A stretch of DNA of 64,000 bases, taken from Nitrososphaerota archaeon. Its GTDB lineage: Archaea > Thermoproteota > Nitrososphaeria > Nitrososphaerales > Gagatemarchaeaceae. The stretch is taken from NCBI GenBank assembly GCA_027339745.1, contig DAHWNW010000001.1, positions 124,001-188,000 of the forward strand. The letters are read 5' to 3'. The position numbers and the translations under genes were made by a program. Below the pieces are notes generated by a model. That model ran no database searches. It saw only the letters and a program-made list of their open reading frames with translations, and was not told where the DNA came from. Shown here piece by piece: positions 1-64,000 of the stretch. Numbering within the stretch: position 1 is the stretch's first letter; each line of letters starts with the position of its first letter.

Positions 1-271
1 GGACCACCGCAGAACCCTGGGCTAGCTCGGCCGACCCGTTCGCCATCTTCCCCACCCTTATCTTCGGACCGGGGAGGTCCTGGAGGATGGCCACCGTCTT
101 CCCGTACCGCCTCGCCTCCGCCCGGATAGTGCGGATCTCATTGAGGTGGCTCTCCTTGTCCCCGTGGGAGAAGTTTATCCTGAACACGTCGACCAGGCCC
201 ACGAGTTTCCTCACGGTTTCAGGCACGCTACTTGCGGGGCCTATCGTCACGACGATCTTGGTCTTCCTCAA
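1..271 (-). CDS. pyk: Pyruvate kinase, N-terminal fragment (cut by window edge)
   Basis: Absent from the ORF track because its 3' part lies outside the window. Reading the minus strand from a TTG gives LRKTKIVVTIGPAS, then VFRINFSHGD and AILQDLPGPKIRVGKM. These are the hallmark N-terminal motifs of pyruvate kinase, the last glycolytic step (phosphoenolpyruvate plus ADP to pyruvate plus ATP), including the Arg and Asn-Phe-Ser-His-Gly residues of the nucleotide and metal site. An in-frame TAA lies a little upstream and the only start between is TTG. A TATA-like CTTTATT lies about 30 nt upstream, so a leaderless TTG start is likely. About 90 residues are visible of a family of roughly 450-480. 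Confidence 0.93.
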   Translation of the reverse strand, partial: MRKTKIVVTIGPASSVPETVRKLVGLVDVFRINFSHGDKESHLNEIRTIRAEARRYGKTVAILQDLPGPKIRVGKMANGSAELAQGSAVV

Positions 272-353
272 CTCGGGGCGGCCGTTCCCCTGGGCCGGAG
301 TGGAATAAAGTTAGGCCCGGCCTGGTCGGTCTCTCTAGGCGGGAGACGCGCGG

Positions 354-914
354 TCAGTTAATCGGGGCGCGTCCCGCCTTGCGCCTGTTGGAAGCGCTCC
401 ACGCGATCAGAGCGAGCACCAGGATGTCGAAGAGCGTGAGCCCGATGGGGCGGGTGAGGTAGGTCAGCCCTGCGTCGAACACGAAGATCGGCCCGATGGT
501 CAGCCTCTGCCTCACTTCGGACTGGAGCGACGCCCTGCTCTCGTAGGACATCTCGTCTCTGTACTCCCTGAGGATGAAGTTGATCAAAAAGGCCCAGACT
601 ATGATGATCATACCAACCACCCCCGCGATGAACGAAGTCCCTCCGAGTTTCAGGGTGAAAGGGATGAGAGAGATCAGTATCAGGATGAAGATGTCCAGGA
701 TTGGGAAGTTCATGGTCTTCGGCGGGTAGGCGAGCCTGTCAACGACGTATCCCCACCAGAACCAGATGACGATGATGTTTGTGAAGATGTACGACACCAC
801 CGAGTTGAGGTCGAAGGTCGCGACGAAGGTCGTAGTGAAAGCGAGAGAGATGGCGACGACCATGGTCGCCAGCTCGAGCACGAGGACGTTGATCGTCTGT
901 TTGTCTTGCGCCAA
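354..914 (-). CDS. Five- or six-helix integral membrane protein, unknown function
   Basis: A 186-residue protein with about five hydrophobic segments separated by short loops, and a basic C-terminal tail (NRRKAGRAP). The TTG start is preceded by AGAGGA. It begins 21 nt after the stop of the DHA2 pump gene on the same strand, so the two are probably cotranscribed and may act together in export. The general plan of short helices with a WWGYVVDRL motif after the second helix recalls small TMEM175-like or DUF1211-type membrane proteins, but I do not see the diagnostic FSD motif of the TMEM175 channels. The family is therefore not assigned. Confidence 0.7.
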   Translation of the reverse strand: MAQDKQTINVLVLELATMVVAISLAFTTTFVATFDLNSVVSYIFTNIIVIWFWWGYVVDRLAYPPKTMNFPILDIFILILISLIPFTLKLGGTSFIAGVVGMIIIVWAFLINFILREYRDEMSYESRASLQSEVRQRLTIGPIFVFDAGLTYLTRPIGLTLFDILVLALIAWSASNRRKAGRAPIN

Positions 915-935
915 GCCTTGTCCTCTGCTAAAGCC

Positions 936-2690
936 TCAGCCAGGGCGGGGGTCGGTGGCAGGCCCCCGCGCCCCAGACGTCTCCCCGACGGGGTGTCCTG
1001 TCGCCTCCGTGGGCATCTCGGGCTCTTTGCGCTCGTCATAGTGGATGTAAGTGCTTCCCCGGAGCGCCGAGGCGACGGCGGCTGCGATCGAGAGGACGCC
1101 TCCGATGTAGAAGGTCAACCTGAGCGCCGACATGAATGCAGGGGCTATGGCTGTCGGGAAGAAATCCTTGCCCGTCAGATACGCCAGAGTCGCCGGCGGG
1201 ATGGACGACGTCAGAGAAGACGAGGCGACGCTTAGGGTCGACGCGACAGGGTTGTAACCGAGGAAGGCGGCGAAGAGCGCGTTGGTCGGAGGGATCCGTT
1301 CGAATGTAGACGCCAGCTGCGGGACTCCCGCGGAGCTAAGGGCGTTCCCCAGCGCCCCGGGGAGCGAAGCCGCAAGCGCGATGAGGACTATCGAGAAGAA
1401 GATCCCAAGGCTCGCGGTCTGCCCCACGTTCTGGATCGTCGCCCTCATCCCCGAGGCGGCCCCCCTCTGCTCGGCCGGGGACGCATTCATAATCGCGGCC
1501 GTGTTGGGGGCCGCGAACATCCCTCCTCCGAGCCCCATCACGAAGATTATAGCCGCAAACTCAGGGAAGGCGAAGTCGTATGGGAGGAACGAGAGGAGGA
1601 TGAACGTGACGCCGGTTATCACCATCCCCATCGTCGCAAGGAACCTCGCCCCTCTCTTGTCTGCGATTCGACCGCTTATCGGGCCCATCGCCACGAAGCC
1701 CACGAGCATCGGAGTGATGTAGATTCCCGACCAGAAAGGGGTCGACTGGTAGGAGTATCCGTGCAGAGGGAGCCAGATGCCCTGGAGCAGTATTATGAGC
1801 ATCAGCTGCACCCCGCCCCTCCCGATCGCCGCCAGGAGCCCCGCGAAGTTACCGGCGCTGAAGGCCTGGTTCTTGAAGAGCACGAGCTTGAACATAGGGT
1901 CCTCGACCTTAGCTTCGATGAATGGGAACGCGACGAGCCAGGCAGCCCCCAGGGACAGGGCGCCAATGACCCAGGGGTTCCCCCACCCCATGTCGGATGA
2001 GCCGTAGGGCTCGAGGCCGTAGGTGACTCCCACGAGAAGGAGGATCAGGCCCGAGGCGAACGTCACGTTCCCCCAGTAGTCCAGCTTCTGGTGCTTCTTC
2101 GCCGACACGACCTCCTTCAGCTTCAGGTAAGACCAGGCCGTCCCGAAGACACCGACGGGGACGCTCACCAAAAAGATGTAGCGCCAGTTGATCGCTGCCA
2201 GGATCCCCCCCATGATGATTCCAAGGAGGGACCCGGCCAGTGCCGCGACCATGTTGATACCAAGCGCCTGCGCGCGCTCGTTGGCAGGGAATGCGTCAGT
2301 CACTATGGCTGCGCTGTTCGACCAGAGGAAGGCAGCACCCACGCCCTGGACTATCCTGAACGAGATGAGCTCCATGGCCCCCGCGCTCCCCGTGCTCGGC
2401 GTGAGGTAAGCCAGGAAGGATCCGACTGTGAAGATGGCAAACCCCATATTGTAGAGCCTGACCCTGCCGAACATGTCGGAGATCCTGCCGAACGTCACTA
2501 GGAGGGTGGCGGTGACGATGCTGTAGCCGAAGAGGATCCATAGGAGATATTCGAAAGACCCTGCTGCAAGGGGGTCGATCTTGATCCCGTTGAAGATTGC
2601 GGGGAGGGAGATCAGTACGATGGTGCCGTCGATGGTCGCCATCAGAACCCCTATGGTCGTGTTGGAGAGGACGGTCCACTTGTACTGCGT
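936..2690 (-). CDS. DHA2-type (14-helix) MFS drug/solute efflux pump, apparent ACG start
   Basis: A proton-coupled exporter of the EmrB/QacA branch. The translation shows [15 protein letters not shown] (motif D1), [17 protein letters not shown] (motif A) and many hydrophobic helices over about 584 residues, as expected for 14-helix pumps. The ORF track starts at an ATG (2642) inside the first helix. The reading frame continues upstream with [15 protein letters not shown], the usual beginning of this family, up to an in-frame TGA. No ATG, GTG or TTG exists in that extension. An ACG at 2690 sits 6 nt after GGAGGTGA and would give MQYKWTVL. I therefore annotate ACG as the start. A PadR-type regulator lies just upstream on the same strand, suggesting drug-responsive control. 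Confidence 0.9.
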
Positions 2691-2696
2691 GTTCAG

Positions 2697-2704
2697 TCAC
2701 CTCC
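2697..2704 (-). promoter_or_regulatory. Shine-Dalgarno of the DHA2 pump, 6 nt before ACG
   Basis: GGAGGTGA is a near-perfect match to the archaeal anti-Shine-Dalgarno. Six nucleotides (CTGAAC) separate it from the in-frame ACG at 2690. The only other unusual candidate, CTG at 2696, abuts the motif and would leave no spacing, so the ribosome-binding site itself favours ACG. Confidence 0.7.
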
Positions 2705-2750
2705 GTCAATGGAACGCACTGGAAGCATCTTCTTCATGGCATTATTCCTA

Positions 2751-3323
2751 TTATCTGCTGTGAGGTCTCTGGCTTGGGCCACGTGCGGCGGCCCTCAGCG
2801 GCTGGAGCTGCGAGTCTATCCACCCCATCTGGGTCTCCATGAACAACCTGAGCTCCTTGAGATAAGCTTCCCTTTCCTGCGCGGGTGTCTCGGACAGCTT
2901 TTCCCTCAACTGGATGGCGCCCTCTCTGTACCTGTTGATCACGAGAGGGACGTAGACCGCCGGCGGGAGTATGTCCGAGAACAGCCGCGCGATGACCCTC
3001 TCCTTCCGCCCAAGGCCCGCGAGCCTTCCACGCATCTCGCTGAGCGCCTTACGGCCTTCTGAGGTTATCGTGTAGACCTTGGGGCCAGGGGAGCGGACGC
3101 CGGGGGCAGCCCTCGCGAGCCCGTCGACGACCAGCCCCTTCAATGTGGGATACATGGTCCCAGGACCGGGACGCCAAGCGCCGTCTGTCCTCTCGTCTAT
3201 CTTCTGGATCAAGGAATAGCCAGTCTCAGGACCGCGAGACAGGGCGGTCAAAGCGTACAGCCGCAGGAACCCACGCGGGACGGCCTGGGGGTTGAGCCAG
3301 CGCTTTGAGAGCGAGTGCACCAT
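2751..3323 (-). CDS. PadR-family transcriptional regulator
   Basis: A 190-residue protein with an N-terminal winged helix (about residues 15-95): LRLYALTALSRGPETGYSLI, then GPGTMYPTLKGLVVDGLA and the wing VYTITSEGRKAL. These are the PadR signatures. The C-terminal half (about 100-175) is helical and rich in Glu, Arg and Leu, the usual dimerisation region. PadR proteins are typically repressors that lose DNA affinity on binding small aromatic or drug ligands. It is flanked by an MFS pump on one side and a divergent ABC exporter on the other, so both are plausible targets. A CGATATCG palindrome lies in the shared upstream region. Confidence 0.92.
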   Translation of the reverse strand: MVHSLSKRWLNPQAVPRGFLRLYALTALSRGPETGYSLIQKIDERTDGAWRPGPGTMYPTLKGLVVDGLARAAPGVRSPGPKVYTITSEGRKALSEMRGRLAGLGRKERVIARLFSDILPPAVYVPLVINRYREGAIQLREKLSETPAQEREAYLKELRLFMETQMGWIDSQLQPLRAAARGPSQRPHSR

Positions 3324-3352
3324 GATACGGTCAACCAGGCCCAGGGAAGTCG

Positions 3353-3395
3353 TATAAAAATAAGTATTCGATATCGTATCAGATAATCTTTAAAT
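3353..3395. promoter_or_regulatory. Divergent padR / ABC promoter region with palindrome
   Basis: On the minus strand TATTTTTATA (3353-3362) is a TATA box about 30 nt before the padR ATG. On the plus strand CTTTAAAT (3388-3395) is a TATA box about 33 nt before the TTG of the ABC ATPase. Between them lies the palindrome CGATATCG (3369-3376) inside a longer imperfect dyad (TATTCGATATCGTATC). Its position would let one bound dimer control both directions, which fits PadR autoregulation, but operator function is inferred. Confidence 0.5.
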
Positions 3396-3427
3396 CGAGA
3401 CCCCGGCGCGGCCTGCCAGACTTTCCG

Positions 3428-4360
3428 TTGGCCCCCTCCATCGAAGCGCGGCAGCTCTCCAAGAACTATGGCCGCTTCACGGCGCTGTCGAGCCTGGACC
3501 TCAAGATCCAGGGGACGAAGTGCGTCGGTTTCCTCGGCCCCAACGGCGCTGGGAAGACCACCACTATGAAGATACTCACGGGCCTGATCAGGGCTACGAA
3601 GGGGACCGCTCTCATAAACGGCGTCGACGTCAGCAAGGACAAGAAGGGGGCGCTGGCGTCCTGTTCCACCCTGATAGAGACGCCTGAAATCTACCCCTCG
3701 CTCACCCCCAAAGAAGCGCTCTCGATGCTGTGCGAAATCCGCGGTGTGCCGAAAGAGGAGAAGAACAAGAGGATAGACGAGGCGCTGGCGAGGGTCAAGA
3801 TGACCGAGTGGGAGGGAAAGAAGGTGGGCGGTTTCTCCAAAGGGATGAAGCAGAGGGTGAACATAGCCTCCACCCTGCTGAGCGATCCAGAAGTGATAAT
3901 CCTCGACGAGCCGTCCACCGGCCTGGACCCGAGAGGGATGAGCGAAGTGAGGGACATAGTGATGTCACTCAAGGACAGGCTCGTATTCATGAGCTCGCAC
4001 CTGCTGGCGGAGGTCACGGAGGTCTGCCAAGAGGTAGCCATGATAGACCATGGGAAGCTCTTGGTATACGATACCATCGAGAACGTCACCGCCAAATTCG
4101 CGGGTGGCGGCGGCGCGATAGAAGTCGGGTTCGCGGGCGCCGTGGAAGAGCCGCTCAGGCTCCGCGTCTCGAAGATCCCCGGGGTGTTGTCGGTGACCAA
4201 ATCGAACGACAGGCACTTGATAGTGAAGTTTGACAACGCCGCGGTCACGCAGGACCGGCTCTTCGAGCTGGTTGCTGGGCTGAAGGCCGGCGCGCTCAGC
4301 TTCACGCCTGCCTCGGGGCTCGAGGACGCCTACCTGTCGCTGATAAAGGAGACACTCTAG
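3428..4360 (+). CDS. ABC transporter ATP-binding protein
   Basis: The 310-residue ATPase subunit of an ABC-2 type exporter. The Walker A is GPNGAGKTTT (about residues 38-47), the signature is the variant GGFSKGMKQR (about 140), and the Walker B is VIILDEPSTGLDP (about 158-170), followed by the switch His in MSSHLL. The C-terminal 80 residues form the extra domain common in drug and antibiotic exporters of this branch. The start is TTG, 33 nt after a TATA box, so little or no leader. The permease follows 3 nt after the stop, forming a two-gene operon divergent from the PadR regulator. Confidence 0.95.
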   Translation: MAPSIEARQLSKNYGRFTALSSLDLKIQGTKCVGFLGPNGAGKTTTMKILTGLIRATKGTALINGVDVSKDKKGALASCSTLIETPEIYPSLTPKEALSMLCEIRGVPKEEKNKRIDEALARVKMTEWEGKKVGGFSKGMKQRVNIASTLLSDPEVIILDEPSTGLDPRGMSEVRDIVMSLKDRLVFMSSHLLAEVTEVCQEVAMIDHGKLLVYDTIENVTAKFAGGGGAIEVGFAGAVEEPLRLRVSKIPGVLSVTKSNDRHLIVKFDNAAVTQDRLFELVAGLKAGALSFTPASGLEDAYLSLIKETL

Positions 4361-4363
4361 GGG

Positions 4364-5215
4364 ATGTCGGATCAGCACCCCAGGACGAAGGTCGGCTCGC
4401 TTTCCCACGTCTGGATATCGGCGAAGTACAACTTCCTCAACTACTTCCGAGCACGTCGGTTCTACGTGATGCTGGCCATCATCCTGATCATATCAGGGCT
4501 CCTGACTGCCCTAGTCGGGTACTATCGACCCCCTGGCTTCGTTGGGGGGAACGCGCTTGGCTTCTACGGCGCAGGGTGGGGGAGCTTCGCAAACTTCGTG
4601 GTCGTCCTCTCCGCCGCCTTCTTCGGCGGCGACGCGATATCAGGCGAGTTCCAGAACCGGACGGGCTACTACCTGGTCCCCAACCCGATCAGGAGGTCCG
4701 CCATCTACGTTGGGAAGTGGATTGCGGCGCTGGCCGCATCGACGATAGTCCTCGCGGTGTTTGCCCTTATCATGGTGGCGAACGGCCTGTTCTACTTCCC
4801 AGGTTCAATCCCCTGGCAGTTCGTGGAGTCTGTCGCTTTCGCCTTTGTCTACATGGTGGCGGCACTGTCTCTCGCCTTCGCCTTCAGCTCCCTGTTCAAG
4901 AACAGCTCAATCTCCATACTCATGAGCGTGATCCTCCTCCTCTTCGTCTTCGACGTCGTAGACACCGTCACGTCCATCGTAGCAGGAATCGAGCCCTGGT
5001 TCTCCATCACCTACGGCGCGGGGATAGTGTCCAACATACTGACGGTACCATACCCCGCGGCCAAGTCAGTGACGCCTGTCGGACCCGGAGGGAGGTTCGC
5101 GATCGCCCAGTTCAATGCGACCGTCCCCGAAGGCCTCCTCATCCTGGGAGTATACTTCATCGTGATGGCCGTCCTTGGCCTCGTACTCTTCGAGCGGAAA
5201 GAGTTCACTTCCTAG
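4364..5215 (+). CDS. ABC-2 type transporter permease
   Basis: A 283-residue membrane subunit partnering the preceding ATPase. It has about six hydrophobic helices: FYVMLAIILIISGLL near the N-terminus, then FANFVVVLSAAFFGGDAISGEFQNRTGYYL, which contains the GDAISGEF/NRT stretch typical of ABC-2 permeases, and a final helix ending ERKEFTS. Substrate is unknown; the context of a PadR regulator and an MFS pump suggests drug or lipid export. The 3' end overlaps by 4 nt the stop of the convergent metallophosphoesterase gene. Confidence 0.92.
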   Translation: MSDQHPRTKVGSLSHVWISAKYNFLNYFRARRFYVMLAIILIISGLLTALVGYYRPPGFVGGNALGFYGAGWGSFANFVVVLSAAFFGGDAISGEFQNRTGYYLVPNPIRRSAIYVGKWIAALAASTIVLAVFALIMVANGLFYFPGSIPWQFVESVAFAFVYMVAALSLAFAFSSLFKNSSISILMSVILLLFVFDVVDTVTSIVAGIEPWFSITYGAGIVSNILTVPYPAAKSVTPVGPGGRFAIAQFNATVPEGLLILGVYFIVMAVLGLVLFERKEFTS

Positions 5216-6156
5216 CCGCTCGTCAGCATGAAGTCGTGGACCTTGCCCGGCTCCAAGTTGGCAAGCGCACCCCGGAGGATGCCGTCGGCATACTCGCTCC
5301 CTGGGTTGAGACAGAGCGTCCGCCCTATCCGAGCGAAGCCCTTCGATTCGTGGATGTGCCCGTGGAGCCCGAGGAGAGGCGAGTGCCTTTCAATCGCCTT
5401 CCGAACCGCTGAGCTGCCCGCGTGTATGTACTTCACGCCGAGCCCTTCCCTGACGTAGTTGAAGTCGTGGCTTACCGCGGGGGCCCTGTCAAGCTCAGTG
5501 TTGATAGGAGGGACGTGGAGGTTGTAGACAGCGTCTTCGGGCCTGTTGACCTGCGACGCCAACCGCTCGATCATTTCACCCAGCCTCTCCTCGCTCACTT
5601 CCCTTGGGCTCTTCCAGGGGGTGGGGTTGGCTGTCCCCAGGGTTATCATCTCGAATCCGCCGTCCAGCTCGACCACCCTCCCTTCAGGGTTGATTAATTC
5701 CCCCGAGTCAGCCAGGGCAGCGTCTATCTCCAGCTTGTCGTCGTTCCCCGGCGAGACATAGCAGCGGACCCCAGACCCCTTCAGCCGCTCCTGGGCAAGC
5801 TGCACCCAGGAGTTGAGGACCTGGGCCATGGCGTCGTTGAAGATTCTCTCTTCCCTTGCCTTGTCAGCCTGTATCTCAGCCAACTCGGCCCCAGTCGTCA
5901 CGAAGGAATACTGGCCCGCGTCCTGGAGGCGCTTCCTCGCCTCCTCCAGCTTCTCCTTTCCGAAGGTTGAGCGCTCTCCGAAGATCTGGGCCTCATATTT
6001 CCCGTCGCTCCCCTCTATGATGGGGATCAGGACCTTCCCCGTGATGTCCCCCCCTAGGATTAGGCAGTCTGCCTTGTAGACCTTGGCGGCGTTGAGGAAC
6101 TTCCTGAAGCACCTGTCCGAGCCGTGCACATCGGTCGTGAAGAATATGCGGGTCAT
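5212..6156 (-). CDS. Calcineurin-like metallophosphoesterase
   Basis: A 314-residue protein with the full set of metal-site motifs: DVHG (D-x-H) at residues 9-12, GGDITG near 36, GNDD near 168 and HGHIHES near 265. This defines a two-metal phosphoesterase active on phosphomonoesters or diesters; the physiological substrate is not evident. An insertion of about 100 residues between the second and third motifs is rich in Glu and Lys and probably helical. A TATA-like GTTAAATACG lies about 30 nt upstream of the ATG, so it is a monocistronic, nearly leaderless gene. Confidence 0.92.
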   Translation of the reverse strand: MTRIFFTTDVHGSDRCFRKFLNAAKVYKADCLILGGDITGKVLIPIIEGSDGKYEAQIFGERSTFGKEKLEEARKRLQDAGQYSFVTTGAELAEIQADKAREERIFNDAMAQVLNSWVQLAQERLKGSGVRCYVSPGNDDKLEIDAALADSGELINPEGRVVELDGGFEMITLGTANPTPWKSPREVSEERLGEMIERLASQVNRPEDAVYNLHVPPINTELDRAPAVSHDFNYVREGLGVKYIHAGSSAVRKAIERHSPLLGLHGHIHESKGFARIGRTLCLNPGSEYADGILRGALANLEPGKVHDFMLTSG

Positions 6157-6301
6157 GTGGAGAGAAGGGCGCCAAATCGCTAACCGTATTTAACGTGGTT
6201 TGACGTCCGCATGTCAATCGGCCACAGACAGGTACTTTTCTGACCGCCGATGGGAATACCTCGGGCGCTTCGCCTAGCGGGTGCCTGTCGCCCCGCGGGC
6301 C

Positions 6302-6748
6302 TTAGGCCGCGCCCTCGACGGCCTTCGTTATGCCTTCGAAGATCTCAGCGACCTTCTTGGCAGCGAACCCCTTCAGGAGCCCGGAGCCTAGGCCGGCCAT
6401 CACCCCGGTTATCTCAGCTTCCGCCGACCAGCCCATGGTGGTGGGCTCCTCTCCTGTTAGGGCGAAGACGCTCGTGATCTTCATGCTGCTCCCGCTCCCT
6501 GTCCCTTCGGCTGACAAGGTCGCCTTCGAAGGGGGGGACGTCTTCGCGATGCTCAACTTCATCTTCATGGAACTCGACACGACAGCAACCCTAAGCTTAA
6601 CCTTCGCCTCAAGGCTCTGAGCGTCGATGACGTGGACGTCCTCGGCGTCTGGGAGCGTATTTGCTATGAAGCTTGGGTCGGTGAGGAGGGAGTAGACCTT
6701 GTCCCGGTGGGCGCGGATTACGTTTGAGCCGTCGAGGTGGAGCTGCAT
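6302..6748 (-). CDS. CoxG-like SRPBCC protein (carbon monoxide dehydrogenase subunit G family)
   Basis: A 148-residue START/SRPBCC-fold protein. It begins MQLHLDGSNVIRAHRDKVYS and continues LLTDPSFIANTLPDAEDV, the characteristic opening of the CoxG/DUF1857-like family. The ends of the domain read GSGLLKGFAAKKVAEIFEG. CoxG proteins are linked to membrane anchoring or maturation of molybdenum CO dehydrogenases and related hydroxylases. No cox or xanthine-dehydrogenase-type subunits are in this window, so the partner is unknown. A TATA (GTTAAATCG) lies about 25 nt upstream, so it is an independent gene. Confidence 0.88.
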   Translation of the reverse strand: MQLHLDGSNVIRAHRDKVYSLLTDPSFIANTLPDAEDVHVIDAQSLEAKVKLRVAVVSSSMKMKLSIAKTSPPSKATLSAEGTGSGSSMKITSVFALTGEEPTTMGWSAEAEITGVMAGLGSGLLKGFAAKKVAEIFEGITKAVEGAA

Positions 6749-7062
6749 GGCGATGTTGCTTCCCTGGGCGATTTAACCCCTACCTGGGGCTCCGGAAGAG
6801 CATCCCGGAGACATGGTATCAGGTCAGGTTTGATGCCACGCCAACGCCGCCTGGGGGGCGCCTCGCCGAGGGCAGGGACGGCCACGAAGCCGATGGACCG
6901 TGAGAAGTAGTGAGGCTCGCCCCCGGCTCAGCAGCGGACCCGGACGGACTGGCGGAGCCAGCACGTCACTCAAAAGGGGGAGAGAGGTTGACACCCACAA
7001 AGAAGACGACCGATGGGGAGCCCCATCCCCTCCGTTCGCCGCGTCGAGCCACCGACTCCAGG
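6749..7062. other. Intergenic region, no gene seen
   Basis: This 314-nt gap holds the coxG-like promoter (GTTAAATCG near 6771) and nothing else I can support. The short plus-strand ORFs here lack recognisable motifs and probably reflect high GC. Confidence 0.6.
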
Positions 7063-8286
7063 CTATCTGTAAGCATCGAAATCCTTCCCCAGGACCGATG
7101 AAGCGATCTTAAGCTCCATGATCTCGTCGGTGCCTTCGTAAATCCTGGCGACCCTGGAGTCCAAGAAATGCTTCGCCACAGGTGACATGATGGAGTACCC
7201 GAACCCGCCGAAGCACTGGACCGCCCTGTCCGCCGACTCAAAGGCGCTCTTGGACGCCATGTACTTGGCCACCGCGGAGAGCCTGTCGGCTTCCGATCGG
7301 AGCGACAGGTCCCCTGGGGACTTGCCTGACTCGTCCTTCTTCATCGCAGCCCTGTAGACAAGCCATCTGCAAGCCTCCAAGCTGGATTCGATTGACGCGA
7401 TGTGCTTCTGAATCAGCTGGTGCCTGGCGATTGCCTTCCCATGCTGGAACCTGGACGAGGTCCTCTCTCTAACCTGGTTGAGGCAGTCTTCCATGACCCC
7501 GAGGCACCCCGAGGCGATACCTATCCGGCCGTTGAGGAGGGCTGAATACGCGACCGAGAGACCCTTCCCTTCCTCGCCGAGCATGTCCTCCTCGGGGACG
7601 AACACGCCGTCGAGGCTGACCAGGGAAGTGTCTGAAGTGAAGAGCCCCATCTTCTCCTCGAGGCGCATGTCGACGGCGAAGCCCCTCTGCTTCGTGTCGA
7701 CTAGGAAGGCGGTGACCCCCTTGGAATCGCCTTTGGCGCGGGCGAACACTATCATGTTGGTCGCGATTGACCCGTTCGAAATCAGGTACTTGGACCCTGT
7801 CACCCTGAATCCTCCGCCGTCCCTCACGTAGCTGGTCTTCAGGGAAGCGGGGTCTGAACCAGCCTCAGGCTCGGTCAGGCCGTAGGCGAAAAGGACATCC
7901 CCCTTCGCCGCCGCTGGGAGGTACCTCGCCTTCTGTTCGTCGTCCCCCCAATCCTGGACCGCGAGGCTCCCCAGGCACATGTGGACGTCCGCGAGCGTGA
8001 TGACACCCATCCCCGTCTGTCCCATCCTTTCGAGGAAGAGTGACTCTACGAGCTGGCGCGCCCCCCGCCCACCGAACTTCGTGGCTATCGGGACCCCCAT
8101 CAGGTTGTGCCGCCTGAGCACCCCCGCTATCTCTGGGTTGTATTTTCTCTCCACGTACTTCTCGAACTCTGACACGAGCAGCTCCGCAGCGGCGGCGTCG
8201 GCTTCTCGGAGGAGCCCTTTCTCATCGTCCCCGAGCCCGACAAGCCGGTCCACCTCCTCCATCGAGGACTCGAACAGCTTCTCCAT
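7063..8286 (-). CDS. Acyl-CoA dehydrogenase
   Basis: A 407-residue FAD enzyme that introduces the alpha-beta double bond in acyl-CoAs, passing electrons to ETF. Visible signatures are AYGLTEPEAGSDPAS (acyl-CoA dehydrogenase signature 1, about residue 133), the middle beta domain, QCFGGFGYSIM (signature 2, about 360) and RIYEGTDEIMELKIA near the C-terminus. Length is normal for the family. No ETF genes are adjacent. It may feed the beta-oxidation-type genes near 42.6-47.2 kb, but it is unlinked to them. Chain-length preference cannot be read from sequence. Confidence 0.95.
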   Translation of the reverse strand: MEKLFESSMEEVDRLVGLGDDEKGLLREADAAAAELLVSEFEKYVERKYNPEIAGVLRRHNLMGVPIATKFGGRGARQLVESLFLERMGQTGMGVITLADVHMCLGSLAVQDWGDDEQKARYLPAAAKGDVLFAYGLTEPEAGSDPASLKTSYVRDGGGFRVTGSKYLISNGSIATNMIVFARAKGDSKGVTAFLVDTKQRGFAVDMRLEEKMGLFTSDTSLVSLDGVFVPEEDMLGEEGKGLSVAYSALLNGRIGIASGCLGVMEDCLNQVRERTSSRFQHGKAIARHQLIQKHIASIESSLEACRWLVYRAAMKKDESGKSPGDLSLRSEADRLSAVAKYMASKSAFESADRAVQCFGGFGYSIMSPVAKHFLDSRVARIYEGTDEIMELKIASSVLGKDFDAYR

Positions 8287-8390
8287 AGCTGGCCACCGTG
8301 TGGGTGCCGGGTTTTAATCCTCACCGGAGCGCATGCTTTTCAACGTCGGGCGCCTGGAGCGTGGCCGCGTTGAAGTCAGACGTGTCTCCG

Positions 8391-8573
8391 ATGTGGCTGA
8401 CCTATCACATGGTCGACTGGAAGACGGTGAGCCAAGAGGAGACAGAACTGAGGTGCACCCTATGCGGCGGTCGCCTGATGAAGACGGAGGTCTTCACCGG
8501 AGAAACGAGCCAGGGATTCGTCGGGTATGTCTGCCATGCGGACAGGCACGTCACTTGGGTGAAGGAGAGTTAG
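8391..8573 (+). CDS. Small zinc-ribbon-like protein
   Basis: A protein of about 60 residues with LRCTLCGGRLMKTEVF followed by YVCHADRHVTW. The C-x2-C pair plus a later Cys-His pair suggest one structural zinc site. I chose ATG 8391 as the start; an in-frame ATG at 8409 and a GTG at 8361 are alternatives. A TATA-like TTTTAATC near 8312 supports a transcript beginning around 8340. The gene converges on the MazG-like gene and overlaps its 3' end by 23 nt. Function unknown. Confidence 0.6.
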   Translation: MWLTYHMVDWKTVSQEETELRCTLCGGRLMKTEVFTGETSQGFVGYVCHADRHVTWVKES

Positions 8574-8889
8574 GACCGGCCTTGTCTCTGAACCCTTCCC
8601 CATACCTGTGGGGCCTCGACATGTTCTTCGACCACTTCGCCTCGAACACGGCGTCCAGGTCTGCTTCAGGGGAGATCAGCCTCGAAGCGTCGAGGACGTA
8701 GAATATCACGTCAATCAGCTCCTCGATCGTCTCCTCCTTAGGCCGCCCCTTCTTCCATGAGTCCCCGGCCTCCCCGAGCTCAATGAAAGCGAACAGCAGT
8801 TTGTTGGCTATCTCGTCCGGGGTGTTGCCGAACCCCTTCGCTACGACTAGCTCCTCAACCTTCTTCTTCGAAGCTTCCAGCGTGGGCAC
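8551..8889 (-). CDS. MazG-like nucleotide pyrophosphohydrolase
   Basis: A 112-residue all-alpha protein. The segment NKLLFAFIELGEAGDSWKKG followed by EETIEELIDVIFYVLDASRL contains the E-x2-E plus E-x2-D pattern of the MazG/dUTPase-like superfamily, which binds magnesium and hydrolyses (d)NTPs to NMP and pyrophosphate. It probably works in nucleotide pool house-cleaning. It lies downstream of endonuclease III on the same strand with only 24 nt between, though in the order nth then mazG-like, so coupling of damage repair and pool cleaning is conceivable but unproven. Confidence 0.78.
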   Translation of the reverse strand: MPTLEASKKKVEELVVAKGFGNTPDEIANKLLFAFIELGEAGDSWKKGRPKEETIEELIDVIFYVLDASRLISPEADLDAVFEAKWSKNMSRPHRYGEGFRDKAGPNSPSPK

Positions 8890-8913
8890 GAGCGACCAGC
8901 CTCCAGAGTAGGG

Positions 8914-9606
8914 CTATGAATCTTTGGCCCGGGGAGCCACGACCTCCCTGTAGTACTCACACGAGGCTGCGATTGTGCACGATGAGCACTTGGGCCCGAT
9001 GGGCTTGCATGTAGTCTGACCGAAACGCACGAACAGGTCGTTGAGCTCCAGCCAATAGCGGCGCGGGACCACCTTGACCAGCTCGGCCTCGGTCTCTTCA
9101 GGACTCTTTGTCTTCACCAGCCCTAGCCTGTTCGAGATCCTGTGTACGTGGGTATCGACCGGTATGGCAGGCTTGTTGAACGCATACACGAGGACGCAGT
9201 TCGCGGTCTTCCTCCCCACTGCGTGGAGCTTCAACAGCTCCTCCTCGGTCTGAGGGACAGCTCCACCGAAGTCCGCGACGAGCTGCTTGGACACCCGGAC
9301 TACGCTCTTCGCCTTCATCCTGTAGAACCCCGACGCCCTGATGAGGCGGCTGACGACCTCAGGGTCTGCGCCCGCCAGCTCGCCTGGCGTCTTGTACTTT
9401 GCAAACAGGTTTTCAGTGGCCTTTGTGGTGTTTTCATCCCTGGTTCTGTGAGACAGTATCGTCCCGATGAGGATGCGGAAGGGGTCCCCTCCCTCGGCGT
9501 CCTTCAGCTGCGAGAGGGCCGTGGCCCTCTTGTCCGCGGAACCATAGACCATCCCCCTGACCTCCCTGAGAAGCCCAGGGACGCTTACGCGCTTTCGGTG
9601 ACCCAT
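8914..9606 (-). CDS. nth: Endonuclease III (DNA glycosylase/AP lyase)
   Basis: A base-excision-repair enzyme removing oxidised pyrimidines and nicking at AP sites. The helix-hairpin-helix reads [17 protein letters not shown] with the catalytic Lys, followed by [13 protein letters not shown] with the catalytic Asp. The C-terminal 4Fe-4S ligands are C-x6-C-x2-C-x5-C in [18 protein letters not shown]. The ORF track starts at 9642, but its first 12 residues ([12 protein letters not shown]) are unlike the family. I prefer ATG 9606, giving about 230 residues and a 22-nt overlap with the end of the upstream epimerase gene, which suggests translational coupling. Confidence 0.95.
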
Positions 9607-10508
9607 GGCTCTTTCTTGTACCAGGCGGCGACGTCGTCGCAAGCTGCTTGCAGGCCGTACTGAGGGGAGTAGCCCAGCTCCGCCCAGCTCGCCTGGACAT
9701 CTATGGTGAGTGAGGCCTTGAGCTGCTCCGAAGCGTACTTTGCGATGGCCATCCCGGAGAGGAGCCCCGGCTTCTTGAACTCGGCGGTCTTCCCCACCGC
9801 CGAAGCCACCCCCTTCGCCAAGGCCTCTGGAGTGGCGTCGAAGGACTTCACCAGATACACAGCGCCGGAGCGAAGGTCCCCCTGGGCGGCCCTGTACATC
9901 GCCTGGGCGATGTCCCTCGGATGTGAGTACGACATGCTCCCCCCACGCGGGACCGTCACCTCCCCCCGCTCGATCATCCTGAGGAAGGGGAGGGCCAGCG
10001 AAGGGTCACGCGACCCGAAGGCCTTCGCGGCTCTTATCACCATGACCTTGGGCGCTGCGTTCCGCCTCGCGAACTCGAGCAGGAGCCGCTCCGCTTCGGC
10101 CTTCGCCTTCTGATACGCCCCCGCCGGGTGCAACGGGCCCGACGCGTCGACCCTCGCCGCACCGAACCCGTAGACGTCCAGTGTGCTCAGATGAACGAAT
10201 CGCTTTGCCTTGACCTCCGTGGCAGCTTCCAGGAGGTTGAGCAGCCCCTCCGCGCTGGCGCTCATGAAGTCGCTCTCCGTGTAAGGCATGGGGGACGCCA
10301 GGTTGTAGACCGCATCCACGCCTTCCATCGCGTCGTGAATGGAGTGGTGGTCCGAGAGGTCGACTTCGATGCCCTGGACCCCGTTGGTGTCCATCGTCTT
10401 TAGGTGGGCGCCCTTCCTGAAGGTTCCCTTGGATATCTCACCTTGCTGGAACAGATATTCAACGAGGTGCCCCCCGATGAAGCCCGTCCCTCCCACTATG
10501 AGGTTCAT
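9585..10508 (-). CDS. NAD-dependent epimerase/dehydratase (extended SDR)
   Basis: A 307-residue Rossmann protein. The nucleotide site is [14 protein letters not shown] (residues 6-19), the catalytic Tyr-x3-Lys is YQKAKAE (about 133), and a Ser/Thr lies in HLSTLDVYG. This resembles sugar-nucleotide epimerases and 3-beta-hydroxysteroid-type dehydrogenases; the precise substrate cannot be chosen. It overlaps its upstream neighbour by 4 nt (ATGA type) and nth by 22 nt, so the order 10825-10505, epimerase, nth looks like one operon. Confidence 0.9.
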
Positions 10509-10825
10509 GGGGGCCCGCCCTCTGGGTCGCCAAGGTGATGATGGTGGTGGTGCTCGTCCTTCCCAGGTTTAGCGTCGAACTCCCCCCTCACGAGGCGCAT
10601 CTGGAGGTCCTCCTCGAACTTCGGGAAGTCGCCCGTGAGTGCCGCGAGCTTCTCCTTCGCCCCCTCAGTGAACTGTGGGGAGAAGTTCTGGCCGCCGAAA
10701 CGGCCGTATGCCACCCCAGAGAACCTGACCTTCTTCCCTTTCACCTCAACGTAACCCCTGATCAGGTTCGCCACCTCCCCTTCGCTGACATAGTCCACCA
10801 CCACGGCGTAATCCGGGAGGCTCAA
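10505..10825 (-). CDS. Conserved hypothetical protein with natural six-histidine tail
   Basis: A 106-residue protein of unknown family. It starts MSLPDYAVVVDYVSEGE from a TTG preceded by GGAGGGG. The body alternates short strands (GYVEVKGKKVRFSGVAYGRF) with a Glu/Lys-rich helix. Near the C-terminus is EHHHHHHLGDPEGG, a run of six His followed by an acidic and Gly/Pro tail, suggesting a flexible metal-binding end, for example nickel, cobalt or zinc handling. The stop overlaps the epimerase start by 4 nt. No close functional clue from its partners. Confidence 0.72.
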   Translation of the reverse strand: MSLPDYAVVVDYVSEGEVANLIRGYVEVKGKKVRFSGVAYGRFGGQNFSPQFTEGAKEKLAALTGDFPKFEEDLQMRLVRGEFDAKPGKDEHHHHHHLGDPEGGPP

Positions 10826-10890
10826 GGGATGTTTACCCCTCCTGACAGGTGCTTAAAGTCAGTTCTGGAGCGGGAGCCTAGCTCAGGAAG

Positions 10891-11322
10891 TCACATCTCG
10901 AAGTCTGGGGGCCTGTACCTCGCCTGGACCATCTCCTTGAGGGAGGTGACCAAGGAGAAGCTCGACCCGACTATGTCGCTCTGCGTCACGATGCCCACGA
11001 GCTTCCCCCTCTCCAACACCGGGAGCTTCTTGACCCCCGCGTCCGACATGATCTTGGCCGCGACCTCGACCCTTTCATCTGGGGAGACGGTGACGAGCTT
11101 CTTCGTCCTAAGCGAAGTCAAGGGCGCTCCAGGGTCGAGCCCCCTTGCAACGCTCCTTGAGATGTCCCCTTCTGTGACTATGCCGACCGGCTTCGTCTCG
11201 CTCTTGGTGACCACGAGGGCGCCGATCCCCCACCTCGCCATCTTCCTCGCGGCTTCTTTGACGGAGGCGTCCGCGTCTATGGTCCTGACCCTCCTGGTCA
11301 TGATGTCCTTGACGTAGATCAC
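10891..11322 (-). CDS. Two-CBS-domain protein
   Basis: A 143-residue pair of CBS domains: VKDIMTRRVRTIDADASVKE ... PVGIVTEGDISRSV, then KLVTVSPDERVEVAAKIM ... LVGIVTQSDIVGSS. Such modules sense adenine nucleotides or related ligands and act as stand-alone regulators of energy state. The GTG start comes 4 nt after the stop of the universal-stress-protein gene and overlaps a GATGAGG ribosome-binding motif, so the two are cotranscribed. Confidence 0.93.
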   Translation of the reverse strand: MIYVKDIMTRRVRTIDADASVKEAARKMARWGIGALVVTKSETKPVGIVTEGDISRSVARGLDPGAPLTSLRTKKLVTVSPDERVEVAAKIMSDAGVKKLPVLERGKLVGIVTQSDIVGSSFSLVTSLKEMVQARYRPPDFEM

Positions 11323-11325
11323 CCC

Positions 11326-11784
11326 TCATCTCACCACGAGGACGGGACACTGAGAGTGGCCGACGAGGCCGGACGAGACGCTCCCGACGATTAGCCTCTT
11401 GAACCCGGTCAGCCCCCTCGTCCCGACCACGACCAGGTCGGCTTTCTGGTCCGTCGCTAAGCCAACCAGCGCCTCTACCACTGACGGGCCTTCGAGTAGC
11501 TCCCCCCTGGCTTTCGCACCGGCCTGGGCGGCGAGCTGTACGCCTCTTGAGAGGATGGCCTCGCCGTTCTGCTTCGCCGCCTCCTCCAGTTCGGTGTAGT
11601 TGGGGATGGGCATGCCCGCTCCTCCCGAGAAGACCATCGTCGGCGAGCTGTAGACGTGGGCCACCGTCAGCTTGGACCCGAACTTCGCTGCTATGGAGCA
11701 TGCCAGCCGGACGGCCTTTACCGAGTCCTTCGACCCGTCGAACGCGACCACCACGCTCTTGAACTCCCTGCCGTTGCTTGCCAT
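11326..11784 (-). CDS. Universal stress protein (UspA family)
   Basis: A 152-residue single-domain protein. It starts with FKSVVVAFDGSKDSVKA and ends with the ATP-binding loop GTRGLTGFKRLIVGSVS, which matches G-x2-G-x9-G-S, then CPVLVVR. It is therefore the ATP-binding class. A TATA (CATTAAATA) lies about 30 nt upstream with AGGAGAAG between, and a 9-bp tandem repeat lies just beyond the TATA. Operon with the following CBS protein suggests a shared nucleotide-sensing stress role. Confidence 0.95.
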   Translation of the reverse strand: MASNGREFKSVVVAFDGSKDSVKAVRLACSIAAKFGSKLTVAHVYSSPTMVFSGGAGMPIPNYTELEEAAKQNGEAILSRGVQLAAQAGAKARGELLEGPSVVEALVGLATDQKADLVVVGTRGLTGFKRLIVGSVSSGLVGHSQCPVLVVR

Positions 11785-11826
11785 GACTGTCAGTTCAGAC
11801 TTCTCCTTTTCCCTATTTAATGCGTC

Positions 11827-11844
11827 CCCACAATTCCCACAATT
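11827..11844. repeat. Tandem 9-bp repeat upstream of the uspA TATA box
   Basis: CCCACAATT occurs twice head to tail, then GAGAAC follows. It lies immediately upstream of the minus-strand TATA box of the universal stress gene, the usual place for an archaeal activator site. Function is inferred from position only. Confidence 0.4.
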
Positions 11845-12043
11845 GAGAACCCCGATTCCGGACGGACCCGGCCTCAGCGCCCTGGACGGGGGCGAAGGAC
11901 TGGCGCGACCTAACCAACGAGGTCGCCTGGGGAAACCTGAGGCGACGTTGTAAGACGGAGGGGCCGGAACTTACCCAAAACTGATAATCAGGCGCGAAAA
12001 ACGTCTCAGTCTGTTATAAGGCGCTGAAGATGGAGCAGCGTCC

Positions 12044-12607
12044 ATGGAAAACACAACGCAGCCGCTCGCAATCAAGAGCAGATGGGCAGGCAGATTCATC
12101 TGGGCCGCGGTCATCGAAGGGTTCTTCGCGGTGGTCGCCACCGTGCTCACCCTCGACCCTCTCCAGTACCTCACAGGCAACCCCGACTACTACTCGCCAG
12201 CCAAGGTCATAGCCAGCAACGGCGCAGGGACCTGGTTCTTCACCGGGTACATCTCCTTCCTCGTGGTAGGAGTCGTAGCTATGGCGGTAACTGCCATCTT
12301 CTACCTCTACATCGAAGGGATACAAGGCAAGCCATACAAAGGGGTCACAAACATCCTCGCGTGGGCGCACCTCCTTCTGATGAACATAGGGGTGGCGGGC
12401 TCCATGTTCCTGATGATGTGGGGAGGTTACCTCGCGGGGTGGGCAAGCGCCCCTGTCTCCAGTGGGGGAGAGGGCCTCACCTCAGAGCAGATTCACGTCC
12501 AGATACTCGGCCACCTCACCGACCCCATCGGGGCGCTCGTCCTGGTGGCAGCCCTCGGTGCGCTCTTGGGCGGACTTGGATACCTCATTCGAAGCAGGGC
12601 TCGCTGA
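12044..12607 (+). CDS. Four-helix membrane protein, unknown function
   Basis: A 187-residue protein with about four predicted membrane helices: FIWAAVIEGFFAVVATVLTL, TWFFTGYISFLVVGVVAMAV, WAHLLLMNIGVAGSMFLMMW and PIGALVLVAALGALLGGLGY. The third helix carries a His followed by Met residues (AHLLLMNIG), vaguely like heme-binding helices of oxidase subunits, but there is no second conserved His pair. The family is not recognised. A TATA (GTTATAAGG) about 28 nt upstream of the ATG indicates a leaderless transcript. Confidence 0.75.
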   Translation: MENTTQPLAIKSRWAGRFIWAAVIEGFFAVVATVLTLDPLQYLTGNPDYYSPAKVIASNGAGTWFFTGYISFLVVGVVAMAVTAIFYLYIEGIQGKPYKGVTNILAWAHLLLMNIGVAGSMFLMMWGGYLAGWASAPVSSGGEGLTSEQIHVQILGHLTDPIGALVLVAALGALLGGLGYLIRSRAR

Positions 12608-12682
12608 GTCCTGCTTCTACCCGTTTTTCATGCGTGAGAAGCCGATTAAGCTCAAATACGATACCTCAGGATTTCCGAGCGC

Positions 12683-13045
12683 GTGGAGATAACCGAGCCG
12701 ATCCGAGTCCAGGCGCTGGTGCACGGACTCGCTGACGAATACTCACGCAAGATCATCCTTTCCGCCATACCCAAGAGCAAGTCTGTCGAAGACATAAGCA
12801 AGGAGAACGACATACCCCTGAGCACGTGCTACAGGAGGGTCCACGAACTCCTCGATGCGCAGATCCTCGTGGTGGAGAGGGTAATTGTCACGCCCGACGG
12901 GAAAAAGTACGAACTACTCAGGAGCGCCTACAGGGCGATAAACGTATCATTCGACGGCGGGGTGATCAAGGTGGACGCGGTGATAAACGAGGACGTCGCA
13001 GAGAAGCTGAAGCGCCTCTGGCTGACAATGAGGGAGAGCGGCTGA
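12683..13045 (+). CDS. Winged-helix (ArsR-like) transcriptional regulator
   Basis: A 120-residue DNA-binding protein. Residues 10-65 form a helix-turn-helix: DEYSRKIILSAIPKSKSVED, then SKENDIPLSTCYRRVHELLD with recognition helix TCYRRVHEL, followed by the wing VVERVIVTPDGKKYELLRS. The C-terminal part (INVSFDGGVIKVDAVINEDV) resembles the beta tail of archaeal ArsR-type regulators. It starts with GTG. The next gene, 62 nt on, encodes a small membrane protein, a pairing common in archaea that suggests local regulation. Confidence 0.85.
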   Translation: MEITEPIRVQALVHGLADEYSRKIILSAIPKSKSVEDISKENDIPLSTCYRRVHELLDAQILVVERVIVTPDGKKYELLRSAYRAINVSFDGGVIKVDAVINEDVAEKLKRLWLTMRESG

Positions 13046-13107
13046 TTTCTAGCGATGAGAATCGAGTTCAATGCTTTAAAACTCGACGGAGGTGACATCA
13101 GGTAATC

Positions 13108-13383
13108 ATGGGTCTTGTGTATCTCGACGTAGCGCAAGCGCTAATCCTCGTCTTCGGCGGCGTCGTGGTCTACTATGCAGGCAAGGCGTACAGAAAGACA
13201 AGGAGCCAGGCGATGCTCTTCTTGGCGATCGGCTTCGCATTCGTGACCCTGGGGGCGCTCATAGCGGGAGTGATCTACAACTTTGGCACAAAAGACCTTG
13301 GGACGGTCATCACGGTGCAGGCGTACTGTCAGGCGGTCGGGTTCTTCATAATAGTATACTCCCTGGCGCGCGCGAAGGGGTAG
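13108..13383 (+). CDS. Three-helix small membrane protein (DUF7521-like)
   Basis: A 91-residue protein with three hydrophobic segments: ALILVFGGVVVYYAGKAY, MLFLAIGFAFVTLGALIAG and AYCQAVGFFIIVYSLARA. The G-x3-Y-Y-A-x-K-A-Y motif after helix one and a basic loop (KTRSQ) resemble small archaeal membrane proteins often found beside ArsR/winged-helix regulators. A TATA (GCTTTAAAA) lies about 30 nt upstream of the ATG. Function unknown. Confidence 0.75.
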   Translation: MGLVYLDVAQALILVFGGVVVYYAGKAYRKTRSQAMLFLAIGFAFVTLGALIAGVIYNFGTKDLGTVITVQAYCQAVGFFIIVYSLARAKG

Positions 13384-13708
13384 CGCCAATCCCGGGCCTG
13401 GACGACCGCACGAGACAATGACCAACGCAGTTGGCGCCTACGGCGGACGTGACCGGACGTTCGCCTGCATGGTTCCCGCAGAGCCGGCGCTTTTGGCGGG
13501 CCGGAGCGCCGGGGCGCTCGCTGGCTTGGAACGTAGAAGGGCGCCGGGGCGAAAGGTCCCATGACGGACTTGTGTCGCTCAGGCCCGGGCGGTTCCCTAA
13601 GCGGTTGAAGCTCATGGGCCCGCGTGGCGCCGTCCCCGGAGCGGCGCGAGCGTGGAGGCCCGGCAAAGCAAAGGACGATTGAGCGTGGGAACGCGCCGCT
13701 CCGGCAGG
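13384..13708. other. GC-rich intergenic region with strong inverted repeats
   Basis: A 325-nt gap without a convincing gene. It contains a 7-bp hairpin GAGCGCC-GG-GGCGCTC near 13503-13518 and a 13-bp perfect inverted repeat (separate entry). I looked for RNase P and SRP RNA conserved boxes and did not see them. A structured RNA or terminator-like element remains possible. Confidence 0.4.
13636..13704. repeat. 13-bp perfect inverted repeat with 43-nt loop
   Basis: CCGGAGCGGCGCG (13636-13648) pairs exactly with CGCGCCGCTCCGG (13692-13704). It ends 4 nt before the stop codon of the minus-strand gene 13709-14032, so it would form a large hairpin in the 3' UTR of that gene, or close a small RNA on the plus strand. 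Confidence 0.7.
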
Positions 13709-14032
13709 CTAGCGGAGGGCCTCGGCCTGTATCAGCTCTTCCACTTTCTGGAAGTAGAGCCTGGTCGCGAGGGGCATGCCTTCGAGGTTGCGATCGATGG
13801 CGTCCACGACGTATCGGACCGCCCGCCTTGACGCCTTGAACTCGAACTTCATTGGAAGGATGGGGTCCTGGATGACGTCGATCGAGTCGATCAGGTGCCC
13901 GGGTGCCTCGGCCTTTGCGTCGCTCGCCACCTTCTGATACCACCCCGACAAGACCGCCGGGTCGAGCCCCTGCTTCAGGTCTTCGATTTCCTGTAGGAGC
14001 CTGTTCAGGACCAGCATCTCTTCGTTGGCCAT
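13709..14032 (-). CDS. Small conserved hypothetical helical protein
   Basis: A 107-residue protein predicted to be almost fully helical: MANEEMLVLNRLLQEIEDLK at the start and LATRLYFQKVEELIQAEALR at the end. No catalytic motif or membrane helix. High third-position GC and the absence of a better frame support it as real. It is followed by a large inverted repeat in its 3' UTR. I do not recognise the family. Confidence 0.65.
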   Translation of the reverse strand: MANEEMLVLNRLLQEIEDLKQGLDPAVLSGWYQKVASDAKAEAPGHLIDSIDVIQDPILPMKFEFKASRRAVRYVVDAIDRNLEGMPLATRLYFQKVEELIQAEALR

Positions 14033-14100
14033 GGGCGGATGATCGCGAGACGGCGGTCCGCCAGCTTAAGCGAAGGTGTGTATGTTTGTTGGTCTCGCGG

Positions 14101-14511
14101 TCAGCTGCAGCGCATCTGGAAGACCTCGGACTTCTCATACTCAGCTTCCCAAACGTGGGTGCTATTCCTCCCCCGGCGGACTGCGAGGAGGGTGTACCCC
14201 TTGGGGGCGTCGTTGTAGGCCCGCGTGAGGATCTCGACGGCGGGGAGGTCGTCCTCGTCGTAGCTCTTCAAGACGTGCGGCCTGTACTTCTCGACCTCTC
14301 TCAAGTAGTCAGCCAGACACAACACCCTCCCCTGCAAGACAGCTGACGTGACCCTCTTGACCTCCACTCCACAGGCGTCGCACCTGACAACCCCCATCCC
14401 GTCCGTCAGGCAGACCCTCCCCACCCCCACCACAGTGGGGAAGGTTCCGGGCCGAGGCTCTTCGGCGCCACAGAGGGCACACTTCGCGGGGCTCTTAGAA
14501 GAGTGAGGCAA
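14101..14511 (-). CDS. LIM-like double zinc-finger protein
   Basis: A 136-residue protein whose first 70 residues hold two similar modules: CALC-x19-CLTD and CDAC-x17-CLAD. Each is C-x2-C-x17-19-C-x2-D, the spacing and terminal Asp seen in LIM-domain zinc fingers, although the two modules here are separated by six residues rather than the two of classical LIM. The C-terminal 65 residues (VEILTRAYNDAPKGYTLLAV...) have no Cys cluster and may be a small alpha/beta domain. A TATA (CCTTAAATC) lies about 28 nt upstream. Role unknown; likely protein-protein or nucleic-acid contacts. Confidence 0.75.
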   Translation of the reverse strand: MPHSSKSPAKCALCGAEEPRPGTFPTVVGVGRVCLTDGMGVVRCDACGVEVKRVTSAVLQGRVLCLADYLREVEKYRPHVLKSYDEDDLPAVEILTRAYNDAPKGYTLLAVRRGRNSTHVWEAEYEKSEVFQMRCS

Positions 14512-14705
14512 CGTAGGTCCAACCGTGTGCCAGCCGATTTAAGGCTGCGTCGGGCTCCGGGAGGCCGTCCTCTTGCCCTGGACCCGCCCGGCTGGGGACG
14601 GTGGAGAGCGCGTCAGGGGGCCCCGGTGGCACATGGTCCCGCGCCCAGCCTACCTCCAGGAGGGGGCGCTAGTCCAGCGTTGTCCAGTGCGTCAAAGAAG
14701 GACCC

Positions 14706-15485
14706 CTAGAGGAGCCGGACGATGTGGTCGACGTTGTCCAGGGTTGTCAGCACACGGTGCCCTGCCGGGTCCCTGTCGACCCCGCTGGTGACAAGGATGG
14801 AGTCGATACCGGCCCTAGCGGCCCCCTCGATGTCTGTGTCGAGCTGGTCCCCCACCATCACAGCCTTCGCCTTTCCGCACCCCGCCCGCTTGAGCGCAGC
14901 CTCGAACATGAGCGGCGAAGGCTTCCCTATGACAGTCGCACGCCTCCGGCTCGCGTATTCGATGGCCTTCACTAGGGGACCGGTGGCCATGGCCGGGCCC
15001 GTCCTGTAGGCGTACACCCTGGAGGCGTGGGTCGCGACGAGCTTCGCCCCCTCCCTCACCAGCCTGGCTGCGCGGTCGAGCTTGTCATAGGTCACATTCC
15101 TGTCTAGCCCTACGACCACGACGTCGCACTTCTCGCCGAAAGTCCGGTTGTGGCCGAACCCGCTCAGTTCCTCTTCGAGCCCCCGCTCACCAACGAGGTA
15201 GTATGCCACCCTGCCGTACTTGTCCTTGAGGTACTCCGCGGTGAGAAGGCCCGAGGTGAGGACCTCGTCCTCCCTGACCGGGATGTCGAGCTCGACCAGT
15301 CGACTCCAGACCGTCTTGGCCGTGTCTGTTGAATTGTTGGTGAGCACGCAGAGCCCTTTCCCCATGGAGCGGATAGCTTCGACCGCGACCGTCCCCCCGA
15401 TCTTGACCCTGTTCTCCTTCCCCTTGTAGAACACCCCGTCAAGGTCGAACAGGAACAGCTCCTTGTCCTTCAACAGCCCTCTCAT
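14706..15485 (-). CDS. HAD-superfamily phosphatase, NagD / class IIA type
   Basis: A 259-residue phosphatase. Motif I is LFDLDGVFYKG (residues 12-22) with the nucleophile and acid Asp pair, motif II is VLTNNS, motif III is IGKPSPLMF, and motif IV is MVGDQLDTDIEGA. The C2-type cap between motifs II and III places it with NagD, phosphoglycolate and p-nitrophenyl phosphatases. Archaeal relatives act on phosphoglycolate or sugar phosphates; the substrate is not determined here. A TATA (CTTTTTAACC near 15624) implies a leader of over 100 nt, longer than most genes in this window. Confidence 0.92.
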   Translation of the reverse strand: MRGLLKDKELFLFDLDGVFYKGKENRVKIGGTVAVEAIRSMGKGLCVLTNNSTDTAKTVWSRLVELDIPVREDEVLTSGLLTAEYLKDKYGRVAYYLVGERGLEEELSGFGHNRTFGEKCDVVVVGLDRNVTYDKLDRAARLVREGAKLVATHASRVYAYRTGPAMATGPLVKAIEYASRRRATVIGKPSPLMFEAALKRAGCGKAKAVMVGDQLDTDIEGAARAGIDSILVTSGVDRDPAGHRVLTTLDNVDHIVRLL

Positions 15486-15876
15486 CTCCCAGCCTCACCC
15501 TTTCGGCAGCCTGGTCGGCGCTGGTGACGGCCTGCATCGCGAACAACTCTCCCTCCCGTCTCCCCCGAGGACCAACCTCCGGGAAGGAACCAGGTACAAC
15601 CTTTCGGTCGAAGGCTGCATCGGTTAAAAAGCAATCCCGTCCAGTTGTGCCGTTGGATTCCTGCTCCCGTGTCCCCGGCATGGGCCTTCCGATCCCCGCC
15701 CCCCGCGGGGTCGCTGGGTCGAGTGAGAGGTGTAGCGGCTACAGCGCAACGCCACCTTGCGGCGGAAAGGCAAGGCGGGAGCTCCCCTTCAGTCGCCACA
15801 GCGCAGACCTCGCTGCGAGCCCTTCGCGTGTCAACAATATTTTTAGCGCTTCGGCGCCTTCGAGAGGGCCTTGCCG
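15486..15876. other. Intergenic region with divergent promoters and small hairpins
   Basis: This 390-nt gap separates the HAD phosphatase from the MoxR operon. It holds the HAD TATA (minus strand, near 15624), the operon TATA AATATTTTTAGC (about 15836-15847, 30 nt before ATG 15877), a GTAGC-G-GCTAC dyad and a CCTTGC/GCAAGG hairpin near 15763-15783. No gene is supported. Confidence 0.5.
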
Positions 15877-16698
15877 ATGAGGCGCCCCGCCGTGGTGACC
15901 GCGCTCCTCGTTGCGCTGCTGGTGGTGACCGGGGGCCTGGCGCTCGCCCTTGCAGGGGGGGCTGCGCAGCAGGGGAGGCTCCCAATCGCCACCCAGGCGG
16001 CGGCTCAGACTACGCAGGCCTCGAAGGGACCTTACTTCGCGGTGAGCGTCGTGCTGTCTGCCCCAGGCGCGGGGAACGGCACCGCGGGCGTCCAAGTGAA
16101 CATCAGCGCGAACCCTCCCGAGCCTGGATTCTCAACCCGCTCCGCGCAGTCCGCGACCCCGGTCGGCGGCGTCAGGTTCGAAGTCATAGGACTCCCCAAG
16201 GTGTTCCACGGGAAGTTCCTCTCGAACATCCTAATCACCAACTCGACCGGGACGGGGGAGATATCGGTGCTCGAAGGTAACTACAGCGTGGTTGGTTCAG
16301 GGCCTTACGTCAACTACAAGGGGTACCTGTCCTTCAAGCCGAACACGGTCACTTCTCTGACCATCAAGGTGGTCCCGGCCTTCGGCACAGTGGCGAGCCT
16401 GATGGTCGTGAACCAGGATACGTTGGTCGGGACGGAGCCGACCGCGACCGTCTACGCTGGGGTCAGCGGCGGGGCCAACTTCTCAGACTTCTCGACGGAG
16501 CTCAGGGGTTACACAGCCCCCGGGGGCGCATCCCAGGACTTCATGAACGTGAACATGACGGTAGTCGGAACCTACGGCACCCCGGGGATGACAATGGTGG
16601 TCCTCAAGCCGCAGGGGGAGTACCCCGCCCTTCCCTCGTTCGACCTTTCACTCCTCCAGTACGCCACGTCTGCAGAGGTGAGCTACCTTCCAGTCTGA
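15877..16698 (+). CDS. Secreted or signal-anchored hypothetical protein, first gene of MoxR operon
   Basis: A protein of about 273 residues with an N-terminal signal or anchor (RRPAVVTALLVALLVVTGGL ALA). The remainder is rich in Ser, Thr, Gly, Val and Asn with repeated beta-strand patterns and several NST/NMT sequons, as in extracellular beta-sandwich proteins. I chose ATG 15877 over the TTG two codons upstream. The TATA box 30 nt upstream makes this the operon leader. The stop is followed after 1 nt by the GTG of the next gene. Function unknown; likely surface protein assembled with the MoxR/DUF58 system. Confidence 0.72.
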   Translation: MRRPAVVTALLVALLVVTGGLALALAGGAAQQGRLPIATQAAAQTTQASKGPYFAVSVVLSAPGAGNGTAGVQVNISANPPEPGFSTRSAQSATPVGGVRFEVIGLPKVFHGKFLSNILITNSTGTGEISVLEGNYSVVGSGPYVNYKGYLSFKPNTVTSLTIKVVPAFGTVASLMVVNQDTLVGTEPTATVYAGVSGGANFSDFSTELRGYTAPGGASQDFMNVNMTVVGTYGTPGMTMVVLKPQGEYPALPSFDLSLLQYATSAEVSYLPV

Positions 16699-16699
16699 G

Positions 16700-17074
16700 G
16701 TGCTGCTTGCCGTGGGAGACGCGGCCACCCTGGCTCTCGCCGTCGCGGGGATCCTAGCCCTGAGGGAGGTCAGGGCCAGGAGGGTTGAGACCCTGGCACA
16801 GGCCTTTGGCGCCCTGGAGCGCTCGATCGCGGTTGGAGCGCCCTGGCTCCCGCAGGGGTCGACGTGGGGGGAGACTTTCGAGCGCCTTAAGGGGGCGGGG
16901 GTGGAGGCCGACTGGTCGAGGATGGAGAAGACACTGGAGGCATACGAGGCGTTCCGGTTCGGCGGGAGGCCCGACCCCGTCGAAGGGAAGGAAGAGGTGG
17001 CCGGCCTGGCGACGAGGATTCAGCGGGGGGTGGGGGGGCATGGACCTAAGGGAAAGAGTGTCAGAACAGATTAG
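16700..17074 (+). CDS. Small membrane-anchored protein of the MoxR operon
   Basis: A 124-residue protein with one N-terminal helix (AATLALAVAGILALREV) followed by a charged cytoplasmic region with LERSIAVGAPWLPQGSTW and EKTLEAYEAFRFG. This resembles the short linker proteins between secreted factors and MoxR ATPases in archaeal clusters. The GTG start follows the previous stop by 1 nt, and the 3' end overlaps the moxR start by 35 nt, showing tight coupling. No enzymatic motif. Confidence 0.7.
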   Translation: MLLAVGDAATLALAVAGILALREVRARRVETLAQAFGALERSIAVGAPWLPQGSTWGETFERLKGAGVEADWSRMEKTLEAYEAFRFGGRPDPVEGKEEVAGLATRIQRGVGGHGPKGKSVRTD

Positions 17075-17969
17075 CAGCGTGGTGATAGGGAGAGAGAGGG
17101 AGATCAAGCTCCTACTCGTCTCTTTCCTCGCCGGGGGGCACGTCCTCCTTGAGGGGGTCCCCGGGGTGTCGAAGACGGTACTGGCTAAGTCCTTCGCGAG
17201 GTGCATGGGGGTCGACTTCAAGAGGATCCAGTTCACCCCTGACATGCTCCCCATGGACATGGTCGGGGGATTCGTGTTCAACATGAAGGACAGGGCTTTC
17301 GACTTCAGGAAGGGACCGGTCTTCACCAACATTCTCCTCGCCGACGAGATCAACAGGGCGCCCCCCAAGGTTCAGAGCGCCCTGCTCGAGGCTATGCAGG
17401 AGACACAGGTGACGGTGGAGGGTCGGACGGAGGCGCTCCCCAGGCCGTTCATGGTGATCGCGACGCAGAACCCGCAGGAGTTCCACGGGGTCTATCCGCT
17501 CCCCGAGAACCAGCTGGACAGGTTCCTCATGAGGATCGAGATGCGCTACCCTGACCCAGCCACCGAATCCGCCCTGATCAAGAGGAACCTCGGAGACATG
17601 GACACAGGCCAGGTCAAGCCGGTGGTGAGCGCCCCGGAGCTGGCGAGCATCATCGAAGGGGTGCAGAAGGTGAAGGTGTCAGACGAGATCATAGGATACC
17701 TGGCGACCATCGCGAAGGAGAGCAGGGGCGAGGCGAGGCTGAGCCTGGGCGCGAGCCCCAGGGCGATGGTCCACCTGACCCACTGCACCAGGGCCTTGGC
17801 CTTCCTAGAGGGGCGCGATTACGTGACCCCCGAGGACATCAAGGAGGTGGCCATAGAGGTCCTTGGGCATAGGCTGAAGCTCGACCAGGCGGCGGTGTTG
17901 GTAGGGAATGCCAGCGACCCCGAGCAGATAGTTCGAGAGATACTAACAAGAGTGAAGCCACCACGATAA
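17040..17969 (+). CDS. MoxR-family AAA+ ATPase
   Basis: A 309-residue AAA+ chaperone-like ATPase. The Walker A is the variant EGVPGVSKT (about residue 40), the Walker B is LADEINRAP (about 104), sensor 1 is IATQNPQE, and sensor 2 lies in GASPRAMVHL. MoxR proteins act with DUF58 and von Willebrand A-type partners in assembly or maturation of exported complexes. The ORF track extends upstream to 16785 with a Trp/Arg-rich sequence that is a shadow of the preceding gene; ATG 17040 gives the family-typical MDLRERVSEQI start. Confidence 0.95.
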   Translation: MDLRERVSEQISSVVIGREREIKLLLVSFLAGGHVLLEGVPGVSKTVLAKSFARCMGVDFKRIQFTPDMLPMDMVGGFVFNMKDRAFDFRKGPVFTNILLADEINRAPPKVQSALLEAMQETQVTVEGRTEALPRPFMVIATQNPQEFHGVYPLPENQLDRFLMRIEMRYPDPATESALIKRNLGDMDTGQVKPVVSAPELASIIEGVQKVKVSDEIIGYLATIAKESRGEARLSLGASPRAMVHLTHCTRALAFLEGRDYVTPEDIKEVAIEVLGHRLKLDQAAVLVGNASDPEQIVREILTRVKPPR

Positions 17970-19075
17970 GGCTGACAAGGCACGGCAAGGACTACCTGAA
18001 GGCGACCGCCCTTGTGACCGTCATCGGGGCCGTCTCGAACTTCGGGTGGGGTATGGCGACCGGCCTCGCTCTCTCCTTCGTGGCGCTTTTCTCGCTCCTC
18101 GCGGTGGCAGTCATCCCTCCCGAGGCGCTGAACCTCGAGGTCGACAAGGGACGCGCGCGGACGTTCAAGGGCGGGAAGGTGAGGACCCTCCTGAGAGGAT
18201 GGTCAGGAAAAAGGAAGGTCTCGGTCGACTTCGAGCTCGTATCAGGCCCCCGCGGGGTGGAGGCCTCGCTGGAAGGGGAAGGCGGCTCCAGGACACTCGT
18301 GACGGAGTCAAGGTTCGCCGGGGTGTTCAAGGGGTTTGTCGTCAGGGTGGGGGCGGGGGATCCGCTGGGGCTCTTCGTCAGGAACGAGCTCCATGAGCTC
18401 GACCTCACGCTGGAGTTCCTACCGACCTTCTTGCTCGGAAGGAGAGGACCCATCCTGGTTCCGGCGGCGATGCTCGGCGACCTCCCCGCGGGGAGGAGCG
18501 GGTCCGGCCAGGAGTTCTACTCAGCCGAGGTATACAACACCGCTTCGAGCTCCAAGGACATCATGTGGAAGAGGGAAGCGAAGCTCCCCAGCGACCACCT
18601 CTATGTCAGGGTGGGGGAGGCGAACATACCGGAGACGATGACTGTATGCTTCCTCGAGAAGAGGGACGCCGAAGAGCGTGGTACGGCCATCTGGATGGAC
18701 CTGGCGTCGGAGGCGGTCGCCAGGGTAGCGCTCCCCGCGATCTTGGCGGGGACGGCGGTGAAGCTCCTCCACGTGGTCGACGGTGACGCCAGGGTCACTG
18801 AAGCGAGGAACCCGGCGGAGTTGGCGGAGATGATAGTCTGGCTCTGGAGGAGGGACCGCGCCAGGGAGAAGGCAAGGGAAGGTCCCAGGGACGCCGACTT
18901 CGTGGTTGTAGGGCAGGCGGAGACACAGGACCCCGAGACGATGGCCCTGGTGCTCGAGAAGCCGTCTCTTATCCTGGCCTGGGGGAAGAGGAACCCTATC
19001 TTCGGGTCTAGCGTAGCATTCTTCACTGGAAGGGAAGACATCAGCGGGCTTGTGGCGATGGTGCTCAGCAGATGA
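17963..19075 (+). CDS. DUF58 family protein, apparent ACG start
   Basis: A protein of about 370 residues: N-terminal membrane helices (ALVTVIGAVSNFGW, ATGLALSFVALFSLLAVAVI), then a beta-rich DUF58 core with DPLGLFVRN (cf. the family DPFGLF motif) and a vWA-like region. The first canonical start is GTG 18014, but the frame upstream encodes IRLTRHGKDYLKATA, matching the RLTRRGR opening of DUF58 proteins. No ATG, GTG or TTG is available there. An ACG at 17963 would give MIRLTRHGKDYL and a 7-nt overlap with moxR; GAGTGA lies 7 nt upstream. The partner is MoxR. Confidence 0.85.
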   Translation, partial: TIRLTRHGKDYLKATALVTVIGAVSNFGWGMATGLALSFVALFSLLAVAVIPPEALNLEVDKGRARTFKGGKVRTLLRGWSGKRKVSVDFELVSGPRGVEASLEGEGGSRTLVTESRFAGVFKGFVVRVGAGDPLGLFVRNELHELDLTLEFLPTFLLGRRGPILVPAAMLGDLPAGRSGSGQEFYSAEVYNTASSSKDIMWKREAKLPSDHLYVRVGEANIPETMTVCFLEKRDAEERGTAIWMDLASEAVARVALPAILAGTAVKLLHVVDGDARVTEARNPAELAEMIVWLWRRDRAREKAREGPRDADFVVVGQAETQDPETMALVLEKPSLILAWGKRNPIFGSSVAFFTGREDISGLVAMVLSR

Positions 19076-19851
19076 AGTCGAAGGAGCTGATCCTCCCCGT
19101 CGCAGCCGCAGCCGCCCTCCTCTACATAGACATCGAATACGTCGGGGCCCTGTTGGGTTCCGGCATCCTGTACAAGGCGACGTTCTTCGAGCTGATGATC
19201 GTGGCTCTCCAGGTAGGTAAGACAGAGTCCCTCCTCTTGGTGCCGAAGCTAAGGAAAGCCAGCGGAGCATTCGTGATCGACTTCTACGGGGCGGACATCC
19301 TCGCCCTCCCGGTCCTGGTCGCGCTCGACCTCCTCGTAGGCGGGACACTCATCCCCGCGCTGGCCCAGGGGCTAGTCCTGGGATGGGTCCTTGGGGTATC
19401 GGCCTGTGGTATGGGGTTCCTGGCGTTCAGGGTGGGTGCTTCGATGTACCGGTCAGACGGCCTGACCAAGGTGATCCCCACCTGCCTCGCGACGGCCGAG
19501 TTGGGTCTGCTCTTCGTCAACTCCGCTCACTCCGCGGCCACGTCAGGGGGAGACCCAGGCGCCATAATCAGGAGCGCCTTCTCCGGGTACTTGTCCTTCT
19601 CGTCGTCCGATCCAATCTACTTAGACTTCGCCGCCCTCTATTTGATACTCCTACTCTACGCGACGGTGGGTTGGGCCATCAGGGCCGGGGGGGTGGAGCC
19701 GAGGCAGATTCTGGTCGCTGTGGCGGCGACTGGCGCCACCGCGGGGTGGGCATTCGTCGCGTCATTCACCGGAATCTACCCGCCGCTGGTCCTCGCGCCG
19801 CCGGCGCTGGGATTGGTGGCGGTGTCATGGGGGATAAGCGTTGCGAAGTAG
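19072..19851 (+). CDS. Seven-helix membrane protein of the MoxR operon
   Basis: A 259-residue polytopic protein with about seven hydrophobic segments, for example PVAAAAALLYIDIEYVGALL, ILALPVLVALDLLVGGTLI, LDFAALYLILLLYATVGWAI and VLAPPALGLVAVSWGISVA. No transporter signature is apparent. The start overlaps the DUF58 stop by 4 nt (ATGA). It probably forms the membrane platform for the secreted products of this operon, but that is inference from context only. Confidence 0.75.
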   Translation: MKSKELILPVAAAAALLYIDIEYVGALLGSGILYKATFFELMIVALQVGKTESLLLVPKLRKASGAFVIDFYGADILALPVLVALDLLVGGTLIPALAQGLVLGWVLGVSACGMGFLAFRVGASMYRSDGLTKVIPTCLATAELGLLFVNSAHSAATSGGDPGAIIRSAFSGYLSFSSSDPIYLDFAALYLILLLYATVGWAIRAGGVEPRQILVAVAATGATAGWAFVASFTGIYPPLVLAPPALGLVAVSWGISVAK

Positions 19852-21448
19852 GGCGCCCCTGGCTGTCGTAGCTTTGCTCCTGCTGACGATCGCGCTTTTC
19901 CCGTCAGGCGCGGAAGCCTCGAGCTCGTATGCCAACACCCTCCTGGGGCTCGGGTACGGGCCCTTGAGCGTCCAGCCGGCGTCAACAGCGGTCCCGGTCT
20001 TCGCTCCCGGCGACAGCCTCTGGGTCCAGTCTTACTCCAACAGCAGCACCATTACCCTGATACTCGCGTCGCCGAACGGCTCTGTCTTCCCATCTGTGGA
20101 GCTCCCGCCAGACGGCCTTGTCAAGGTCTATTCATTCCCCCCTTCGGGCCCTGTAGGTGAGTGGACTCTGGACGCGTACATCGGAGGCGGGCTTACCCAG
20201 GTGTCTTTTTCGGTGGCCAGCGCGACCCCCGTCCCGCCTCCGACGCTTGAGTCGGTCGGGTTATCCAAGGGGAACCTGGTCCTGGACTACTCCATCGCCA
20301 ACACCACGGCGTACGGGATCCAGGCCTGCCTGATGGGACCTGGCTCAGGCGGGACGACCACCCTCCAGCTCCCACCATCACTGGCCAGCTACATGACGGT
20401 ATCGTTGAATGGGAGCTCCATAAGCGCATTCGCCCCTCAGGCCGAGCAGCCCTTCTCCGCGTGGTTCCAGCTCTACACCCCTCGCACCTATTTCACCTCG
20501 GGCGGGCTCGTCACCTACGATACGATGGCCGGACAGAGCCAGGTCCTCACTTTGGGCGCGAGCACCGAGCCCACGACGGCCCAGCTCGACACATTCCTCA
20601 GCTTGAGAAACGGCTCCTACGACCTCAGGTCTTACGTCAGGACCCCTGCCGGCATCTCCTCCTACGACACCTCATACGTCTTGGTGAACGGGAGCGCTTG
20701 GGTGTCGCTGGGCGCGTGCGTGCAGACCACCCAGGTCACTTCCAGCTCGTTCCAGCTCAGCGCCCCACTCAACGGGACGGCGTCGTCGTGGCCGACTTCC
20801 CTCATAACCACCTACATCGACAACGGCATCGGCGGGTTCACCTTCTCCAAGGCCCCGGCGCCTGAGACGAGGATCAGTCTCGGCAACGCCACCCAGGCTG
20901 TGAGCCTGGGGATGGTGAAGGTCACAGCGTCCGGCGGGGGGGTCGTCGGGTCGGACGTGTACGGGGGGAACCTGTATGTGGTCGTACGGTCATACCCTGC
21001 CTTGGCGTCGGTGGCGCTGAACTTCGAGAACGTGACCACGGTCACCTTTCCCGTCACCATCCTCGGCCCCTATCGGACCGAAAGCATACAGCCCTCGGTG
21101 GGGACAGTGGACGCGTCGGCGGTCGACGCCGGTGCTCCCGTCGGCAACGCCACGCTTCTGGTGGAGAGTGTTGGCTCCCAGCCAGCCCGCCTGAAGTCAG
21201 GGGAAGGAGGTTCCGTATCAGTGGCCCTCCCTCCAGGCGAGTACAACTTCTCTATGAGGTTCGGAGGAGTCACTGTGAGCCAGCTAGTGCAGGCGTATTC
21301 AGGAGAGGCAACGCAAGTCACGCTCAACGCAGCGACACCGAGGTTCCCAGTCCTGCTGGTGGCACTCGGCGCGGTCCTCGCCTTGGGGGTGGCGATAGAC
21401 GTCGTCGTCTGGCGGGCTTACATCTTGAGGAGGAGGGCGCTCCGATGA
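19841..21448 (+). CDS. Large membrane-anchored extracellular protein, last gene of MoxR operon
   Basis: A 535-residue protein: an N-terminal signal sequence (APLAVVALLLLTIALFPSGA), about 460 residues of Ser/Thr/Gly/Pro-rich beta structure with many N-x-S/T sequons, and a C-terminal membrane helix (VLLVALGAVLALGVAIDVVV) followed by a basic tail RAYILRRRALR. This is the topology of archaeal surface proteins. The TTG start overlaps the preceding gene by 11 nt and is preceded by GGGGGAT. It may be the exported product or sensor handled by the MoxR/DUF58 machinery. Confidence 0.75.
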   Translation: MRSRAPLAVVALLLLTIALFPSGAEASSSYANTLLGLGYGPLSVQPASTAVPVFAPGDSLWVQSYSNSSTITLILASPNGSVFPSVELPPDGLVKVYSFPPSGPVGEWTLDAYIGGGLTQVSFSVASATPVPPPTLESVGLSKGNLVLDYSIANTTAYGIQACLMGPGSGGTTTLQLPPSLASYMTVSLNGSSISAFAPQAEQPFSAWFQLYTPRTYFTSGGLVTYDTMAGQSQVLTLGASTEPTTAQLDTFLSLRNGSYDLRSYVRTPAGISSYDTSYVLVNGSAWVSLGACVQTTQVTSSSFQLSAPLNGTASSWPTSLITTYIDNGIGGFTFSKAPAPETRISLGNATQAVSLGMVKVTASGGGVVGSDVYGGNLYVVVRSYPALASVALNFENVTTVTFPVTILGPYRTESIQPSVGTVDASAVDAGAPVGNATLLVESVGSQPARLKSGEGGSVSVALPPGEYNFSMRFGGVTVSQLVQAYSGEATQVTLNAATPRFPVLLVALGAVLALGVAIDVVVWRAYILRRRALR

Positions 21449-21498
21449 GCAGGCGCTCCTCGGTGAGTTTAAATGGTCAAGTCGGGCTGTGAGGACGG

Positions 21499-21924
21499 AT
21501 GGCAGGTCCTTCAGACGCAGTGGAGCTCATCGCGCGGGTCCCTTTCTTCGAGGGCCTCGATGAGAAAAGCCGCAAGGCGGTCGTCAGGGAAGGCAAGGAA
21601 GTCTCATTCAACGCCGGTGACCGCGTCGTAAGTGAGAAAGGATCCGGGGTAGGATTCTACCTGGTGATAGACGGGAAGGTGGAGGTCAGGAAGGGGCAGA
21701 AGGTCTTGGCAGCCCTTGGGAAGGGAGAGTTCTTTGGCGAGATGTCTGTCATAGACGGTGAGCCGAGGTCGGCGGATGTAGTCGCCACTTCCCCGACTAG
21801 ATGCTGGGTGCTCCCGGCCTGGAACTTTGCCGGGCTCATAAAGGCGCATCCAGAGGTGGCGATTCCGATGCTCAAGGAGCTGGTCAAGAGGCTCCGAGCC
21901 GCCGAGAGCCCAGCAGGGTCCTGA
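21499..21924 (+). CDS. Stand-alone cyclic-nucleotide-binding-domain protein
   Basis: A 141-residue cNMP-binding fold: VELIARVPFFEGLDEKSRKA at the start, GFYLVIDGKVEVRKG in the barrel, and a phosphate-binding cassette FFGEMSVIDGEPRSADV that keeps the Glu and Arg ligands. No DNA-binding or channel domain is attached, so it would act as a ligand sensor or scaffold. A TATA (GTTTAAATG) lies about 30 nt upstream of the ATG. Archaea rarely show cAMP signalling, so the ligand is uncertain. Confidence 0.92.
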   Translation: MAGPSDAVELIARVPFFEGLDEKSRKAVVREGKEVSFNAGDRVVSEKGSGVGFYLVIDGKVEVRKGQKVLAALGKGEFFGEMSVIDGEPRSADVVATSPTRCWVLPAWNFAGLIKAHPEVAIPMLKELVKRLRAAESPAGS

Positions 21925-21952
21925 GCACGGACTCTTCGCGGGGGCGGGGGGG

Positions 21953-22765
21953 ATGAGGCTCGGCCTCAGCACATGGTCGCTACTCGGATTGGAGTTATGC
22001 GCCGCGGTGAGGTCCATCGGTGACGCGGGGATGGACTACATCGAGCTGTGGGGCGAGGTCCCCCACGCTTACCCGGGGTGGGCGAGCAAGGAAGAACTCA
22101 GAGACACCCTTTCAAGCTACGACATGTTAGTGACCGCCCACGCCCCCTTCACCGACCTGAACCCCGCGTCCCCCTTCCAGCCGGTCAAGGGTGCAATAGC
22201 GGAGACATTGGAGTCGTTCGTGGAGTTCTGCGTCTTCGTAGGGGCACGCATCATCACAATACATCCGGGGAGCGTACACAACGAAGCGCTGCTACCTGGG
22301 GCCGAGGACGGCGCGGCCTCGACCCTCCGGAGGCTGGTCAGCGCAGCGGGAGGGAGGGTGGACATCAACATCGAAAACCAGCCGAAGAGCGCATCGAAAT
22401 ACCACTACCCTCTGGCGAGCACTCCTGAGTCGCTTCACTCCATCATGAGGAAGGTCCCGGGGTCCGGATGCACCCTCGACAGCGGACATGCCCACGCGAG
22501 CGGCCAGGACCCCTCCGCGATAGCTCGCAGACTCGGAGGCAGGCTGACGGAGATACACCTGACGGACAACGCAGGGGCCATGGACGACCACCTGGTCCCC
22601 GGCGAAGGGACCGCGCCGCTCGAGCCGCTGTTGAACCAGGTCACAGGGAGGGGGGTGCTCGTCTGCCTGGAGCTCAACCCCCACAGGTACACCCCAGAAG
22701 AGGTCTTGAAGGCGATCCCTGCCGTCAGGCAGGCATACTTTGGAGCCCGTAAGATCAAGGCCTGA
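21953..22765 (+). CDS. Xylose isomerase-like TIM-barrel protein (sugar phosphate isomerase/epimerase family)
   Basis: A 270-residue AP-endonuclease-2/xylose-isomerase fold protein. It starts MRLGLSTWSLLGLELCAAVR and shows DYIELWGE, VTAHAPFTDLNP, IITIHPGSV, NIENQPKS, CTLDSGHAHASG and EIHLTDNAGAMDDH along the barrel, giving the His, Glu, Asp and His metal ligands of the family. Members isomerise or epimerise sugars or act on phosphate esters; the substrate is not clear. It starts 28 nt after the cNMP protein gene, so the two may be cotranscribed. Confidence 0.88.
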   Translation: MRLGLSTWSLLGLELCAAVRSIGDAGMDYIELWGEVPHAYPGWASKEELRDTLSSYDMLVTAHAPFTDLNPASPFQPVKGAIAETLESFVEFCVFVGARIITIHPGSVHNEALLPGAEDGAASTLRRLVSAAGGRVDINIENQPKSASKYHYPLASTPESLHSIMRKVPGSGCTLDSGHAHASGQDPSAIARRLGGRLTEIHLTDNAGAMDDHLVPGEGTAPLEPLLNQVTGRGVLVCLELNPHRYTPEEVLKAIPAVRQAYFGARKIKA

Positions 22766-22846
22766 AGCAGGCGTCTGACGGCGGGTTGCGATGCGGCCAG
22801 GCGCGGCAACATCTAAATACAGTTCTCCGACCCCGATGAAAGGAAA

Positions 22847-23158
22847 ATGGCCCAGTTCGCCAGGATCAAACTCACCAGTACAAACCTCTCCGAGTTGGAG
22901 AAGGTAGCCGGCGAGATCAGGCAGATCGCTGACAAGACCGGGGTGAAGGTGAGGGGTCCCCAGCCGCTCCCTACGAGGAAGCTCAAGATAACCACCCGCA
23001 AGGCGCCGACGGGGGAAGGGAGCCACACGTTCGACCACTGGCAGCTCAGGGTCCACAGGAGGATTCTCGACGTCCAGCCAGACGATAGGACCATGAGGCA
23101 GATCACTAAGCTCAGGATCCCAGAGGACGTGAAGGTAGAGCTGATACTCACATCCTAG
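22847..23158 (+). CDS. rps10: 30S ribosomal protein S10
   Basis: A 103-residue protein matching archaeal S10: QFARIKLTSTNLSELEKVAG, GVKVRGPQPLPTRKLKITTR and THFDHW-like SHTFDHWQLRVHRRILDVQP, ending PEDVKVELILTS. S10 belongs to the 30S head, where its loop contacts 16S rRNA. A TATA (CATCTAAATAC) near 22810 and a GAAAGGAAA before the ATG support an independent promoter. Elongation factor 1-alpha, often its neighbour in archaea, is not adjacent here; the downstream region is an accessory island instead. Confidence 0.97.
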   Translation: MAQFARIKLTSTNLSELEKVAGEIRQIADKTGVKVRGPQPLPTRKLKITTRKAPTGEGSHTFDHWQLRVHRRILDVQPDDRTMRQITKLRIPEDVKVELILTS

Positions 23159-23251
23159 TTTCGAATCGCTTCCGGCCCACTGAATTAATTAAGAGAATCC
23201 CTTGCTCCGTGCTCTTCTTCGGGCCGAGCTCATGTCTTAGACCGCGGCCGC

Positions 23252-23506
23252 TCAGTATATCGTGTGGGGACCGCACCGCAAGAACGTCACTGTGTTTTCC
23301 TGCGAGTTGACCGAATAGAGAATTCGGATGGCTCGACCGATATCGTACCCATACACTCCCTTCCATTTGCCATACTTGGGCCTTCCAATTGTCAATGGGT
23401 TCTCCGAATCCAAGATCTCTCTGATTGCACCATTCACCCTTGCTGTTCTTGAGTTCCGAGATTCTTGTAGTCTCTCCTGAATGTCGGGGTGTACGCGGGC
23501 GCCCAC
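23252..23506 (-). CDS. RelE/ParE-family toxin (putative mRNA interferase)
   Basis: An 84-residue basic protein with the RelE fold pattern: VHPDIQERLQESRNSRTARV, then GRPKYGKWKGVYGYDIGRAIRILYSV with the strand bearing Arg/Tyr residues, ending TVTFLRCGPHTIY, the usual C-terminus of this family. Toxins of this group usually cleave mRNA at the ribosome. The GTG start is 11 nt after the stop of the small antitoxin gene, the classic antitoxin-first order. The surrounding composition is less GC-rich than neighbours, suggesting acquisition. Confidence 0.82.
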   Translation of the reverse strand: MGARVHPDIQERLQESRNSRTARVNGAIREILDSENPLTIGRPKYGKWKGVYGYDIGRAIRILYSVNSQENTVTFLRCGPHTIY

Positions 23507-23517
23507 GGCAAGATCTC

Positions 23518-23757
23518 TCAGCGCGAGTCCAGGTCTCTTATCATCTCGTCAGCGTTCTTGAAGCGCTTCGTTCTCCCTTCTTTCATCTCTCTCAATGACT
23601 GGTCAGTTGTACTCCGGTATTCAGAGTCGAGTATCTCCCAGGTCTGTTCCTTGAGCGCCTCGTCACTGGCTTCCTCCCTCACACCTTCCTTGAGCATGGC
23701 AACTAGATGTTCCACAGTCTCCCTGTCTACCAAGTACTTCTGTTCTGTCCTTGCCAT
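23518..23757 (-). CDS. Antitoxin partner of the RelE-like toxin
   Basis: A 79-residue acidic and helical protein. The C-terminal GRTKRFKNADEMIRDLDSR resembles the toxin-wrapping helix of archaeal RelB-type antitoxins, and the N-terminal KYLVDRETVEHLVAMLKEGV may be the dimerising or DNA-binding part. It precedes the toxin gene on the same strand. A TATA (CTATTTACT) lies about 25-30 nt before the ATG. Autoregulation is expected from the family but no clear operator was found. Confidence 0.78.
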   Translation of the reverse strand: MARTEQKYLVDRETVEHLVAMLKEGVREEASDEALKEQTWEILDSEYRSTTDQSLREMKEGRTKRFKNADEMIRDLDSR

Positions 23758-23814
23758 ATGTAATGACCGAACTATCCCGCAAGTAAATAGGCCGATTGGA
23801 GGTCCTTATGGTGA

Positions 23815-24609
23815 TTAATCTCGATGCATGGCTCGCCTGCACCAGCCGACGCCCCCCGAGCGAACAAGGTGAGCGAGGGCCCCGCTTCGAGGCGGGGTGA
23901 AGGCGAAGGGCGAGCGAGAGGCAAAGAGGGGGGAGCGAAGCGAGCCGACAGGCGAGCGATGCCGTCGGTAGACATCGCGGGGGGTGAATTTGCCCTGGAG
24001 CGGAGTCCGAGCCTGAAGGGAATCGGCTGGTGCAGGCCCGCCAGGGAGGGGGGAGGAAATTGGGTTCGGATTGGAAAATGCAGAAGATTTTGACAGGGGT
24101 ACCCATGAAAGGAGGAATATACCACCCCGCCGTTCTTCCCCTCTTTTGGGTGGTTGTTTGTGTTGTATGTGGCGAGTGGGCCCCACACCTTCTTCCTTCA
24201 GCTGGAAAGGGCTCTCCCATAGCAAGCAACCCTCTTTAGGCTCATCCATTGTTCCGTGGCTGGTCTCGTCGTACATGCAAGTGATCTGCGCCTTCGCGAA
24301 GGAGGAGTACAGCGATGGCTGAAAGAGAATTACCCGAATCTTGTCGATGAACAGACGGGAGATTGTGTGCGCCATGACGACGAACTCGATGGATGGAGGG
24401 AACGGGGGACTGAAGTATAAGCTCAGGGCGGCCTGCCAGAGGGGCGAGAGCATCGAGGCCCGGTGCCTGCTCGCGGCGCTGAGGGATTCGACGAAGACGT
24501 TCAGGAACGACAAGCCCAGGATGTCATTCGCGGTCATGAACTCCGAGTTCGTATACGGATAGGTGATGATGATGAGTGCTGACGCTACGATGATGGCGAT
24601 TACCAGCAA
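23815..24609 (-). pseudogene. Doubtful ORF, possibly a degraded membrane-protein gene
   Basis: The first 125 residues of this frame (24609 to about 24240) look partly genuine: a hydrophobic segment LVIAIIVASALIIITYPYTN and amphipathic stretches with good third-position GC. The open frame continues upstream of 24609 as another hydrophobic stretch (ALPPIIAIALPSPL) but meets a stop without an ATG or GTG. The last half (after about 24240) is Pro/Arg-rich, runs through the inverted-repeat element and is probably noncoding. I suggest a truncated or decayed gene at most. The rest of 23760-24740 holds no supported gene. Confidence 0.25.
23835..24037. repeat. Element bounded by a 15-bp perfect inverted repeat
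   Basis: GCCTGCACCAGCCGA (23835-23849) is the exact reverse complement of TCGGCTGGTGCAGGC (24023-24037). The 173 nt between are rich in GCGAGCGA-type repeats and contain a CCCCGC/GCGGGG hairpin (23880-23897) and a GATGCCGTCGGTAGACATC dyad. There is no ORF of note and no target-site duplication that I can see. It could be a MITE-like relic or a structured RNA closed by a long helix. Confidence 0.6.
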
Positions 24610-24749
24610 CGGCGATGGAAGTGCAATCGCGATAATCGGGGGAAGGGCGGCAGCATAATGAGCGAGGTCAGGAGGATGGCCATGTGTTCAATCTCTCATC
24701 AGAGCCTCTCGAGATGGTCCTCGCATGCGACCTCCCCGCACCCTTTGCC

Positions 24750-25643
24750 CTAACCTTGCTTCTTCACCCAGTCGATGGTCCGCTGCAGCCCTTGCTCCAG
24801 CGTCAAATCATGCGTGTACCCTAGCAGGGTCTGAGCCTTGTCAATGGTAGGATAGCTGATCTGAGGGTCCTTCTCCAGCTCGCTCCTCGGCGGGAGGAGC
24901 TTGAGTTCCGACTTCGACCCGGTCAGCCTCTTGACGGTCTCGGCAAGCTCCCTGATGGAGACTGGCCCGAGGCCGCCGAAATTGAACGCCTGACCCACCG
25001 CCCTGTCGTCGTTGATGATCGAGAGCACGAGCTTGGCGTAGTTGACGGCGTGGGACGGGGAGGTGGTGTCCCTCCCTCCGTTGTACAGGGTGAGCGGCTC
25101 GTCGCCAAGGCAGGCGCGGATGAACCGGATGGTCGCCCTGGTGGGCTGGTCGTGTTCGCCGAACAAGAGCCAGCTCCGAGTAATCGACACCGGAAGGCCG
25201 ACAGACTTGAAGAACCCCATAGCCATCCCTTCGCTCGCTACCTTCGAGTAGTCGTAGGGGACTCGGGGGTCGAACGGCGACTCCTCCGAGACAGGGTTCA
25301 CCTTCGGGGCGCCGAAGACGTTGGCCGAAGACGCGACTACGATCCTCTTCACCCCCTTCCTCTTCGCGAGCTCGAGCATGTTCAGGGTGCCAAAGCAGTT
25401 GACGCGGAAACAGAGGGCGGGGTCCTCGATCGTCTTCTTGATCTCCGTGATGGCCGCGAGGTGAACGATGGCGTCGAAGTCTTGGGAAGCCAACTTGCCG
25501 AAGACGAAGTCCTTGTCCAGGAGGTCCCCCGACAGGTCCCACCCGGAGAGGTCCGTCGGAATTACCCTGACCCCCTTTTCCCTGAAATACTCCGCCAGGT
25601 TTCTGCCGACCATCCCAGACGCGCCCGTCAGCAGCACTTTCAA
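24750..25643 (-). CDS. NAD-dependent epimerase, UDP-glucose 4-epimerase-like
   Basis: A 297-residue extended SDR enzyme. The nucleotide motif is TGASGMVGRNLAEYF (residues 6-20), the Ser lies in VASSANVFG, and the catalytic Tyr-x3-Lys is YDYSKVASEG (about 147). FNFGGLGPVSIRELAE near residue 218 is typical of GalE/WbpP-type sugar-nucleotide epimerases. The TTG start follows a TATA (CTTAAATAG) by about 28 nt, so it has its own promoter. The product is likely for surface glycan or S-layer glycosylation; the exact sugar is not determined. Confidence 0.9.
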   Translation of the reverse strand: MKVLLTGASGMVGRNLAEYFREKGVRVIPTDLSGWDLSGDLLDKDFVFGKLASQDFDAIVHLAAITEIKKTIEDPALCFRVNCFGTLNMLELAKRKGVKRIVVASSANVFGAPKVNPVSEESPFDPRVPYDYSKVASEGMAMGFFKSVGLPVSITRSWLLFGEHDQPTRATIRFIRACLGDEPLTLYNGGRDTTSPSHAVNYAKLVLSIINDDRAVGQAFNFGGLGPVSIRELAETVKRLTGSKSELKLLPPRSELEKDPQISYPTIDKAQTLLGYTHDLTLEQGLQRTIDWVKKQG

Positions 25644-25671
25644 TTTGGAACGGACCAGCGGCGCTTTCTAT

Positions 25672-26061
25672 TTAAGGTGAGGAGAGGCCTGACTTCTTCA
25701 GCAGGTCCGCCACCAGCTCCTTGTCTACGACCCCGTAGCCCACGCTCTCCTCTCCGTCGGCCATGGTCATCGGCAACCTTGCGACGTAGTAAGGCACTTC
25801 GAACCCCTCTGCCTCCTCCCCTTCTGCTTCATAGAGCTTGGACCAGCCCTCCCCTTCCCTGGCGTAGCAGAACACGGCGGTGACCTTCCTCTCTCCGAAC
25901 CCGCCACCCCTCCCCCCCGCCGCGAGGGAGCCTTCCCCAATCTTGAGGAGGAACATCGTGTTGTCCGCCCCCCTGGGACTCAGGTCCACCTCCTTCTCTG
26001 AAATCACGATGGCTCTCGAGGTCCCTGTGAGATGGGCGCAAATCTCTTCGAGCGTGGCCAT
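25672..26061 (-). CDS. Conserved hypothetical protein
   Basis: A 129-residue soluble protein: TLEEICAHLTGTSRAIVISE at the start, a Gly-rich loop (LAAGGRGGGFGERKV), and VPYYVARLPMTMADGEESVG near residue 90. Third-position GC and a start 40 nt after the Nudix gene stop support it as real and possibly cotranscribed with carAB and the Nudix enzyme. I do not recognise the family. Confidence 0.65.
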   Translation of the reverse strand: MATLEEICAHLTGTSRAIVISEKEVDLSPRGADNTMFLLKIGEGSLAAGGRGGGFGERKVTAVFCYAREGEGWSKLYEAEGEEAEGFEVPYYVARLPMTMADGEESVGYGVVDKELVADLLKKSGLSSP

Positions 26062-26101
26062 CGTGCAATCCCGGCCCTACCCGCGTAATAAGTCATCCAA
26101 C

Positions 26102-26623
26102 CTATCCTCTCCCTGGACTGAGCCGCAGGTACTCGTGGAGGAGCATGGCGGCATCCGGAGTGAGCTCCCCTGACTCCATCATCGCGTTCAACTCCTCCCG
26201 GTCGAATTCCGCAACCGTTTCGACCTCAGCAAGGTCGATCCGTGCGCTAGCGTCGGACGAAGCAGCGAAGAGCGACACCCACTCGCGCTCGACGAGCGCC
26301 CCTTCTCTTATGGGTGGGATCAGGTACCTGCCGATTCCCTCGAGGCTTGACCGGAGTCCGAGCTCCTCGGCCAGCTCCCTGACAGCGGCATCCCTGTATG
26401 ACTCCCCTTTCTTGACGTGGCCGGTGCAGGAAAGCGTCCACATTCCAGGCTGCCAAGGGTCCTTCAGGCTCCTCCGCTGCAGCAAGACCCTGCCGTCCGG
26501 CCTCGAAACGACCACGGCAACGGCCCGGTGCAGCAGGCCACGCTTCAAGCATTCGCCCAAGGTGGACTCGCTGACCACCGAGTCATGCTCGTCGACTACG
26601 TCCACGCGCTCTTCACCCCCCAT
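26102..26623 (-). CDS. Nudix hydrolase / IPP isomerase-like protein
   Basis: A 173-residue Nudix-fold protein. The Nudix box is GHVKKGESYRDAAVRELAEELGL, matching G-x5-E-x7-REU-x-EE-x-GU. The N-terminal VDVVDEHDSVV and LHRAVAVVV... LLQRRSLKDPWQPGMWTLSC resemble type I isopentenyl-diphosphate isomerases and the YfcD branch. IPP isomerase normally has a catalytic Cys in an N-terminal NTCCSHP motif, which is replaced here by LSCTGHV. The role as isomerase is possible but a hydrolase cannot be excluded. It starts 9 nt after the carB stop. Confidence 0.82.
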   Translation of the reverse strand: MGGEERVDVVDEHDSVVSESTLGECLKRGLLHRAVAVVVSRPDGRVLLQRRSLKDPWQPGMWTLSCTGHVKKGESYRDAAVRELAEELGLRSSLEGIGRYLIPPIREGALVEREWVSLFAASSDASARIDLAEVETVAEFDREELNAMMESGELTPDAAMLLHEYLRLSPGRG

Positions 26624-26632
26624 GGAAGGCGC

Positions 26633-29600
26633 CTACTTTCCGACGCAGAGGAGGAGCGCTTCAGCTTCTTCCTTGGTCGAGAGTACCTGGACCTGGAGGT
26701 CGACGGCCTTGCGCCTCACCTTGTGGAACGCCTCGGAGTCGACGTTGGTGTTCGCATTGAACGAGAGCACGAATGAGACCTTCCCGCCTGATATGAGACC
26801 CATGACCTCGGCCATCCTTTCATCCAGGGCCCGCTCGTCTAGCTCCAGCACCTCTATCCCCGCCCCCCTGAAGCGAGACAGTAGCGGCTTGACCCCGGAC
26901 GCATCCTGCCAGGGCTCTAGGAGGAGTATCCCCACGTCCCCCTTCGCCGGTATCCGGTGCCCCGTCGCCAAGAAGGCCTGAGACAGCGCCTCAGCGAAGG
27001 TGTCTCCGAAGCAAGCGACCTCCCCGGTGGAGCGCATCTCAACGCCGAGCTTCGGGTCCGCTCCATCCATCTGCAGGAACGAGAACATGGGCGCCTTTAC
27101 GGCGAAGCGCTTCGGCTCTTCGACGTCGGCGGTCCTCCGTAGAGACCCGCCTTCGACCGCGGGGGCGACGACGTCGATCAGGTTGACGCCCGTCGCCTTG
27201 CAGACGTATGGGAGCGAGCGCGAGGCCCTGAGGTTGCACTCTATGACGTAGACCGATGCCCCCCGGACGAGGAACTGGATGTTGAGTGGGCCCCTCGCCT
27301 TCAGCTCCCTTGCTATGCTCCTCGTGTAGACCCTTATCTTCTCCTTGGCGGCCTTACTGACGGTGACGGTGGGGATGCTCATGATCGCGTCCCCGGAGTG
27401 TATCCCCGCGTCCTGGACGTGCTCCATGATGGCGCCTATCACGGTGCTCTTCCCGTCGGACACCGCGTCGACCTCTACTTCCCGCGCCCCCTCGATGAAC
27501 TCGCTGACGACGACCGGGTACTCAGGGTTCACCATGGCCGCCTTGGTGATGTAGGTCTCCAGCTCGGAGGAGTCCCAGATGACCCTCATGGCGGATCCGC
27601 TGAGGACGTGGGAAGGCCTGACGATCACTGGGTATCCTACCCTGGAACAGAACTTTGCCGCCTCGGCTGGGGAGCGGAATGAGCCCCAGGTCGGCTGCGG
27701 GATCCCGAGGCGGTCCAGCAGAGCGCTGAACTTGGACCTGTCTTCTGCCGTCTCTATGGACTGCGAGGAGGTGCCGAGGATCGTGACCCCTCTCTTCTCC
27801 AGGGACTCGGCGAGGTCATTGGGCGTCTGCCCCCCGACGCACAGGACCATCCCTTCAGGCTTCTCCTTGTCATAGATGGCGAGGAGCCTCTCGACGGTGA
27901 GCTCTTCGAAGTAGAGCCTGTCGCTCATGTCGAAGTCTGTCGAAACAGTCTCGGGGTTGCAGTTCACCACGATGACCTCATACCCCAACCCCTTCAATGC
28001 CCACGCCATGTTCATGGTACCCCAGTCGAACTCGACGGAGCTCCCGATGCGGTAGGGCCCCGCCCCAAGGACTATCACCTTCCGCGCGGAGGTCGGTGGT
28101 GCCTCGTCGACCGCGGCGTCGAAGGTCTGGTAGAGATAGTTGGTCCTGGAGGGCCACTCGGCAGCCAGTGTGTCGATCACCTTTGTGACAGGCGTCACCC
28201 CTAGGCGCACCCGCGCCTCTCGCACCCTGTCTTCTCCGATCCCCAGGAGGTCCCCGATCTGCCTGTCTGAGAACCCGAGCTTCTTCGCCCTGGCCAGGAC
28301 CTCCCTGTTCGGGGGGGCGCCGGGAGGGAGCGACTCGAGGAAGGCGTGGAAGTCGACGACGTTCTTGTACTTGCTTACGAACCATGGGTCGACTTCGCTC
28401 TTCTCGGCTACTTCTTCTTCCCTCGCGCCTGCTCGGAGGGCCTCGGCTAGATCGAACGCGATGGTGTCGGACGGCCGCTCGAGCCTCCCCAAGGCCGTCG
28501 AGAGGTCATGGGGGCTCCCCCGCCTGACCACTCCGTCGTGCTGCGGGTTGGCCATGCGGGCCGCCTTCTGGATGGCCTCCTCGAAGCCCCTCCCCACCGC
28601 CATGACCTCCCCGATCGACTTCATGGAAGTCCCTATGATCCTGGAGGCTCCGTCGAACTTGACGGTGTCCCAGCGGGGCATCTTCACTACAAGATAGTCC
28701 AGGGAAGGCTCGAAGAGGGCGGTGGTTATCCCAGACACCCTGTTCTTCAACTCGGTGAGGTGGTACCCCAGCGCGAGCTTCGCGGCGACGTATGCCAGAG
28801 GGTACCCGGTAGCCTTGGAGGCGAGGGCAGAGGACCTCGAGAGCCTTGCGTTGATCTCGATGGCGGCGTACCTCTCGGATCCAGGGTGGAGGGCGAACTG
28901 GATGTTGCACTCCCCGACGATGCCGCATGTCCGCGCGGCGCGGAGCGAAGCGGTGCGGAGGAGATGGTACTCGGCGTTGGTGAGCGTCTGTGAGGGTGCG
29001 ACGACGATGTTGTCCCCGGTGTGGACTCGCATGCCTAGCATGTTCTCCATGTTGCAGATTATGACGCTGTTATCGTCCCTGTCGCGCATTATCTCGTACT
29101 CGATCTGCTTCCACCCGCCCAGGTACTCCTCCACCAGGACCTGGTGCGCGAGGGAGCTGTTCAGGCCTCTCTCGACTATCTGCGACAGCTCTTGGAGGTT
29201 CCGTGCGACCCCACCCCCCTTGCCTCCGAGGGTGTAGGCGACCCGGATTATCACCGGGAACCCCAGCTCGTCCGTCGCCTCTTTCGCCTCGTCGAAGGAG
29301 TAAGCGGCGAAACTGCGTGGGACGGGGACGTCGCAGCCAATCATTGTCTTCTTGAACAGGTCCCTGTCTTCGGTCAGCTGAATCCCTCTGACGGGGGTGC
29401 CGAGGACCTTCACTCCGTACTTCTCGAGCACGCCCCTCTCTGAGAGGCCGATGCCGCAGTTGAGGGCCGTCTGCCCCCCGAAGCTGAGGAGGATGCCGTC
29501 GGGCCGCTCCCTCTCGATGACCCTAGATACCGAGTCGACAGAGAGCGGGACGAAGTGGATGCGGTCAGAGAACTGGGGGCTGGTCTGAATCGTCGCTATG

Positions 29601-29746
29601 TTGGGGTTGACAAGGACGGAATCGACCCCCTCCTCTTTCAGCGCCTTCAGGCACTGGCTCCCGGAGTAATCGAACTCCCCGGCCTCGCCTATCTTGATGG
29701 CGCCGCTCCCGATGACGATGACTTTCTTTACGCTTTCACGCTTCGT
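26633..29746 (-). CDS. carB: Carbamoyl-phosphate synthase large subunit, apparent ACG start
   Basis: An ATP-grasp synthase (about 1037 residues) making carbamoyl phosphate from bicarbonate, ammonia and two ATP. Tandem halves are visible: IGSGAIKIGEAGEFDYSGSQ and the second copy LGAGPYRIGSSVEFDWGTMN, each with GGQT and ATP-grasp cores, and a C-terminal MGS-like domain. The ORF track begins at a GTG (29431) that would delete the first 105 residues, the essential pre-ATP-grasp domain. The frame is open upstream to a TGA but has no ATG, GTG or TTG. ACG at 29746 gives MKRESVKKVIVIGSGAIKIG, and GAGGTGA sits 6 nt before it. It overlaps carA by 19 nt. Confidence 0.95.
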   Translation of the reverse strand, partial: TKRESVKKVIVIGSGAIKIGEAGEFDYSGSQCLKALKEEGVDSVLVNPNIATIQTSPQFSDRIHFVPLSVDSVSRVIERERPDGILLSFGGQTALNCGIGLSERGVLEKYGVKVLGTPVRGIQLTEDRDLFKKTMIGCDVPVPRSFAAYSFDEAKEATDELGFPVIIRVAYTLGGKGGGVARNLQELSQIVERGLNSSLAHQVLVEEYLGGWKQIEYEIMRDRDDNSVIICNMENMLGMRVHTGDNIVVAPSQTLTNAEYHLLRTASLRAARTCGIVGECNIQFALHPGSERYAAIEINARLSRSSALASKATGYPLAYVAAKLALGYHLTELKNRVSGITTALFEPSLDYLVVKMPRWDTVKFDGASRIIGTSMKSIGEVMAVGRGFEEAIQKAARMANPQHDGVVRRGSPHDLSTALGRLERPSDTIAFDLAEALRAGAREEEVAEKSEVDPWFVSKYKNVVDFHAFLESLPPGAPPNREVLARAKKLGFSDRQIGDLLGIGEDRVREARVRLGVTPVTKVIDTLAAEWPSRTNYLYQTFDAAVDEAPPTSARKVIVLGAGPYRIGSSVEFDWGTMNMAWALKGLGYEVIVVNCNPETVSTDFDMSDRLYFEELTVERLLAIYDKEKPEGMVLCVGGQTPNDLAESLEKRGVTILGTSSQSIETAEDRSKFSALLDRLGIPQPTWGSFRSPAEAAKFCSRVGYPVIVRPSHVLSGSAMRVIWDSSELETYITKAAMVNPEYPVVVSEFIEGAREVEVDAVSDGKSTVIGAIMEHVQDAGIHSGDAIMSIPTVTVSKAAKEKIRVYTRSIARELKARGPLNIQFLVRGASVYVIECNLRASRSLPYVCKATGVNLIDVVAPAVEGGSLRRTADVEEPKRFAVKAPMFSFLQMDGADPKLGVEMRSTGEVACFGDTFAEALSQAFLATGHRIPAKGDVGILLLEPWQDASGVKPLLSRFRGAGIEVLELDERALDERMAEVMGLISGGKVSFVLSFNANTNVDSEAFHKVRRKAVDLQVQVLSTKEEAEALLLCVGK

Positions 29747-30894
29747 ATCTCTTCACCTCTTAGGGGCCTCGCCTTCCGCGTCATCTCGATGAACCTGTCG
29801 AAGACGAAGAGGGTGTCGTAGGGGCCGGGGGTCGCCTCAGGATGGAACTGGACCGCCATGCACGGCCTTGAAGCGTGGAGGACGCCTTCGATGGTGTTGT
29901 CGTCAGCGTTGGCGAACCACTGGCGCAGGTCGGTCCCTTTCAACGTCGTCTCAGAGATCGCATAGCCGTGGTTCTGGCTCGTGACATACCCTCTCCCTGT
30001 GGCGAGGTCCACGCACGGCTTGTTCTGCCCCCTGTGGCCGTACTTCAGCTTGAAGGTCTCTGCTCCCTGCGACATCCCCACCAGCTGCTCCCCGAGGCAT
30101 ATCCCTAGGACGGGGACTTCCCCGTCTATCAGCGACCCGACGCACTTCGCCGTGTCAGCCAGGAGCTGTGGGTCCCCAGGACCGTTGCATACGACGACCC
30201 CCGCTGGGTCGTGCTGCATGACCGCAGAATATGAGGAGTCGTAGGGGAGGCGGACGACCTGGAACCCGCGCCTGAGTAGGTTCCTCACTATGCCGAGCTT
30301 GGTCCCGCAGTCGAGGACGACTATCTTCGGACCCTCCCCCCCGTGGACGACGGGTCCAGGGACCGAGACCCCTTTCACCAGGTTCTGGGACGAGTAACTG
30401 CTTGCCTTCGCGAGCAGTTCGGCGAGCTTCCCTCTATCCTTGGCGTCGTGGCCGCACGCTATGATCCCCATCATCACCCCTGCCTCCCTCAGCTTCGAGA
30501 CCAGGGCCCTTGTGTCGACCCCTTGTATCCCTGGGATGCCTTCCGACTCCATCCACTTCCAGAGGGGCCTCTCCGAAGCCCAGTGGCTCGGAGAGTCGCA
30601 AGCCTCCTGGACCACGATCCCCCTCACCTTGATCGAGTCAGACTCGAAGAAGCGCGGGAGGTCGAACTTGTCCCTCGCAGAGTAGGGCGGGACACCGTAA
30701 TTCCCTATGAGCGGATAAGTGAAGGTGAGGATCTGGCCCGCGTAGGAAGGGTCTGTCATCGACTCGAGATAGCCGACCATGCCTGTGTTGAAGACCACCT
30801 CGCCTACGGAGTCAGCTTCGGCGCCGAAGCCCTGGCCGAAGAAAGTAGAGCCGTCCTCGAGGAGAAGAAGCGCGTCCCTTTTCGCAGCGAGCAC
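29728..30894 (-). CDS. carA: Carbamoyl-phosphate synthase small subunit (glutaminase)
   Basis: A 388-residue subunit that hydrolyses glutamine and channels ammonia to CarB. The N-terminal domain shows EDGSTFFGQGFGAE and GYLESMTDPSYAGQILTFTYP; the class I amidotransferase domain has VLGICLGEQ with the catalytic Cys and FHPEATPGPYDT with the catalytic His and Glu. The usual GICLGHQ is GICLGEQ here. The start is GTG, preceded by a TATA (CCTTAAAAG) about 35 nt upstream, so carA is a promoter start for the carAB-nudix run. Confidence 0.95.
   Translation of the reverse strand: MLAAKRDALLLLEDGSTFFGQGFGAEADSVGEVVFNTGMVGYLESMTDPSYAGQILTFTYPLIGNYGVPPYSARDKFDLPRFFESDSIKVRGIVVQEACDSPSHWASERPLWKWMESEGIPGIQGVDTRALVSKLREAGVMMGIIACGHDAKDRGKLAELLAKASSYSSQNLVKGVSVPGPVVHGGEGPKIVVLDCGTKLGIVRNLLRRGFQVVRLPYDSSYSAVMQHDPAGVVVCNGPGDPQLLADTAKCVGSLIDGEVPVLGICLGEQLVGMSQGAETFKLKYGHRGQNKPCVDLATGRGYVTSQNHGYAISETTLKGTDLRQWFANADDNTIEGVLHASRPCMAVQFHPEATPGPYDTLFVFDRFIEMTRKARPLRGEEIRSVKA
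29753..29759 (-). promoter_or_regulatory. Shine-Dalgarno of carB, 6 nt before ACG
   Basis: GAGGTGA is followed by six nucleotides (AGAGAT) and then the in-frame ACG of carB. The same spacing is seen upstream of the ACG in the DHA2 pump. No canonical start codon lies within reach of this ribosome-binding site in the carB frame. Confidence 0.7.
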
Positions 30895-30965
30895 TCTGAG
30901 AATGACGAGCTCCTTCGTTTCGCTTTTAAGGGTTTGGAATGCCTCCGCTGCTTCCGGGTCTCGGG

Positions 30966-31991
30966 CTACCCCCCGGCGCGGTCCCCCAAGAACGCGGCGA
31001 GCTCTTCGAGCCCGGCCTCAAGCACGTCCTTGGGCGAGGTGAAGCAGAGCCTGAACGAACTCGGTGCCCCGAAGAAGTCGCCGGGACCGACGAGGACGCC
31101 GCGGCGCTCAAGCAGAGCCTTCGCGAAGGCGACCGACCTCTGGCCCCCTTTGTAACGGAAGAGGCAGAACGGTGCTGCCTCGGGGAGGACCGCGGACACC
31201 CCGAGGCCTCGGCGGGCGAACTTCCGGACCAGAGCCGCGTTCTCCGTGTAGGTCAGCCGAGCCCTTTCTACGAAGGGAGCCCTCCTCTCAAGGACCTGCC
31301 TTGCCAGCCACAGGCTGTACTCGGCGTCGTGGCCGCTCACCAGTTTCTTCCCTTTCCTCAGCGCCTTGGCTGTCCTGGCATCTGCTATCATCCATCCTAC
31401 TCTCAGCCTGCCGAGGCCGTAGAACTTCGTCATGGAGCTGCACGTCACCACCCCCCCGAGCCTCGAGTGCAGCGTGACGGGCTCATCGAATGTGAAGCCG
31501 CCGTAGGTTTCGTTCACAAAGACGGATGCCTTCTTCGAAATCTCGCCGAGCCTGTCTATTGTCGCGCTCCTCAGCCTCGCACCAGTCGGGTTGTTAGGGT
31601 CCGTTAGCGCGTAGACCGCCCCCTGATGGACAGGGGCTTCGAGGGAGTGGCCGACCCTCATCCCAAGCCAGCGGGGTACCGAGAGCATAGGCTCGTAATT
31701 GGGGACGGGAACGATGGCGTTCCGCTTCCCGAGGACTGAGAAAGCAAGAAAGATCGCCTCGGAAGCGCCCGAAGTGACCACCACTTCCTCCGCATCCACC
31801 CGGTAGATCCTTGCAATCACGTCCGCGAGCGCCCTTTCGTGGACGTCATTCTCCTTGCTGAACGCTTCAAACGACGTATTGACGCCCAGCTCTGCGAGCG
31901 GGGGCTCTGGGAGCCCGCTGTTGGAGAGGTTGTATTTCGCGTCCTTTGAGTGCCCGAGGATCCAGTCGACCAGCCGGGACTCAGGGAGCAA
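30966..31991 (-). CDS. PLP-dependent aminotransferase, class I/II
   Basis: A 341-residue fold-type I enzyme. Visible are VVTSGASEAIFLAFSVLG (cofactor phosphate site), NPNNPTGARL-like DPNNPTGARL, FVNETYGGF with the Asn/Tyr cofactor contacts, and SMTKFYGLGRLRVGW with the Schiff-base Lys in the TKFYGLG context. This is the class of aspartate/aromatic and histidinol-phosphate aminotransferases. The substrate is not determined. The start is TTG and the gene lies 71 nt upstream of carA on the same strand. Confidence 0.92.
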   Translation of the reverse strand: MLPESRLVDWILGHSKDAKYNLSNSGLPEPPLAELGVNTSFEAFSKENDVHERALADVIARIYRVDAEEVVVTSGASEAIFLAFSVLGKRNAIVPVPNYEPMLSVPRWLGMRVGHSLEAPVHQGAVYALTDPNNPTGARLRSATIDRLGEISKKASVFVNETYGGFTFDEPVTLHSRLGGVVTCSSMTKFYGLGRLRVGWMIADARTAKALRKGKKLVSGHDAEYSLWLARQVLERRAPFVERARLTYTENAALVRKFARRGLGVSAVLPEAAPFCLFRYKGGQRSVAFAKALLERRGVLVGPGDFFGAPSSFRLCFTSPKDVLEAGLEELAAFLGDRAGG

Positions 31992-32454
31992 GAGAGGTCC
32001 GGTCCGGCCGCCGGTTTATCTCGTTTTTCTGCCCAGGGAGGCTCCGCAGTGTGTCGTGGGTGGTTCCCTGATGGTCCGCGCTCCGCTCTAAAGGTGGCCC
32101 GCCAGCTACGCCGCTACGAAGGCGCGTGCCACGATAGGGCCCATGCCGGCCGCTCGATGGCGTCACCCCATGCCCCCTCCGACCGGCGCGAGAACGCCAT
32201 AGGCCGAGGCCTCGATGTGAACCGCCACGGCGATGGCAAGGAGGGGGCCAGGAGGGGAAGGGTCTCGCGACAGCTCCGGTCCGACTTGAGACCCCGCGTC
32301 TCCGTCAGACTGCGCGACTGGATGGTCCCTAAAGCGGTCGAGGCATCAAAACGCGCCGGTTTGTGGACAAAGGGCGGACTTAAAATCCGAGACATCCGTG
32401 GGATGGGTGAGGGGAGGAACAATCAATAACCTTCCCCGGAGAGGGGGGAGATAG
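31992..32454. other. Divergent intergenic region before pyrB
   Basis: This 463-nt gap carries a TATA for the aminotransferase (GATAAACC near 32015, minus strand) and a TATA for pyrB (CTTAAAATC near 32379, plus strand). The pyrB leader of about 50 nt contains a CCCC-GGAGA-GGGG hairpin and a GGGGGGAG ribosome-binding site just before the ATG. The ORFs in this stretch have no family features. Confidence 0.45.
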
Positions 32455-33393
32455 ATGGGCCCCAGCGTGGACTTCCTCGGCAGGGACGTGGTAAGCGCCC
32501 GCGACTTCAAGCGGGACCAGTACGACACGATACTCCGGGCCGTAGAAGACCTGGAGAAGAGCAGGGAGAGCCTCGACGGCACCCTGAACGGGAAGCTCGC
32601 TGCGCTCCTTTTCTTCGAGCCTTCCACCCGGACGTACTCCAGCTTCCAAATCGCGGCGGAGAAGCTCGGCATGAGGGTGTCTGGGTTCGCCGGCCCCACA
32701 GGGTCGTCGATAACGAAGGGGGAGACCTTGCACGACACCGTCAGGATGTTCGAGGGGTATGGCGCCGACGTTTTCATCATCAGGCACTCGAAGATGGGCG
32801 CGGCTAGGTTCGCGGCGGAGGTCTCCGACGTCCCGGTGGTCAGCGCGGGGGACGGGAGCCGTGAGCACCCGACGCAGGCCATGGTCGACCTATACGCCAT
32901 CAAGAAGGCGTTCGGAAGGATAGACGGCCTGAAGGTGGGGATGCTCGGCGACCTCAGGTACGGGCGGACCTCCTCCTCCCTCGCGTACGCCCTCTCCAAC
33001 TTCGACGTGGAGATAACATTCATCGCTCCCGAGGCCTTGCAGATGAGGCCCGAAGTGGCGCACTTCCTGACGCAGAGGGGCGTGACCCCCAGGACGGCGG
33101 CGGGCCTCAAGGAGGTGGCAGGGAGCCTGGACGTCCTTTATGTCACCAGGATCCAGAAAGAGAGGATCCCTGACCCGACCGAATATGAGAAGGTCAAAGG
33201 GATGTACGAGGTCAACCTCGAAGCGCTCAGGGACGCGAAGCCTTCGCTGAAGGTGCTACACCCCCTCCCCAGGGTCGACGAGCTCTCGACGGACATAGAC
33301 GAGACGAACTATGCCCAGTACTTCGTGCAGGCCGCCGGGGGGCTCCCTTTGAGGATGGTCCTGCTGAACCTCATACTCGGAGGTGCGAGGTAG
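32455..33393 (+). CDS. pyrB: Aspartate carbamoyltransferase catalytic subunit
   Basis: A 312-residue enzyme joining carbamoyl phosphate and aspartate, the first committed pyrimidine step. Motifs: FFEPSTRTYSSF (carbamoyl-phosphate loop), GSSITKGETLHDT, HPTQAM, and HPLPRVDELSTDID. Length and motif order are canonical. It is followed by pyrI 24 nt downstream and pyrC, forming a pyrBIC operon. carAB lies divergently about 1.6 kb away, so the pathway from bicarbonate to dihydroorotate is clustered. Confidence 0.97.
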   Translation: MGPSVDFLGRDVVSARDFKRDQYDTILRAVEDLEKSRESLDGTLNGKLAALLFFEPSTRTYSSFQIAAEKLGMRVSGFAGPTGSSITKGETLHDTVRMFEGYGADVFIIRHSKMGAARFAAEVSDVPVVSAGDGSREHPTQAMVDLYAIKKAFGRIDGLKVGMLGDLRYGRTSSSLAYALSNFDVEITFIAPEALQMRPEVAHFLTQRGVTPRTAAGLKEVAGSLDVLYVTRIQKERIPDPTEYEKVKGMYEVNLEALRDAKPSLKVLHPLPRVDELSTDIDETNYAQYFVQAAGGLPLRMVLLNLILGGAR

Positions 33394-33417
33394 ACGGCTC
33401 AGTCTGAGGGGGAGAGG

Positions 33418-33882
33418 ATGCTGGTCAGCAGCATCGAGGAAGGGACCGTGATCGACCACATACCTGACTGGCAGGCGAACACAGTCTCCCGGGTCCTGCG
33501 TCTGGACAAGCTGGCGAAGATGCAGGCAGACGTTTCAGTAGTGATCCTGCAGAACGTTGCCAGCAAGCGGCTCGGGAGGAAAGACATCATCAAGATCGAC
33601 CGGTGGCACGTCGATGAGAGCGATGCAGACATACTCGGCCTCGTCTTCCCAGGAATCACCGTGAACTACATCGACGAAGGCAAGGTCTCGAAGTACATGC
33701 CACGGGTGCCGGACGCAATCGAAGGCCGCCTTCGCTGCCCCGAGCTCAACTGCATCTCGAACACCGAGAGGGAGCCGGTGACCACGAGGTTCGCCACGCT
33801 CAAGAAAGAGCGGATGCTCCAGTGCCAGTATTGCGACGCCCTGTTCGACTTCGACAAGGTCCCTGACCACGTGAGGACGTAG
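33418..33882 (+). CDS. pyrI: Aspartate carbamoyltransferase regulatory subunit
   Basis: A 154-residue regulatory chain that binds CTP or ATP and confers allostery. The nucleotide domain begins MLVSSIEEGTVIDHIPDWQA and the C-terminal zinc domain has C-x4-C-x23-C-x2-C (LRCPELNC ... QCQYC), which holds the catalytic trimer contact. pyrI is shared by archaea and enterobacteria; here it is placed between pyrB and pyrC. Confidence 0.97.
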   Translation: MLVSSIEEGTVIDHIPDWQANTVSRVLRLDKLAKMQADVSVVILQNVASKRLGRKDIIKIDRWHVDESDADILGLVFPGITVNYIDEGKVSKYMPRVPDAIEGRLRCPELNCISNTEREPVTTRFATLKKERMLQCQYCDALFDFDKVPDHVRT

Positions 33883-33888
33883 ACCCGG

Positions 33889-35160
33889 ATGGAGCACGAC
33901 CTGGTCCTCGAGGGGAGGGTCGTGACCCGCGAGGGCACCGAAGACGCTGAAGTGGGAGTGACAGACGGGGTGATCGTGGAGGTGGGCCATGGGCTCAGAG
34001 GGAGGAGGATAAGGGCCTCCGGTTGCCTCATCTTCCCGGGATTCGTCGACGCCCACGTCCACCTGCGCGAGCCCGGGTGGGAGCGTAAGGAGGACTTTCG
34101 GACCGGGACGATGGCTGCGGTACACGGCGGAGTGACCACCGTAGCCGACATGCCCAACAATCCCACCCCGACCACTACATTGGATGCCCTAGAGGAGAAG
34201 TCGAGGTTGGCGGCGGCCAAGGCCTTGGTGGAGGTCAAGTTCTATGGAGGGATAACAAGGGCGGACCCCGAGAGCCTCGTCAAGCTATCCCACAGGGTCG
34301 CGGGCTACAAGCTGTACATGTCAGAGACCACCGGCGCGCGGTCTTTCCCTGCTGATGAGCTCCCGCGCGTGTTCAAGCTCGTCGCCGGTACCGGGAAGCC
34401 GCTCAGCATCCACTGTGAAGACCAGGACATCATAGACGGGGCGGCGGAGAGGCTCGCTGGGGAGTCGCGGCCTGACGCCTATTGCGACATCAGGCCGCCG
34501 AGGTCCGAGACCGAGGCTGTTCGCAGAGTGGTGCGAGCCCTCGAAAACGAGAGTGGGCTCGACGCCAACGTATGCCATGCGTCCTTGGGAGAGACGGTGT
34601 CTCTGGTGGCGGCCGCGAAGAGGGACGGGCTGCACCTGAGCTGTGAAGCCGCGCTTCACCACGCTTACTTCTCGCGCAGCGCAATGCTCGACAACCCGCT
34701 CCTAAGGACCAACCCACCGCTCAGGGCGGAGGGGGACAGGGAGGCGCTCGTCCAGGGCCTCCGGGAGGGGAAGGTGTCGTTGTTGGTCACCGACCACGCA
34801 CCGCATCTCCTCGAGGAGAAGAAGGAGTCAGGGCTGGCGGGGGTCCCCGGCCTGGACGACTACTCTCATGTGGTCGCATGGCTCGTGAGGAGCCAGGGGG
34901 TCGACCCGGCCACCGTCGCCAGGGTCGCTTCGTACAATCCGGCGAAGTTCCTCGGCCTCTCCGACAGGGGAGAAATCGCCCCCGGTAAGAGGGGGGACTT
35001 CACCGTGGTAGACGTCCGTGCCCCGGAGAGAGCGAGGAACGATGACGTCAGGAGCAGGTGCGGCTGGTCTCCCTATGAAGGAAGAGAGTTCCCTGGGAGG
35101 GCGAGATGGGTCATCCTGAGAGGCGAGGTAGTCATGGACGACTTCGAGTCAGCCAGGTGA
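33889..35160 (+). CDS. pyrC: Dihydroorotase, class I
   Basis: A 423-residue zinc amidohydrolase closing carbamoyl aspartate to dihydroorotate. The metal motif is FVDAHVHLREPG (H-x-H), the likely carbamylated Lys lies in AGYKLYMSE, then IHCED, VCHASL and TDHAPHLLEEK with the last His and catalytic Asp, followed by NPAKFLGL near the end. It starts 6 nt after pyrI. The 3' end overlaps the convergent membrane-protein gene by 29 nt. Confidence 0.96.
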   Translation: MEHDLVLEGRVVTREGTEDAEVGVTDGVIVEVGHGLRGRRIRASGCLIFPGFVDAHVHLREPGWERKEDFRTGTMAAVHGGVTTVADMPNNPTPTTTLDALEEKSRLAAAKALVEVKFYGGITRADPESLVKLSHRVAGYKLYMSETTGARSFPADELPRVFKLVAGTGKPLSIHCEDQDIIDGAAERLAGESRPDAYCDIRPPRSETEAVRRVVRALENESGLDANVCHASLGETVSLVAAAKRDGLHLSCEAALHHAYFSRSAMLDNPLLRTNPPLRAEGDREALVQGLREGKVSLLVTDHAPHLLEEKKESGLAGVPGLDDYSHVVAWLVRSQGVDPATVARVASYNPAKFLGLSDRGEIAPGKRGDFTVVDVRAPERARNDDVRSRCGWSPYEGREFPGRARWVILRGEVVMDDFESAR

Positions 35161-35533
35161 GCCCGGCTGCGGGCGTCCCACCCTGGGAAGGCGGCGGGCT
35201 GGCAGCGGCGCTCAGGTCCTTCGGGGCCCTACCGAAGTAGACAGTCACGACGATGAGGATGGCGACGGCGATGAGGATGAGCCCCAGCGCCTCTGTCAGA
35301 GGTATGAGATACGTCAGGGATAGCCCTGCGATGACGACCCCCCACCCCGCGTAGAACGCCCTGTCTTCTCTGCCGACAAATGCGAAAGCTGTGACGAAGG
35401 TCCAGAGTCCTATTAGGAGCAAGGCGAGAGAGACGGTCCCGCGCAAGGCGACCAGTTTCAATAAGCCGGCCGCGACGGCAAGCAAGGCCGCGACCAACGC
35501 ACCCACGCCCCAGGTCGACTTCAAGGAGACCAT
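35132..35533 (-). CDS. Four-helix small membrane protein
   Basis: A 133-residue protein with about four hydrophobic segments (GVGALVAALLAVAAGLLKLV, LALLLIGLWTFVTAFAFV, AGWGVVIAGLSLTYLIP, ALGLILIAVAILIVVTVYF) and a Pro/Ser-rich tail. Family not recognised. The tail overlaps the pyrC 3' end on the opposite strand, so the last residues are constrained by both. Its ATG lies just upstream of the amidase stop (35556) on the same strand. Confidence 0.65.
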   Translation of the reverse strand: MVSLKSTWGVGALVAALLAVAAGLLKLVALRGTVSLALLLIGLWTFVTAFAFVGREDRAFYAGWGVVIAGLSLTYLIPLTEALGLILIAVAILIVVTVYFGRAPKDLSAAASPPPSQGGTPAAGLTWLTRSRP

Positions 35534-35555
35534 CCCTTATGCGCAGCCACGCTAT

Positions 35556-36986
35556 TTAACCAGTCGGGGTGGGAGGGGCGCAATCCGGCGGCCCCGGGTA
35601 CGGGCCGAACCACTTCTCGTAGGCGTTGACGACACGGAGCAGGGTCGCCTCGTCGAAGAGCTTCCCGACCAGCTGGACCCCGAGCGGGGTCCCCCCTACT
35701 ATCCCCGAAGGGACGGAAACAGCCGGGAAGCCGACGTAGTTGAGAGGGAGCGTGAGCCTGTTCAACGCCGAATAGACCGGGACATCCTTCCCCTTCAGGG
35801 AAACGGTGGGCCTTCCTATCTCCGGAGCGGAGATCTGGGTGCATGGGAGCGCGAGGACGTCGAAGTCCTTCATCGAAGCGGCGAGACTCTCCATGTACGA
35901 CGGCCGGGCGTTCACTGCGCCGATGTAGTCGACAGCCCGGATGTCCTTCCCTTGCTCGAGGAGCATCCTGACATCTTCACCGTAGAGCTCCGGGGTCTGC
36001 TGCAGCCACCGGATGTGGAACGCGGTAGCTTCGGCACGCCTGATCGGGACCCATTTCTCGTACATGTCGCTCACCCCGTCCACGTGAGCCTCGGTGACCT
36101 GGCACCCCATCTGACGAAGCCTCGAAAGGAACGCCTCTACGTTAGCCTCTACCGCGGGCTCAAGTGTATCGAAGAAGTACTCCTTGGCCACACCGACCCT
36201 GGCCCGGGAGGAGGCGAATCCGAGGCCCCCGACGTAGTCAGGCGCCGGCTCGTCCGCTGTGGTCATGTCCCCCCGCTCCCCGCCAGCTATCGCCTGCAGG
36301 ACGACAGACGCGTCCCATGCCGACCGAGCGAGTATCCCGACCGTATCCAGAGAACTCGAGAGCGGGACGACCCCCAGCCTGCTCACCCTCCCGTAGGTGG
36401 GTTTGACCCCCAACACCCCGCAGAAGGCCGCGGGGATCCTGACGGACCCGGCTGTGTCAGTCCCGAGCGCCACTGCGGCCAGCCCCGCTGCCACGGCGGC
36501 CGCTGAGCCCCCGCTCGAGCCCCCGGCTATCTTCCGCTGGTCCCACGGGTTCCTCACTGGACCGTAGTGTGGATTTACGCTCGTAGTCCCGGCCGCGAAC
36601 TCATGCAGGTTGGTGGTCCCGAGGATCACCGCCCCGGCTGCCTTCAGCTTTGTCACGACGGGGGCGTCGTACTGCGCCACGTTCCCGGAGAGTATCCTGG
36701 AGCCAGCGGTGCACCTCACCCCTTCGATGTAGATGATGTCCTTGACCGCGACCGGGATCCCGTCGAGGGGGCCGAGGGGCCTTCCTTCCCTGAAGCGGCG
36801 TTCGGACTCGCCTGCCGCCTTCAGGGCCGAGTCCGCCAAGACAGTTATGAAGCAGTTCAGCCTTCTGTTGCATGCTTCGATGCGCTTCAGGTATGCGCGG
36901 ACCACCGCCGTAGGCAAGGCGGCGCCCGACCTGTAGGCTGCGCCAAGTTCCATGATGGGCCCCGATTCCTTCGACTCGACCGCCAT
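35556..36986 (-). CDS. Amidase-signature enzyme (GatA-like)
   Basis: A 476-residue amidase. The Ser-cisSer-Lys triad is visible: Lys in IPVAVKDIIYIEG, cis-Ser in AGGSSGGSAAAVAAG, and nucleophile Ser in GTDTAGSVRIPAAF, followed by GVKPTYGRVS. The ORF track starts at 37154, but the first 56 residues are a shadow of the thioesterase gene; ATG 36986 is preferred. The relation to GatA is close, yet no gatB or gatC is adjacent, so a free amidase is as likely. It begins 17 nt after the thioesterase stop. Confidence 0.9.
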   Translation of the reverse strand: MAVESKESGPIMELGAAYRSGAALPTAVVRAYLKRIEACNRRLNCFITVLADSALKAAGESERRFREGRPLGPLDGIPVAVKDIIYIEGVRCTAGSRILSGNVAQYDAPVVTKLKAAGAVILGTTNLHEFAAGTTSVNPHYGPVRNPWDQRKIAGGSSGGSAAAVAAGLAAVALGTDTAGSVRIPAAFCGVLGVKPTYGRVSRLGVVPLSSSLDTVGILARSAWDASVVLQAIAGGERGDMTTADEPAPDYVGGLGFASSRARVGVAKEYFFDTLEPAVEANVEAFLSRLRQMGCQVTEAHVDGVSDMYEKWVPIRRAEATAFHIRWLQQTPELYGEDVRMLLEQGKDIRAVDYIGAVNARPSYMESLAASMKDFDVLALPCTQISAPEIGRPTVSLKGKDVPVYSALNRLTLPLNYVGFPAVSVPSGIVGGTPLGVQLVGKLFDEATLLRVVNAYEKWFGPYPGPPDCAPPTPTG

Positions 36987-37003
36987 TCCAGACAAGAACC
37001 CCC

Positions 37004-37465
37004 CTAGCGCCAGCGGTCGAACGCTGGGTGCCCCTCCCTGACGGCGACGAAGACCCCCGTCATGGCGGCGGTGACAGCGCCGTCGGCCCTCAGCTCCCCG
37101 GAGACGTAGACCCTGCTTCCCTCTGTCTTCGTCGCCCATGCGGCCAGGTGCCACGGTCTGTCGATCGGCGTCGGCTTCAGGAACTTCACCGTATACTCGG
37201 CCGTCACTGTCCCAGGCGGAGCCTTGATCCCCCTGGCCTTCATCAGCGCGTAGGCGGCCGTCCAGTTGCCGTGGCAGTCCATGAGCACGGAGATGATCCC
37301 TCCGCTGCCATACCCCCCGAATGCGACGTGTTCTGGCCTGGGAGACCAGTCAGCGACCACTGATTCGCCTGCGGGGACGCTCTTCAGCCTGAGCCCAAGT
37401 TCGTTCTTGGGACCGCAGCCGAAGCAGACGCCGTTGGGGGCGTAGGCGTCTTGGAGACTTTCCAT
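37004..37465 (-). CDS. PaaI-type hotdog thioesterase
   Basis: A 153-residue single hotdog-domain protein. It begins with PNGVCFGCGPKNELGLRL, typical of one archaeal and bacterial branch of this family, and has GGIISVLMDCHGNWTAA (helix with catalytic-type acid) and GTVTAEYTVKFLKPTPID. Such enzymes hydrolyse acyl-CoAs, often phenylacetyl-CoA derivatives or aromatic acyl-CoA. Followed by an amidase gene in the same orientation. Confidence 0.88.
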   Translation of the reverse strand: MESLQDAYAPNGVCFGCGPKNELGLRLKSVPAGESVVADWSPRPEHVAFGGYGSGGIISVLMDCHGNWTAAYALMKARGIKAPPGTVTAEYTVKFLKPTPIDRPWHLAAWATKTEGSRVYVSGELRADGAVTAAMTGVFVAVREGHPAFDRWR

Positions 37466-37600
37466 GCGCTCAGCGCCCCAGGATCGGCGCGCGACGGGAC
37501 ATGCGGCTCTGGGGTCTGTTACCGATAAAAGAGTTTGCTGCCGTTGGTCCGGTATCCGGCAACAATTTTACGCGCCGGACGCGGGGGCGCAGGGGAAGAG

Positions 37601-39184
37601 TTGTCTGAGGTGGATAGCGACCAGCGGCTGGACATCGGTACCAAGGCCGACGGCCCCTTCTCTGTCGACGCCAACGTCGTGGCCACAGGAAGGACATGCG
37701 TCCTGGGGAGCAGCGGGAGCGGGAAGAGCTACGCTGTCGGCGTGATCTGCGAGGAGCTCTGCAGGAACGGCGTCCCGTTCGCCATAGTTGACACCGAGGG
37801 AGAGCACACCGGGCTCAAGGACAAGTTCGACGCAATCTGGGTCGGGGAGGAGGCAGGAGGAGACATCTCTTGGGAGGGGCTCGACCTCGAGGACCTGGCG
37901 AGGCAAGCCCCCGACATCTCGCCACTCATCCTCGACGTCTCCGAAGTTCAAGACCCGAAGGAGAAGATAGCGAGATTCATGGAAGGGCTCTATAGGACCC
38001 TCACAGATAGGAGGACCCCTTACCTGGTGGTGGTTGAAGAGGCGGACAAGTTCATCCCGCAGCTCGGGGAGCGATCCCCCATATTCGGCGAGGTCGCGAG
38101 AAGGGGGAGGAAGAGAGGCCTCGGGCTGATGGTCTGCTCCCAGCGCCCGTCCCTTGTGGACAAGAACGTGCTCAGCCAGTGCGGTAACCAGCTGATCGGG
38201 AAGCTCATAATCCAGAACGACCTCCAGTCGGTCGCCCAATTCTTCCCTGGTAAGGGGCTCCCAAAGGAGCTCACTACCTTGAAGGCCGGCCAGTTCTTCG
38301 CGATGGGAGGGCTCTCGGCGGTCCCTTCCCTCGTCGCTGTCAGGCGCAGGGTCACCAGGCCCGGCGGCGCGACGCCCTCGCTGGCCAGGAGGGTGGTGAA
38401 GCCGTACCACAGGCCGGGCGGACCCATCGCCCCGTCCGAGGGTGGAGATGGGAGGGGCCCTCCTAGAGTGGACGAGGTGCTGGGCCTGAATTCCACAGTG
38501 AGGGTCGACGACATCCCATTCATGGTGAAGAGGGGGAGGGCCTTCGGCATCTTCGGCCAGAAGGAGACGGTGACAGAAGTAACCCCTGAGTTCAGGACGC
38601 TCGTCCAGGTCGGCGTGAAGCTCAGGCGCGGGCTGCTCAAACGCAGGTTCCAGACGGTGTACGCCTACTTGGATGGCGCCTCGGGGAGGCTCGCCTGGTT
38701 GGGGAGGGGGCTCGGGGTAGCGACCGGTTTCGAGAAGCTCCTTGGCCTGTCCACTCTTCAGGTCGAGGTCCTCAGGGAGCTGACCCCCGACGGCGACGTC
38801 AGCGCCCTCGACGTGGCGAGCGAGGTAGGCGAATCAAGAGCGGCTACGTCCAGGGCCCTCGCCGCCCTGAACGGGAAGCGGCTGGTTAGGACCGCGACGA
38901 TAGGGAAGAGGAAGCTCTACAGGCGCCTTGTCGACCTCCCCTCTGTCCCATCCGCGACTACCCCCCTCGAGCTTGCGCCGGTCGACCTCGCGGGCGCGAA
39001 AGTCGCGCAGCCGAAGATCAAAGAGTCTGAAGTGAGGGAGGTTGTGAAGGGGCTATGGGAAGGCGCTGATGTTGACAGCTTCGAGCCCTTCGTCTACCCA
39101 CTGTTCAGAGTCGAACTGGTCGCGAGGAGGAGGCGCAGGCAGGTCATGATCGACGGCCGGAGCGGGAAAGAGCTCGTGTTCTAG
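37601..39184 (+). CDS. HerA-like ATPase with C-terminal winged helix
   Basis: About 527 residues. The Walker A is LGSSGSGKSYAVGV (about residue 31), the Walker B is YLVVVEEADKFIPQ (about 145), and FGEVARRGRKRGLGLMVCSQ is the sensor and Arg-finger region of the HerA/DUF87 group of DNA-translocating ATPases. The C-terminal third carries a winged-helix pattern, DVSALDVASEVGESRAATSR, then KRLVRTATIGKRKLYRR. The ORF track start at 37535 precedes a TATA-like CAATTTTACG; TTG 37601 with GGGGAAGAG before it fits better. Its 3' end overlaps the deoC stop by 4 nt. Confidence 0.88.
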   Translation: MSEVDSDQRLDIGTKADGPFSVDANVVATGRTCVLGSSGSGKSYAVGVICEELCRNGVPFAIVDTEGEHTGLKDKFDAIWVGEEAGGDISWEGLDLEDLARQAPDISPLILDVSEVQDPKEKIARFMEGLYRTLTDRRTPYLVVVEEADKFIPQLGERSPIFGEVARRGRKRGLGLMVCSQRPSLVDKNVLSQCGNQLIGKLIIQNDLQSVAQFFPGKGLPKELTTLKAGQFFAMGGLSAVPSLVAVRRRVTRPGGATPSLARRVVKPYHRPGGPIAPSEGGDGRGPPRVDEVLGLNSTVRVDDIPFMVKRGRAFGIFGQKETVTEVTPEFRTLVQVGVKLRRGLLKRRFQTVYAYLDGASGRLAWLGRGLGVATGFEKLLGLSTLQVEVLRELTPDGDVSALDVASEVGESRAATSRALAALNGKRLVRTATIGKRKLYRRLVDLPSVPSATTPLELAPVDLAGAKVAQPKIKESEVREVVKGLWEGADVDSFEPFVYPLFRVELVARRRRRQVMIDGRSGKELVF

Positions 39185-39879
39185 CCCGCCCCGCCGAAGC
39201 TCTCCATGATCTTGACCCCCGAACTTGTCCCGAGCCTGTCGGCTCCCGCGTTCAGCATTTCAAGCGCCTTCTCGACGGTCCCTATCCCTCCGGCCGCCTT
39301 CACCTTCACCTTCGCTGAGACTGTCTTCCTGAGCAGGGCGACGTCCTCCTTCGTCGCTCCCCCGGACCCGAACCCCGTGGACGTCTTTACGAAGTCGGCC
39401 CCTGCCCTCTCCGCCAGCAGCGCCCCCCGGACCTTCTCACCCTCGTCCAGGTAGCAGCATTCTAGAATCACCTTGAGGATGACCCCCCTGCCGCGGCAGA
39501 GCTCAGAGAGGCTCCCTATCTCGCTGGAGAACGCCCCGTCGTCCCCTGACTTCAGAGCGCCTATGTTGCAGACCATGTCGAGCTCCTGCGCGCCGTCTTC
39601 GATCGCCTTCCTTGCCTCCGCCAGCTTCACCTCGTGAGTGCTGGTCCCGTGAGGGAAGCTCACCACGGCCGACACCCTGCTCCCGCTCCCCCGGAGCGTG
39701 AGCGCGGCGCGCCTGACATGAACCGGGCTGACGCAGACGCTCCAGAACCCATAACGGATCGCCTCCGAGCAGAGGGCATCTATGTCGGCGGTCGTGGTCG
39801 TCGGTCTAAGCGCCGTGTGGTCGATCAGGCGGGCGAGATCGGACCTGGGCAGGCGGGCCGCGCGTTCTGGGCTTGACAT
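39181..39879 (-). CDS. deoC: Deoxyribose-phosphate aldolase
   Basis: A 232-residue class I aldolase cleaving 2-deoxyribose 5-phosphate to glyceraldehyde 3-phosphate and acetaldehyde. Motifs: IDHTALRPTTT at the start, SVCVSPVHV, ELDMVCNIGAL, FVKTSTGFGSGGAT with the Schiff-base Lys, and VKAAGGIGTVEKA with the second Lys. Length is normal for the archaeal enzyme. It probably acts in deoxynucleoside salvage. Confidence 0.96.
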   Translation of the reverse strand: MSSPERAARLPRSDLARLIDHTALRPTTTTADIDALCSEAIRYGFWSVCVSPVHVRRAALTLRGSGSRVSAVVSFPHGTSTHEVKLAEARKAIEDGAQELDMVCNIGALKSGDDGAFSSEIGSLSELCRGRGVILKVILECCYLDEGEKVRGALLAERAGADFVKTSTGFGSGGATKEDVALLRKTVSAKVKVKAAGGIGTVEKALEMLNAGADRLGTSSGVKIMESFGGAG

Positions 39880-40014
39880 GCCCTCCGAGGCAGCGGGCGG
39901 GCTGAGATAAAGTGGGCCCCTCGCCCCCTGGTCAGAGGGGAGCCGGCGCCGACGTCTTCTCAGCGGCGGGAAATGTAGTATCGTCTTAAATCTGAGGACT
40001 TAGAAAACAAATCC

Positions 40015-40209
40015 ATGAGGGAGAGGAGGAGCCTCGAAAAGGGGCGCCTGCCGAGTTCGACCTACGAGCTCTGGCTCGAGCGTCAGACCCCAGAGCGCCG
40101 CAAAGAGGGCCATAGGGAGCCTCCCGTAGACCTGTTCGAGGGTTGGCTGGAGCAGCAGGTGAAGACGATCGCCAGAAGGAGCGCTAAGCGGACGCTCGTG
40201 GATGCTTGA
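40015..40209 (+). CDS. Small basic hypothetical protein
   Basis: A 64-residue protein rich in Arg, Glu and Lys, with two amphipathic stretches (YELWLERQTPERRKEG and FEGWLEQQVKTIARRS). A TATA-like CTTAAATC lies about 30 nt upstream of the ATG, supporting expression. No family recognised; size and charge suggest a nucleic-acid or protein-binding adaptor. Confidence 0.5.
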   Translation: MRERRSLEKGRLPSSTYELWLERQTPERRKEGHREPPVDLFEGWLEQQVKTIARRSAKRTLVDA

Positions 40210-40240
40210 GCCTCCGCCCGTTTAGGATCTTCGGGCCGGT

Positions 40241-40256
40241 TTCTCAACGTTGAGAA
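40241..40256. promoter_or_regulatory. Perfect 16-bp palindrome upstream of the four-CBS gene
   Basis: TTCTCAACGTTGAGAA reads identically on both strands. It ends 10 nt upstream of the TATA box GTTTAATA (about 40267-40274), where an archaeal regulator would contact TFB or recruit TBP. The half-site TTGAGAA also occurs beside the tandem repeat upstream of the universal stress gene (11843-11849). A dimeric regulator site is inferred. Confidence 0.6.
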
Positions 40257-40304
40257 TTGTAACCCCGGTTTAATATGCTGAAGCGCCAGTTGGGAGAGCT
40301 GGAC

Positions 40305-41120
40305 ATGATGTCGCAGAACCACATGGGGCCACTTGCGAAGGACTTCATGGGGCGAGGCGTCATCACCGTGTATCAAGAGTCGAAGGTCGGGAAGGCAGTA
40401 CGCGCAATGGACGAGCACGACATCGGCAGCGTCGTTGTCCTGGACAACCTCGGCCCTTGCGGCGTGTTCACCGAAAGGGACCTGCTTAGCAGGGTCCTTG
40501 CAAGGGGGAAGGATCCGGAAGACACTGTGGTCTCGGAGGTGGCCTCACCCCGGTTCCCGTCTATCGAGTCGACCAAGACGCTCGAGGAGGCGGCGGGCGC
40601 CATGATATCCAAGAAGAGCAGACTGATGGTCTTTGAGGGGGCAGGTCTGGTGGGCATCATCACCCCCACTGACCTGGTCAGGGCCATAAAAGACGCCGAC
40701 AAGGACTTCTCGATCCTGAAGGTCATGTCTACCGAAGTCGTTACCGCCATGCCTGAGACTCCAATCGATGTGGTGGTAAGAGTAATGGATGAAAAGAAGG
40801 TCGGGAGCGTCCTGCTCTCCGAAGACGGCAGATGGACCGGGATATTCACCGAAAGGGACCTTGTAAGGAGGATAGTCGCGCGGAGGGAGAGGCTCGACAC
40901 TCCGGTGGCGGCCGCTGCCACCAAGCCCCTGGTCATGGCGGAGCCAAGCATACTCGGCAGGGAGGCCGCCCGGGTGATGGCCGCCCACAAGTTCAAGCGC
41001 CTGCCTCTTTCTCTCGATGGCGAGGGGGTCGGCGTGGTGACCGCCAGGGACATCGTCGAAGCCTTCGCCAACGCCGACAGGCCAAGGGCTCCCCGCGTCG
41101 ACTGGGTCCAGTGGAACTAA
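40305..41120 (+). CDS. Protein with four CBS domains
   Basis: About 271 residues made of four consecutive CBS motifs, each ending in a conserved loop: GPCGVFTERDLLSRV, LVGIITPTDLVRAI, WTGIFTERDLVRRI and GVGVVTARDIVEAF. This is a double Bateman module that would bind adenine nucleotides or SAM. The ORF track start (ATG 40275) lies right beside the TATA box, so the transcript must begin downstream; ATG 40305 with GGGAGAG 8 nt before it fits. The C-terminus is a short linker, with no enzyme domain. Confidence 0.92.
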   Translation: MMSQNHMGPLAKDFMGRGVITVYQESKVGKAVRAMDEHDIGSVVVLDNLGPCGVFTERDLLSRVLARGKDPEDTVVSEVASPRFPSIESTKTLEEAAGAMISKKSRLMVFEGAGLVGIITPTDLVRAIKDADKDFSILKVMSTEVVTAMPETPIDVVVRVMDEKKVGSVLLSEDGRWTGIFTERDLVRRIVARRERLDTPVAAAATKPLVMAEPSILGREAARVMAAHKFKRLPLSLDGEGVGVVTARDIVEAFANADRPRAPRVDWVQWN

Positions 41121-41129
41121 GACTCCGGC

Positions 41130-41507
41130 TCAGATGGCGACCGACAGCCGCGTGTTGGCTCGGATCACGGCCTCCAGCCTCTCGGGCCCTACCTCCGACG
41201 CCTCGAACCTGACCCGGGCGACAGGCCTCGTGATCCTGATCATCTTCGTAATGTCAGAGGGGGTCCCCAGTACGACAGCGTCGCACTCTACGGCGTTGAT
41301 GCTCTTCTCCAGCTCCATGAGCTGCTCGTCGCTGTAGCCGAGGGCGGGCAGGACCTTACCCAACTTCGGGAACCTGTCGAAGGCGTTCCTGATGGAACCG
41401 ACCGCAGCGGGCCTCGGGTCCACCAATGTCCCACCGGCCTCCCTCGCAGCGACAGCCCCCGCCCTCATGCCGGCCTGCTCGATCTCGACCACCGGAGTCT
41501 CTTCCAT
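41130..41507 (-). pseudogene. C-terminal remnant of a predicted GTPase (cyclic 2,3-diphosphoglycerate synthetase-like, COG2403)
   Basis: A 125-residue ORF that matches only the last quarter of a family of about 450 residues: VEIEQAGMRAGAVAAREAGG, TLVDPRPAAVGSIRNAFDRF, GKVLPALGYSDEQLMELEKS and VVLGTPSDITKMIRI. The GTPase P-loop and G-domain are missing. On the 5' side the frame runs through a Trp/Arg-rich stretch and meets the 3' end of tRNA-Ser 90 nt upstream. The intact product cannot be made, so it is likely a truncated gene, possibly cut by an integration or deletion event at the tRNA. A small free-standing protein is the alternative. Confidence 0.7.
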
Positions 41508-41597
41508 CGCAGGGCGCCGCGTAGACGGTGGTCGCCATGTCCATGCCCGCGCCCGCGTCGTTCGACGCCTGGCGTGCGAGGACTGGTTCGAGGCAGG

Positions 41598-41695
41598 CGC
41601 CGGGTGTAGGATTCGAACCCACGCGACCGATGACGGTCACGGGCTTGCTTGCGGCAGACTCAAGGCCCGCGCATTAACCGCTCTGCCAACCCGGC
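41598..41695 (-). tRNA. tRNA-Ser(TGA) with 13-nt intron
   Basis: The acceptor pairs GCCGGGT with ACCCGGC over 7 bp; the discriminator is G73, typical of serine. The T arm is GTGGG-TTCGAAT-CCTAC, and the long variable arm GACCG-TCAT-CGGTC marks a class II tRNA. The anticodon stem CGGGC/GCCCG forms only if a 13-nt intron, TCTGCCGCAAGCA (41646-41658), is removed between positions 37 and 38. The resulting loop is CTTGAGA with anticodon TGA (41660-41662). CTTG pairs with CAAG to give the 4-bp helix of a bulge-helix-bulge motif with 3-nt bulges. CCA is not encoded. Confidence 0.93.
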
Positions 41696-41757
41696 CCAGT
41701 TCTTGGCGCCCTGCGGCTCGCTTCTTATGCTTTAGCAGGGGGCGGGTTCATAAGCCG

Positions 41758-42621
41758 ATGGAGCAGCGCCACGCCATGGGTCCCATAGTCCGCCGGGCAA
41801 GACCTTCCGACAAGGAGCCACTGATGAGTTTCATCAAGGACGTCTGGGGAGGACACGACTACATCCCAAGCGTGTGGGATGAGTGGGTCAGGGACGAGAC
41901 AGACATGATGTATGTGGTTGAGCTCGACGGCGTCCCGGTAGGGATGAACAGGCTGAGGTTCCTCGATGACTCTTCGGCGTGGTTCGAGGGGGTGAGGGTC
42001 CACCCCTTATATCGCGGGAGGGGCCTGGCGACGCTGCTGGGGGAGAACTCCATGGACGTGGCCAGAAGACGGGGGGTAAAGGTCTTCAGGCTGACCAGCG
42101 GGTCGCGGAACAAGACTGCGCACAGGCAGATCGCCAGGATCGGGTTCTCAGAGGTCGCTCGCTTCAGCGTATACAAGCTGGGGAAGGCGACGCCCTCTGG
42201 GAGCGGTGCAGAGCAGGTCGGCATCGGGGCGCTCGACGAGGCCGCGGAGATGGTGCGCGGGTCCCCTGAGTTCAAGGCAGGGCACGGGGTGTACTGGCAC
42301 AACTGGGGGGCGGCCGTGATGACCCCTGAGGTGATCAGGAGGCTCGTCGAGCAAGGGGCGGTCTGGAGGCTCGGCGGCGCGGTGGCGGTCGCCGGGCTCG
42401 GAAGCGAGGGGAGGGATGGATGGGAGGAGGTCGGGTTCATCGGAGGCGAGCCGGCAGACGCGGTCATGCTCGCGAGGTTCATCCTCGGCGGGAGGAAGGA
42501 CGCGGCTGGACGCTGGGTGTTCGTCCCTCAAGGATCCCCCATAGTCCATGCATTACGGACGTCCGGGTTCAGGCGTCACTTCTCGAACATACTGTTCGAA
42601 AGGAAGGCAGCCAAAGGTTAA
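41758..42621 (+). CDS. GNAT-family N-acetyltransferase
   Basis: A 287-residue protein. The N-terminal half is a GNAT domain: VRRARPSDKEPLMSFIKDVW, EGVRVHPLYRGRGLATLLGE (acetyl-CoA motif R-x2-G-x-G/A) and RIGFSEVARFSVYKLGK. The C-terminal half (about 150-287) is a second, degenerate GNAT-like region ending SGFRRHFSNILFERK. The acyl acceptor is unknown. The ORF track start at 41392 runs across the tRNA; ATG 41758 is preferred. The gene is divergent from the tRNA and lies just before the 3-hydroxyacyl-CoA dehydrogenase. Confidence 0.85.
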   Translation: MEQRHAMGPIVRRARPSDKEPLMSFIKDVWGGHDYIPSVWDEWVRDETDMMYVVELDGVPVGMNRLRFLDDSSAWFEGVRVHPLYRGRGLATLLGENSMDVARRRGVKVFRLTSGSRNKTAHRQIARIGFSEVARFSVYKLGKATPSGSGAEQVGIGALDEAAEMVRGSPEFKAGHGVYWHNWGAAVMTPEVIRRLVEQGAVWRLGGAVAVAGLGSEGRDGWEEVGFIGGEPADAVMLARFILGGRKDAAGRWVFVPQGSPIVHALRTSGFRRHFSNILFERKAAKG

Positions 42622-42647
42622 TTCGCTCGACAGCGGCCCGGCCGAGT

Positions 42648-43535
42648 ATGGAAAGTGGAAGCAAGGTGACGGTGTTGGGTGCGGGCCTGATGGGGCACGG
42701 GATAGCGCAGGTCGCGTCCCAGGTGGGAAAGTTCGAAGTCTCGATACTGGACGTCGAACGTAGCTACCTGGACAGGGGGATGAAGATGATCGGGGACTCC
42801 ATAGGCAAGTTCGTGGAGAAGGGGAGGCTGGCAAAGGACGAGGGGGAGGCCGCGTTGAAGCGGATCCACCCCACCCTCGACTTGTCTGAGGCGTTGGAGG
42901 GGAGCAACCTTGTGATGGAAGCAGCAACGGAGGACCCCAAGCTCAAGCTGGACCTATACAGGAAGGTATCCCAACTGGCGGGGGAGGAGACGGTGCTCGC
43001 GTCCAACACATCTTCCATCAGCATCACCCTCCTCGGCTCGGCGACGAAGAAGCCGGAGAACGTCTGCGGGATGCACTTCTTCAACCCCCCGCAGCTGATG
43101 CCGCTCGTCGAAGTTATCAGGGGGAACAAGACGTCAGACGCGACCGTCGGCCGGGTGAAGGAGGTCTCGGCCAGGTTGGGGAAGGAGACGGTGCTCTGCA
43201 AGAAGGATTCGCCGGGGTTCATAGTGAACAGGATCCTGGTCCCCGCGCTGAACGAGGCGATCTTCCTTGTCCATGAAGGGGTCGCTGACCCGGAGGACAT
43301 CGACAAGGCTGTCAAGCTGGGCCTCAACTGGCCAATGGGCCCACTCCAGCTCCTGGACTACGTCGGCCTCGACACGACGTTGAACATCACGCAGGTGTTC
43401 ATGAACGAGTTCGAGGACTCGAAATACCGCCCGAGTCCCCTCCTAAAAGAGATGGTGAGGGCCGGGTTGAATGGGAGGAAGAGCGGCAGGGGGTTCTATG
43501 AGTGGGGTTCCCCCAGCGCTACGAAGTCGAAGTGA
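42648..43535 (+). CDS. 3-hydroxyacyl-CoA dehydrogenase
   Basis: A 295-residue NAD enzyme oxidising L-3-hydroxyacyl-CoA. The Rossmann motif is VLGAGLMGHGIAQVAS, the catalytic His lies in MHFFNPPQLMPLVEV, and the C-terminal dimerisation helices include GFIVNRILVPALNEA and GLNWPMGPLQLLDYVG. It is the stand-alone (HbdA/PaaH-type) form without a crotonase domain. The ORF track extends upstream into the GNAT gene; ATG 42648 is the family start. With the crotonases and thiolase at 44.3-47.2 kb it supplies a beta-oxidation cycle. Confidence 0.95.
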   Translation: MESGSKVTVLGAGLMGHGIAQVASQVGKFEVSILDVERSYLDRGMKMIGDSIGKFVEKGRLAKDEGEAALKRIHPTLDLSEALEGSNLVMEAATEDPKLKLDLYRKVSQLAGEETVLASNTSSISITLLGSATKKPENVCGMHFFNPPQLMPLVEVIRGNKTSDATVGRVKEVSARLGKETVLCKKDSPGFIVNRILVPALNEAIFLVHEGVADPEDIDKAVKLGLNWPMGPLQLLDYVGLDTTLNITQVFMNEFEDSKYRPSPLLKEMVRAGLNGRKSGRGFYEWGSPSATKSK

Positions 43536-43926
43536 GCCTTTCCTTCAGGTCTGGCGGGAACGGTATCTTCGCCCCTTTCAGGTCTGTGAGTACGTGGACA
43601 GTGTGCCCTGTCGCCAGAAGCGACCTCTCCGGGATCTTGTAGACCTCGTTCTCGAACCTGATGCTGCTATTGCCTACAGAGGCGACCTTCGTCTTGACCA
43701 GTACCTCGTCGTCGAAGCGGGCGGGGGCCCTGTAGTCCGCGTGGGCCTGTACGACGGGGAACGCCAAGCCGCGCCGGACCCATTCCACGTATCCGAGACC
43801 GTGGTCCCGGAGCAGCCCGACCCTCCCCACCTCAAACCAGGTCAGGAACTTCGCGTAGTAGACCACGCCCATGGTGTCCGTCTCCTCGAACCTGACCCGG
43901 AGCCTCTGCTCATGCCACTCTGCCAC
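43519..43926 (-). CDS. YbgC/FadM-type acyl-CoA thioesterase
   Basis: A 135-residue hotdog enzyme. The signature RFEETDTMGVVYYAKFLTWFE has the catalytic Asp and the Tyr-x2-F/Y-x3-E context of 4-hydroxybenzoyl-CoA thioesterase-like enzymes. It then shows ADYRAPARFDDEVLVKTKVA. It is convergent with the 3-hydroxyacyl-CoA dehydrogenase, overlapping its 3' end by 17 nt. Substrate could be aromatic or short-chain acyl-CoA. Confidence 0.92.
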   Translation of the reverse strand: MAEWHEQRLRVRFEETDTMGVVYYAKFLTWFEVGRVGLLRDHGLGYVEWVRRGLAFPVVQAHADYRAPARFDDEVLVKTKVASVGNSSIRFENEVYKIPERSLLATGHTVHVLTDLKGAKIPFPPDLKERLTSTS

Positions 43927-44020
43927 GGGACCGAGGGCGAGAGGGCCTCCCTTTAACGAGTACTCGAACCCGGTCTGAAAACCCTAAATAGGGTGAGAGA
44001 AGGCTCGTCTTTCGAGAATC

Positions 44021-44227
44021 ATGAACAGGAACCTGGTACTCATAGGCGGAGTTCTAGCCCTGATCGGACTGTTCGTCAACGTGGCGGTCGACCTAGACAA
44101 CGTCTACGACATGACAACATCCACGCTGTGGCTGCTGACGGTCATCGTCGTCTTCGCAGGCGCCTTCCTCGGCGGCAAGAAGAGCGGATCTGCCGCTCCA
44201 AGTGCCTCAGGGACGGCGGGTCAGTAG
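44021..44227 (+). CDS. Small two-helix membrane protein
   Basis: A 68-residue protein with two hydrophobic segments (VLIGGVLALIGLFVNVAV and LWLLTVIVVFAGAFLGGK) and a Ser/Ala-rich tail. A TATA-like CCTAAATAG lies about 35 nt upstream of the ATG. Family not recognised. Confidence 0.65.
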   Translation: MNRNLVLIGGVLALIGLFVNVAVDLDNVYDMTTSTLWLLTVIVVFAGAFLGGKKSGSAAPSASGTAGQ

Positions 44228-44336
44228 AAGACCTGATCCTCCTCGAATAGCCTGGCACGTCAACACGCGGTGCTGGCGTGCCACTCCAGGATTTTGTCGC
44301 AGGAGTTAATACAAACCAGCCTCGCCCCAAACGCCC

Positions 44337-45113
44337 TTGAACTACGAGACTCTGTCGGCCTCGAAGGAGGGCCCGTTGGGGGTCATAACCATCAACAGAC
44401 CGGATGCGATGAACGCGCTGAGCAACAAGCTCGTCCACGAGCTCGTCTCAGCCCTGACTGCTTTCGAGTCTGACGAGGATGTCAGGTGTCTGGTGATAGC
44501 GGGGAGCGAAAGGGCGTTCTCCGCGGGGGCGGACATCAAGGAGATGGCCGACATGTCGGCCGTCGAGATGTCGATGTCGGGTCACTTCTTCCCTCTATGG
44601 GACAAGGTAGGTAAGTATCCGAAGCCCATAGTCGGGGCGCTGAGCGGGTTCGTCCTTGGGGGCGGGCTCGAGCTAGCGATGAGCTTGGATGTGCTCGTAG
44701 CGTCGGAGACGACGCAGCTCGGCCAGCCCGAGATTAACATCGGAGTGATCCCTGGAGGAGGCGGGACGCAGAGGCTGACGAGGGCCGTGGGGAAGTACAA
44801 AGCGATGGAGATGATCCTCACGGGGAGGAGGATAGGAGCGGAGGAAGCCAAGGGGCTAGGGCTGGTCAGCAGAGTGGTCCCAAAGGAAGCGTACCTGGAG
44901 GAGGCGAAGAAGGTCGCGAGCGAGATCGCATCGAAGTCGCCCGTGTCCGTGAGGCTCGCGAAGATGGCGGTCAACAAGGCCTTTGAGATGGGCCTGAGCG
45001 ACGGGCTGGATTTCGAGAGGGAGCTGTTCTACCTGCTCTTCGCGTCAGAAGACGCCAAGGAGGGGATGAGGGCGTTCTTGGAGAAGAGGAAGCCCGATTT
45101 CAAGGGGAAGTAG
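44337..45113 (+). CDS. Enoyl-CoA hydratase (crotonase)
   Basis: A 258-residue crotonase-fold protein. The oxyanion motif is ERAFSAGADIKEMA, and both catalytic glutamates are present: LGGGLELAMSLD and GQPEINIGVIPGGGGTQRL. It therefore should hydrate trans-2-enoyl-CoA. TTG start. It is followed with no gap by a second crotonase gene that has lost these residues. Operon with that gene is clear. Confidence 0.95.
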   Translation: MNYETLSASKEGPLGVITINRPDAMNALSNKLVHELVSALTAFESDEDVRCLVIAGSERAFSAGADIKEMADMSAVEMSMSGHFFPLWDKVGKYPKPIVGALSGFVLGGGLELAMSLDVLVASETTQLGQPEINIGVIPGGGGTQRLTRAVGKYKAMEMILTGRRIGAEEAKGLGLVSRVVPKEAYLEEAKKVASEIASKSPVSVRLAKMAVNKAFEMGLSDGLDFERELFYLLFASEDAKEGMRAFLEKRKPDFKGK

Positions 45114-45908
45114 ATGGAGTACGAGACGGTCAGGACGGAGGAGGCAGGGAGGGTCCTCTGGATAACCCTGAACAGACCAGACAAGCTCAACGCGTTCGAC
45201 GAGCAGATGGGGGTCGACCTGCTGGAAGCGCTCAGGGAGGGGGAGAAGTCCGCCGAGGCGAGGTGCCTGGTCATCACGGGGGAGGGGAAGGCGTTCTCCG
45301 TCGGGGAAGACCTGAACACCAACAGGTCGCGCTACGACAGCGGCAAGCCGGTGCGCCTGGGCGAGGTGCTTCAGAGGAAGTACAACCCGATAGTAGCAAG
45401 GATCAGGAGAATGGAGAAGCCGGTGCTCGCTGCGGTCAACGGCGTAACTGCGGGGGCGGGGCTGGGGCTGGCGCTGGCCTGCGACCTTCGGGCGGCGTCG
45501 GACAGGGCGACGTTCCATGAAGCTTTCATCAAGGTCGGCCTTGCGCCGGATTCGGGGACCAGCTTCTGGCTGACGCGGATCCTGGGGCTCGGGAGGGCCA
45601 TGGAGGTCGGGCTGCTGGGCGAGTCCATAGACGCCCAGAAGGCGATGAGCCTGGGCCTCGTCAACTGGGTCTTCCCTGACGGCGAGTTCAGGGAGAGGTC
45701 TGCCGCCATGGCCGAGAGGCTGGCGAAGGGACCCACCAAGGCTATGGGGCTGACCAAGAGGGCGCTGAACAGGGCGGTGGTCGTCGACGTCGAGTCGGCT
45801 CTGGAATACGAGATGTACCTGCAGGATGTCGCAGGGAGGACCAGGGACCACGCCGAGGGGGTCAAGGCGTTCTTCGACAAGCGGGAACCGAACTTCGTCG
45901 GCGAATAG
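45114..45908 (+). CDS. Crotonase-family isomerase, PaaG-like
   Basis: A 264-residue crotonase paralogue. The first glutamate position reads AGAGLGLALACD and the second lies in AFIKVGLAPDSGTSFWL, so neither hydratase Glu is kept. The PDSG motif and the IGL-x-PD context match PaaG, the ring-1,2-epoxyphenylacetyl-CoA isomerase, and related enoyl-CoA isomerases. This hints at a link to phenylacetate metabolism, but no paaABCDE oxygenase is visible nearby. ATG immediately follows the upstream TAG. Confidence 0.9.
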   Translation: MEYETVRTEEAGRVLWITLNRPDKLNAFDEQMGVDLLEALREGEKSAEARCLVITGEGKAFSVGEDLNTNRSRYDSGKPVRLGEVLQRKYNPIVARIRRMEKPVLAAVNGVTAGAGLGLALACDLRAASDRATFHEAFIKVGLAPDSGTSFWLTRILGLGRAMEVGLLGESIDAQKAMSLGLVNWVFPDGEFRERSAAMAERLAKGPTKAMGLTKRALNRAVVVDVESALEYEMYLQDVAGRTRDHAEGVKAFFDKREPNFVGE

Positions 45909-45999
45909 GGCCTGCTCCAGGAGGCGAGCATGCCAGTACGGCGCCGGTCGGACCCGCGCCCCAGTAAAGGAGATAAGCCCGCGGCCGCCTTCCAGGCGT

Positions 46000-47196
46000 G
46001 TGAAAGACGTAGTAGTGGTCGAGGCCCTGCGGACCCCCATCGGCAGGTACGGCGGCATATTGAAGTCAGTCAGGTCCGACGACCTCGGGGCGCTCGTCCT
46101 GGGGAAGGCCCTTGAAAGAGCCGGGGTCGACCCGGCGTCGGTCGACGACGTCTATCTTGGCTGCTCGAACCAGGCGGGAGAGGACAACAGGAACGTGGCC
46201 AGGATGGCGACGCTCCTTGCCGGCATCCCGTACTCGGTCCCCGGGGCCACGGTCAACCGACTCTGCGGGTCCGGGTTGGAGGCAATCAACAGCGCAGCCA
46301 GGGTCATCTCGTCCGGGGAGGGGGACATTCTATTGGCCGGTGGGGTCGAGAGCATGACCCGCGCCCCCCTCGTGGCTCTGAAGCCCGAAGCGGGGTTCGA
46401 AAGAGGGGGCGTCTCCCTGGTGGATACGACCATAGGATGGAGGTTCTTGAACCCGGCGTTCCCGCAGGACTACCCGCCGCTGTCCATGGGGGAGACCGCG
46501 GAGAACCTCGCGGAGAAGTACAGCATCTCTAGGGAAACCCAAGACGAGTTCGCCCTCTGGAGCCACAGGAAAGCCGTGGAGGCGGCCCGGGAAGGGAGGT
46601 TCAGGGACGAGGTCGTCCCCGTCGTCACCCCGGAAAAGCCCGAAGGGGTGGCGGAAGACGAGGGCCCGAGGAAAGACACGTCGATCGAGAAGCTCTCGAA
46701 GCTAAAGCCCGCCTTCCGAAAAGGAGGGACGGTCACGGCTGGGAACTCGTCGGGAATCAACGACGGCGCCTCCGCCCTTGTCCTCATGCGCGAGGAGAAA
46801 GCCAGAGACATCGGGGTCAAGCCCGTAGCGAGGGTCCTGGGGTCTGCCACCGCTGGGGTCCACCCGAGCTACATGGGGCTGGGCCCGGTGCACTCGACCC
46901 GGAAGCTCCTTTCGAGGCTGGGGATGGGGATGGAGGAGTTCGGGGTCATCGAGCTAAACGAGGCGTTCGCCGCCCAAGTGCTGGCCTGCGCGGCGGAGAT
47001 GCCCGAGCTCAATCTCAAGAAGACCAACCCGAACGGCGGGGCGATAGCCATCGGGCACCCCCTCGGCTGCAGCGGAGCAAGGATAGCCACCACCCTCCTA
47101 CATCAGATGCGCAGGACCGGGACCAAGTACGGCCTGGCCGCCATGTGCATCGGGGTCGGGCAGGGGATATCCACGGCGTTCGAGCTCATGAAGTAG
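46000..47196 (+). CDS. Acetyl-CoA C-acyltransferase (thiolase)
   Basis: A 398-residue degradative thiolase. The acyl-Cys lies in NRLCGSGLEAINSAA, the His in GGAIAIGHPLGCSGARI, and the second Cys in AMCIGVGQGIS. It cleaves 3-ketoacyl-CoA with CoA, closing the cycle started by the crotonases and hydroxyacyl-CoA dehydrogenase. The ORF track starts at 45826 inside the previous gene; GTG 46000 gives VKDVVVVEALRTPIGRYGG, the family start, and a TATA-like GATAAGCC lies about 28 nt before it. Confidence 0.96.
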   Translation: MKDVVVVEALRTPIGRYGGILKSVRSDDLGALVLGKALERAGVDPASVDDVYLGCSNQAGEDNRNVARMATLLAGIPYSVPGATVNRLCGSGLEAINSAARVISSGEGDILLAGGVESMTRAPLVALKPEAGFERGGVSLVDTTIGWRFLNPAFPQDYPPLSMGETAENLAEKYSISRETQDEFALWSHRKAVEAAREGRFRDEVVPVVTPEKPEGVAEDEGPRKDTSIEKLSKLKPAFRKGGTVTAGNSSGINDGASALVLMREEKARDIGVKPVARVLGSATAGVHPSYMGLGPVHSTRKLLSRLGMGMEEFGVIELNEAFAAQVLACAAEMPELNLKKTNPNGGAIAIGHPLGCSGARIATTLLHQMRRTGTKYGLAAMCIGVGQGISTAFELMK

Positions 47197-47257
47197 CGGC
47201 TGTCCATCGCTCAGGTCGGCGACGGGCGCGCTTCGCTACCGCCCTCGTCACCGCGTG

Positions 47258-47800
47258 TCAGCTCCTCTTGGTCGTCCAGACCTCTTCCTTCTTCCGGGCC
47301 CTGCGGTTTTCCCACCTGGAAAGGTTGAACAGGTACGAAGAGAGCCTGTTGAAGAAGGGGAGCAGCTCCGGGTTCATGGCCTCAGCCCTCCCGGCCGTGA
47401 CCAGCCTCCTTTCCGCCCGCCTGCACACGGCCCTCGCGAAGTGGAGCATAGCCCCTGACTGGGAGCCCCCTGGGAGGATGAAGTTGCGCAGCGGCGGGAG
47501 TCCGGCAAGAAGGCCGTCGGTCAGCTCTTCCACCCTCCTTGTGTCTGAAGCCGAGATTCTCGGGACCCTTTGGGCGGACCCGAGCTCCGTGGCCGCGTCG
47601 CCGCCGGCAATGAAGAGGAGGCCCTGGATCTCTTTCAGGGGCGTCCGCAGCTCTTTCCTTCTGGTCCCTGCGATGACAGCGCCGACCACCGAGTTCAGCT
47701 CGTCGATGGTCCCGTAGGCTTCCACCCTCGGGTCATCCTTGCGCACCCGTCTGGCCCCGTAGAGGGAAGTCTCCCCCTCGTCTCCCCGCCTGGTGTACAT
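47258..47800 (-). CDS. Cob(I)alamin adenosyltransferase, PduO type
   Basis: A 180-residue helical enzyme making adenosylcobalamin from cob(I)alamin and ATP. The motifs are TRRGDEGETSLYGARRV, DDPRVEAYGTIDELNSVVG, ARAVCRRAERRLV and LFNLSRWENRRA. It likely supports B12-dependent mutases (such as methylmalonyl-CoA mutase) or ribonucleotide reductase elsewhere. A TATA (TTAATAATTC) lies about 30 nt upstream of the ATG. Confidence 0.95.
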   Translation of the reverse strand: MYTRRGDEGETSLYGARRVRKDDPRVEAYGTIDELNSVVGAVIAGTRRKELRTPLKEIQGLLFIAGGDAATELGSAQRVPRISASDTRRVEELTDGLLAGLPPLRNFILPGGSQSGAMLHFARAVCRRAERRLVTAGRAEAMNPELLPFFNRLSSYLFNLSRWENRRARKKEEVWTTKRS

Positions 47801-47957
47801 CAGGCAGCAGGCACGGGCCTAGAATTATTAACGATAACATGCGGGATGATCGGCAGCCCCCCCGCGGATACAATGCCGATTCTTTGGGTCAACGAAAGAA
47901 CAACGCTTGGTCGCCGATTTTACAGTCTGAAGTTTCTTATTGGCAGCGAGGGGAAAG

Positions 47958-48392
47958 GTGGTGGCGAGTCAGATAACGACGTTCGAACACCAGGAGAAGC
48001 ACCAGTTCACTCCTCAGGAAGCGTCCAAACTCCTCTCAGACATCAGGCCCAAGGTGAAGGAGCTTATCGAAAGCAGAAAGGCAGTAGAGCGGCTACACGT
48101 CGAGATAGAGAGAAGCAATCTCATCGGATTCAGGACACCGGCGCTGGCTGAGAAGGCTGCGCAGCTGGACTCCCTCGTCGACGACTTGACCGGGAAGATA
48201 GCGGAACTGGAAGACCTGGGGGTGGAGGTCAAGGACCTCGAGTTCGGGCTCGTGGACTTCCCTGCAGAGAGGTACGGCGAGAAGGTACTCCTATGTTGGA
48301 GGTACGGCGAACCGGAGGTCTCTTTCTGGCACGGCAGGACAGAGGGCTACAAGGGACGGAAGGCTCTGAAGATGCAACTGATTCAACCCTGA
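47958..48392 (+). CDS. DUF2203 family protein
   Basis: About 144 residues: HQFTPQEASKLLSDIRPKVK, a helical middle with coiled-coil character (LAEKAAQLDSLVDDLTGKIA), then VKDLEFGLVDFPAERYGEKV and VLLCWRYGEPEVSFWHGRTE, which are the DUF2203 hallmarks. Function unknown in the family. I prefer GTG 47958 with AGGGGAAAGG before it to the TTG at 47940. A TATA-like GATTTTACAG lies about 35 nt upstream. The 3' end overlaps the amidohydrolase stop by 10 nt. Confidence 0.88.
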   Translation: MVASQITTFEHQEKHQFTPQEASKLLSDIRPKVKELIESRKAVERLHVEIERSNLIGFRTPALAEKAAQLDSLVDDLTGKIAELEDLGVEVKDLEFGLVDFPAERYGEKVLLCWRYGEPEVSFWHGRTEGYKGRKALKMQLIQP

Positions 48393-49231
48393 TCGAGGAG
48401 CCGCTTCGCGTTCCCGGACAATAGCTTCTCCGACACCCCGGGTTTGAGCTTGTGCTTGAGGTTGGCTTCGAAGTCGTCCATCCAATCCTTGTGTCTGAGC
48501 ATAGGATAATCGGTGCCGAAGAGGAACCTATCCTGGAGCGGCCCGTTGAGATATGTGATGACGCTCTGGGGGATGTACCGAGGCGCCCACCCGGAGATGT
48601 CGATGAAGACGTTCGGTCTCCTGAGGGCTATGGCCAGGGTCACCTCTGGCCAAGGCCACCCGAAGTGGGCCATGACCAGCTTGAGGTCAGGGAAGGCGGC
48701 GCACACCTCGTCAACCAGCTCCGGCTTGCTGTACCTGATCTCAGTGTCCCCCAGTCCGGTCGTCCCGGTGTGGAGGAGCGCCGGGATGCCGACCTCCTCG
48801 CAGTATTCGTAGATGGGGAACATCAGCGCCCTGTCGTTGATGTAGACTGAGTTAGCGCTGCTGTGGATCTTAAGGCCGCGCATCCCGAGCCCTTTGACCG
48901 CCCGCTTGAGCTCCTTGACCGCGAGGGGGCCGGCGTTTGGGTCGACTCCGGCGAAAGGGATCAGCCTGTCCTTCGACTTCGCGGCTATCCCTGCGACTTC
49001 GTCGTTCCTCAAGGTGTAGTTCCTGAAGGCGGGGTTCCTCGTCGAGCTTGTGTCCTGCCCCAGTATCACCCCCCTCGCGACCCCGGCTGCCTCCATCTCG
49101 TCAAGGATCTGCGCGGTCGAGGCAGGGAGCTTGTCGACGTCGAGATTGAAGAAGTCACACGCCTTCATGATCGGCCCGTTCTTCTTCATGAAGTCCCGGG
49201 TCCACGGGTGGACATGCACGTCAAAGGACAA
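48383..49231 (-). CDS. Amidohydrolase-2 family (TIM-barrel metal hydrolase)
   Basis: A 282-residue protein of the ACMSD/resorcylate decarboxylase branch. FDVHVHPW gives the H-x-H metal pair; LRGLKIHSSANSVYINDRAL, PALLHTGTTGLGDT and LKLVMAHFGWPWPEV give the later His residues, and LFGTDYPMLRHKDW the catalytic Asp. Family members decarboxylate or hydrolyse aromatic and cyclic substrates, so it could act on intermediates of the aromatic cluster 10 kb away; this link is conjectural. Confidence 0.9.
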   Translation of the reverse strand: MSFDVHVHPWTRDFMKKNGPIMKACDFFNLDVDKLPASTAQILDEMEAAGVARGVILGQDTSSTRNPAFRNYTLRNDEVAGIAAKSKDRLIPFAGVDPNAGPLAVKELKRAVKGLGMRGLKIHSSANSVYINDRALMFPIYEYCEEVGIPALLHTGTTGLGDTEIRYSKPELVDEVCAAFPDLKLVMAHFGWPWPEVTLAIALRRPNVFIDISGWAPRYIPQSVITYLNGPLQDRFLFGTDYPMLRHKDWMDDFEANLKHKLKPGVSEKLLSGNAKRLLDQG

Positions 49232-49337
49232 CTCGCTTGGAGTCGACCCGGGGAATCATTAACCTTCCTGCGAGGCGGAGCTCGGGGATTTCGAGCGCGG
49301 CAGTCAACCTTTTCAGAGGGCCTGGAGGAGGACGGCC

Positions 49338-49814
49338 ATGAGTCGACCTCGTCACGCGCCCAAGGAGGGGGATATGGCCCCCGACTTCGAGCTCCCCTCG
49401 TCTTCAGGAGCCCCCCTCAGGCTCAGCTCCCTCAGGGGGAAGCAGGTGGTGCTATACTTCTATCCGAAGGACGACACGCCCGGATGCACCGTAGAAGCGT
49501 GCTCATTCAGGGACAACCTGCCGAGGTTCGACGGGGCGGATGCGGTCGTCCTAGGCGTGAGCAAAGACTCGCTCCAGTCCCACAAGAAGTTCATCGACAA
49601 GTACTCCCTCAACTTCACACTGCTCAGCGACGAGGAGTTGAAGGCGCACGCCCTCTATGACACCTGGAAGGAGAAGATGAACTACGGGAAGAAGTACATG
49701 GGGACCGAGCGCTCCACGTTCGTCATAAGCGCCGACGGCAGGATAAAGAAGATATTCAGGAAGGTAAACCCGAAAGGACATGACGTCGAGGTCCTCGCTG
49801 CCCTTGCCTCATAG
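49338..49814 (+). CDS. bcp: Peroxiredoxin, BCP/PrxQ type
   Basis: A 158-residue thiol peroxidase reducing H2O2 and organic hydroperoxides. GKQVVLYFYPKDDTPGCTVE holds the peroxidatic Cys, and the resolving Cys follows after four residues (CTVEAC), the usual PrxQ arrangement. YMGTERSTFVISADGRIKKI is the conserved C-terminal strand. Length is standard. Confidence 0.96.
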   Translation: MSRPRHAPKEGDMAPDFELPSSSGAPLRLSSLRGKQVVLYFYPKDDTPGCTVEACSFRDNLPRFDGADAVVLGVSKDSLQSHKKFIDKYSLNFTLLSDEELKAHALYDTWKEKMNYGKKYMGTERSTFVISADGRIKKIFRKVNPKGHDVEVLAALAS

Positions 49815-49931
49815 CCAGTGAAGCGGGCGACCCGCGTCGACGCCCCCGGATGGATACGGCGCTTATGCAATAGTCGAATTGGCCCGGCTCCGACGTCGCA
49901 GGTTAAATATGGAACGGCGAAGTCGAGGCGG

Positions 49932-50084
49932 ATGATTCTCACGGCCGTCCCCGAAGAGACATATTGCCTCAAGACGCAGCAGCATGTACCAGCTACCTCA
50001 GGGAGGAACCTGTTCTGTTATCGGTGTGGGATGTACCTTGGCACCGCGATGGACCCCAAACTCGGGAGCCTCCTGGACTTTTAG
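49932..50084 (+). CDS. Small zinc-binding protein, 50 residues
   Basis: MILTAVPEETYCLKTQQHVP, then NLFCYRCGMYLGTAMDPKLG. One Cys-x9-His and a C-x2-C pair could bind one zinc. The ORF track extends it to 49818, but a TATA (GGTTAAATATGG) lies about 28 nt before ATG 49932, which argues for this start. The stop overlaps the GNAT gene end by 4 nt. Function unknown; similar miniproteins are common in these archaea. Confidence 0.65.
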   Translation: MILTAVPEETYCLKTQQHVPATSGRNLFCYRCGMYLGTAMDPKLGSLLDF

Positions 50085-50542
50085 GGCCGCTTCGCGAACT
50101 GGTTGATCAGCGCCCTGAAGCCGCGTTTGACGTAGAAGCGGTTGGCGATTTCGTTCTGGGCAGGGACATCCGCGACAACGATTTCAGCCCCCATCTTCTT
50201 TAGCTCCGCAGACGCCTGCTGGATCATCTCGTCCCCGAGAGCCTTCCTCCGGTGCTCGGGGAGGATGTAGAGGTCGGTGATCCTCCCTTCTTGGTGGGGT
50301 TCGTAAAAGATCCGCTCGCGCATTTCAGCTCTCAGGACCCCTACCACCTTCTTCCCCTCCGCTGCCACGAGGAGGAGATGCCCTGGCGCGGCGAGGGAAG
50401 ACTGGATGTACCTCTCCGCCCTTGCCTTCGCGTCTGGCACCACGGCGAAGAGGGGGTCGAACTCGTTGTTGAGCCTCTTGGTCCTGACTATCAGATCAGA
50501 AAGAGCTTCGACGTCGTCCTTCCTGGCGTGCCTGATCTCCAT
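50081..50542 (-). CDS. GNAT-family N-acetyltransferase
   Basis: A 153-residue single GNAT domain: MEIRHARKDDVEALSDLIVR, then ITDLYILPEHRRKALGDEMI (acetyl-CoA site, with R-R-K-A-L-G in place of the usual Q/R-x2-G-x-G/A) and NRFYVKRGFRALINQFAKR. It could acetylate a protein N-terminus or small molecule. Monocistronic and convergent with the small zinc protein. Confidence 0.9.
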   Translation of the reverse strand: MEIRHARKDDVEALSDLIVRTKRLNNEFDPLFAVVPDAKARAERYIQSSLAAPGHLLLVAAEGKKVVGVLRAEMRERIFYEPHQEGRITDLYILPEHRRKALGDEMIQQASAELKKMGAEIVVADVPAQNEIANRFYVKRGFRALINQFAKRP

Positions 50543-50582
50543 GTCCGCCCCCCTCGCCGGTCCGGGGGCGATTGATTTACGC

Positions 50583-51995
50583 CTATTCTGGAGGATCGAC
50601 GATTACACCTCCGTTTCTAAGAGCGCTCATCACTCTCCTCGACCTCTCGATTGCGGCCATGGCAGCGTTCATGGACTCTTGAGGGGACAGGCTCCGCCGA
50701 GCGACCCCCTCGCTTATGGCCGCCTGGCCGACCTTCGTTGCGACCCTCGGATAGACCTCCCACTGCACCATTGTGGGGAGAATGTAGTCCCTGCGGAGTC
50801 CCTTCTCCTGGGCGAAGGCCGCCAGTTCCTTCGCTGCCTCGATTACCATCGGGTCGGTGATCGTCTTCGCCTTCACGTCCAGGGCCCCCCTGAAGACTGC
50901 CGGGAAGAGTAGGCTATTGTTCACCTGGTTGGGGAAGTCTGACCTCCCCGTGGCTACTACCTCGACCCCGGCCGAAAGGGCCGCATCCGGGAGCATCTCT
51001 GGGACCGGGTTGGCAAGGAAGAAGGCGATGGCCCTCTTGTTCATCACCGCCACCTCGTCCGGCACTATCGCGTCGGGACCCTGCCGCGCCGCCGCGACCA
51101 AGGCATCAGCCCCCTTCAGGGCGTCCTTCAGCCCCCCGCTCACTCTGTCCCCGTTGGTGCGGATCGCGAGCTCATATTTCCACTTGTTCTTCAGCATGAG
51201 CTGGTCTATGTCTTCCCTCTCTGGATGGAGAATCCCCTTGGAGTCGACCACTATGATGTCCTTCGGGTCCGCGCCAGCTTCGACGAGGAGCCTCTCGGCC
51301 GCGACGTTGGCCGCCCCGGCGCCGTATAGCACGACCCTCGTCCCTCTGAGCTCCCTCCCCGTGACTTCCAGCGCGTTGAACAGGGCGGCGAGCGTGACCC
51401 CGGCCGTCCCCTGCTGGTCGTCGTGCCAGACCGGTATGCTCATCTCCTCACGCAGCCTGTCCAAGACTTCGAAGCACTTCGGTGACTCGATGTCCTCGAG
51501 GTTCACCCCTCCTACTGAGGGCTCCAAGGCCTTGACGAACCCCATCAGCTCGTCGGCGCTCTTCACCCTGACTGGAAGCGGCAGTGCGTTCACCCCGCCG
51601 AGGTAGTTGTAGATCAATGCCTTTCCTTCCATAACAGGGAGGGAGCCCTCCGGGCCTATGTTTCCAAGGCCGAGGACCCTGGTCCCGTCCGTCACGATGG
51701 CTATGGTGTTCCATCGGCCAGTGTACTCGAACGAGAGCTCAGGCTGTGCCTCGATGGCCTTCGAGACGGCCGCGACCCCCGGGGTGTACCATATGGAGAA
51801 GTCCTGGAGCGACCTCACAGGTACCTTGGGGGCGAACCCCACCTTGCCTCCATAGAACTTCGAGTATTCGAGCGCCTTCCTTGACGAGTCGTCCTTGGGG
51901 GCGGGGTTCAACTCCGCCTTTCGCCCCGCCTCGCCCGTATTTGCGCCTTCGAGTTCGGAACGGAAAGGACGCTGGCGACCTTCCGGAGAACTCAT
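50583..51995 (-). CDS. NAD(P)-dependent malic enzyme
   Basis: A 470-residue enzyme oxidatively decarboxylating malate to pyruvate, linking the C4 pool with pyruvate kinase products. WYTPGVAAVSKAI contains the catalytic Tyr, NIGPEGSLPVMEGKALIYNY and NLEDIESPKCFEV the metal and substrate residues, HDDQQGTAGV and VLYGAGAANVAAERLL the coenzyme site. ATG 51995 is preferred to the GTG three codons upstream. An N-terminal extension of about 45 residues is Glu/Arg/Pro-rich. A TATA (CTTAAACCATC) lies 55-60 nt upstream. Confidence 0.95.
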   Translation of the reverse strand: MSSPEGRQRPFRSELEGANTGEAGRKAELNPAPKDDSSRKALEYSKFYGGKVGFAPKVPVRSLQDFSIWYTPGVAAVSKAIEAQPELSFEYTGRWNTIAIVTDGTRVLGLGNIGPEGSLPVMEGKALIYNYLGGVNALPLPVRVKSADELMGFVKALEPSVGGVNLEDIESPKCFEVLDRLREEMSIPVWHDDQQGTAGVTLAALFNALEVTGRELRGTRVVLYGAGAANVAAERLLVEAGADPKDIIVVDSKGILHPEREDIDQLMLKNKWKYELAIRTNGDRVSGGLKDALKGADALVAAARQGPDAIVPDEVAVMNKRAIAFFLANPVPEMLPDAALSAGVEVVATGRSDFPNQVNNSLLFPAVFRGALDVKAKTITDPMVIEAAKELAAFAQEKGLRRDYILPTMVQWEVYPRVATKVGQAAISEGVARRSLSPQESMNAAMAAIERSRRVMSALRNGGVIVDPPE

Positions 51996-52103
51996 GCCGC
52001 GCACCGCCCAGGAGCGCCTTCCAGAGGCATCTTGGCCTGCGTATACTAGAGATGGTTTAAGTGATACGGGCGATTCTCAGGAGTGACAACCGACTGTGGC
52101 GGG

Positions 52104-52274
52104 TCAGCGGTGAGCGTACTTGTGGGGGTCCTTGTCAAAGGCCGCTTTACACCCGGGGGAGCAGAAATAGAAGTTCTTCCCTTCGTGCTCCGATTTCAGG
52201 GTGGCTCTCTTTTCGTCTACCATCATGCCGCAGATTGGGTCTTTTTGCACGGCGCGAACTTCCTCTCCGTCCAT
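52104..52274 (-). CDS. YHS-domain miniprotein, 56 residues (missed by ORF track)
   Basis: Too short for the ORF track. The minus strand reads MDGEEVRAVQKDPICGMMVD, then EKRATLKSEHEGKNFYFCSP and GCKAAFDKDPHKYAHR. This is a complete YHS domain with DPICGM and FYFCSPGC, three Cys suitable for a heavy-metal site. It is divergent from the copper ATPase, whose N-terminus has a related YHS domain (DPVCGM ... YYFCSESC). It probably carries or stores copper for that pump. The start ATG is at 52274; no TATA was clearly identified. Confidence 0.88.
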   Translation of the reverse strand: MDGEEVRAVQKDPICGMMVDEKRATLKSEHEGKNFYFCSPGCKAAFDKDPHKYAHR

Positions 52275-52443
52275 TTAGAGCTTCCGGAGGGAAGGCCGTG
52301 GATCTTCGCTGTCTTCCAGGATGCCCCCTGGCCTGAGTCGGGCTAACTGCTGGCCAGATTCGCACGACGCAGGGCCTGGGGAGCTGCTGCGACCTCCTTC
52401 AGGGGATGACTTTAACCTGAAGCAGATTGGAGACATTCGAACG

Positions 52444-54531
52444 ATGGCGAAGGACCCCGTTTGCGGGATGTTCGTGGACGAGAAGTCGGCCGACCTCAAG
52501 GCCGAGGTGAGGGGGGTCACCTATTACTTCTGTAGCGAGTCTTGCATGAACGAGTTCCTTGCTCCCGAGAGGGAGATCAGGCGGCTAAGGACGTCCGTAA
52601 TGGCCTCCGCCGCCCTTTCCGTCCCGATACTCTTCTTCACATACGTCTCCCCGGTCCGGGGGTCCGTCAGAGACTACCTCCTGCTCGCCCTCGCGACCCC
52701 AATCCAGTTCGGGGTCGGATGGAGGTTCTACGTCGGGACCTTCGACAGCGTCAGGAACAGGATGGGGAACATGGACGTGCTTATCGCCCTAGGCACCTCC
52801 GCTGCCTTCGGCTATTCGGCGCTTGTGACTTTCTTCCCCGGCCTCTTCCCCCTCTCCGGGGTATACTTCGACACCTCTGCGGTAATAGTTACTCTGGTCC
52901 TCGCAGGGAGGTACATCGAGCACATGACCAAAGGGCGGGCGTCCGCGGCCGTAAGGAAGCTGATCGACCTGAAGCCCACAAAGGCCCGCAGGCTCGTGGA
53001 CGGAGTGGAATCAGAGGTCCCCGTCGAAGAGGTCGTGGTGGGAGACGTCCTGGTCGTTTACCCCGGGGAGAAGATCCCCGTCGACTCGGTCGTCCTGGAG
53101 GGGGACTCTGCGGTGGATGAGTCTATGGTCACCGGCGAGAGCATCCCGGTCGAGAAGAGGACTGGGGACGCTCTAGTCGGGGGGACCATAAACGGAGGCG
53201 GGCTCCTCAAGGCGAGGGCCACGAAGGTCGGTCAGGACACCGCGCTTTCCCAGATAGTGATGCTCGTGGAGGAGGCGCAGGTTGGGAAGGCGCCCATCCA
53301 GCGCCTCGCCGACAGGGTAGCCTCATACTTCGTCCCTGCGGTGGTGCTGGCTGCCGCCGTCGCCGGTCTGTCCTGGTACTTCATAGGTCACATCGGGACC
53401 GACTTCGCGACGCTTGCGTTTGTGTCGGTCGTCGTGATAGCGTGCCCGTGCGCCCTCGGGGTGGCCACCCCTGCCGCGCTCCTTGTAGGGACGAGCAAGG
53501 GGGCGCAGAACGGGGTCCTGATCAAGGGAGGGGAGTATCTCGAGCGCGCCGGGAAGGTGGACACCGTGGTCTTCGACAAGACCGGGACGCTCACGGTCGG
53601 GAGGCCTTCGGTGACCATGATCGCCACGGCCAAGGGGCAGACAGAGGAGGGGGTCCTTCGCCTTGCCGCCTCAGTGGAGAAAGGATCGGAGCACCCCCTT
53701 GGAGGGGCGATCGTCAGGGCGGCAGGGAGCCGTTCGCTGTCGGTCCCCGACCCCAAGGACTTCCATGCGACCGCGGGCGAGGGGGTGGCGGCCCTCGTGG
53801 AAGGCAAACCTGTCGTTCTTGGGAACAGGAGGATGATGGCGCGCCTGGGGATCGACGTCGCCCCGTTTGAGGCGACGCTCTCGGCCCTCGAAGAGAGGGG
53901 CCAGACTACGGTGATCCTCGCGACAGGGGGGGAAGGCATAGGAGTGATCGGGGTCGCGGACACGTTGAAGCCGTCGGCCCTGCCTGCGGTGTCTGCCATC
54001 AGGGGGATGGGGGCGGAGGTCGTGATGCTCACCGGCGACAACATGAAAACGGCATCGGCCATAGCGAGGAGCATCGGAGTGGATAGGGTCTTCGCCGAGG
54101 TCGCCCCCCAGCAGAAGGAGGAGATCATCGCGACGCTCCAGAAGGACGGGAAGGTGGTTGCGATGGTCGGAGATGGGATAAACGACGCGCCAGCGCTGGC
54201 CAGGGCGGACGTCGGGGTGGCGATAGGGAGCGGCACAGACATCGCGAAGGAGACTGGCGGGATAGTCCTGATCAGGGATGACCTGCGCGGGGTCGCCGCA
54301 GCCATTGGGCTGAGCAGGAAGACGCTCGCGAAGATCAAGCAGAACCTCTTTTGGGCATTCGCTTACAACGCCGCACTTATCCCGATAGCCGCGGGGGCGC
54401 TTGTCCCGGTGCTAGGCGTCCAGATGTACGAATATCTTCCTTTCCTGGCTGCCGGGGCCATGGCGTTGAGCTCCGCCACGGTGGTAGGCAACTCGCTCCT
54501 TCTCTTCAGGTACAAGCCGGAGGCGCCTTAG
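52444..54531 (+). CDS. copA: Copper-exporting P1B-type ATPase with N-terminal YHS domain
   Basis: A 695-residue heavy-metal pump. The order is a YHS metal-binding domain (residues 1-40, [16 protein letters not shown]), eight membrane helices, actuator TGES, ion site [14 protein letters not shown] (CPC), phosphorylation DKTGTL, nucleotide-domain SEHPLGGAI with the HP motif and hinge [12 protein letters not shown] ATPases with YHS are copper(I) exporters. A TATA (ACTTTAACC) lies about 30 nt upstream of ATG 52444, so the ORF track's 52321 is an overextension. The HMA chaperone gene follows 5 nt after. Confidence 0.96.
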
Positions 54532-54536
54532 GGCGG

Positions 54537-54779
54537 TTGGGGCCCCCGGTCAAAACGAAGCGGGCTGTCTTCGCGGTGCGGGGCATGTCCTGCACCACCT
54601 GCGCCCTCGGCATAGAGAAGCGGCTCAAGAGAGTCGAGGGCGTCGAGGCGGTGAGCGCGGGCATAATGCTGAACCAAGTCTATGTGGACTACGACGACAC
54701 GAAGACAGACTTGGATAGGGTCACGGAGGAGATACAGAAGGCAGGGTACGCGAACCACGTCGTCAGGAAGACCGGATGA
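54537..54779 (+). CDS. HMA-domain copper chaperone
   Basis: An 80-residue metallochaperone: RAVFAVRGMSCTTCALGIEK holds the MSCTTC copper site, and the rest is a ferredoxin-like HMA fold (YVDYDDTKTDLDRVTEEIQK). It hands Cu(I) to the adjacent ATPase. The start is taken as TTG 54537, 5 nt after the pump stop; the ORF track's longer frame overlaps the pump. Confidence 0.88.
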   Translation: MGPPVKTKRAVFAVRGMSCTTCALGIEKRLKRVEGVEAVSAGIMLNQVYVDYDDTKTDLDRVTEEIQKAGYANHVVRKTG

Positions 54780-54918
54780 CCAGCAGAAAGGAGGGAAAGG
54801 GGGACACCCCGCCAAGTCGGCGCAGATGTTCTGAGGGATGAAAGCAGCGGGGCGCCTCAAGCGCGCTGGGCTGTCGAACGTTTATTTCCTTTCGCTTGCC
54901 GCCCCTTCTAGGCCACGG

Positions 54919-56277
54919 TTGGTAAGCGACAAGCTCGAGAAATACATCAACGAGAACATCGACGCATTCGCGAACGACATCGTCCGCCTTGCTTCGCAGA
55001 GAAGCGTCTCAGCGAGGAAGGAGGGGATAGAGGAGTGCGCGGCTCTCGTCGAGAGGATGCTGAGGGAGATAGGCGCCGAGACGAAGGTATTGAGGATAGA
55101 CGGGGCGGCCCCGCTCGTCTTTGGAGAGGTGAAGTCCAAGAAGCCAGGCAAGACCATCATGTTTTACAACCACTATGACGTCCAGCCAGAGGAACCTCTT
55201 GAGCTCTGGAAGTCCCCTCCTTTCAAGCCAGAGATCAGGGACGGGGCGATATACGGGAGGGGGGTCTCAGACGACAAAGGGGAGCTCGTGGCGAGGCTGA
55301 AGGTCGCGCAGTCATACATGGAGACACAGGGCGGGCCACCCTGCAGCTTGAAATTCTTCTTCGAGGGCGAAGAAGAGACCGGGAGCGTCCACCTCGCGGA
55401 GTACATAGAGAAGTACGGCGACCTGTTCAAGGCCGACGGTGTCATCTGGGAGTATGGGACTGTCGACGCCAACGGGACACCCAAGGTCACCCTTGGAGTC
55501 AAGGGGATAATCTACGTGGAGTTCGTGATCAGGTCGCTTTCGCAGGACGCCCATAGCAGCTTCGCTGCGGCCCTGCCGAGCGCGCCATGGAGGATGGTCA
55601 GGCTCCTGAACGCGCTGAAGGACGCGAACGAGAGAATACTGGTCCCCGGATGGTACGACGACGTCTCCACCCTTTCAGAGGACGAGCTGCGAGTTCTGCA
55701 GGAGATGCCTTTTGACGGAGACGGACTCAAGAAGAGCTATGGGGCTTCGGCCTTCGTCGGCGGGATGACAGATGAGCAGGCGAAGAAGGCGCTCGTCCAG
55801 AGGCCCACGGGGAACATCGCTGGGATATGGGCAGGGTACACTGGGCCAGGGTCTAAGACGGTCCTCCCCAAGGAGATACACGCGAAGATGGACTTCCGCC
55901 TCGTCCCAGAGCAGGACCCAGATGACCTCTTCAAGAAGCTCAGGAAGCACCTGGACGATAGCGGGTTCGCGGACGTGGAGATCCAGCTCGAGAGCATGGA
56001 GCCGGCTGCGAGGACCTCGCACAGGCATCCATTCGCCCAGGCCGCGGTCGCGGCCGCCGAGGAGGTCTACGGGAGGGAGCCCATAGTCCAGCTGGGTTCC
56101 CCCGGCACAGGGCCCCTCTACCTGTTCACGAGGAGGTACGGAATGCCGTCGGTCGACATCGGGGTGTCGGCCGAGGACAGCGGGATACACGCCCCTAACG
56201 AGAACCTGAGACTGGAGAACCTGAGGAAGGGGATGCTATGGATCTCTGAGACCATCGAGAAGTTCTCGGCCTCCTGA
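54919..56277 (+). CDS. M20-family metallopeptidase (carboxypeptidase/deacylase)
   Basis: A 452-residue dinuclear zinc amidohydrolase. Metal motifs: MFYNHYDVQPEEP (His and Asp), YGRGVSDDKGELVA (Asp), FEGEEETGS (catalytic Glu pair), then WEYGTVDANG; SPGTGPLYLF and IHAPNENLRLEN at the C-terminus. The relatives include dipeptidases and acetyl-lysine or succinyl-diaminopimelate deacylases. The ORF track starts at 54838; a TATA-like CGTTTATTTCC near 54880 favours TTG 54919. Confidence 0.93.
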   Translation: MVSDKLEKYINENIDAFANDIVRLASQRSVSARKEGIEECAALVERMLREIGAETKVLRIDGAAPLVFGEVKSKKPGKTIMFYNHYDVQPEEPLELWKSPPFKPEIRDGAIYGRGVSDDKGELVARLKVAQSYMETQGGPPCSLKFFFEGEEETGSVHLAEYIEKYGDLFKADGVIWEYGTVDANGTPKVTLGVKGIIYVEFVIRSLSQDAHSSFAAALPSAPWRMVRLLNALKDANERILVPGWYDDVSTLSEDELRVLQEMPFDGDGLKKSYGASAFVGGMTDEQAKKALVQRPTGNIAGIWAGYTGPGSKTVLPKEIHAKMDFRLVPEQDPDDLFKKLRKHLDDSGFADVEIQLESMEPAARTSHRHPFAQAAVAAAEEVYGREPIVQLGSPGTGPLYLFTRRYGMPSVDIGVSAEDSGIHAPNENLRLENLRKGMLWISETIEKFSAS

Positions 56278-56336
56278 AACCCACGCCCCCAGCTGAGGCG
56301 TTCACCTCAATAAGACCTGCCTCACACCCCGGCAGC

Positions 56337-57461
56337 ATGAGGGCAGCTGTCCTCGGGTCAGGGCTGATGGGTTCTGTGATAGGCTGGGACCTAGCGAACT
56401 CGGAAGGAGTCGACGAGGTGGTCGTGGCAGACATTGACAAAGAGAAGCTGGAGGCGCTGAAAAGGCGGGCCCCAGGGAGGAAGCTCTCCGTCGAAGTCCT
56501 CGACATCATGCAGCGGGACAAGGTGGTTCCATTCCTGAAACGTTTCGATGTGGCGGCTTCAGCCCTCCCTCACGGAGTCGTGCACCAGTCTGACCTCGCG
56601 GCTGTAGAGGCGGGGTCTAAGATGGTGAACATCGCCTTCGAGGACGAGCAGATAGACCTGGACGCCGCGGCGCGGAGGACTGGCGCGACCTTGGTCCCGG
56701 GGTGCGGCGTGGCCCCCGGACTGGGAGGGATACTGCTGGCCCGCGGACTGGAAGAACTAGGCGGCGGGGACGAAGGGCACATAATGGTTGGTGGAATCCC
56801 GCAGGAACCCAGGCCGCCGTTCGGGTACAAGCTCGTCTTCTCCATCGTCGGGCTCCTGAGGGAATACACGGACGAGGCGAGAGTGGTGAGGGACGGAAAG
56901 ATAGTGAAGGTGATGCCATTTTCTACCGTCGAGGCGTACGACTTCCCCTCCCCGATAGGGAGACTCGAGGGGTTCTGCACCGACGGACTGGCGAGCCTCG
57001 TCTATACCATGAAAGGGATGCGCGTCCTGGACGAGATAACCCTGAGGTGGCCTGGGCACGCCGAGAAGATGGGCCTGATCATGGAGTCAGGGTACTTTTC
57101 GCGCGAGAAGGTGAGGACCAGCGTGGGGGAGGTCACTCCGCTCGAGCTGTCCTGGGCCGTCCTAGGAAGGAAGCTCGCCGAAGGAGACCCAAGGGACATC
57201 ACGGTGATGAGGGTGATAGCCAAGGGGGCGAAAGGGTCGGTGGTCTACGACATGGTGGACAGGTACGACGAAGAGAGGGGCGTCACATCGATGGGGAAGA
57301 CAACAGGTTACACCGGATCCATAGTCGCCCAGATGCTTGGCAGGGGGGACGTGAAAGGGACGGGTGTGATACCACCGGAGAAGGCGGTGACAGGCAAGAG
57401 CGTCGAGGTTCTCCTCGCCCACCTCGCCAGGCGCGGGGTGCACATCAAGAAGACGCCCTGA
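56337..57461 (+). CDS. Saccharopine dehydrogenase-like oxidoreductase
   Basis: A 374-residue NAD(P) enzyme. The Rossmann motif is RAAVLGSGLMGSVIGWDLAN; the middle shows VNIAFEDEQIDLDAAARRTG, LVPGCGVAPGLGGILLARGL and GGIPQEPRPPFGYKLVFSIV. These resemble lysine 6-dehydrogenase and saccharopine reductase family proteins; the archaeal members often act on carboxynorspermidine or lysine-type substrates. Substrate is uncertain. It starts 59 nt after the peptidase gene stop. Confidence 0.88.
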   Translation: MRAAVLGSGLMGSVIGWDLANSEGVDEVVVADIDKEKLEALKRRAPGRKLSVEVLDIMQRDKVVPFLKRFDVAASALPHGVVHQSDLAAVEAGSKMVNIAFEDEQIDLDAAARRTGATLVPGCGVAPGLGGILLARGLEELGGGDEGHIMVGGIPQEPRPPFGYKLVFSIVGLLREYTDEARVVRDGKIVKVMPFSTVEAYDFPSPIGRLEGFCTDGLASLVYTMKGMRVLDEITLRWPGHAEKMGLIMESGYFSREKVRTSVGEVTPLELSWAVLGRKLAEGDPRDITVMRVIAKGAKGSVVYDMVDRYDEERGVTSMGKTTGYTGSIVAQMLGRGDVKGTGVIPPEKAVTGKSVEVLLAHLARRGVHIKKTP

Positions 57462-57538
57462 CAGGGAAGCTCTGAGGCCGTCCGACGGAGCTTCCTCCGG
57501 CCCAACCCTTACATTCCGCCGGGAGAAGACGACCTTCG

Positions 57539-59008
57539 ATGGCAGAGGTCCGGACGGCGCCGCCCTACGAGGCGAGCTCCAGGTACGAGTCCGTGACGAT
57601 CATAATCGTAATGACGGGCGTCCTGATGAGCGCGGTCGACACCACCGCGGTTGTTTTGGCGCTGCCAGCCATGATGAGGGACCTCGGTTCAAGCGTGCTG
57701 AGCATAATCTGGGTCATAATGGCATACCTCCTCGTCATAACGATATTCGGCACGCAGGTGGGGAAACTGGGCGACATCTTCGGCAGGGCGAGGATGTACA
57801 ACCTGGGCTTCGGAGTCTTCGCCGCCGGGTCACTCCTTTGCGGCGTTTCTGCCACCGGGCCCGAAATCATATGGTTCAGGGTGGTGCAGGGGGTGGGGGG
57901 AGCCCTGATCTCGTCGAACAGCGGGGCGATAATCGCAGACACGTTCCCCGCGAACAGGAGAGGGAGGGCGTTCGGGATCACAGGGTTTGGCTGGTCCGCC
58001 GGCGCGGTGCTAGGGATACTGGTGGGGGGAGCCTTCGTGACGTTCCTGAGCTGGCGCTACATCTTCTTCATCAACGTCCCCATCGGCGTGGTCGCTACGG
58101 TGGTGGGATACGTGGTGCTGAGGGACAAGACGCCTAAGGTGAAGAGCGCCATAGACTTCCTGGGCATGCTCCTGTTCGGCCTCGGCCTGTTCTCTTTGCT
58201 CACTGCCCTGACTGAGATCACCGGCTCAGGAGTGACGCCCGTCTCCGAAGCGGAGGCGGCTGCCGCTGTCCCTCTTCTCGTCGGCTTCGTCCTCTGGGAG
58301 CGCCACTGCTCCTCGCCTTTGCTCGACATTTCGGTCCTCCGCAAGAGGGTGCTCGCCGCCTCCATGTCAGCCGCTTTCTTCCAGTCCCTGGCCAGCTTCG
58401 CGGTCCTCTTTCTGGTCATCATGTACCTGCAGGGGCCGAGAGGGCTCACCCCCTGGGACGCTTCGCTGTATCTCATCCCCGGGTACATCCTCGGTGGGAG
58501 CATGGCCCCATTCGCCGGGAGGCTGTCCGACAGGCTCGGGGCGAGGGAGGTGGCTTCGGTCGGACTCGTGCTGCAGGCGCTCGGGATACTAGCCTATACC
58601 ACCTTGGCGCTGGGCACCCCGCTCTTCATCGTGGTGCTGGCTTCCGTGCTTAACGGGGCCGGCACAAGCGCGTTCTTTCCAGCGAACAACAGCGCGGTGA
58701 TGGCCAGTGCCCCTCGGAGGTCGTATGGCATGACGTCCGGACTTCTCAGGACATTCTCAAACGTCGGGATGGTGAGCAGCTTCGCCGTCGCCCTCCTGAT
58801 AGCGGCCCTCTCGATCCCCCGGCAGCTGAGCTTCGAAATCTTCCTAGGGGTCACACAGATCTCTGGGTCCTTGTCCCAAGCCTACGTCGACGGGATGCGC
58901 TCAGCGCTGCTCGCTTCCATCTCACTCCTTGCGGTGGCGCTGGCCCTCTCGTTGCTCAGAGGGAAGGAGGCCCGGACCGAAGTCGCAAGGAACGGAGCGG
59001 GTGACTAG
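57539..59008 (+). CDS. DHA2-type (14-helix) MFS transporter
   Basis: A 489-residue exporter similar to the pump at 0.9-2.7 kb: MSAVDTTAVVLALPAMMRDL (motif D1), GKLGDIFGRARMYNLGFGVF (motif A), QGVGGALISSNSGAIIAD and NRRGRAFGITGFGW. About 14 helices. The start ATG is 77 nt after the saccharopine-dehydrogenase-like gene. The adjacent aromatic cluster suggests transport of aromatic compounds or relief of their toxicity, but substrate is unproven. Confidence 0.93.
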   Translation: MAEVRTAPPYEASSRYESVTIIIVMTGVLMSAVDTTAVVLALPAMMRDLGSSVLSIIWVIMAYLLVITIFGTQVGKLGDIFGRARMYNLGFGVFAAGSLLCGVSATGPEIIWFRVVQGVGGALISSNSGAIIADTFPANRRGRAFGITGFGWSAGAVLGILVGGAFVTFLSWRYIFFINVPIGVVATVVGYVVLRDKTPKVKSAIDFLGMLLFGLGLFSLLTALTEITGSGVTPVSEAEAAAAVPLLVGFVLWERHCSSPLLDISVLRKRVLAASMSAAFFQSLASFAVLFLVIMYLQGPRGLTPWDASLYLIPGYILGGSMAPFAGRLSDRLGAREVASVGLVLQALGILAYTTLALGTPLFIVVLASVLNGAGTSAFFPANNSAVMASAPRRSYGMTSGLLRTFSNVGMVSSFAVALLIAALSIPRQLSFEIFLGVTQISGSLSQAYVDGMRSALLASISLLAVALALSLLRGKEARTEVARNGAGD

Positions 59009-59053
59009 GTCAGGCGGACTGGGCGGGTCGATGCCGCGGCTCTGGGCGGAGCC

Positions 59054-59800
59054 TCACTTCAATGCCTTCGAGCCGAGTATGGTGAAGCCGCTCCGATAGA
59101 CCGCCCCCGAGATGGGCTCCACCCTTCCCACATCCAGGGTGGTCGCGAGGGACCCGGTCCCGAGCCATACGTCTGCCACCCTCGAGTTTGCCTTCGCCAC
59201 CTCCACGGGCTCACTTACGCTCCCTTGACTCCCGTCGGTCTTAGGGAACACCCTCATGCCGAAGACGGGCCCGAACGGGGGGAGGTCGTCGGGCGCCCCC
59301 TGCCTCTCTACGACCACGCGAAGCGACATCGTCCTTTCGGGCCCCTTGACGCAGAAACCGCCGAACGTGCACCCAGCCGAGACCGGCTTCATTCCCGGAT
59401 TGAGAGGGTGGAGCTTCGTCATGGAGATGCGGTCGGCGAGACGCTTCTGGTAACCGTTGAGCAGGCCTCGGAGGAGCGACCATTCGGTGGTGACCCACAT
59501 CACAGGGAAGTAGAGCCCTGTCCTCCCCATGTATTCGCACTTCACACCTACAGCTGCCTCCTGGTAGACCGTCCTGTCAGGCCTGTCAGCCGCAATCTCC
59601 AGCCCTGACTCGGCGACGGAGATTATCTCGCTGACGTAGCCCACGCAGAGCCCGTCGGTCACGCCGAAGGGCTTGGGGATGAGGTCTGCCAGGGCGGACT
59701 TCTCTCCCCTGAAGTAGACCGCGATGTAGTCGGCACCGTAGTGCCATGGCCCCTCCTCTATGGCTGACGTGGGACCTGGGACGAGCGGGTGGTCGAGCAC
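59054..59800 (-). CDS. Acetoacetate-decarboxylase-fold protein
   Basis: A 248-residue ADC-fold protein. YGADYIAVYFRGEKSALADL, GYVSEIISVAESG and LLNGYQKRLADRISMTKLHP are visible; the last contains a Lys in the position of the ADC Schiff-base Lys, with Lys-Arg replacing Lys-Lys. Many ADC-fold proteins beside aromatic genes have other functions, so true decarboxylation is uncertain. The start is GTG 59800; the ORF track extends beyond the promoter. It shares a bidirectional promoter with the FAH-family gene. Confidence 0.85.
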   Translation of the reverse strand: MLDHPLVPGPTSAIEEGPWHYGADYIAVYFRGEKSALADLIPKPFGVTDGLCVGYVSEIISVAESGLEIAADRPDRTVYQEAAVGVKCEYMGRTGLYFPVMWVTTEWSLLRGLLNGYQKRLADRISMTKLHPLNPGMKPVSAGCTFGGFCVKGPERTMSLRVVVERQGAPDDLPPFGPVFGMRVFPKTDGSQGSVSEPVEVAKANSRVADVWLGTGSLATTLDVGRVEPISGAVYRSGFTILGSKALK

Positions 59801-59821
59801 TGCGGCTCCGGCGCGGTCAAA

Positions 59822-59832
59822 GGTAAAAAAGG
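59822..59832. promoter_or_regulatory. Single A-rich TATA element shared by two divergent genes
   Basis: GGTAAAAAAGG, with TAAAAAA centred at 59827. The minus-strand GTG begins at 59800 and the plus-strand GTG at 59853, so the element is exactly midway, about 26 nt from each. As CTTTTTTACC it is also a TATA for the minus strand. Both transcripts would then be leaderless from one TBP site. Confidence 0.65.
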
Positions 59833-59852
59833 TTGGGAGGGGCGAGGTCACC

Positions 59853-60761
59853 GTGAAGTACTGCACATTCACCCTCCCGTTGGAGGGGAGTCGGCGGCGC
59901 CGGGCTGGCGTCGTAAAGGACGGGAGGGTATTCGAAGTCGACGGGGCGAAGAGCCTCGTCCAGGTCATTGAGGAGGCGAGATGGGGGGAGCCGCAGGTCT
60001 CGAAGGATGGTATCGAACTGGAGGAGGTAGTCCTGCACGCACCGCTCCCCAGGCCTGGGAAGATACTCGCGGCGATCGTCAACACCAAGGGGATGCTCGG
60101 GGGGGCTGACGTCACCCTCGACAGGCCCAGGATAGACATGAAGGCGCCCAGCACCGTAGTCGGACAGGGGACTTCGGTAAGGGCGCCGGCGACCGGGATA
60201 AGGCCCGAAGTCGAGCTCGCCGCGATAATAGGCAAGAGGACCTCAGGCGCCACGGAGGCCGAGGCAGCTGCGTCCATCTTCGGCTACACCATCTTGGACG
60301 ACGTGACCGCCCCGGCGGACTCGCGGGCAGACGCCTACGAAGCCTACAGACGGGACAAGTCCACTGGGGAGATAAGGAGGACGACCATGAGGGGACCCCT
60401 CTTCAGGTCGAAGAACCACGATACGTTCTGCCCAATGGGCCCGTGGGTGCTCACACCAGACGAGTTCGACGTCTCCAAAGTTCACAGGATGACCACGAAG
60501 TTCGACGGAGACCTCGTGCAGGACGGCTCCACGGCGGAGTATATCTTCGGGCCTGCGAGGCTGGCGTCATACATCTCAGGGTTCCTCACACTCGAGCCCG
60601 GGGACGTCGTCTCATGCGGGAGCGTGGGATGGACAAAGGAAGCCTTGAAGGACCTGGACCCAACCGAGTACGTCCTGCCTCCGCGGGGAGGGATCCTCGA
60701 GTTAGAGATAGAGGACCTGGGGACGCTAAGCAATCACGTCGCCCCGGCTCAAGGAGCTTAG
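59853..60761 (+). CDS. Fumarylacetoacetate-hydrolase-family enzyme
   Basis: A 302-residue FAH-fold protein. Metal and substrate motifs: RPEVELAAIIGKR (Glu-x-Glu), FGYTILDDVTAPADSRADAY, then RSKNHDTFCPMGPWVLTPDE (Asp and the Gly-Pro strand) and LEPGDVVSCGSVGW. It resembles HpaG-type 2-hydroxyhepta-2,4-diene-1,7-dioate isomerase and decarboxylases of meta-cleavage pathways. The start GTG (VKYCTFTLPLEG) is about 26 nt after the shared TATA. It converges on the MFS gene with a 36-nt overlap. Confidence 0.9.
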   Translation: MKYCTFTLPLEGSRRRRAGVVKDGRVFEVDGAKSLVQVIEEARWGEPQVSKDGIELEEVVLHAPLPRPGKILAAIVNTKGMLGGADVTLDRPRIDMKAPSTVVGQGTSVRAPATGIRPEVELAAIIGKRTSGATEAEAAASIFGYTILDDVTAPADSRADAYEAYRRDKSTGEIRRTTMRGPLFRSKNHDTFCPMGPWVLTPDEFDVSKVHRMTTKFDGDLVQDGSTAEYIFGPARLASYISGFLTLEPGDVVSCGSVGWTKEALKDLDPTEYVLPPRGGILELEIEDLGTLSNHVAPAQGA

Positions 60762-61961
60762 GGTGGAATCTGGGGCCGCCTTGGCCTTCCAGTATAACAG
60801 GTACACGGCGACCACCGACCCTGCAGTCGCCGCCATGGCGAACACGAAAAGCCCTACGTCCCCGAACAGACTCTGAACCAGACCGCCAGGGAGCGGGCCG
60901 AAGCTCCAGAAGGTGGAGTTGATGAGTGAGAAGACTCCGAGGTACTCCGCAGTCCGCCCTTCGGGGGCTACCTTGCTCACCCAGCTGAGCATCGCGGGGC
61001 TGAGGAGCCCGAACCCCGCGGAGTAGATGATCCTGGCAGGGATGAGCTCAGGCCACGCCCCCGAGAGGACGAAGATCAGAAGGGAGCCGCCCACCGTGAT
61101 GGTCCCATAGAGGTACCCGCGTATCTCGCCGATGGCGTCGACCTTCCCTCCGAGCCTCGTGGCCAGCAGGGCGGTGGTCGCCATCCCGGCGACTGCGACC
61201 AGGCCCACCTCGAGGTCGTCCGCCCCCAGGTAGTAGGCGTAGGCCCCGATGAAAGCGGTGACCGCCCCAGTCCCCAGGGCTCTTATCGAAGTGGCGGCGG
61301 AGAACACGATGACCTCCTTCATCTCTCTGAGGGGTCTGCGGGAGCCCGAGGGGTTGACCCGGCTTTCCGGGAGAGCGAAGACGAGCAGGAAGAGGTCTGC
61401 AGCCATGAAGGCGCCCACGAGATAGAATATCGCGTCGATGCTGAACGCTTCGGAGACCAGGCCGGCTGCGACCACGCCCATTATCGAGCCGACCGCGCCT
61501 ATCTGGCTGATGAAGCCATACCCCCTCCCCCGCTGCCTGGACGTGGTGACGTCCGCCACGTAAGCCTGGAGGGCTGTGGACCCGACGGAGAGGATCGTCT
61601 CGGCCAGCAGGAAGAAAGCGCTTACAGCGATGAAGCCCCCCACGAACGGGATCGCGACGAAGAAAGGGAGGGAGACCGCCTCGGCCGCGATGAGGAGCAG
61701 CCGCCTCCGCCCTAGCCGGTCCGAGAGCCTCCCGGCGAACGGACCCACGAGCGAGGATGTCACGTAAGCCGCGGAGAAGGCCGCCAGGCCGGCAGCGACC
61801 GAGACCCCGTCCTTCTGGACGACGTAGAGGACGAAGTAGACCGTGAAGAGGCTGGAGCGGTTGTTGGAGAGCATCTCGTATAACGAGAGGACAAGTAGCG
61901 AACGGCCGATGCCGCCGGCGGGGAGGCCTGGTTCCGTCGAGGGCGGAGTGGGGTCCGGCAA
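60726..61961 (-). CDS. MFS transporter, 12 helices
   Basis: A 411-residue protein with about 12 hydrophobic segments and motif A GPFAGRLSDRLGRRRLLLIA (about residue 70). It belongs to the drug- and sugar-type MFS with a DRLGRRRLL loop; lacking a diagnostic substrate motif. I chose TTG 61961 because a TATA (CCTTAAACC, 61993-62001) precedes it by about 35 nt, whereas the ORF track start at 62027 lies upstream of that box. Context suggests uptake or efflux of aromatic acids. Confidence 0.9.
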   Translation of the reverse strand: MPDPTPPSTEPGLPAGGIGRSLLVLSLYEMLSNNRSSLFTVYFVLYVVQKDGVSVAAGLAAFSAAYVTSSLVGPFAGRLSDRLGRRRLLLIAAEAVSLPFFVAIPFVGGFIAVSAFFLLAETILSVGSTALQAYVADVTTSRQRGRGYGFISQIGAVGSIMGVVAAGLVSEAFSIDAIFYLVGAFMAADLFLLVFALPESRVNPSGSRRPLREMKEVIVFSAATSIRALGTGAVTAFIGAYAYYLGADDLEVGLVAVAGMATTALLATRLGGKVDAIGEIRGYLYGTITVGGSLLIFVLSGAWPELIPARIIYSAGFGLLSPAMLSWVSKVAPEGRTAEYLGVFSLINSTFWSFGPLPGGLVQSLFGDVGLFVFAMAATAGSVVAVYLLYWKAKAAPDSTLSSLSRGDVIA

Positions 61962-62060
61962 CCTGGGTGGTCGGAGAAGCGTCCGTCCTCTGGGTTTAAG
62001 GGTTCCAAGCGGACTCCAAAGATTCAATTAGATTGGTTCCTGAAGAGGACCGAGGCGCTG

Positions 62061-63509
62061 ATGGGAGCGAAGAGCGGCAGGGAGTTCCTTCAGAGGCTCG
62101 ACTCCACCCCTCGAGAAGTGTGGTACGGGGACGAGAAGATCACAGGCTCTGTCTCCAAGCACCCGGCGTTCAGGGGCGTGGCGAAGTCGATAGCTGCCCT
62201 GTATGACATGCAGTTGAAGCCGGAGCTGGAGGATGTCATGACCTACGAGTCCCCCACCACGCACGAGAGGGTCGGGACGAGCTTCCTCCAGCCCCGCACC
62301 AGGGAGGAGCTGGGTAGGCGGACTGCCATGATCAAGACATGGGCAGACTTTTCCGGCGGGATGATGGGGAGGACGGCAGACTACCTCAACAGCTCGATCA
62401 TGGCGATGGCGGCGGCCGCGCAGTTCTTCGGAAAGGGCGAGCACGACTTCGCCGCGAACGTCTCTGGGTACTACGAGTATGTCAGGGAGAACGATCTCGT
62501 CCTGACGCATACGCTGATCAACCCCCAGACAAACAGGGGAGTTGGCCCATCAAAGCAGGCCGACCCCTTCATTGCCGCCCGGGTGGCAGACAAGACGTCG
62601 GAAGGGGTCGTGATACGAGGAGCGAGGATGTTGGCGACCCTCCCCATAGCGGACGAAATCATGGTGTTCCCTTCCACCGTGATAAGGTCGGGGCAGGACG
62701 ACATGCCATATTCGATCGCCTTCGCCGTGCCGGTGAGCGCGAAGGGGCTGAAATTCGTCTGTAGGGAGTCGTTCGCAGCTGAGTCCGCCTTCGACCATCC
62801 TCTCGCTTCGAGGTTCGACGAGCAGGACGCCGTGGTGGTATTCGATGACGTATTGGTCCCTTGGGAGAGGGTGTTCATACTCGAAGACCCGGACAGGGCC
62901 AACAAGGTGAACGAGTCGACCGGGGCCATCGTCTTCATGGCCCACCAGGCGACCGTCCGGGAGGCGGCCAAGGCTGAGTTCATGGCCGGCCTGGCGACTA
63001 TGGTGGCCGAGACCATAGGCGCGGACGCGTTCCCACAGGTCCAAGAGAGGATTGCAGGCGTGCTCCTGATCGCGGAGACGATGAAGGCGTTCATCGGGTC
63101 GAGCGAGGCCAGGGCGAAGACGAACGAGTGGGGACTGATGAGCCCTGACTACGCACCGCTCAACGCAGCGCGGAACGTCTGGCCGAGGCTCGCCCCTGAT
63201 TTCTCCGCGGTAATCAAACAGACAGGGGCGAGCGGGCTCATGGCCATCCCTCCGGAGGGGATACTCGGCTCTGAAGCGAGGCCCGACGTGGACAGGTACT
63301 TCCAGTCGAAGTTGGCGGACGGGGAGGAGAGGGTCCGGCTTTTCAAGATGGCGTGGGACGCGTCAGGGAGCTCGTTCGGGGGGAGGCAGGACCTGTACGA
63401 GAGATTCTTCTTCGGCGACCCGGTCAGGATGGCCAGCGCATACTACTCATGGTACGACAAGGAGCCGTACAAGCGGCGGGTGATGGAGCTGCTGCACAGG
63501 AAGGACTGA
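62061..63509 (+). CDS. hpaB: HpaB-type aromatic hydroxylase (4-hydroxyphenylacetate 3-monooxygenase family)
   Basis: A 482-residue flavin-dependent ortho-hydroxylase. Signature stretches are THTLINPQTNRGVGPSKQAD, VVIRGARMLATLPIADEIMV and VVVFDDVLVPWERVFILEDP, typical of the HpaB/PvcC family. The homologous 4-hydroxybutyryl-CoA dehydratase needs three Cys and one His for a 4Fe-4S cluster; I find only one Cys, so that role is excluded. It would hydroxylate 4-hydroxyphenylacetate or a similar phenol to a catechol, feeding the next gene. A TATA-like TTCAATTAG lies about 30 nt before the ATG; leaderless. Confidence 0.93.
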   Translation: MGAKSGREFLQRLDSTPREVWYGDEKITGSVSKHPAFRGVAKSIAALYDMQLKPELEDVMTYESPTTHERVGTSFLQPRTREELGRRTAMIKTWADFSGGMMGRTADYLNSSIMAMAAAAQFFGKGEHDFAANVSGYYEYVRENDLVLTHTLINPQTNRGVGPSKQADPFIAARVADKTSEGVVIRGARMLATLPIADEIMVFPSTVIRSGQDDMPYSIAFAVPVSAKGLKFVCRESFAAESAFDHPLASRFDEQDAVVVFDDVLVPWERVFILEDPDRANKVNESTGAIVFMAHQATVREAAKAEFMAGLATMVAETIGADAFPQVQERIAGVLLIAETMKAFIGSSEARAKTNEWGLMSPDYAPLNAARNVWPRLAPDFSAVIKQTGASGLMAIPPEGILGSEARPDVDRYFQSKLADGEERVRLFKMAWDASGSSFGGRQDLYERFFFGDPVRMASAYYSWYDKEPYKRRVMELLHRKD

Positions 63510-63514
63510 CGCAC

Positions 63515-64000
63515 TTGGCCAAGAGATTCGACGTGGTGAAGGCCGGTCACATCGAACTCCTGGTGACTGACCTCGAGGCTGCGAAGAGGTTCTACGTGGA
63601 GACGCTGGGGCTGATCGTCACCGAGTCAGATGGCGGGCACCTCTACCTCAGGGGGCTGGAAGACAGGCATCACCACTCCTTGACCCTGACACAGTCTGAC
63701 ACCCCGGGAGTCGACCACTTCGCCTTCAGGGTGTCCGACGAAGCTGGACTCGAGGCGTTGGAGGAGATCGTCAAAGGGAGAGGCTGGTTCGCCCGCTGGA
63801 AGGAACCGGGGGAAGAGAAGGGGGTCGGGAAGGCGCTCTTGGTCGAGGACGGGTTCGGCTTTCCGGTCGAGTTCTACTTCGAGGCGTCCCCCCAGGAGTG
63901 GATGCTCCAGAAGTTCCAGCACTACAAAGGGGCGAAGGTCATGCGCCTCGACCACTTCAACATCATGCTCCCGGACGTCGCCGCCGCTTACGACTGGTAC
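63515..64000 (+). CDS. Extradiol (catechol 2,3-) dioxygenase, partial, HpaD-like
   Basis: Absent from the ORF track because it has no stop in the window. A TTG 5 nt after the hpaB stop begins MAKRFDVVKAGHIELLVTDL, then EAAKRFYVETLGL, GVDHFAFRVSDEAG, LLVEDGFGFPVEFYFEA and MRLDHFNIMLPD. These are two vicinal-oxygen-chelate domains with the HIE and DHFN metal-site histidines of the homoprotocatechuate 2,3-dioxygenase group. It should open the catechol ring made by HpaB. 162 residues are visible. The 3' end is cut off. Confidence 0.93.
   Translation, partial: MAKRFDVVKAGHIELLVTDLEAAKRFYVETLGLIVTESDGGHLYLRGLEDRHHHSLTLTQSDTPGVDHFAFRVSDEAGLEALEEIVKGRGWFARWKEPGEEKGVGKALLVEDGFGFPVEFYFEASPQEWMLQKFQHYKGAKVMRLDHFNIMLPDVAAAYDWY

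Follow-up and report, generated by a model that had tools for sequence, protein, structure and literature searches.

The carB gene and its missing start codon

The question raised by this locus is where, and at which codon, translation of carB begins. The window, i.e., the whole 64,000-nucleotide stretch of DNA that was analysed, belongs to the order Nitrososphaerales, and its minus strand encodes both subunits of carbamoyl-phosphate synthase (CPS). The product of carB, an essential biosynthetic gene, is a full-length match to TIGR01369 (1331.6 bits over the curated cut-off, positions 2–1051 of 1052) and contains the Pfam CPSase_L domains. It is nearer to mitochondrial CPS1 (1001 bits) than to CarB from E. 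coli (833 bits). The end of carA and the start of carB overlap by 19 nt. The features at this junction are the following:

26633–29746, minus strand: carB, carbamoyl-phosphate synthase large subunit, 1037 amino acids if ACG 29746 is the start
29728–30894, minus strand: carA, small subunit, ending with TAA 29730–29728, in a frame different from that of carB
29744–29746, minus strand: ACG as non-canonical start, where relatives may have TCG or GCG, with the Shine-Dalgarno (SD) spacing seen at canonical starts
29753–29759, minus strand: SD sequence GAGGTGA, 6 nt 5' of the ACG, overlapping the in-frame TGA 29755–29753
29429–29431, minus strand: GTG, first in-frame canonical start, use of which drops 105 residues
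29737–29739, minus strand: GTG in the carA frame, occupied by GTG, ATG or TTG in 27 of 27 relatives, with a stop two codons on
29378–29731, minus strand: first pre-ATP-grasp domain (PF25596), residues 6–123, mostly 5' of the first canonical start

After the TGA at 29755–29753 the carB frame reads AGA GAT ACG (29746) AAG CGT GAA AGC GTA AAG AAA GTC, and no ATG, GTG or TTG is found before the GTG at 29431. This had been claimed in an earlier note on the same DNA, in which all coordinates proved correct, including the placement of GAGGTGA 6 nt before ACG 29746. The note also held that the segment skipped by a start at 29431 is the conserved CarB N-terminus with its pre-ATP-grasp domain, and three lines of evidence bear this out. 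Pfam finds PF25596 in two stretches, and both pre-ATP-grasp domains are present, the first one only with a start near 29746. Solved CPS chains align to CarB from the third residue onward, the 105-residue segment before GTG 29431 included. Finally, in comparisons with nine congeners, third positions dominate the substitutions from the ACG to codon 105 (e.g., 11/6/48 at positions 1/2/3), and the 20 codons 5' of the ACG show a flat pattern (13/13/10). Initiation at GTG 29431 is rejected on the coding-type substitution and the domain content upstream of it.

Since the source genome (G000) is a 762-kb assembly of 60% completeness, an assembly error had to be excluded. Matches to carB were obtained in 58 of the 61 related genomes queried, and in all 27 carB genes of the window's family (f1; three genera) the interval is without a canonical start in the carB frame, including that of the complete one-contig genome G005. 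The missing start recurs in dozens of independent genomes, one-contig genomes among them, and the assembly error which the earlier note had named as grounds for withdrawing its claim is thus rejected. Loss of a base in codon 2 (ATT C-G AAG from ATT CCG AAG) would fit the letters and would still leave no canonical start.

The codon at the position of 29746 is ACG in 7, TCG in 19 and GCG in one of the 27 family members. The distance from the SD to this codon, in the GGAGG register, is 9 nt in 25 of the 27, which equals the mode for canonical carB starts in the order, and other families have a canonical or near-cognate codon at the aligned Met-Pro position. The best reading is that carB starts at the 29746 codon, as suggested by the SD spacing, the onset of coding conservation and the match to the Met codon in an alignment with relatives; across family f1, the first two of these are the basis of the predicted position. 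Aligning the starts of relatives, a check proposed in the earlier note, gave neither a fixed ACG nor a fixed ATG, so that the note's "ACG start" stands as regards position and falls as regards ACG specifically. A conserved ACG is accordingly rejected.

Two other routes into the carB frame make use of the junction with carA. Ribosomes might initiate at GTG 29739, which belongs to the carA frame, and shift by -1 into the carB frame before TAA 29730, given that GTG, ATG or TTG occupies this position in 27 of 27 family members. Such a start would be spaced 16, not 9, nt from the SD, there is no slippery site, codons 2–3 vary freely, the Arg/His/Leu-Glu codons of carB account for most of the invariant letters, and the odd-start families f11 and f12 are without such an NTG; we therefore regard it as very unlikely. 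The second route, a single CarA-CarB polypeptide produced by frameshifting at the end of carA, would draw on the 19-nt overlap of the frames and the lack of a carB start. It is extremely unlikely, considering that carA of G016 stops at a TAG just before the TCG codon, that the odd-start carB genes of family f8 are preceded by other sequence, and that the SD and its spacing are kept at the start codon. A third-frame GTG inside the SD, combined with a +1 shift at the TGA, was discarded because it is not conserved (GCG in G023, a stop in G016).

The tetranucleotide NTGA (29739–29736; N is G, A or T) is invariant among the 27 carB starts of family f1 in a frame other than that of carB, and protein constraint explains only part of this.

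Start codons of carB across the Nitrososphaerales

A survey of the order covered the carB 5' end of 157 distinct genomes. The Met position is ATG, GTG or TTG in 76 of these and non-canonical in the other 81, where CTG, TCG, ACG, GCG, ATA, ATT, ATC, TTT and TTC are found. CTG is the carB start in many Nitrosopumilaceae, TCG and GCG occur in a Nitrososphaeraceae genus together with its neighbours, and ATA is found in family f12 and in two Nitrososphaeraceae/Nitrosopumilaceae genera. Four assignments are ambiguous, with a canonical codon nearby, and scoring them as canonical leaves the result unchanged. Most of the genomes surveyed are metagenome assemblies; the complete one-contig genomes G005, G045, G087, G109, G111 and G238 agree with them. 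The carB gene of G077 (L342) was excluded, as it contains extra stops and looks like a stretch of poor quality. This gene is intron-less and has two in-frame TAA codons together with several radical changes about 45 codons past the FDYSG motif, and it may represent either poor assembly or a decaying copy. The interpretation given in the earlier note is partly supported, its ACG being a single instance among the odd codons (NCG, CTG, ATA, ATT, TTT and others) found across the Nitrososphaerales. A literature search, which left most subscription journals outside, found no report on archaeal ACG starts or on such starts in ammonia-oxidising archaea. We know of no report of TCG or GCG as an efficient translation start.

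How rare a missing start is within one genome was assessed on a single 363-kb contig, on which 298 orthologous ORFs were compared with those of two congeners. Conserved coding sequence 5' of every canonical start was found in only two of the 298, namely carB and rpoH, and together with the recurrence in 27 of 27 family genes this places the missing carB start beyond chance. The second gene, encoding RNA polymerase subunit H (G000:C11:104701-104961, minus strand; L403), lies about 19 kb outside the window and is likewise without ATG, GTG or TTG. Its apparent start in G000 is an ATA behind GGAGGTAACCCGGC. Within the genus, the rpoH start is ATA, preceded by GGAGGT, in three species (G000, G005 and G022) and TTG in two (G012 and G015). 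The rpoH case indicates that near-cognate initiation would not be special to carB; near-cognate starts behind strong SDs are rare in the genus, not unique.

A bulge-helix-bulge intron in carB of relatives

An insert of 20–40 nt is present in 82 of the 157 carB genes of the order (e.g., L019, L064, L077, L078, L218 and L032). It is located after codon ~25, at GEAGE^FDYSG, and often brings an in-frame stop or a change of frame; the remaining genes read GAG TTC unbroken. The window's own carB is one of the latter, with no insert at 29675/29674:

29674–29675, minus strand: empty intron site at the junction GEAGE^FDYSG, where the frame of the window is continuous (GAG TTC) and five congeners, like most of the order, carry the insert

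Together with its flanks the insert folds as a bulge-helix-bulge (BHB), in which an outer GGAG/CUCC helix is followed by the bulge A-R^A, a 4-bp GGCG/CGCY helix and the bulge A-R^U, i.e., two 3-nt bulges on either side of a 4-bp helix. The stem is paired in 96.8% of cells, versus at most 57% when it is slid, and covariation is evident in 24 cells changed on both sides, a number as high as this being reached in 0 of 500 shuffles. The surrounding exon is also constrained. Synonymous-site entropy at codons -6, -5, -4 and -2 (ATC, GGA, GAA and GGC) is 0.27, 0.20, 0.39 and 0.10 in the intron-bearing genes and 1.48, 1.92, 0.92 and 1.72 in the intron-less ones, so that the flanking synonymous sites are frozen only where the intron is present. 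No match was found in Rfam. Two genes of the EndA type (PF01974), i.e., of the tRNA-splicing endonuclease, are present in every complete genome examined (G005, G015, G045, G109 and G113), and none was found in the 60% complete G000.

Within a single genus (f8 g39; L213, L218 and L336) the length of the intron ranges from 21 to 40 nt, and its ends and the flanking exon letters are fixed.

By its sequence and fold, the insert is an archaeal mRNA intron of the BHB type, and its splicing is predicted. It appears to be previously undescribed and was lost several times in the Nitrososphaerales; a literature search that left out most subscription journals found nothing on a carB intron in ammonia oxidisers. 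The clade of the window has lost the intron cleanly, the loss falling inside the window's genus.

The existence of this intron brings up the idea that a second BHB intron separates the rest of carB from an upstream exon holding the true start. In the 27 aligned family sequences there is no conserved structure upstream of the carB start, the 60 nt preceding the start hold no start codon common to relatives, and the SD directly neighbours the 29746 codon. This idea is extremely unlikely.

The closest known counterpart is the intron in the cbf5 pre-mRNA, which is cut between the second and third bulge residue by a hetero-oligomeric endonuclease and which shows lineage-specific loss (PMC2738675). 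Like it, the carB insert is short, resides in a protein gene, has a BHB fold and shows precise lineage-specific loss, with splicing, by a cut at the same place in the bulge and by a hetero-oligomeric EndA, predicted in the case of carB. The two differ in lineage, the cbf5 intron being one of the Desulfurococcales/Sulfolobales and that of carB one of the Nitrososphaerales, and the carB intron differs further in its length of 20–40 nt, in its position ~25 codons past the start and in its tie to non-canonical starts.

Reading of the non-canonical codon

We consider it probable that initiation takes place directly at the near-cognate ACG 29746, as part of a habit of weak starts and strong SDs tied to the BHB intron. 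The Met-initiator tRNA would mispair with the ACG and so allow translation of carB, and the place of initiation would be fixed by the strong SD upstream together with the overlap with the end of carA. Precedents are known from bacteria. Both infC (ATT in E. coli, ATC in Streptomyces) and sigR (GTC) have non-canonical starts with a regulatory effect, and in sigR a strong extended ribosome-binding site, AGGAGGTG, compensates for the weak codon (PMC5472188). They resemble carB in that a protein is encoded in frame without ATG, GTG or TTG, with an odd codon behind a strong site (PMC5472188). Unlike carB, these genes are bacterial and repressed by IF3, a factor which archaea are without; carB is set apart from them by the variety of codons, TCG and GCG included, found in a single gene within an order, and by its associated intron. 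As archaeal aIF1 destabilises non-AUG complexes (PMC6237735), odd archaeal starts are expected to be weak and may be regulated.

Editing of the mRNA from C to U, also put forward in the earlier note, would turn ACG into AUG, TCG into UUG, GCG into GUG and CTG into UUG, and loss of the intron through an edited, spliced cDNA would give intron-less relatives canonical codons. In agreement with this, the NCG codons are only ACG, TCG and GCG, never CCG, in three families, and the intron-less G113 has GTG where its congeners have TCG or GCG. Plant organelles offer a parallel, as their ACG starts are restored by such editing and the window's carB has ACG at the start position, although the ATA, ATT and TTT found at the carB start site do not fit an editing of that kind. 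The absence of CCG is likewise expected under near-cognate pairing. Moreover, there is no common sequence around the C between families, which differ in having it at codon position 2 or 1, and the literature search found no such mRNA editing for archaea. Editing is therefore ranked below direct near-cognate initiation, because it would leave ATA, ATT, ATC, TTT and TTC at the carB start, and ATA in rpoH, unrepaired. It accounts for ACG, GCG, TCG and CTG and is, overall, an unlikely explanation.

Association of weak starts with the intron

Non-canonical starts are found in 62 of the 82 intron-bearing versus 19 of the 75 intron-less carB genes, and 17 of these 19 belong to the window's own family. 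When this family is set aside, the numbers are 50 of 70 and 2 of 58, respectively. On a tree of the exon-2 proteins from 90 genomes, the intron state changed seven times and the start type 12 times. Seven independent pairs contrast in intron state; in about five of them the start type differs as well, always the same way round and never the reverse (two-sided p = 0.0625). Because the counts are not independent, the association is suggestive and not a proof.

A mechanism that could link both features follows from their proximity. With the intron only ~25 codons from the start, a ribosome that initiates on nascent RNA would quickly reach the BHB helix and open it, and a slow start would protect splicing. 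The weak codon behind a strong SD, a conserved habit of carB in the Nitrososphaerales, would accompany an intron that is excised by EndA; with slow initiation, the endonuclease would have made its cut in the pre-mRNA by the time the first ribosome came to melt the helix. Loss of the intron would relax the need for a weak start, and the codons would then drift back to ATG, GTG or TTG. Selection may have favoured a weak carB start as a means of holding ribosomes back from the start-proximal intron. The retention of an NCG start after intron loss in the window's clade counts against this reading, and it fits a recent loss within the genus. The full form of this proposal, namely that the carB start is kept weak because of the intron, that UCG and GCG, which are not known as starts, are used directly or after editing, and that the ACG of the window is a relic after intron loss, is put forward only tentatively, and we think it rather doubtful as a whole. 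The strength of the SD, with a median of -9.8 to -10.4 kcal/mol in genes with the intron or an odd start versus -7.2 kcal/mol in intron-less canonical ones, runs counter to a simple prediction that ribosomes are kept away from intron-bearing genes.

The weak start and the intron might instead be two independent ways to lower CarB output in slow-growing archaea. This would compete only with the causal part of the mechanism, and the two are not exclusive. As independence would allow, odd starts do occur in some genes without the intron, and 20 intron-bearing genes have canonical ones; the within-genus contrasts, where they differ, all point in the same direction. We regard independence as possible, if somewhat unlikely.

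Implications for archaeal gene expression

The source archaeon is related to the ammonia oxidisers and belongs to a group that ranks among the most abundant archaea. If the reading of near-cognate initiation next to a BHB intron is true, standard gene finders would overlook carB or cut it short in many genomes, owing to odd starts and a tiny intron. Archaeal mRNA introns would extend beyond cbf5, and the set of natural start codons would be wider. The link between start and intron would, if true, provide a directly testable case in which translation and splicing compete inside a cell that lacks a nucleus, and the cultured relatives Nitrosopumilus, Nitrososphaera and Nitrosotalea make the case of carB amenable to such tests.
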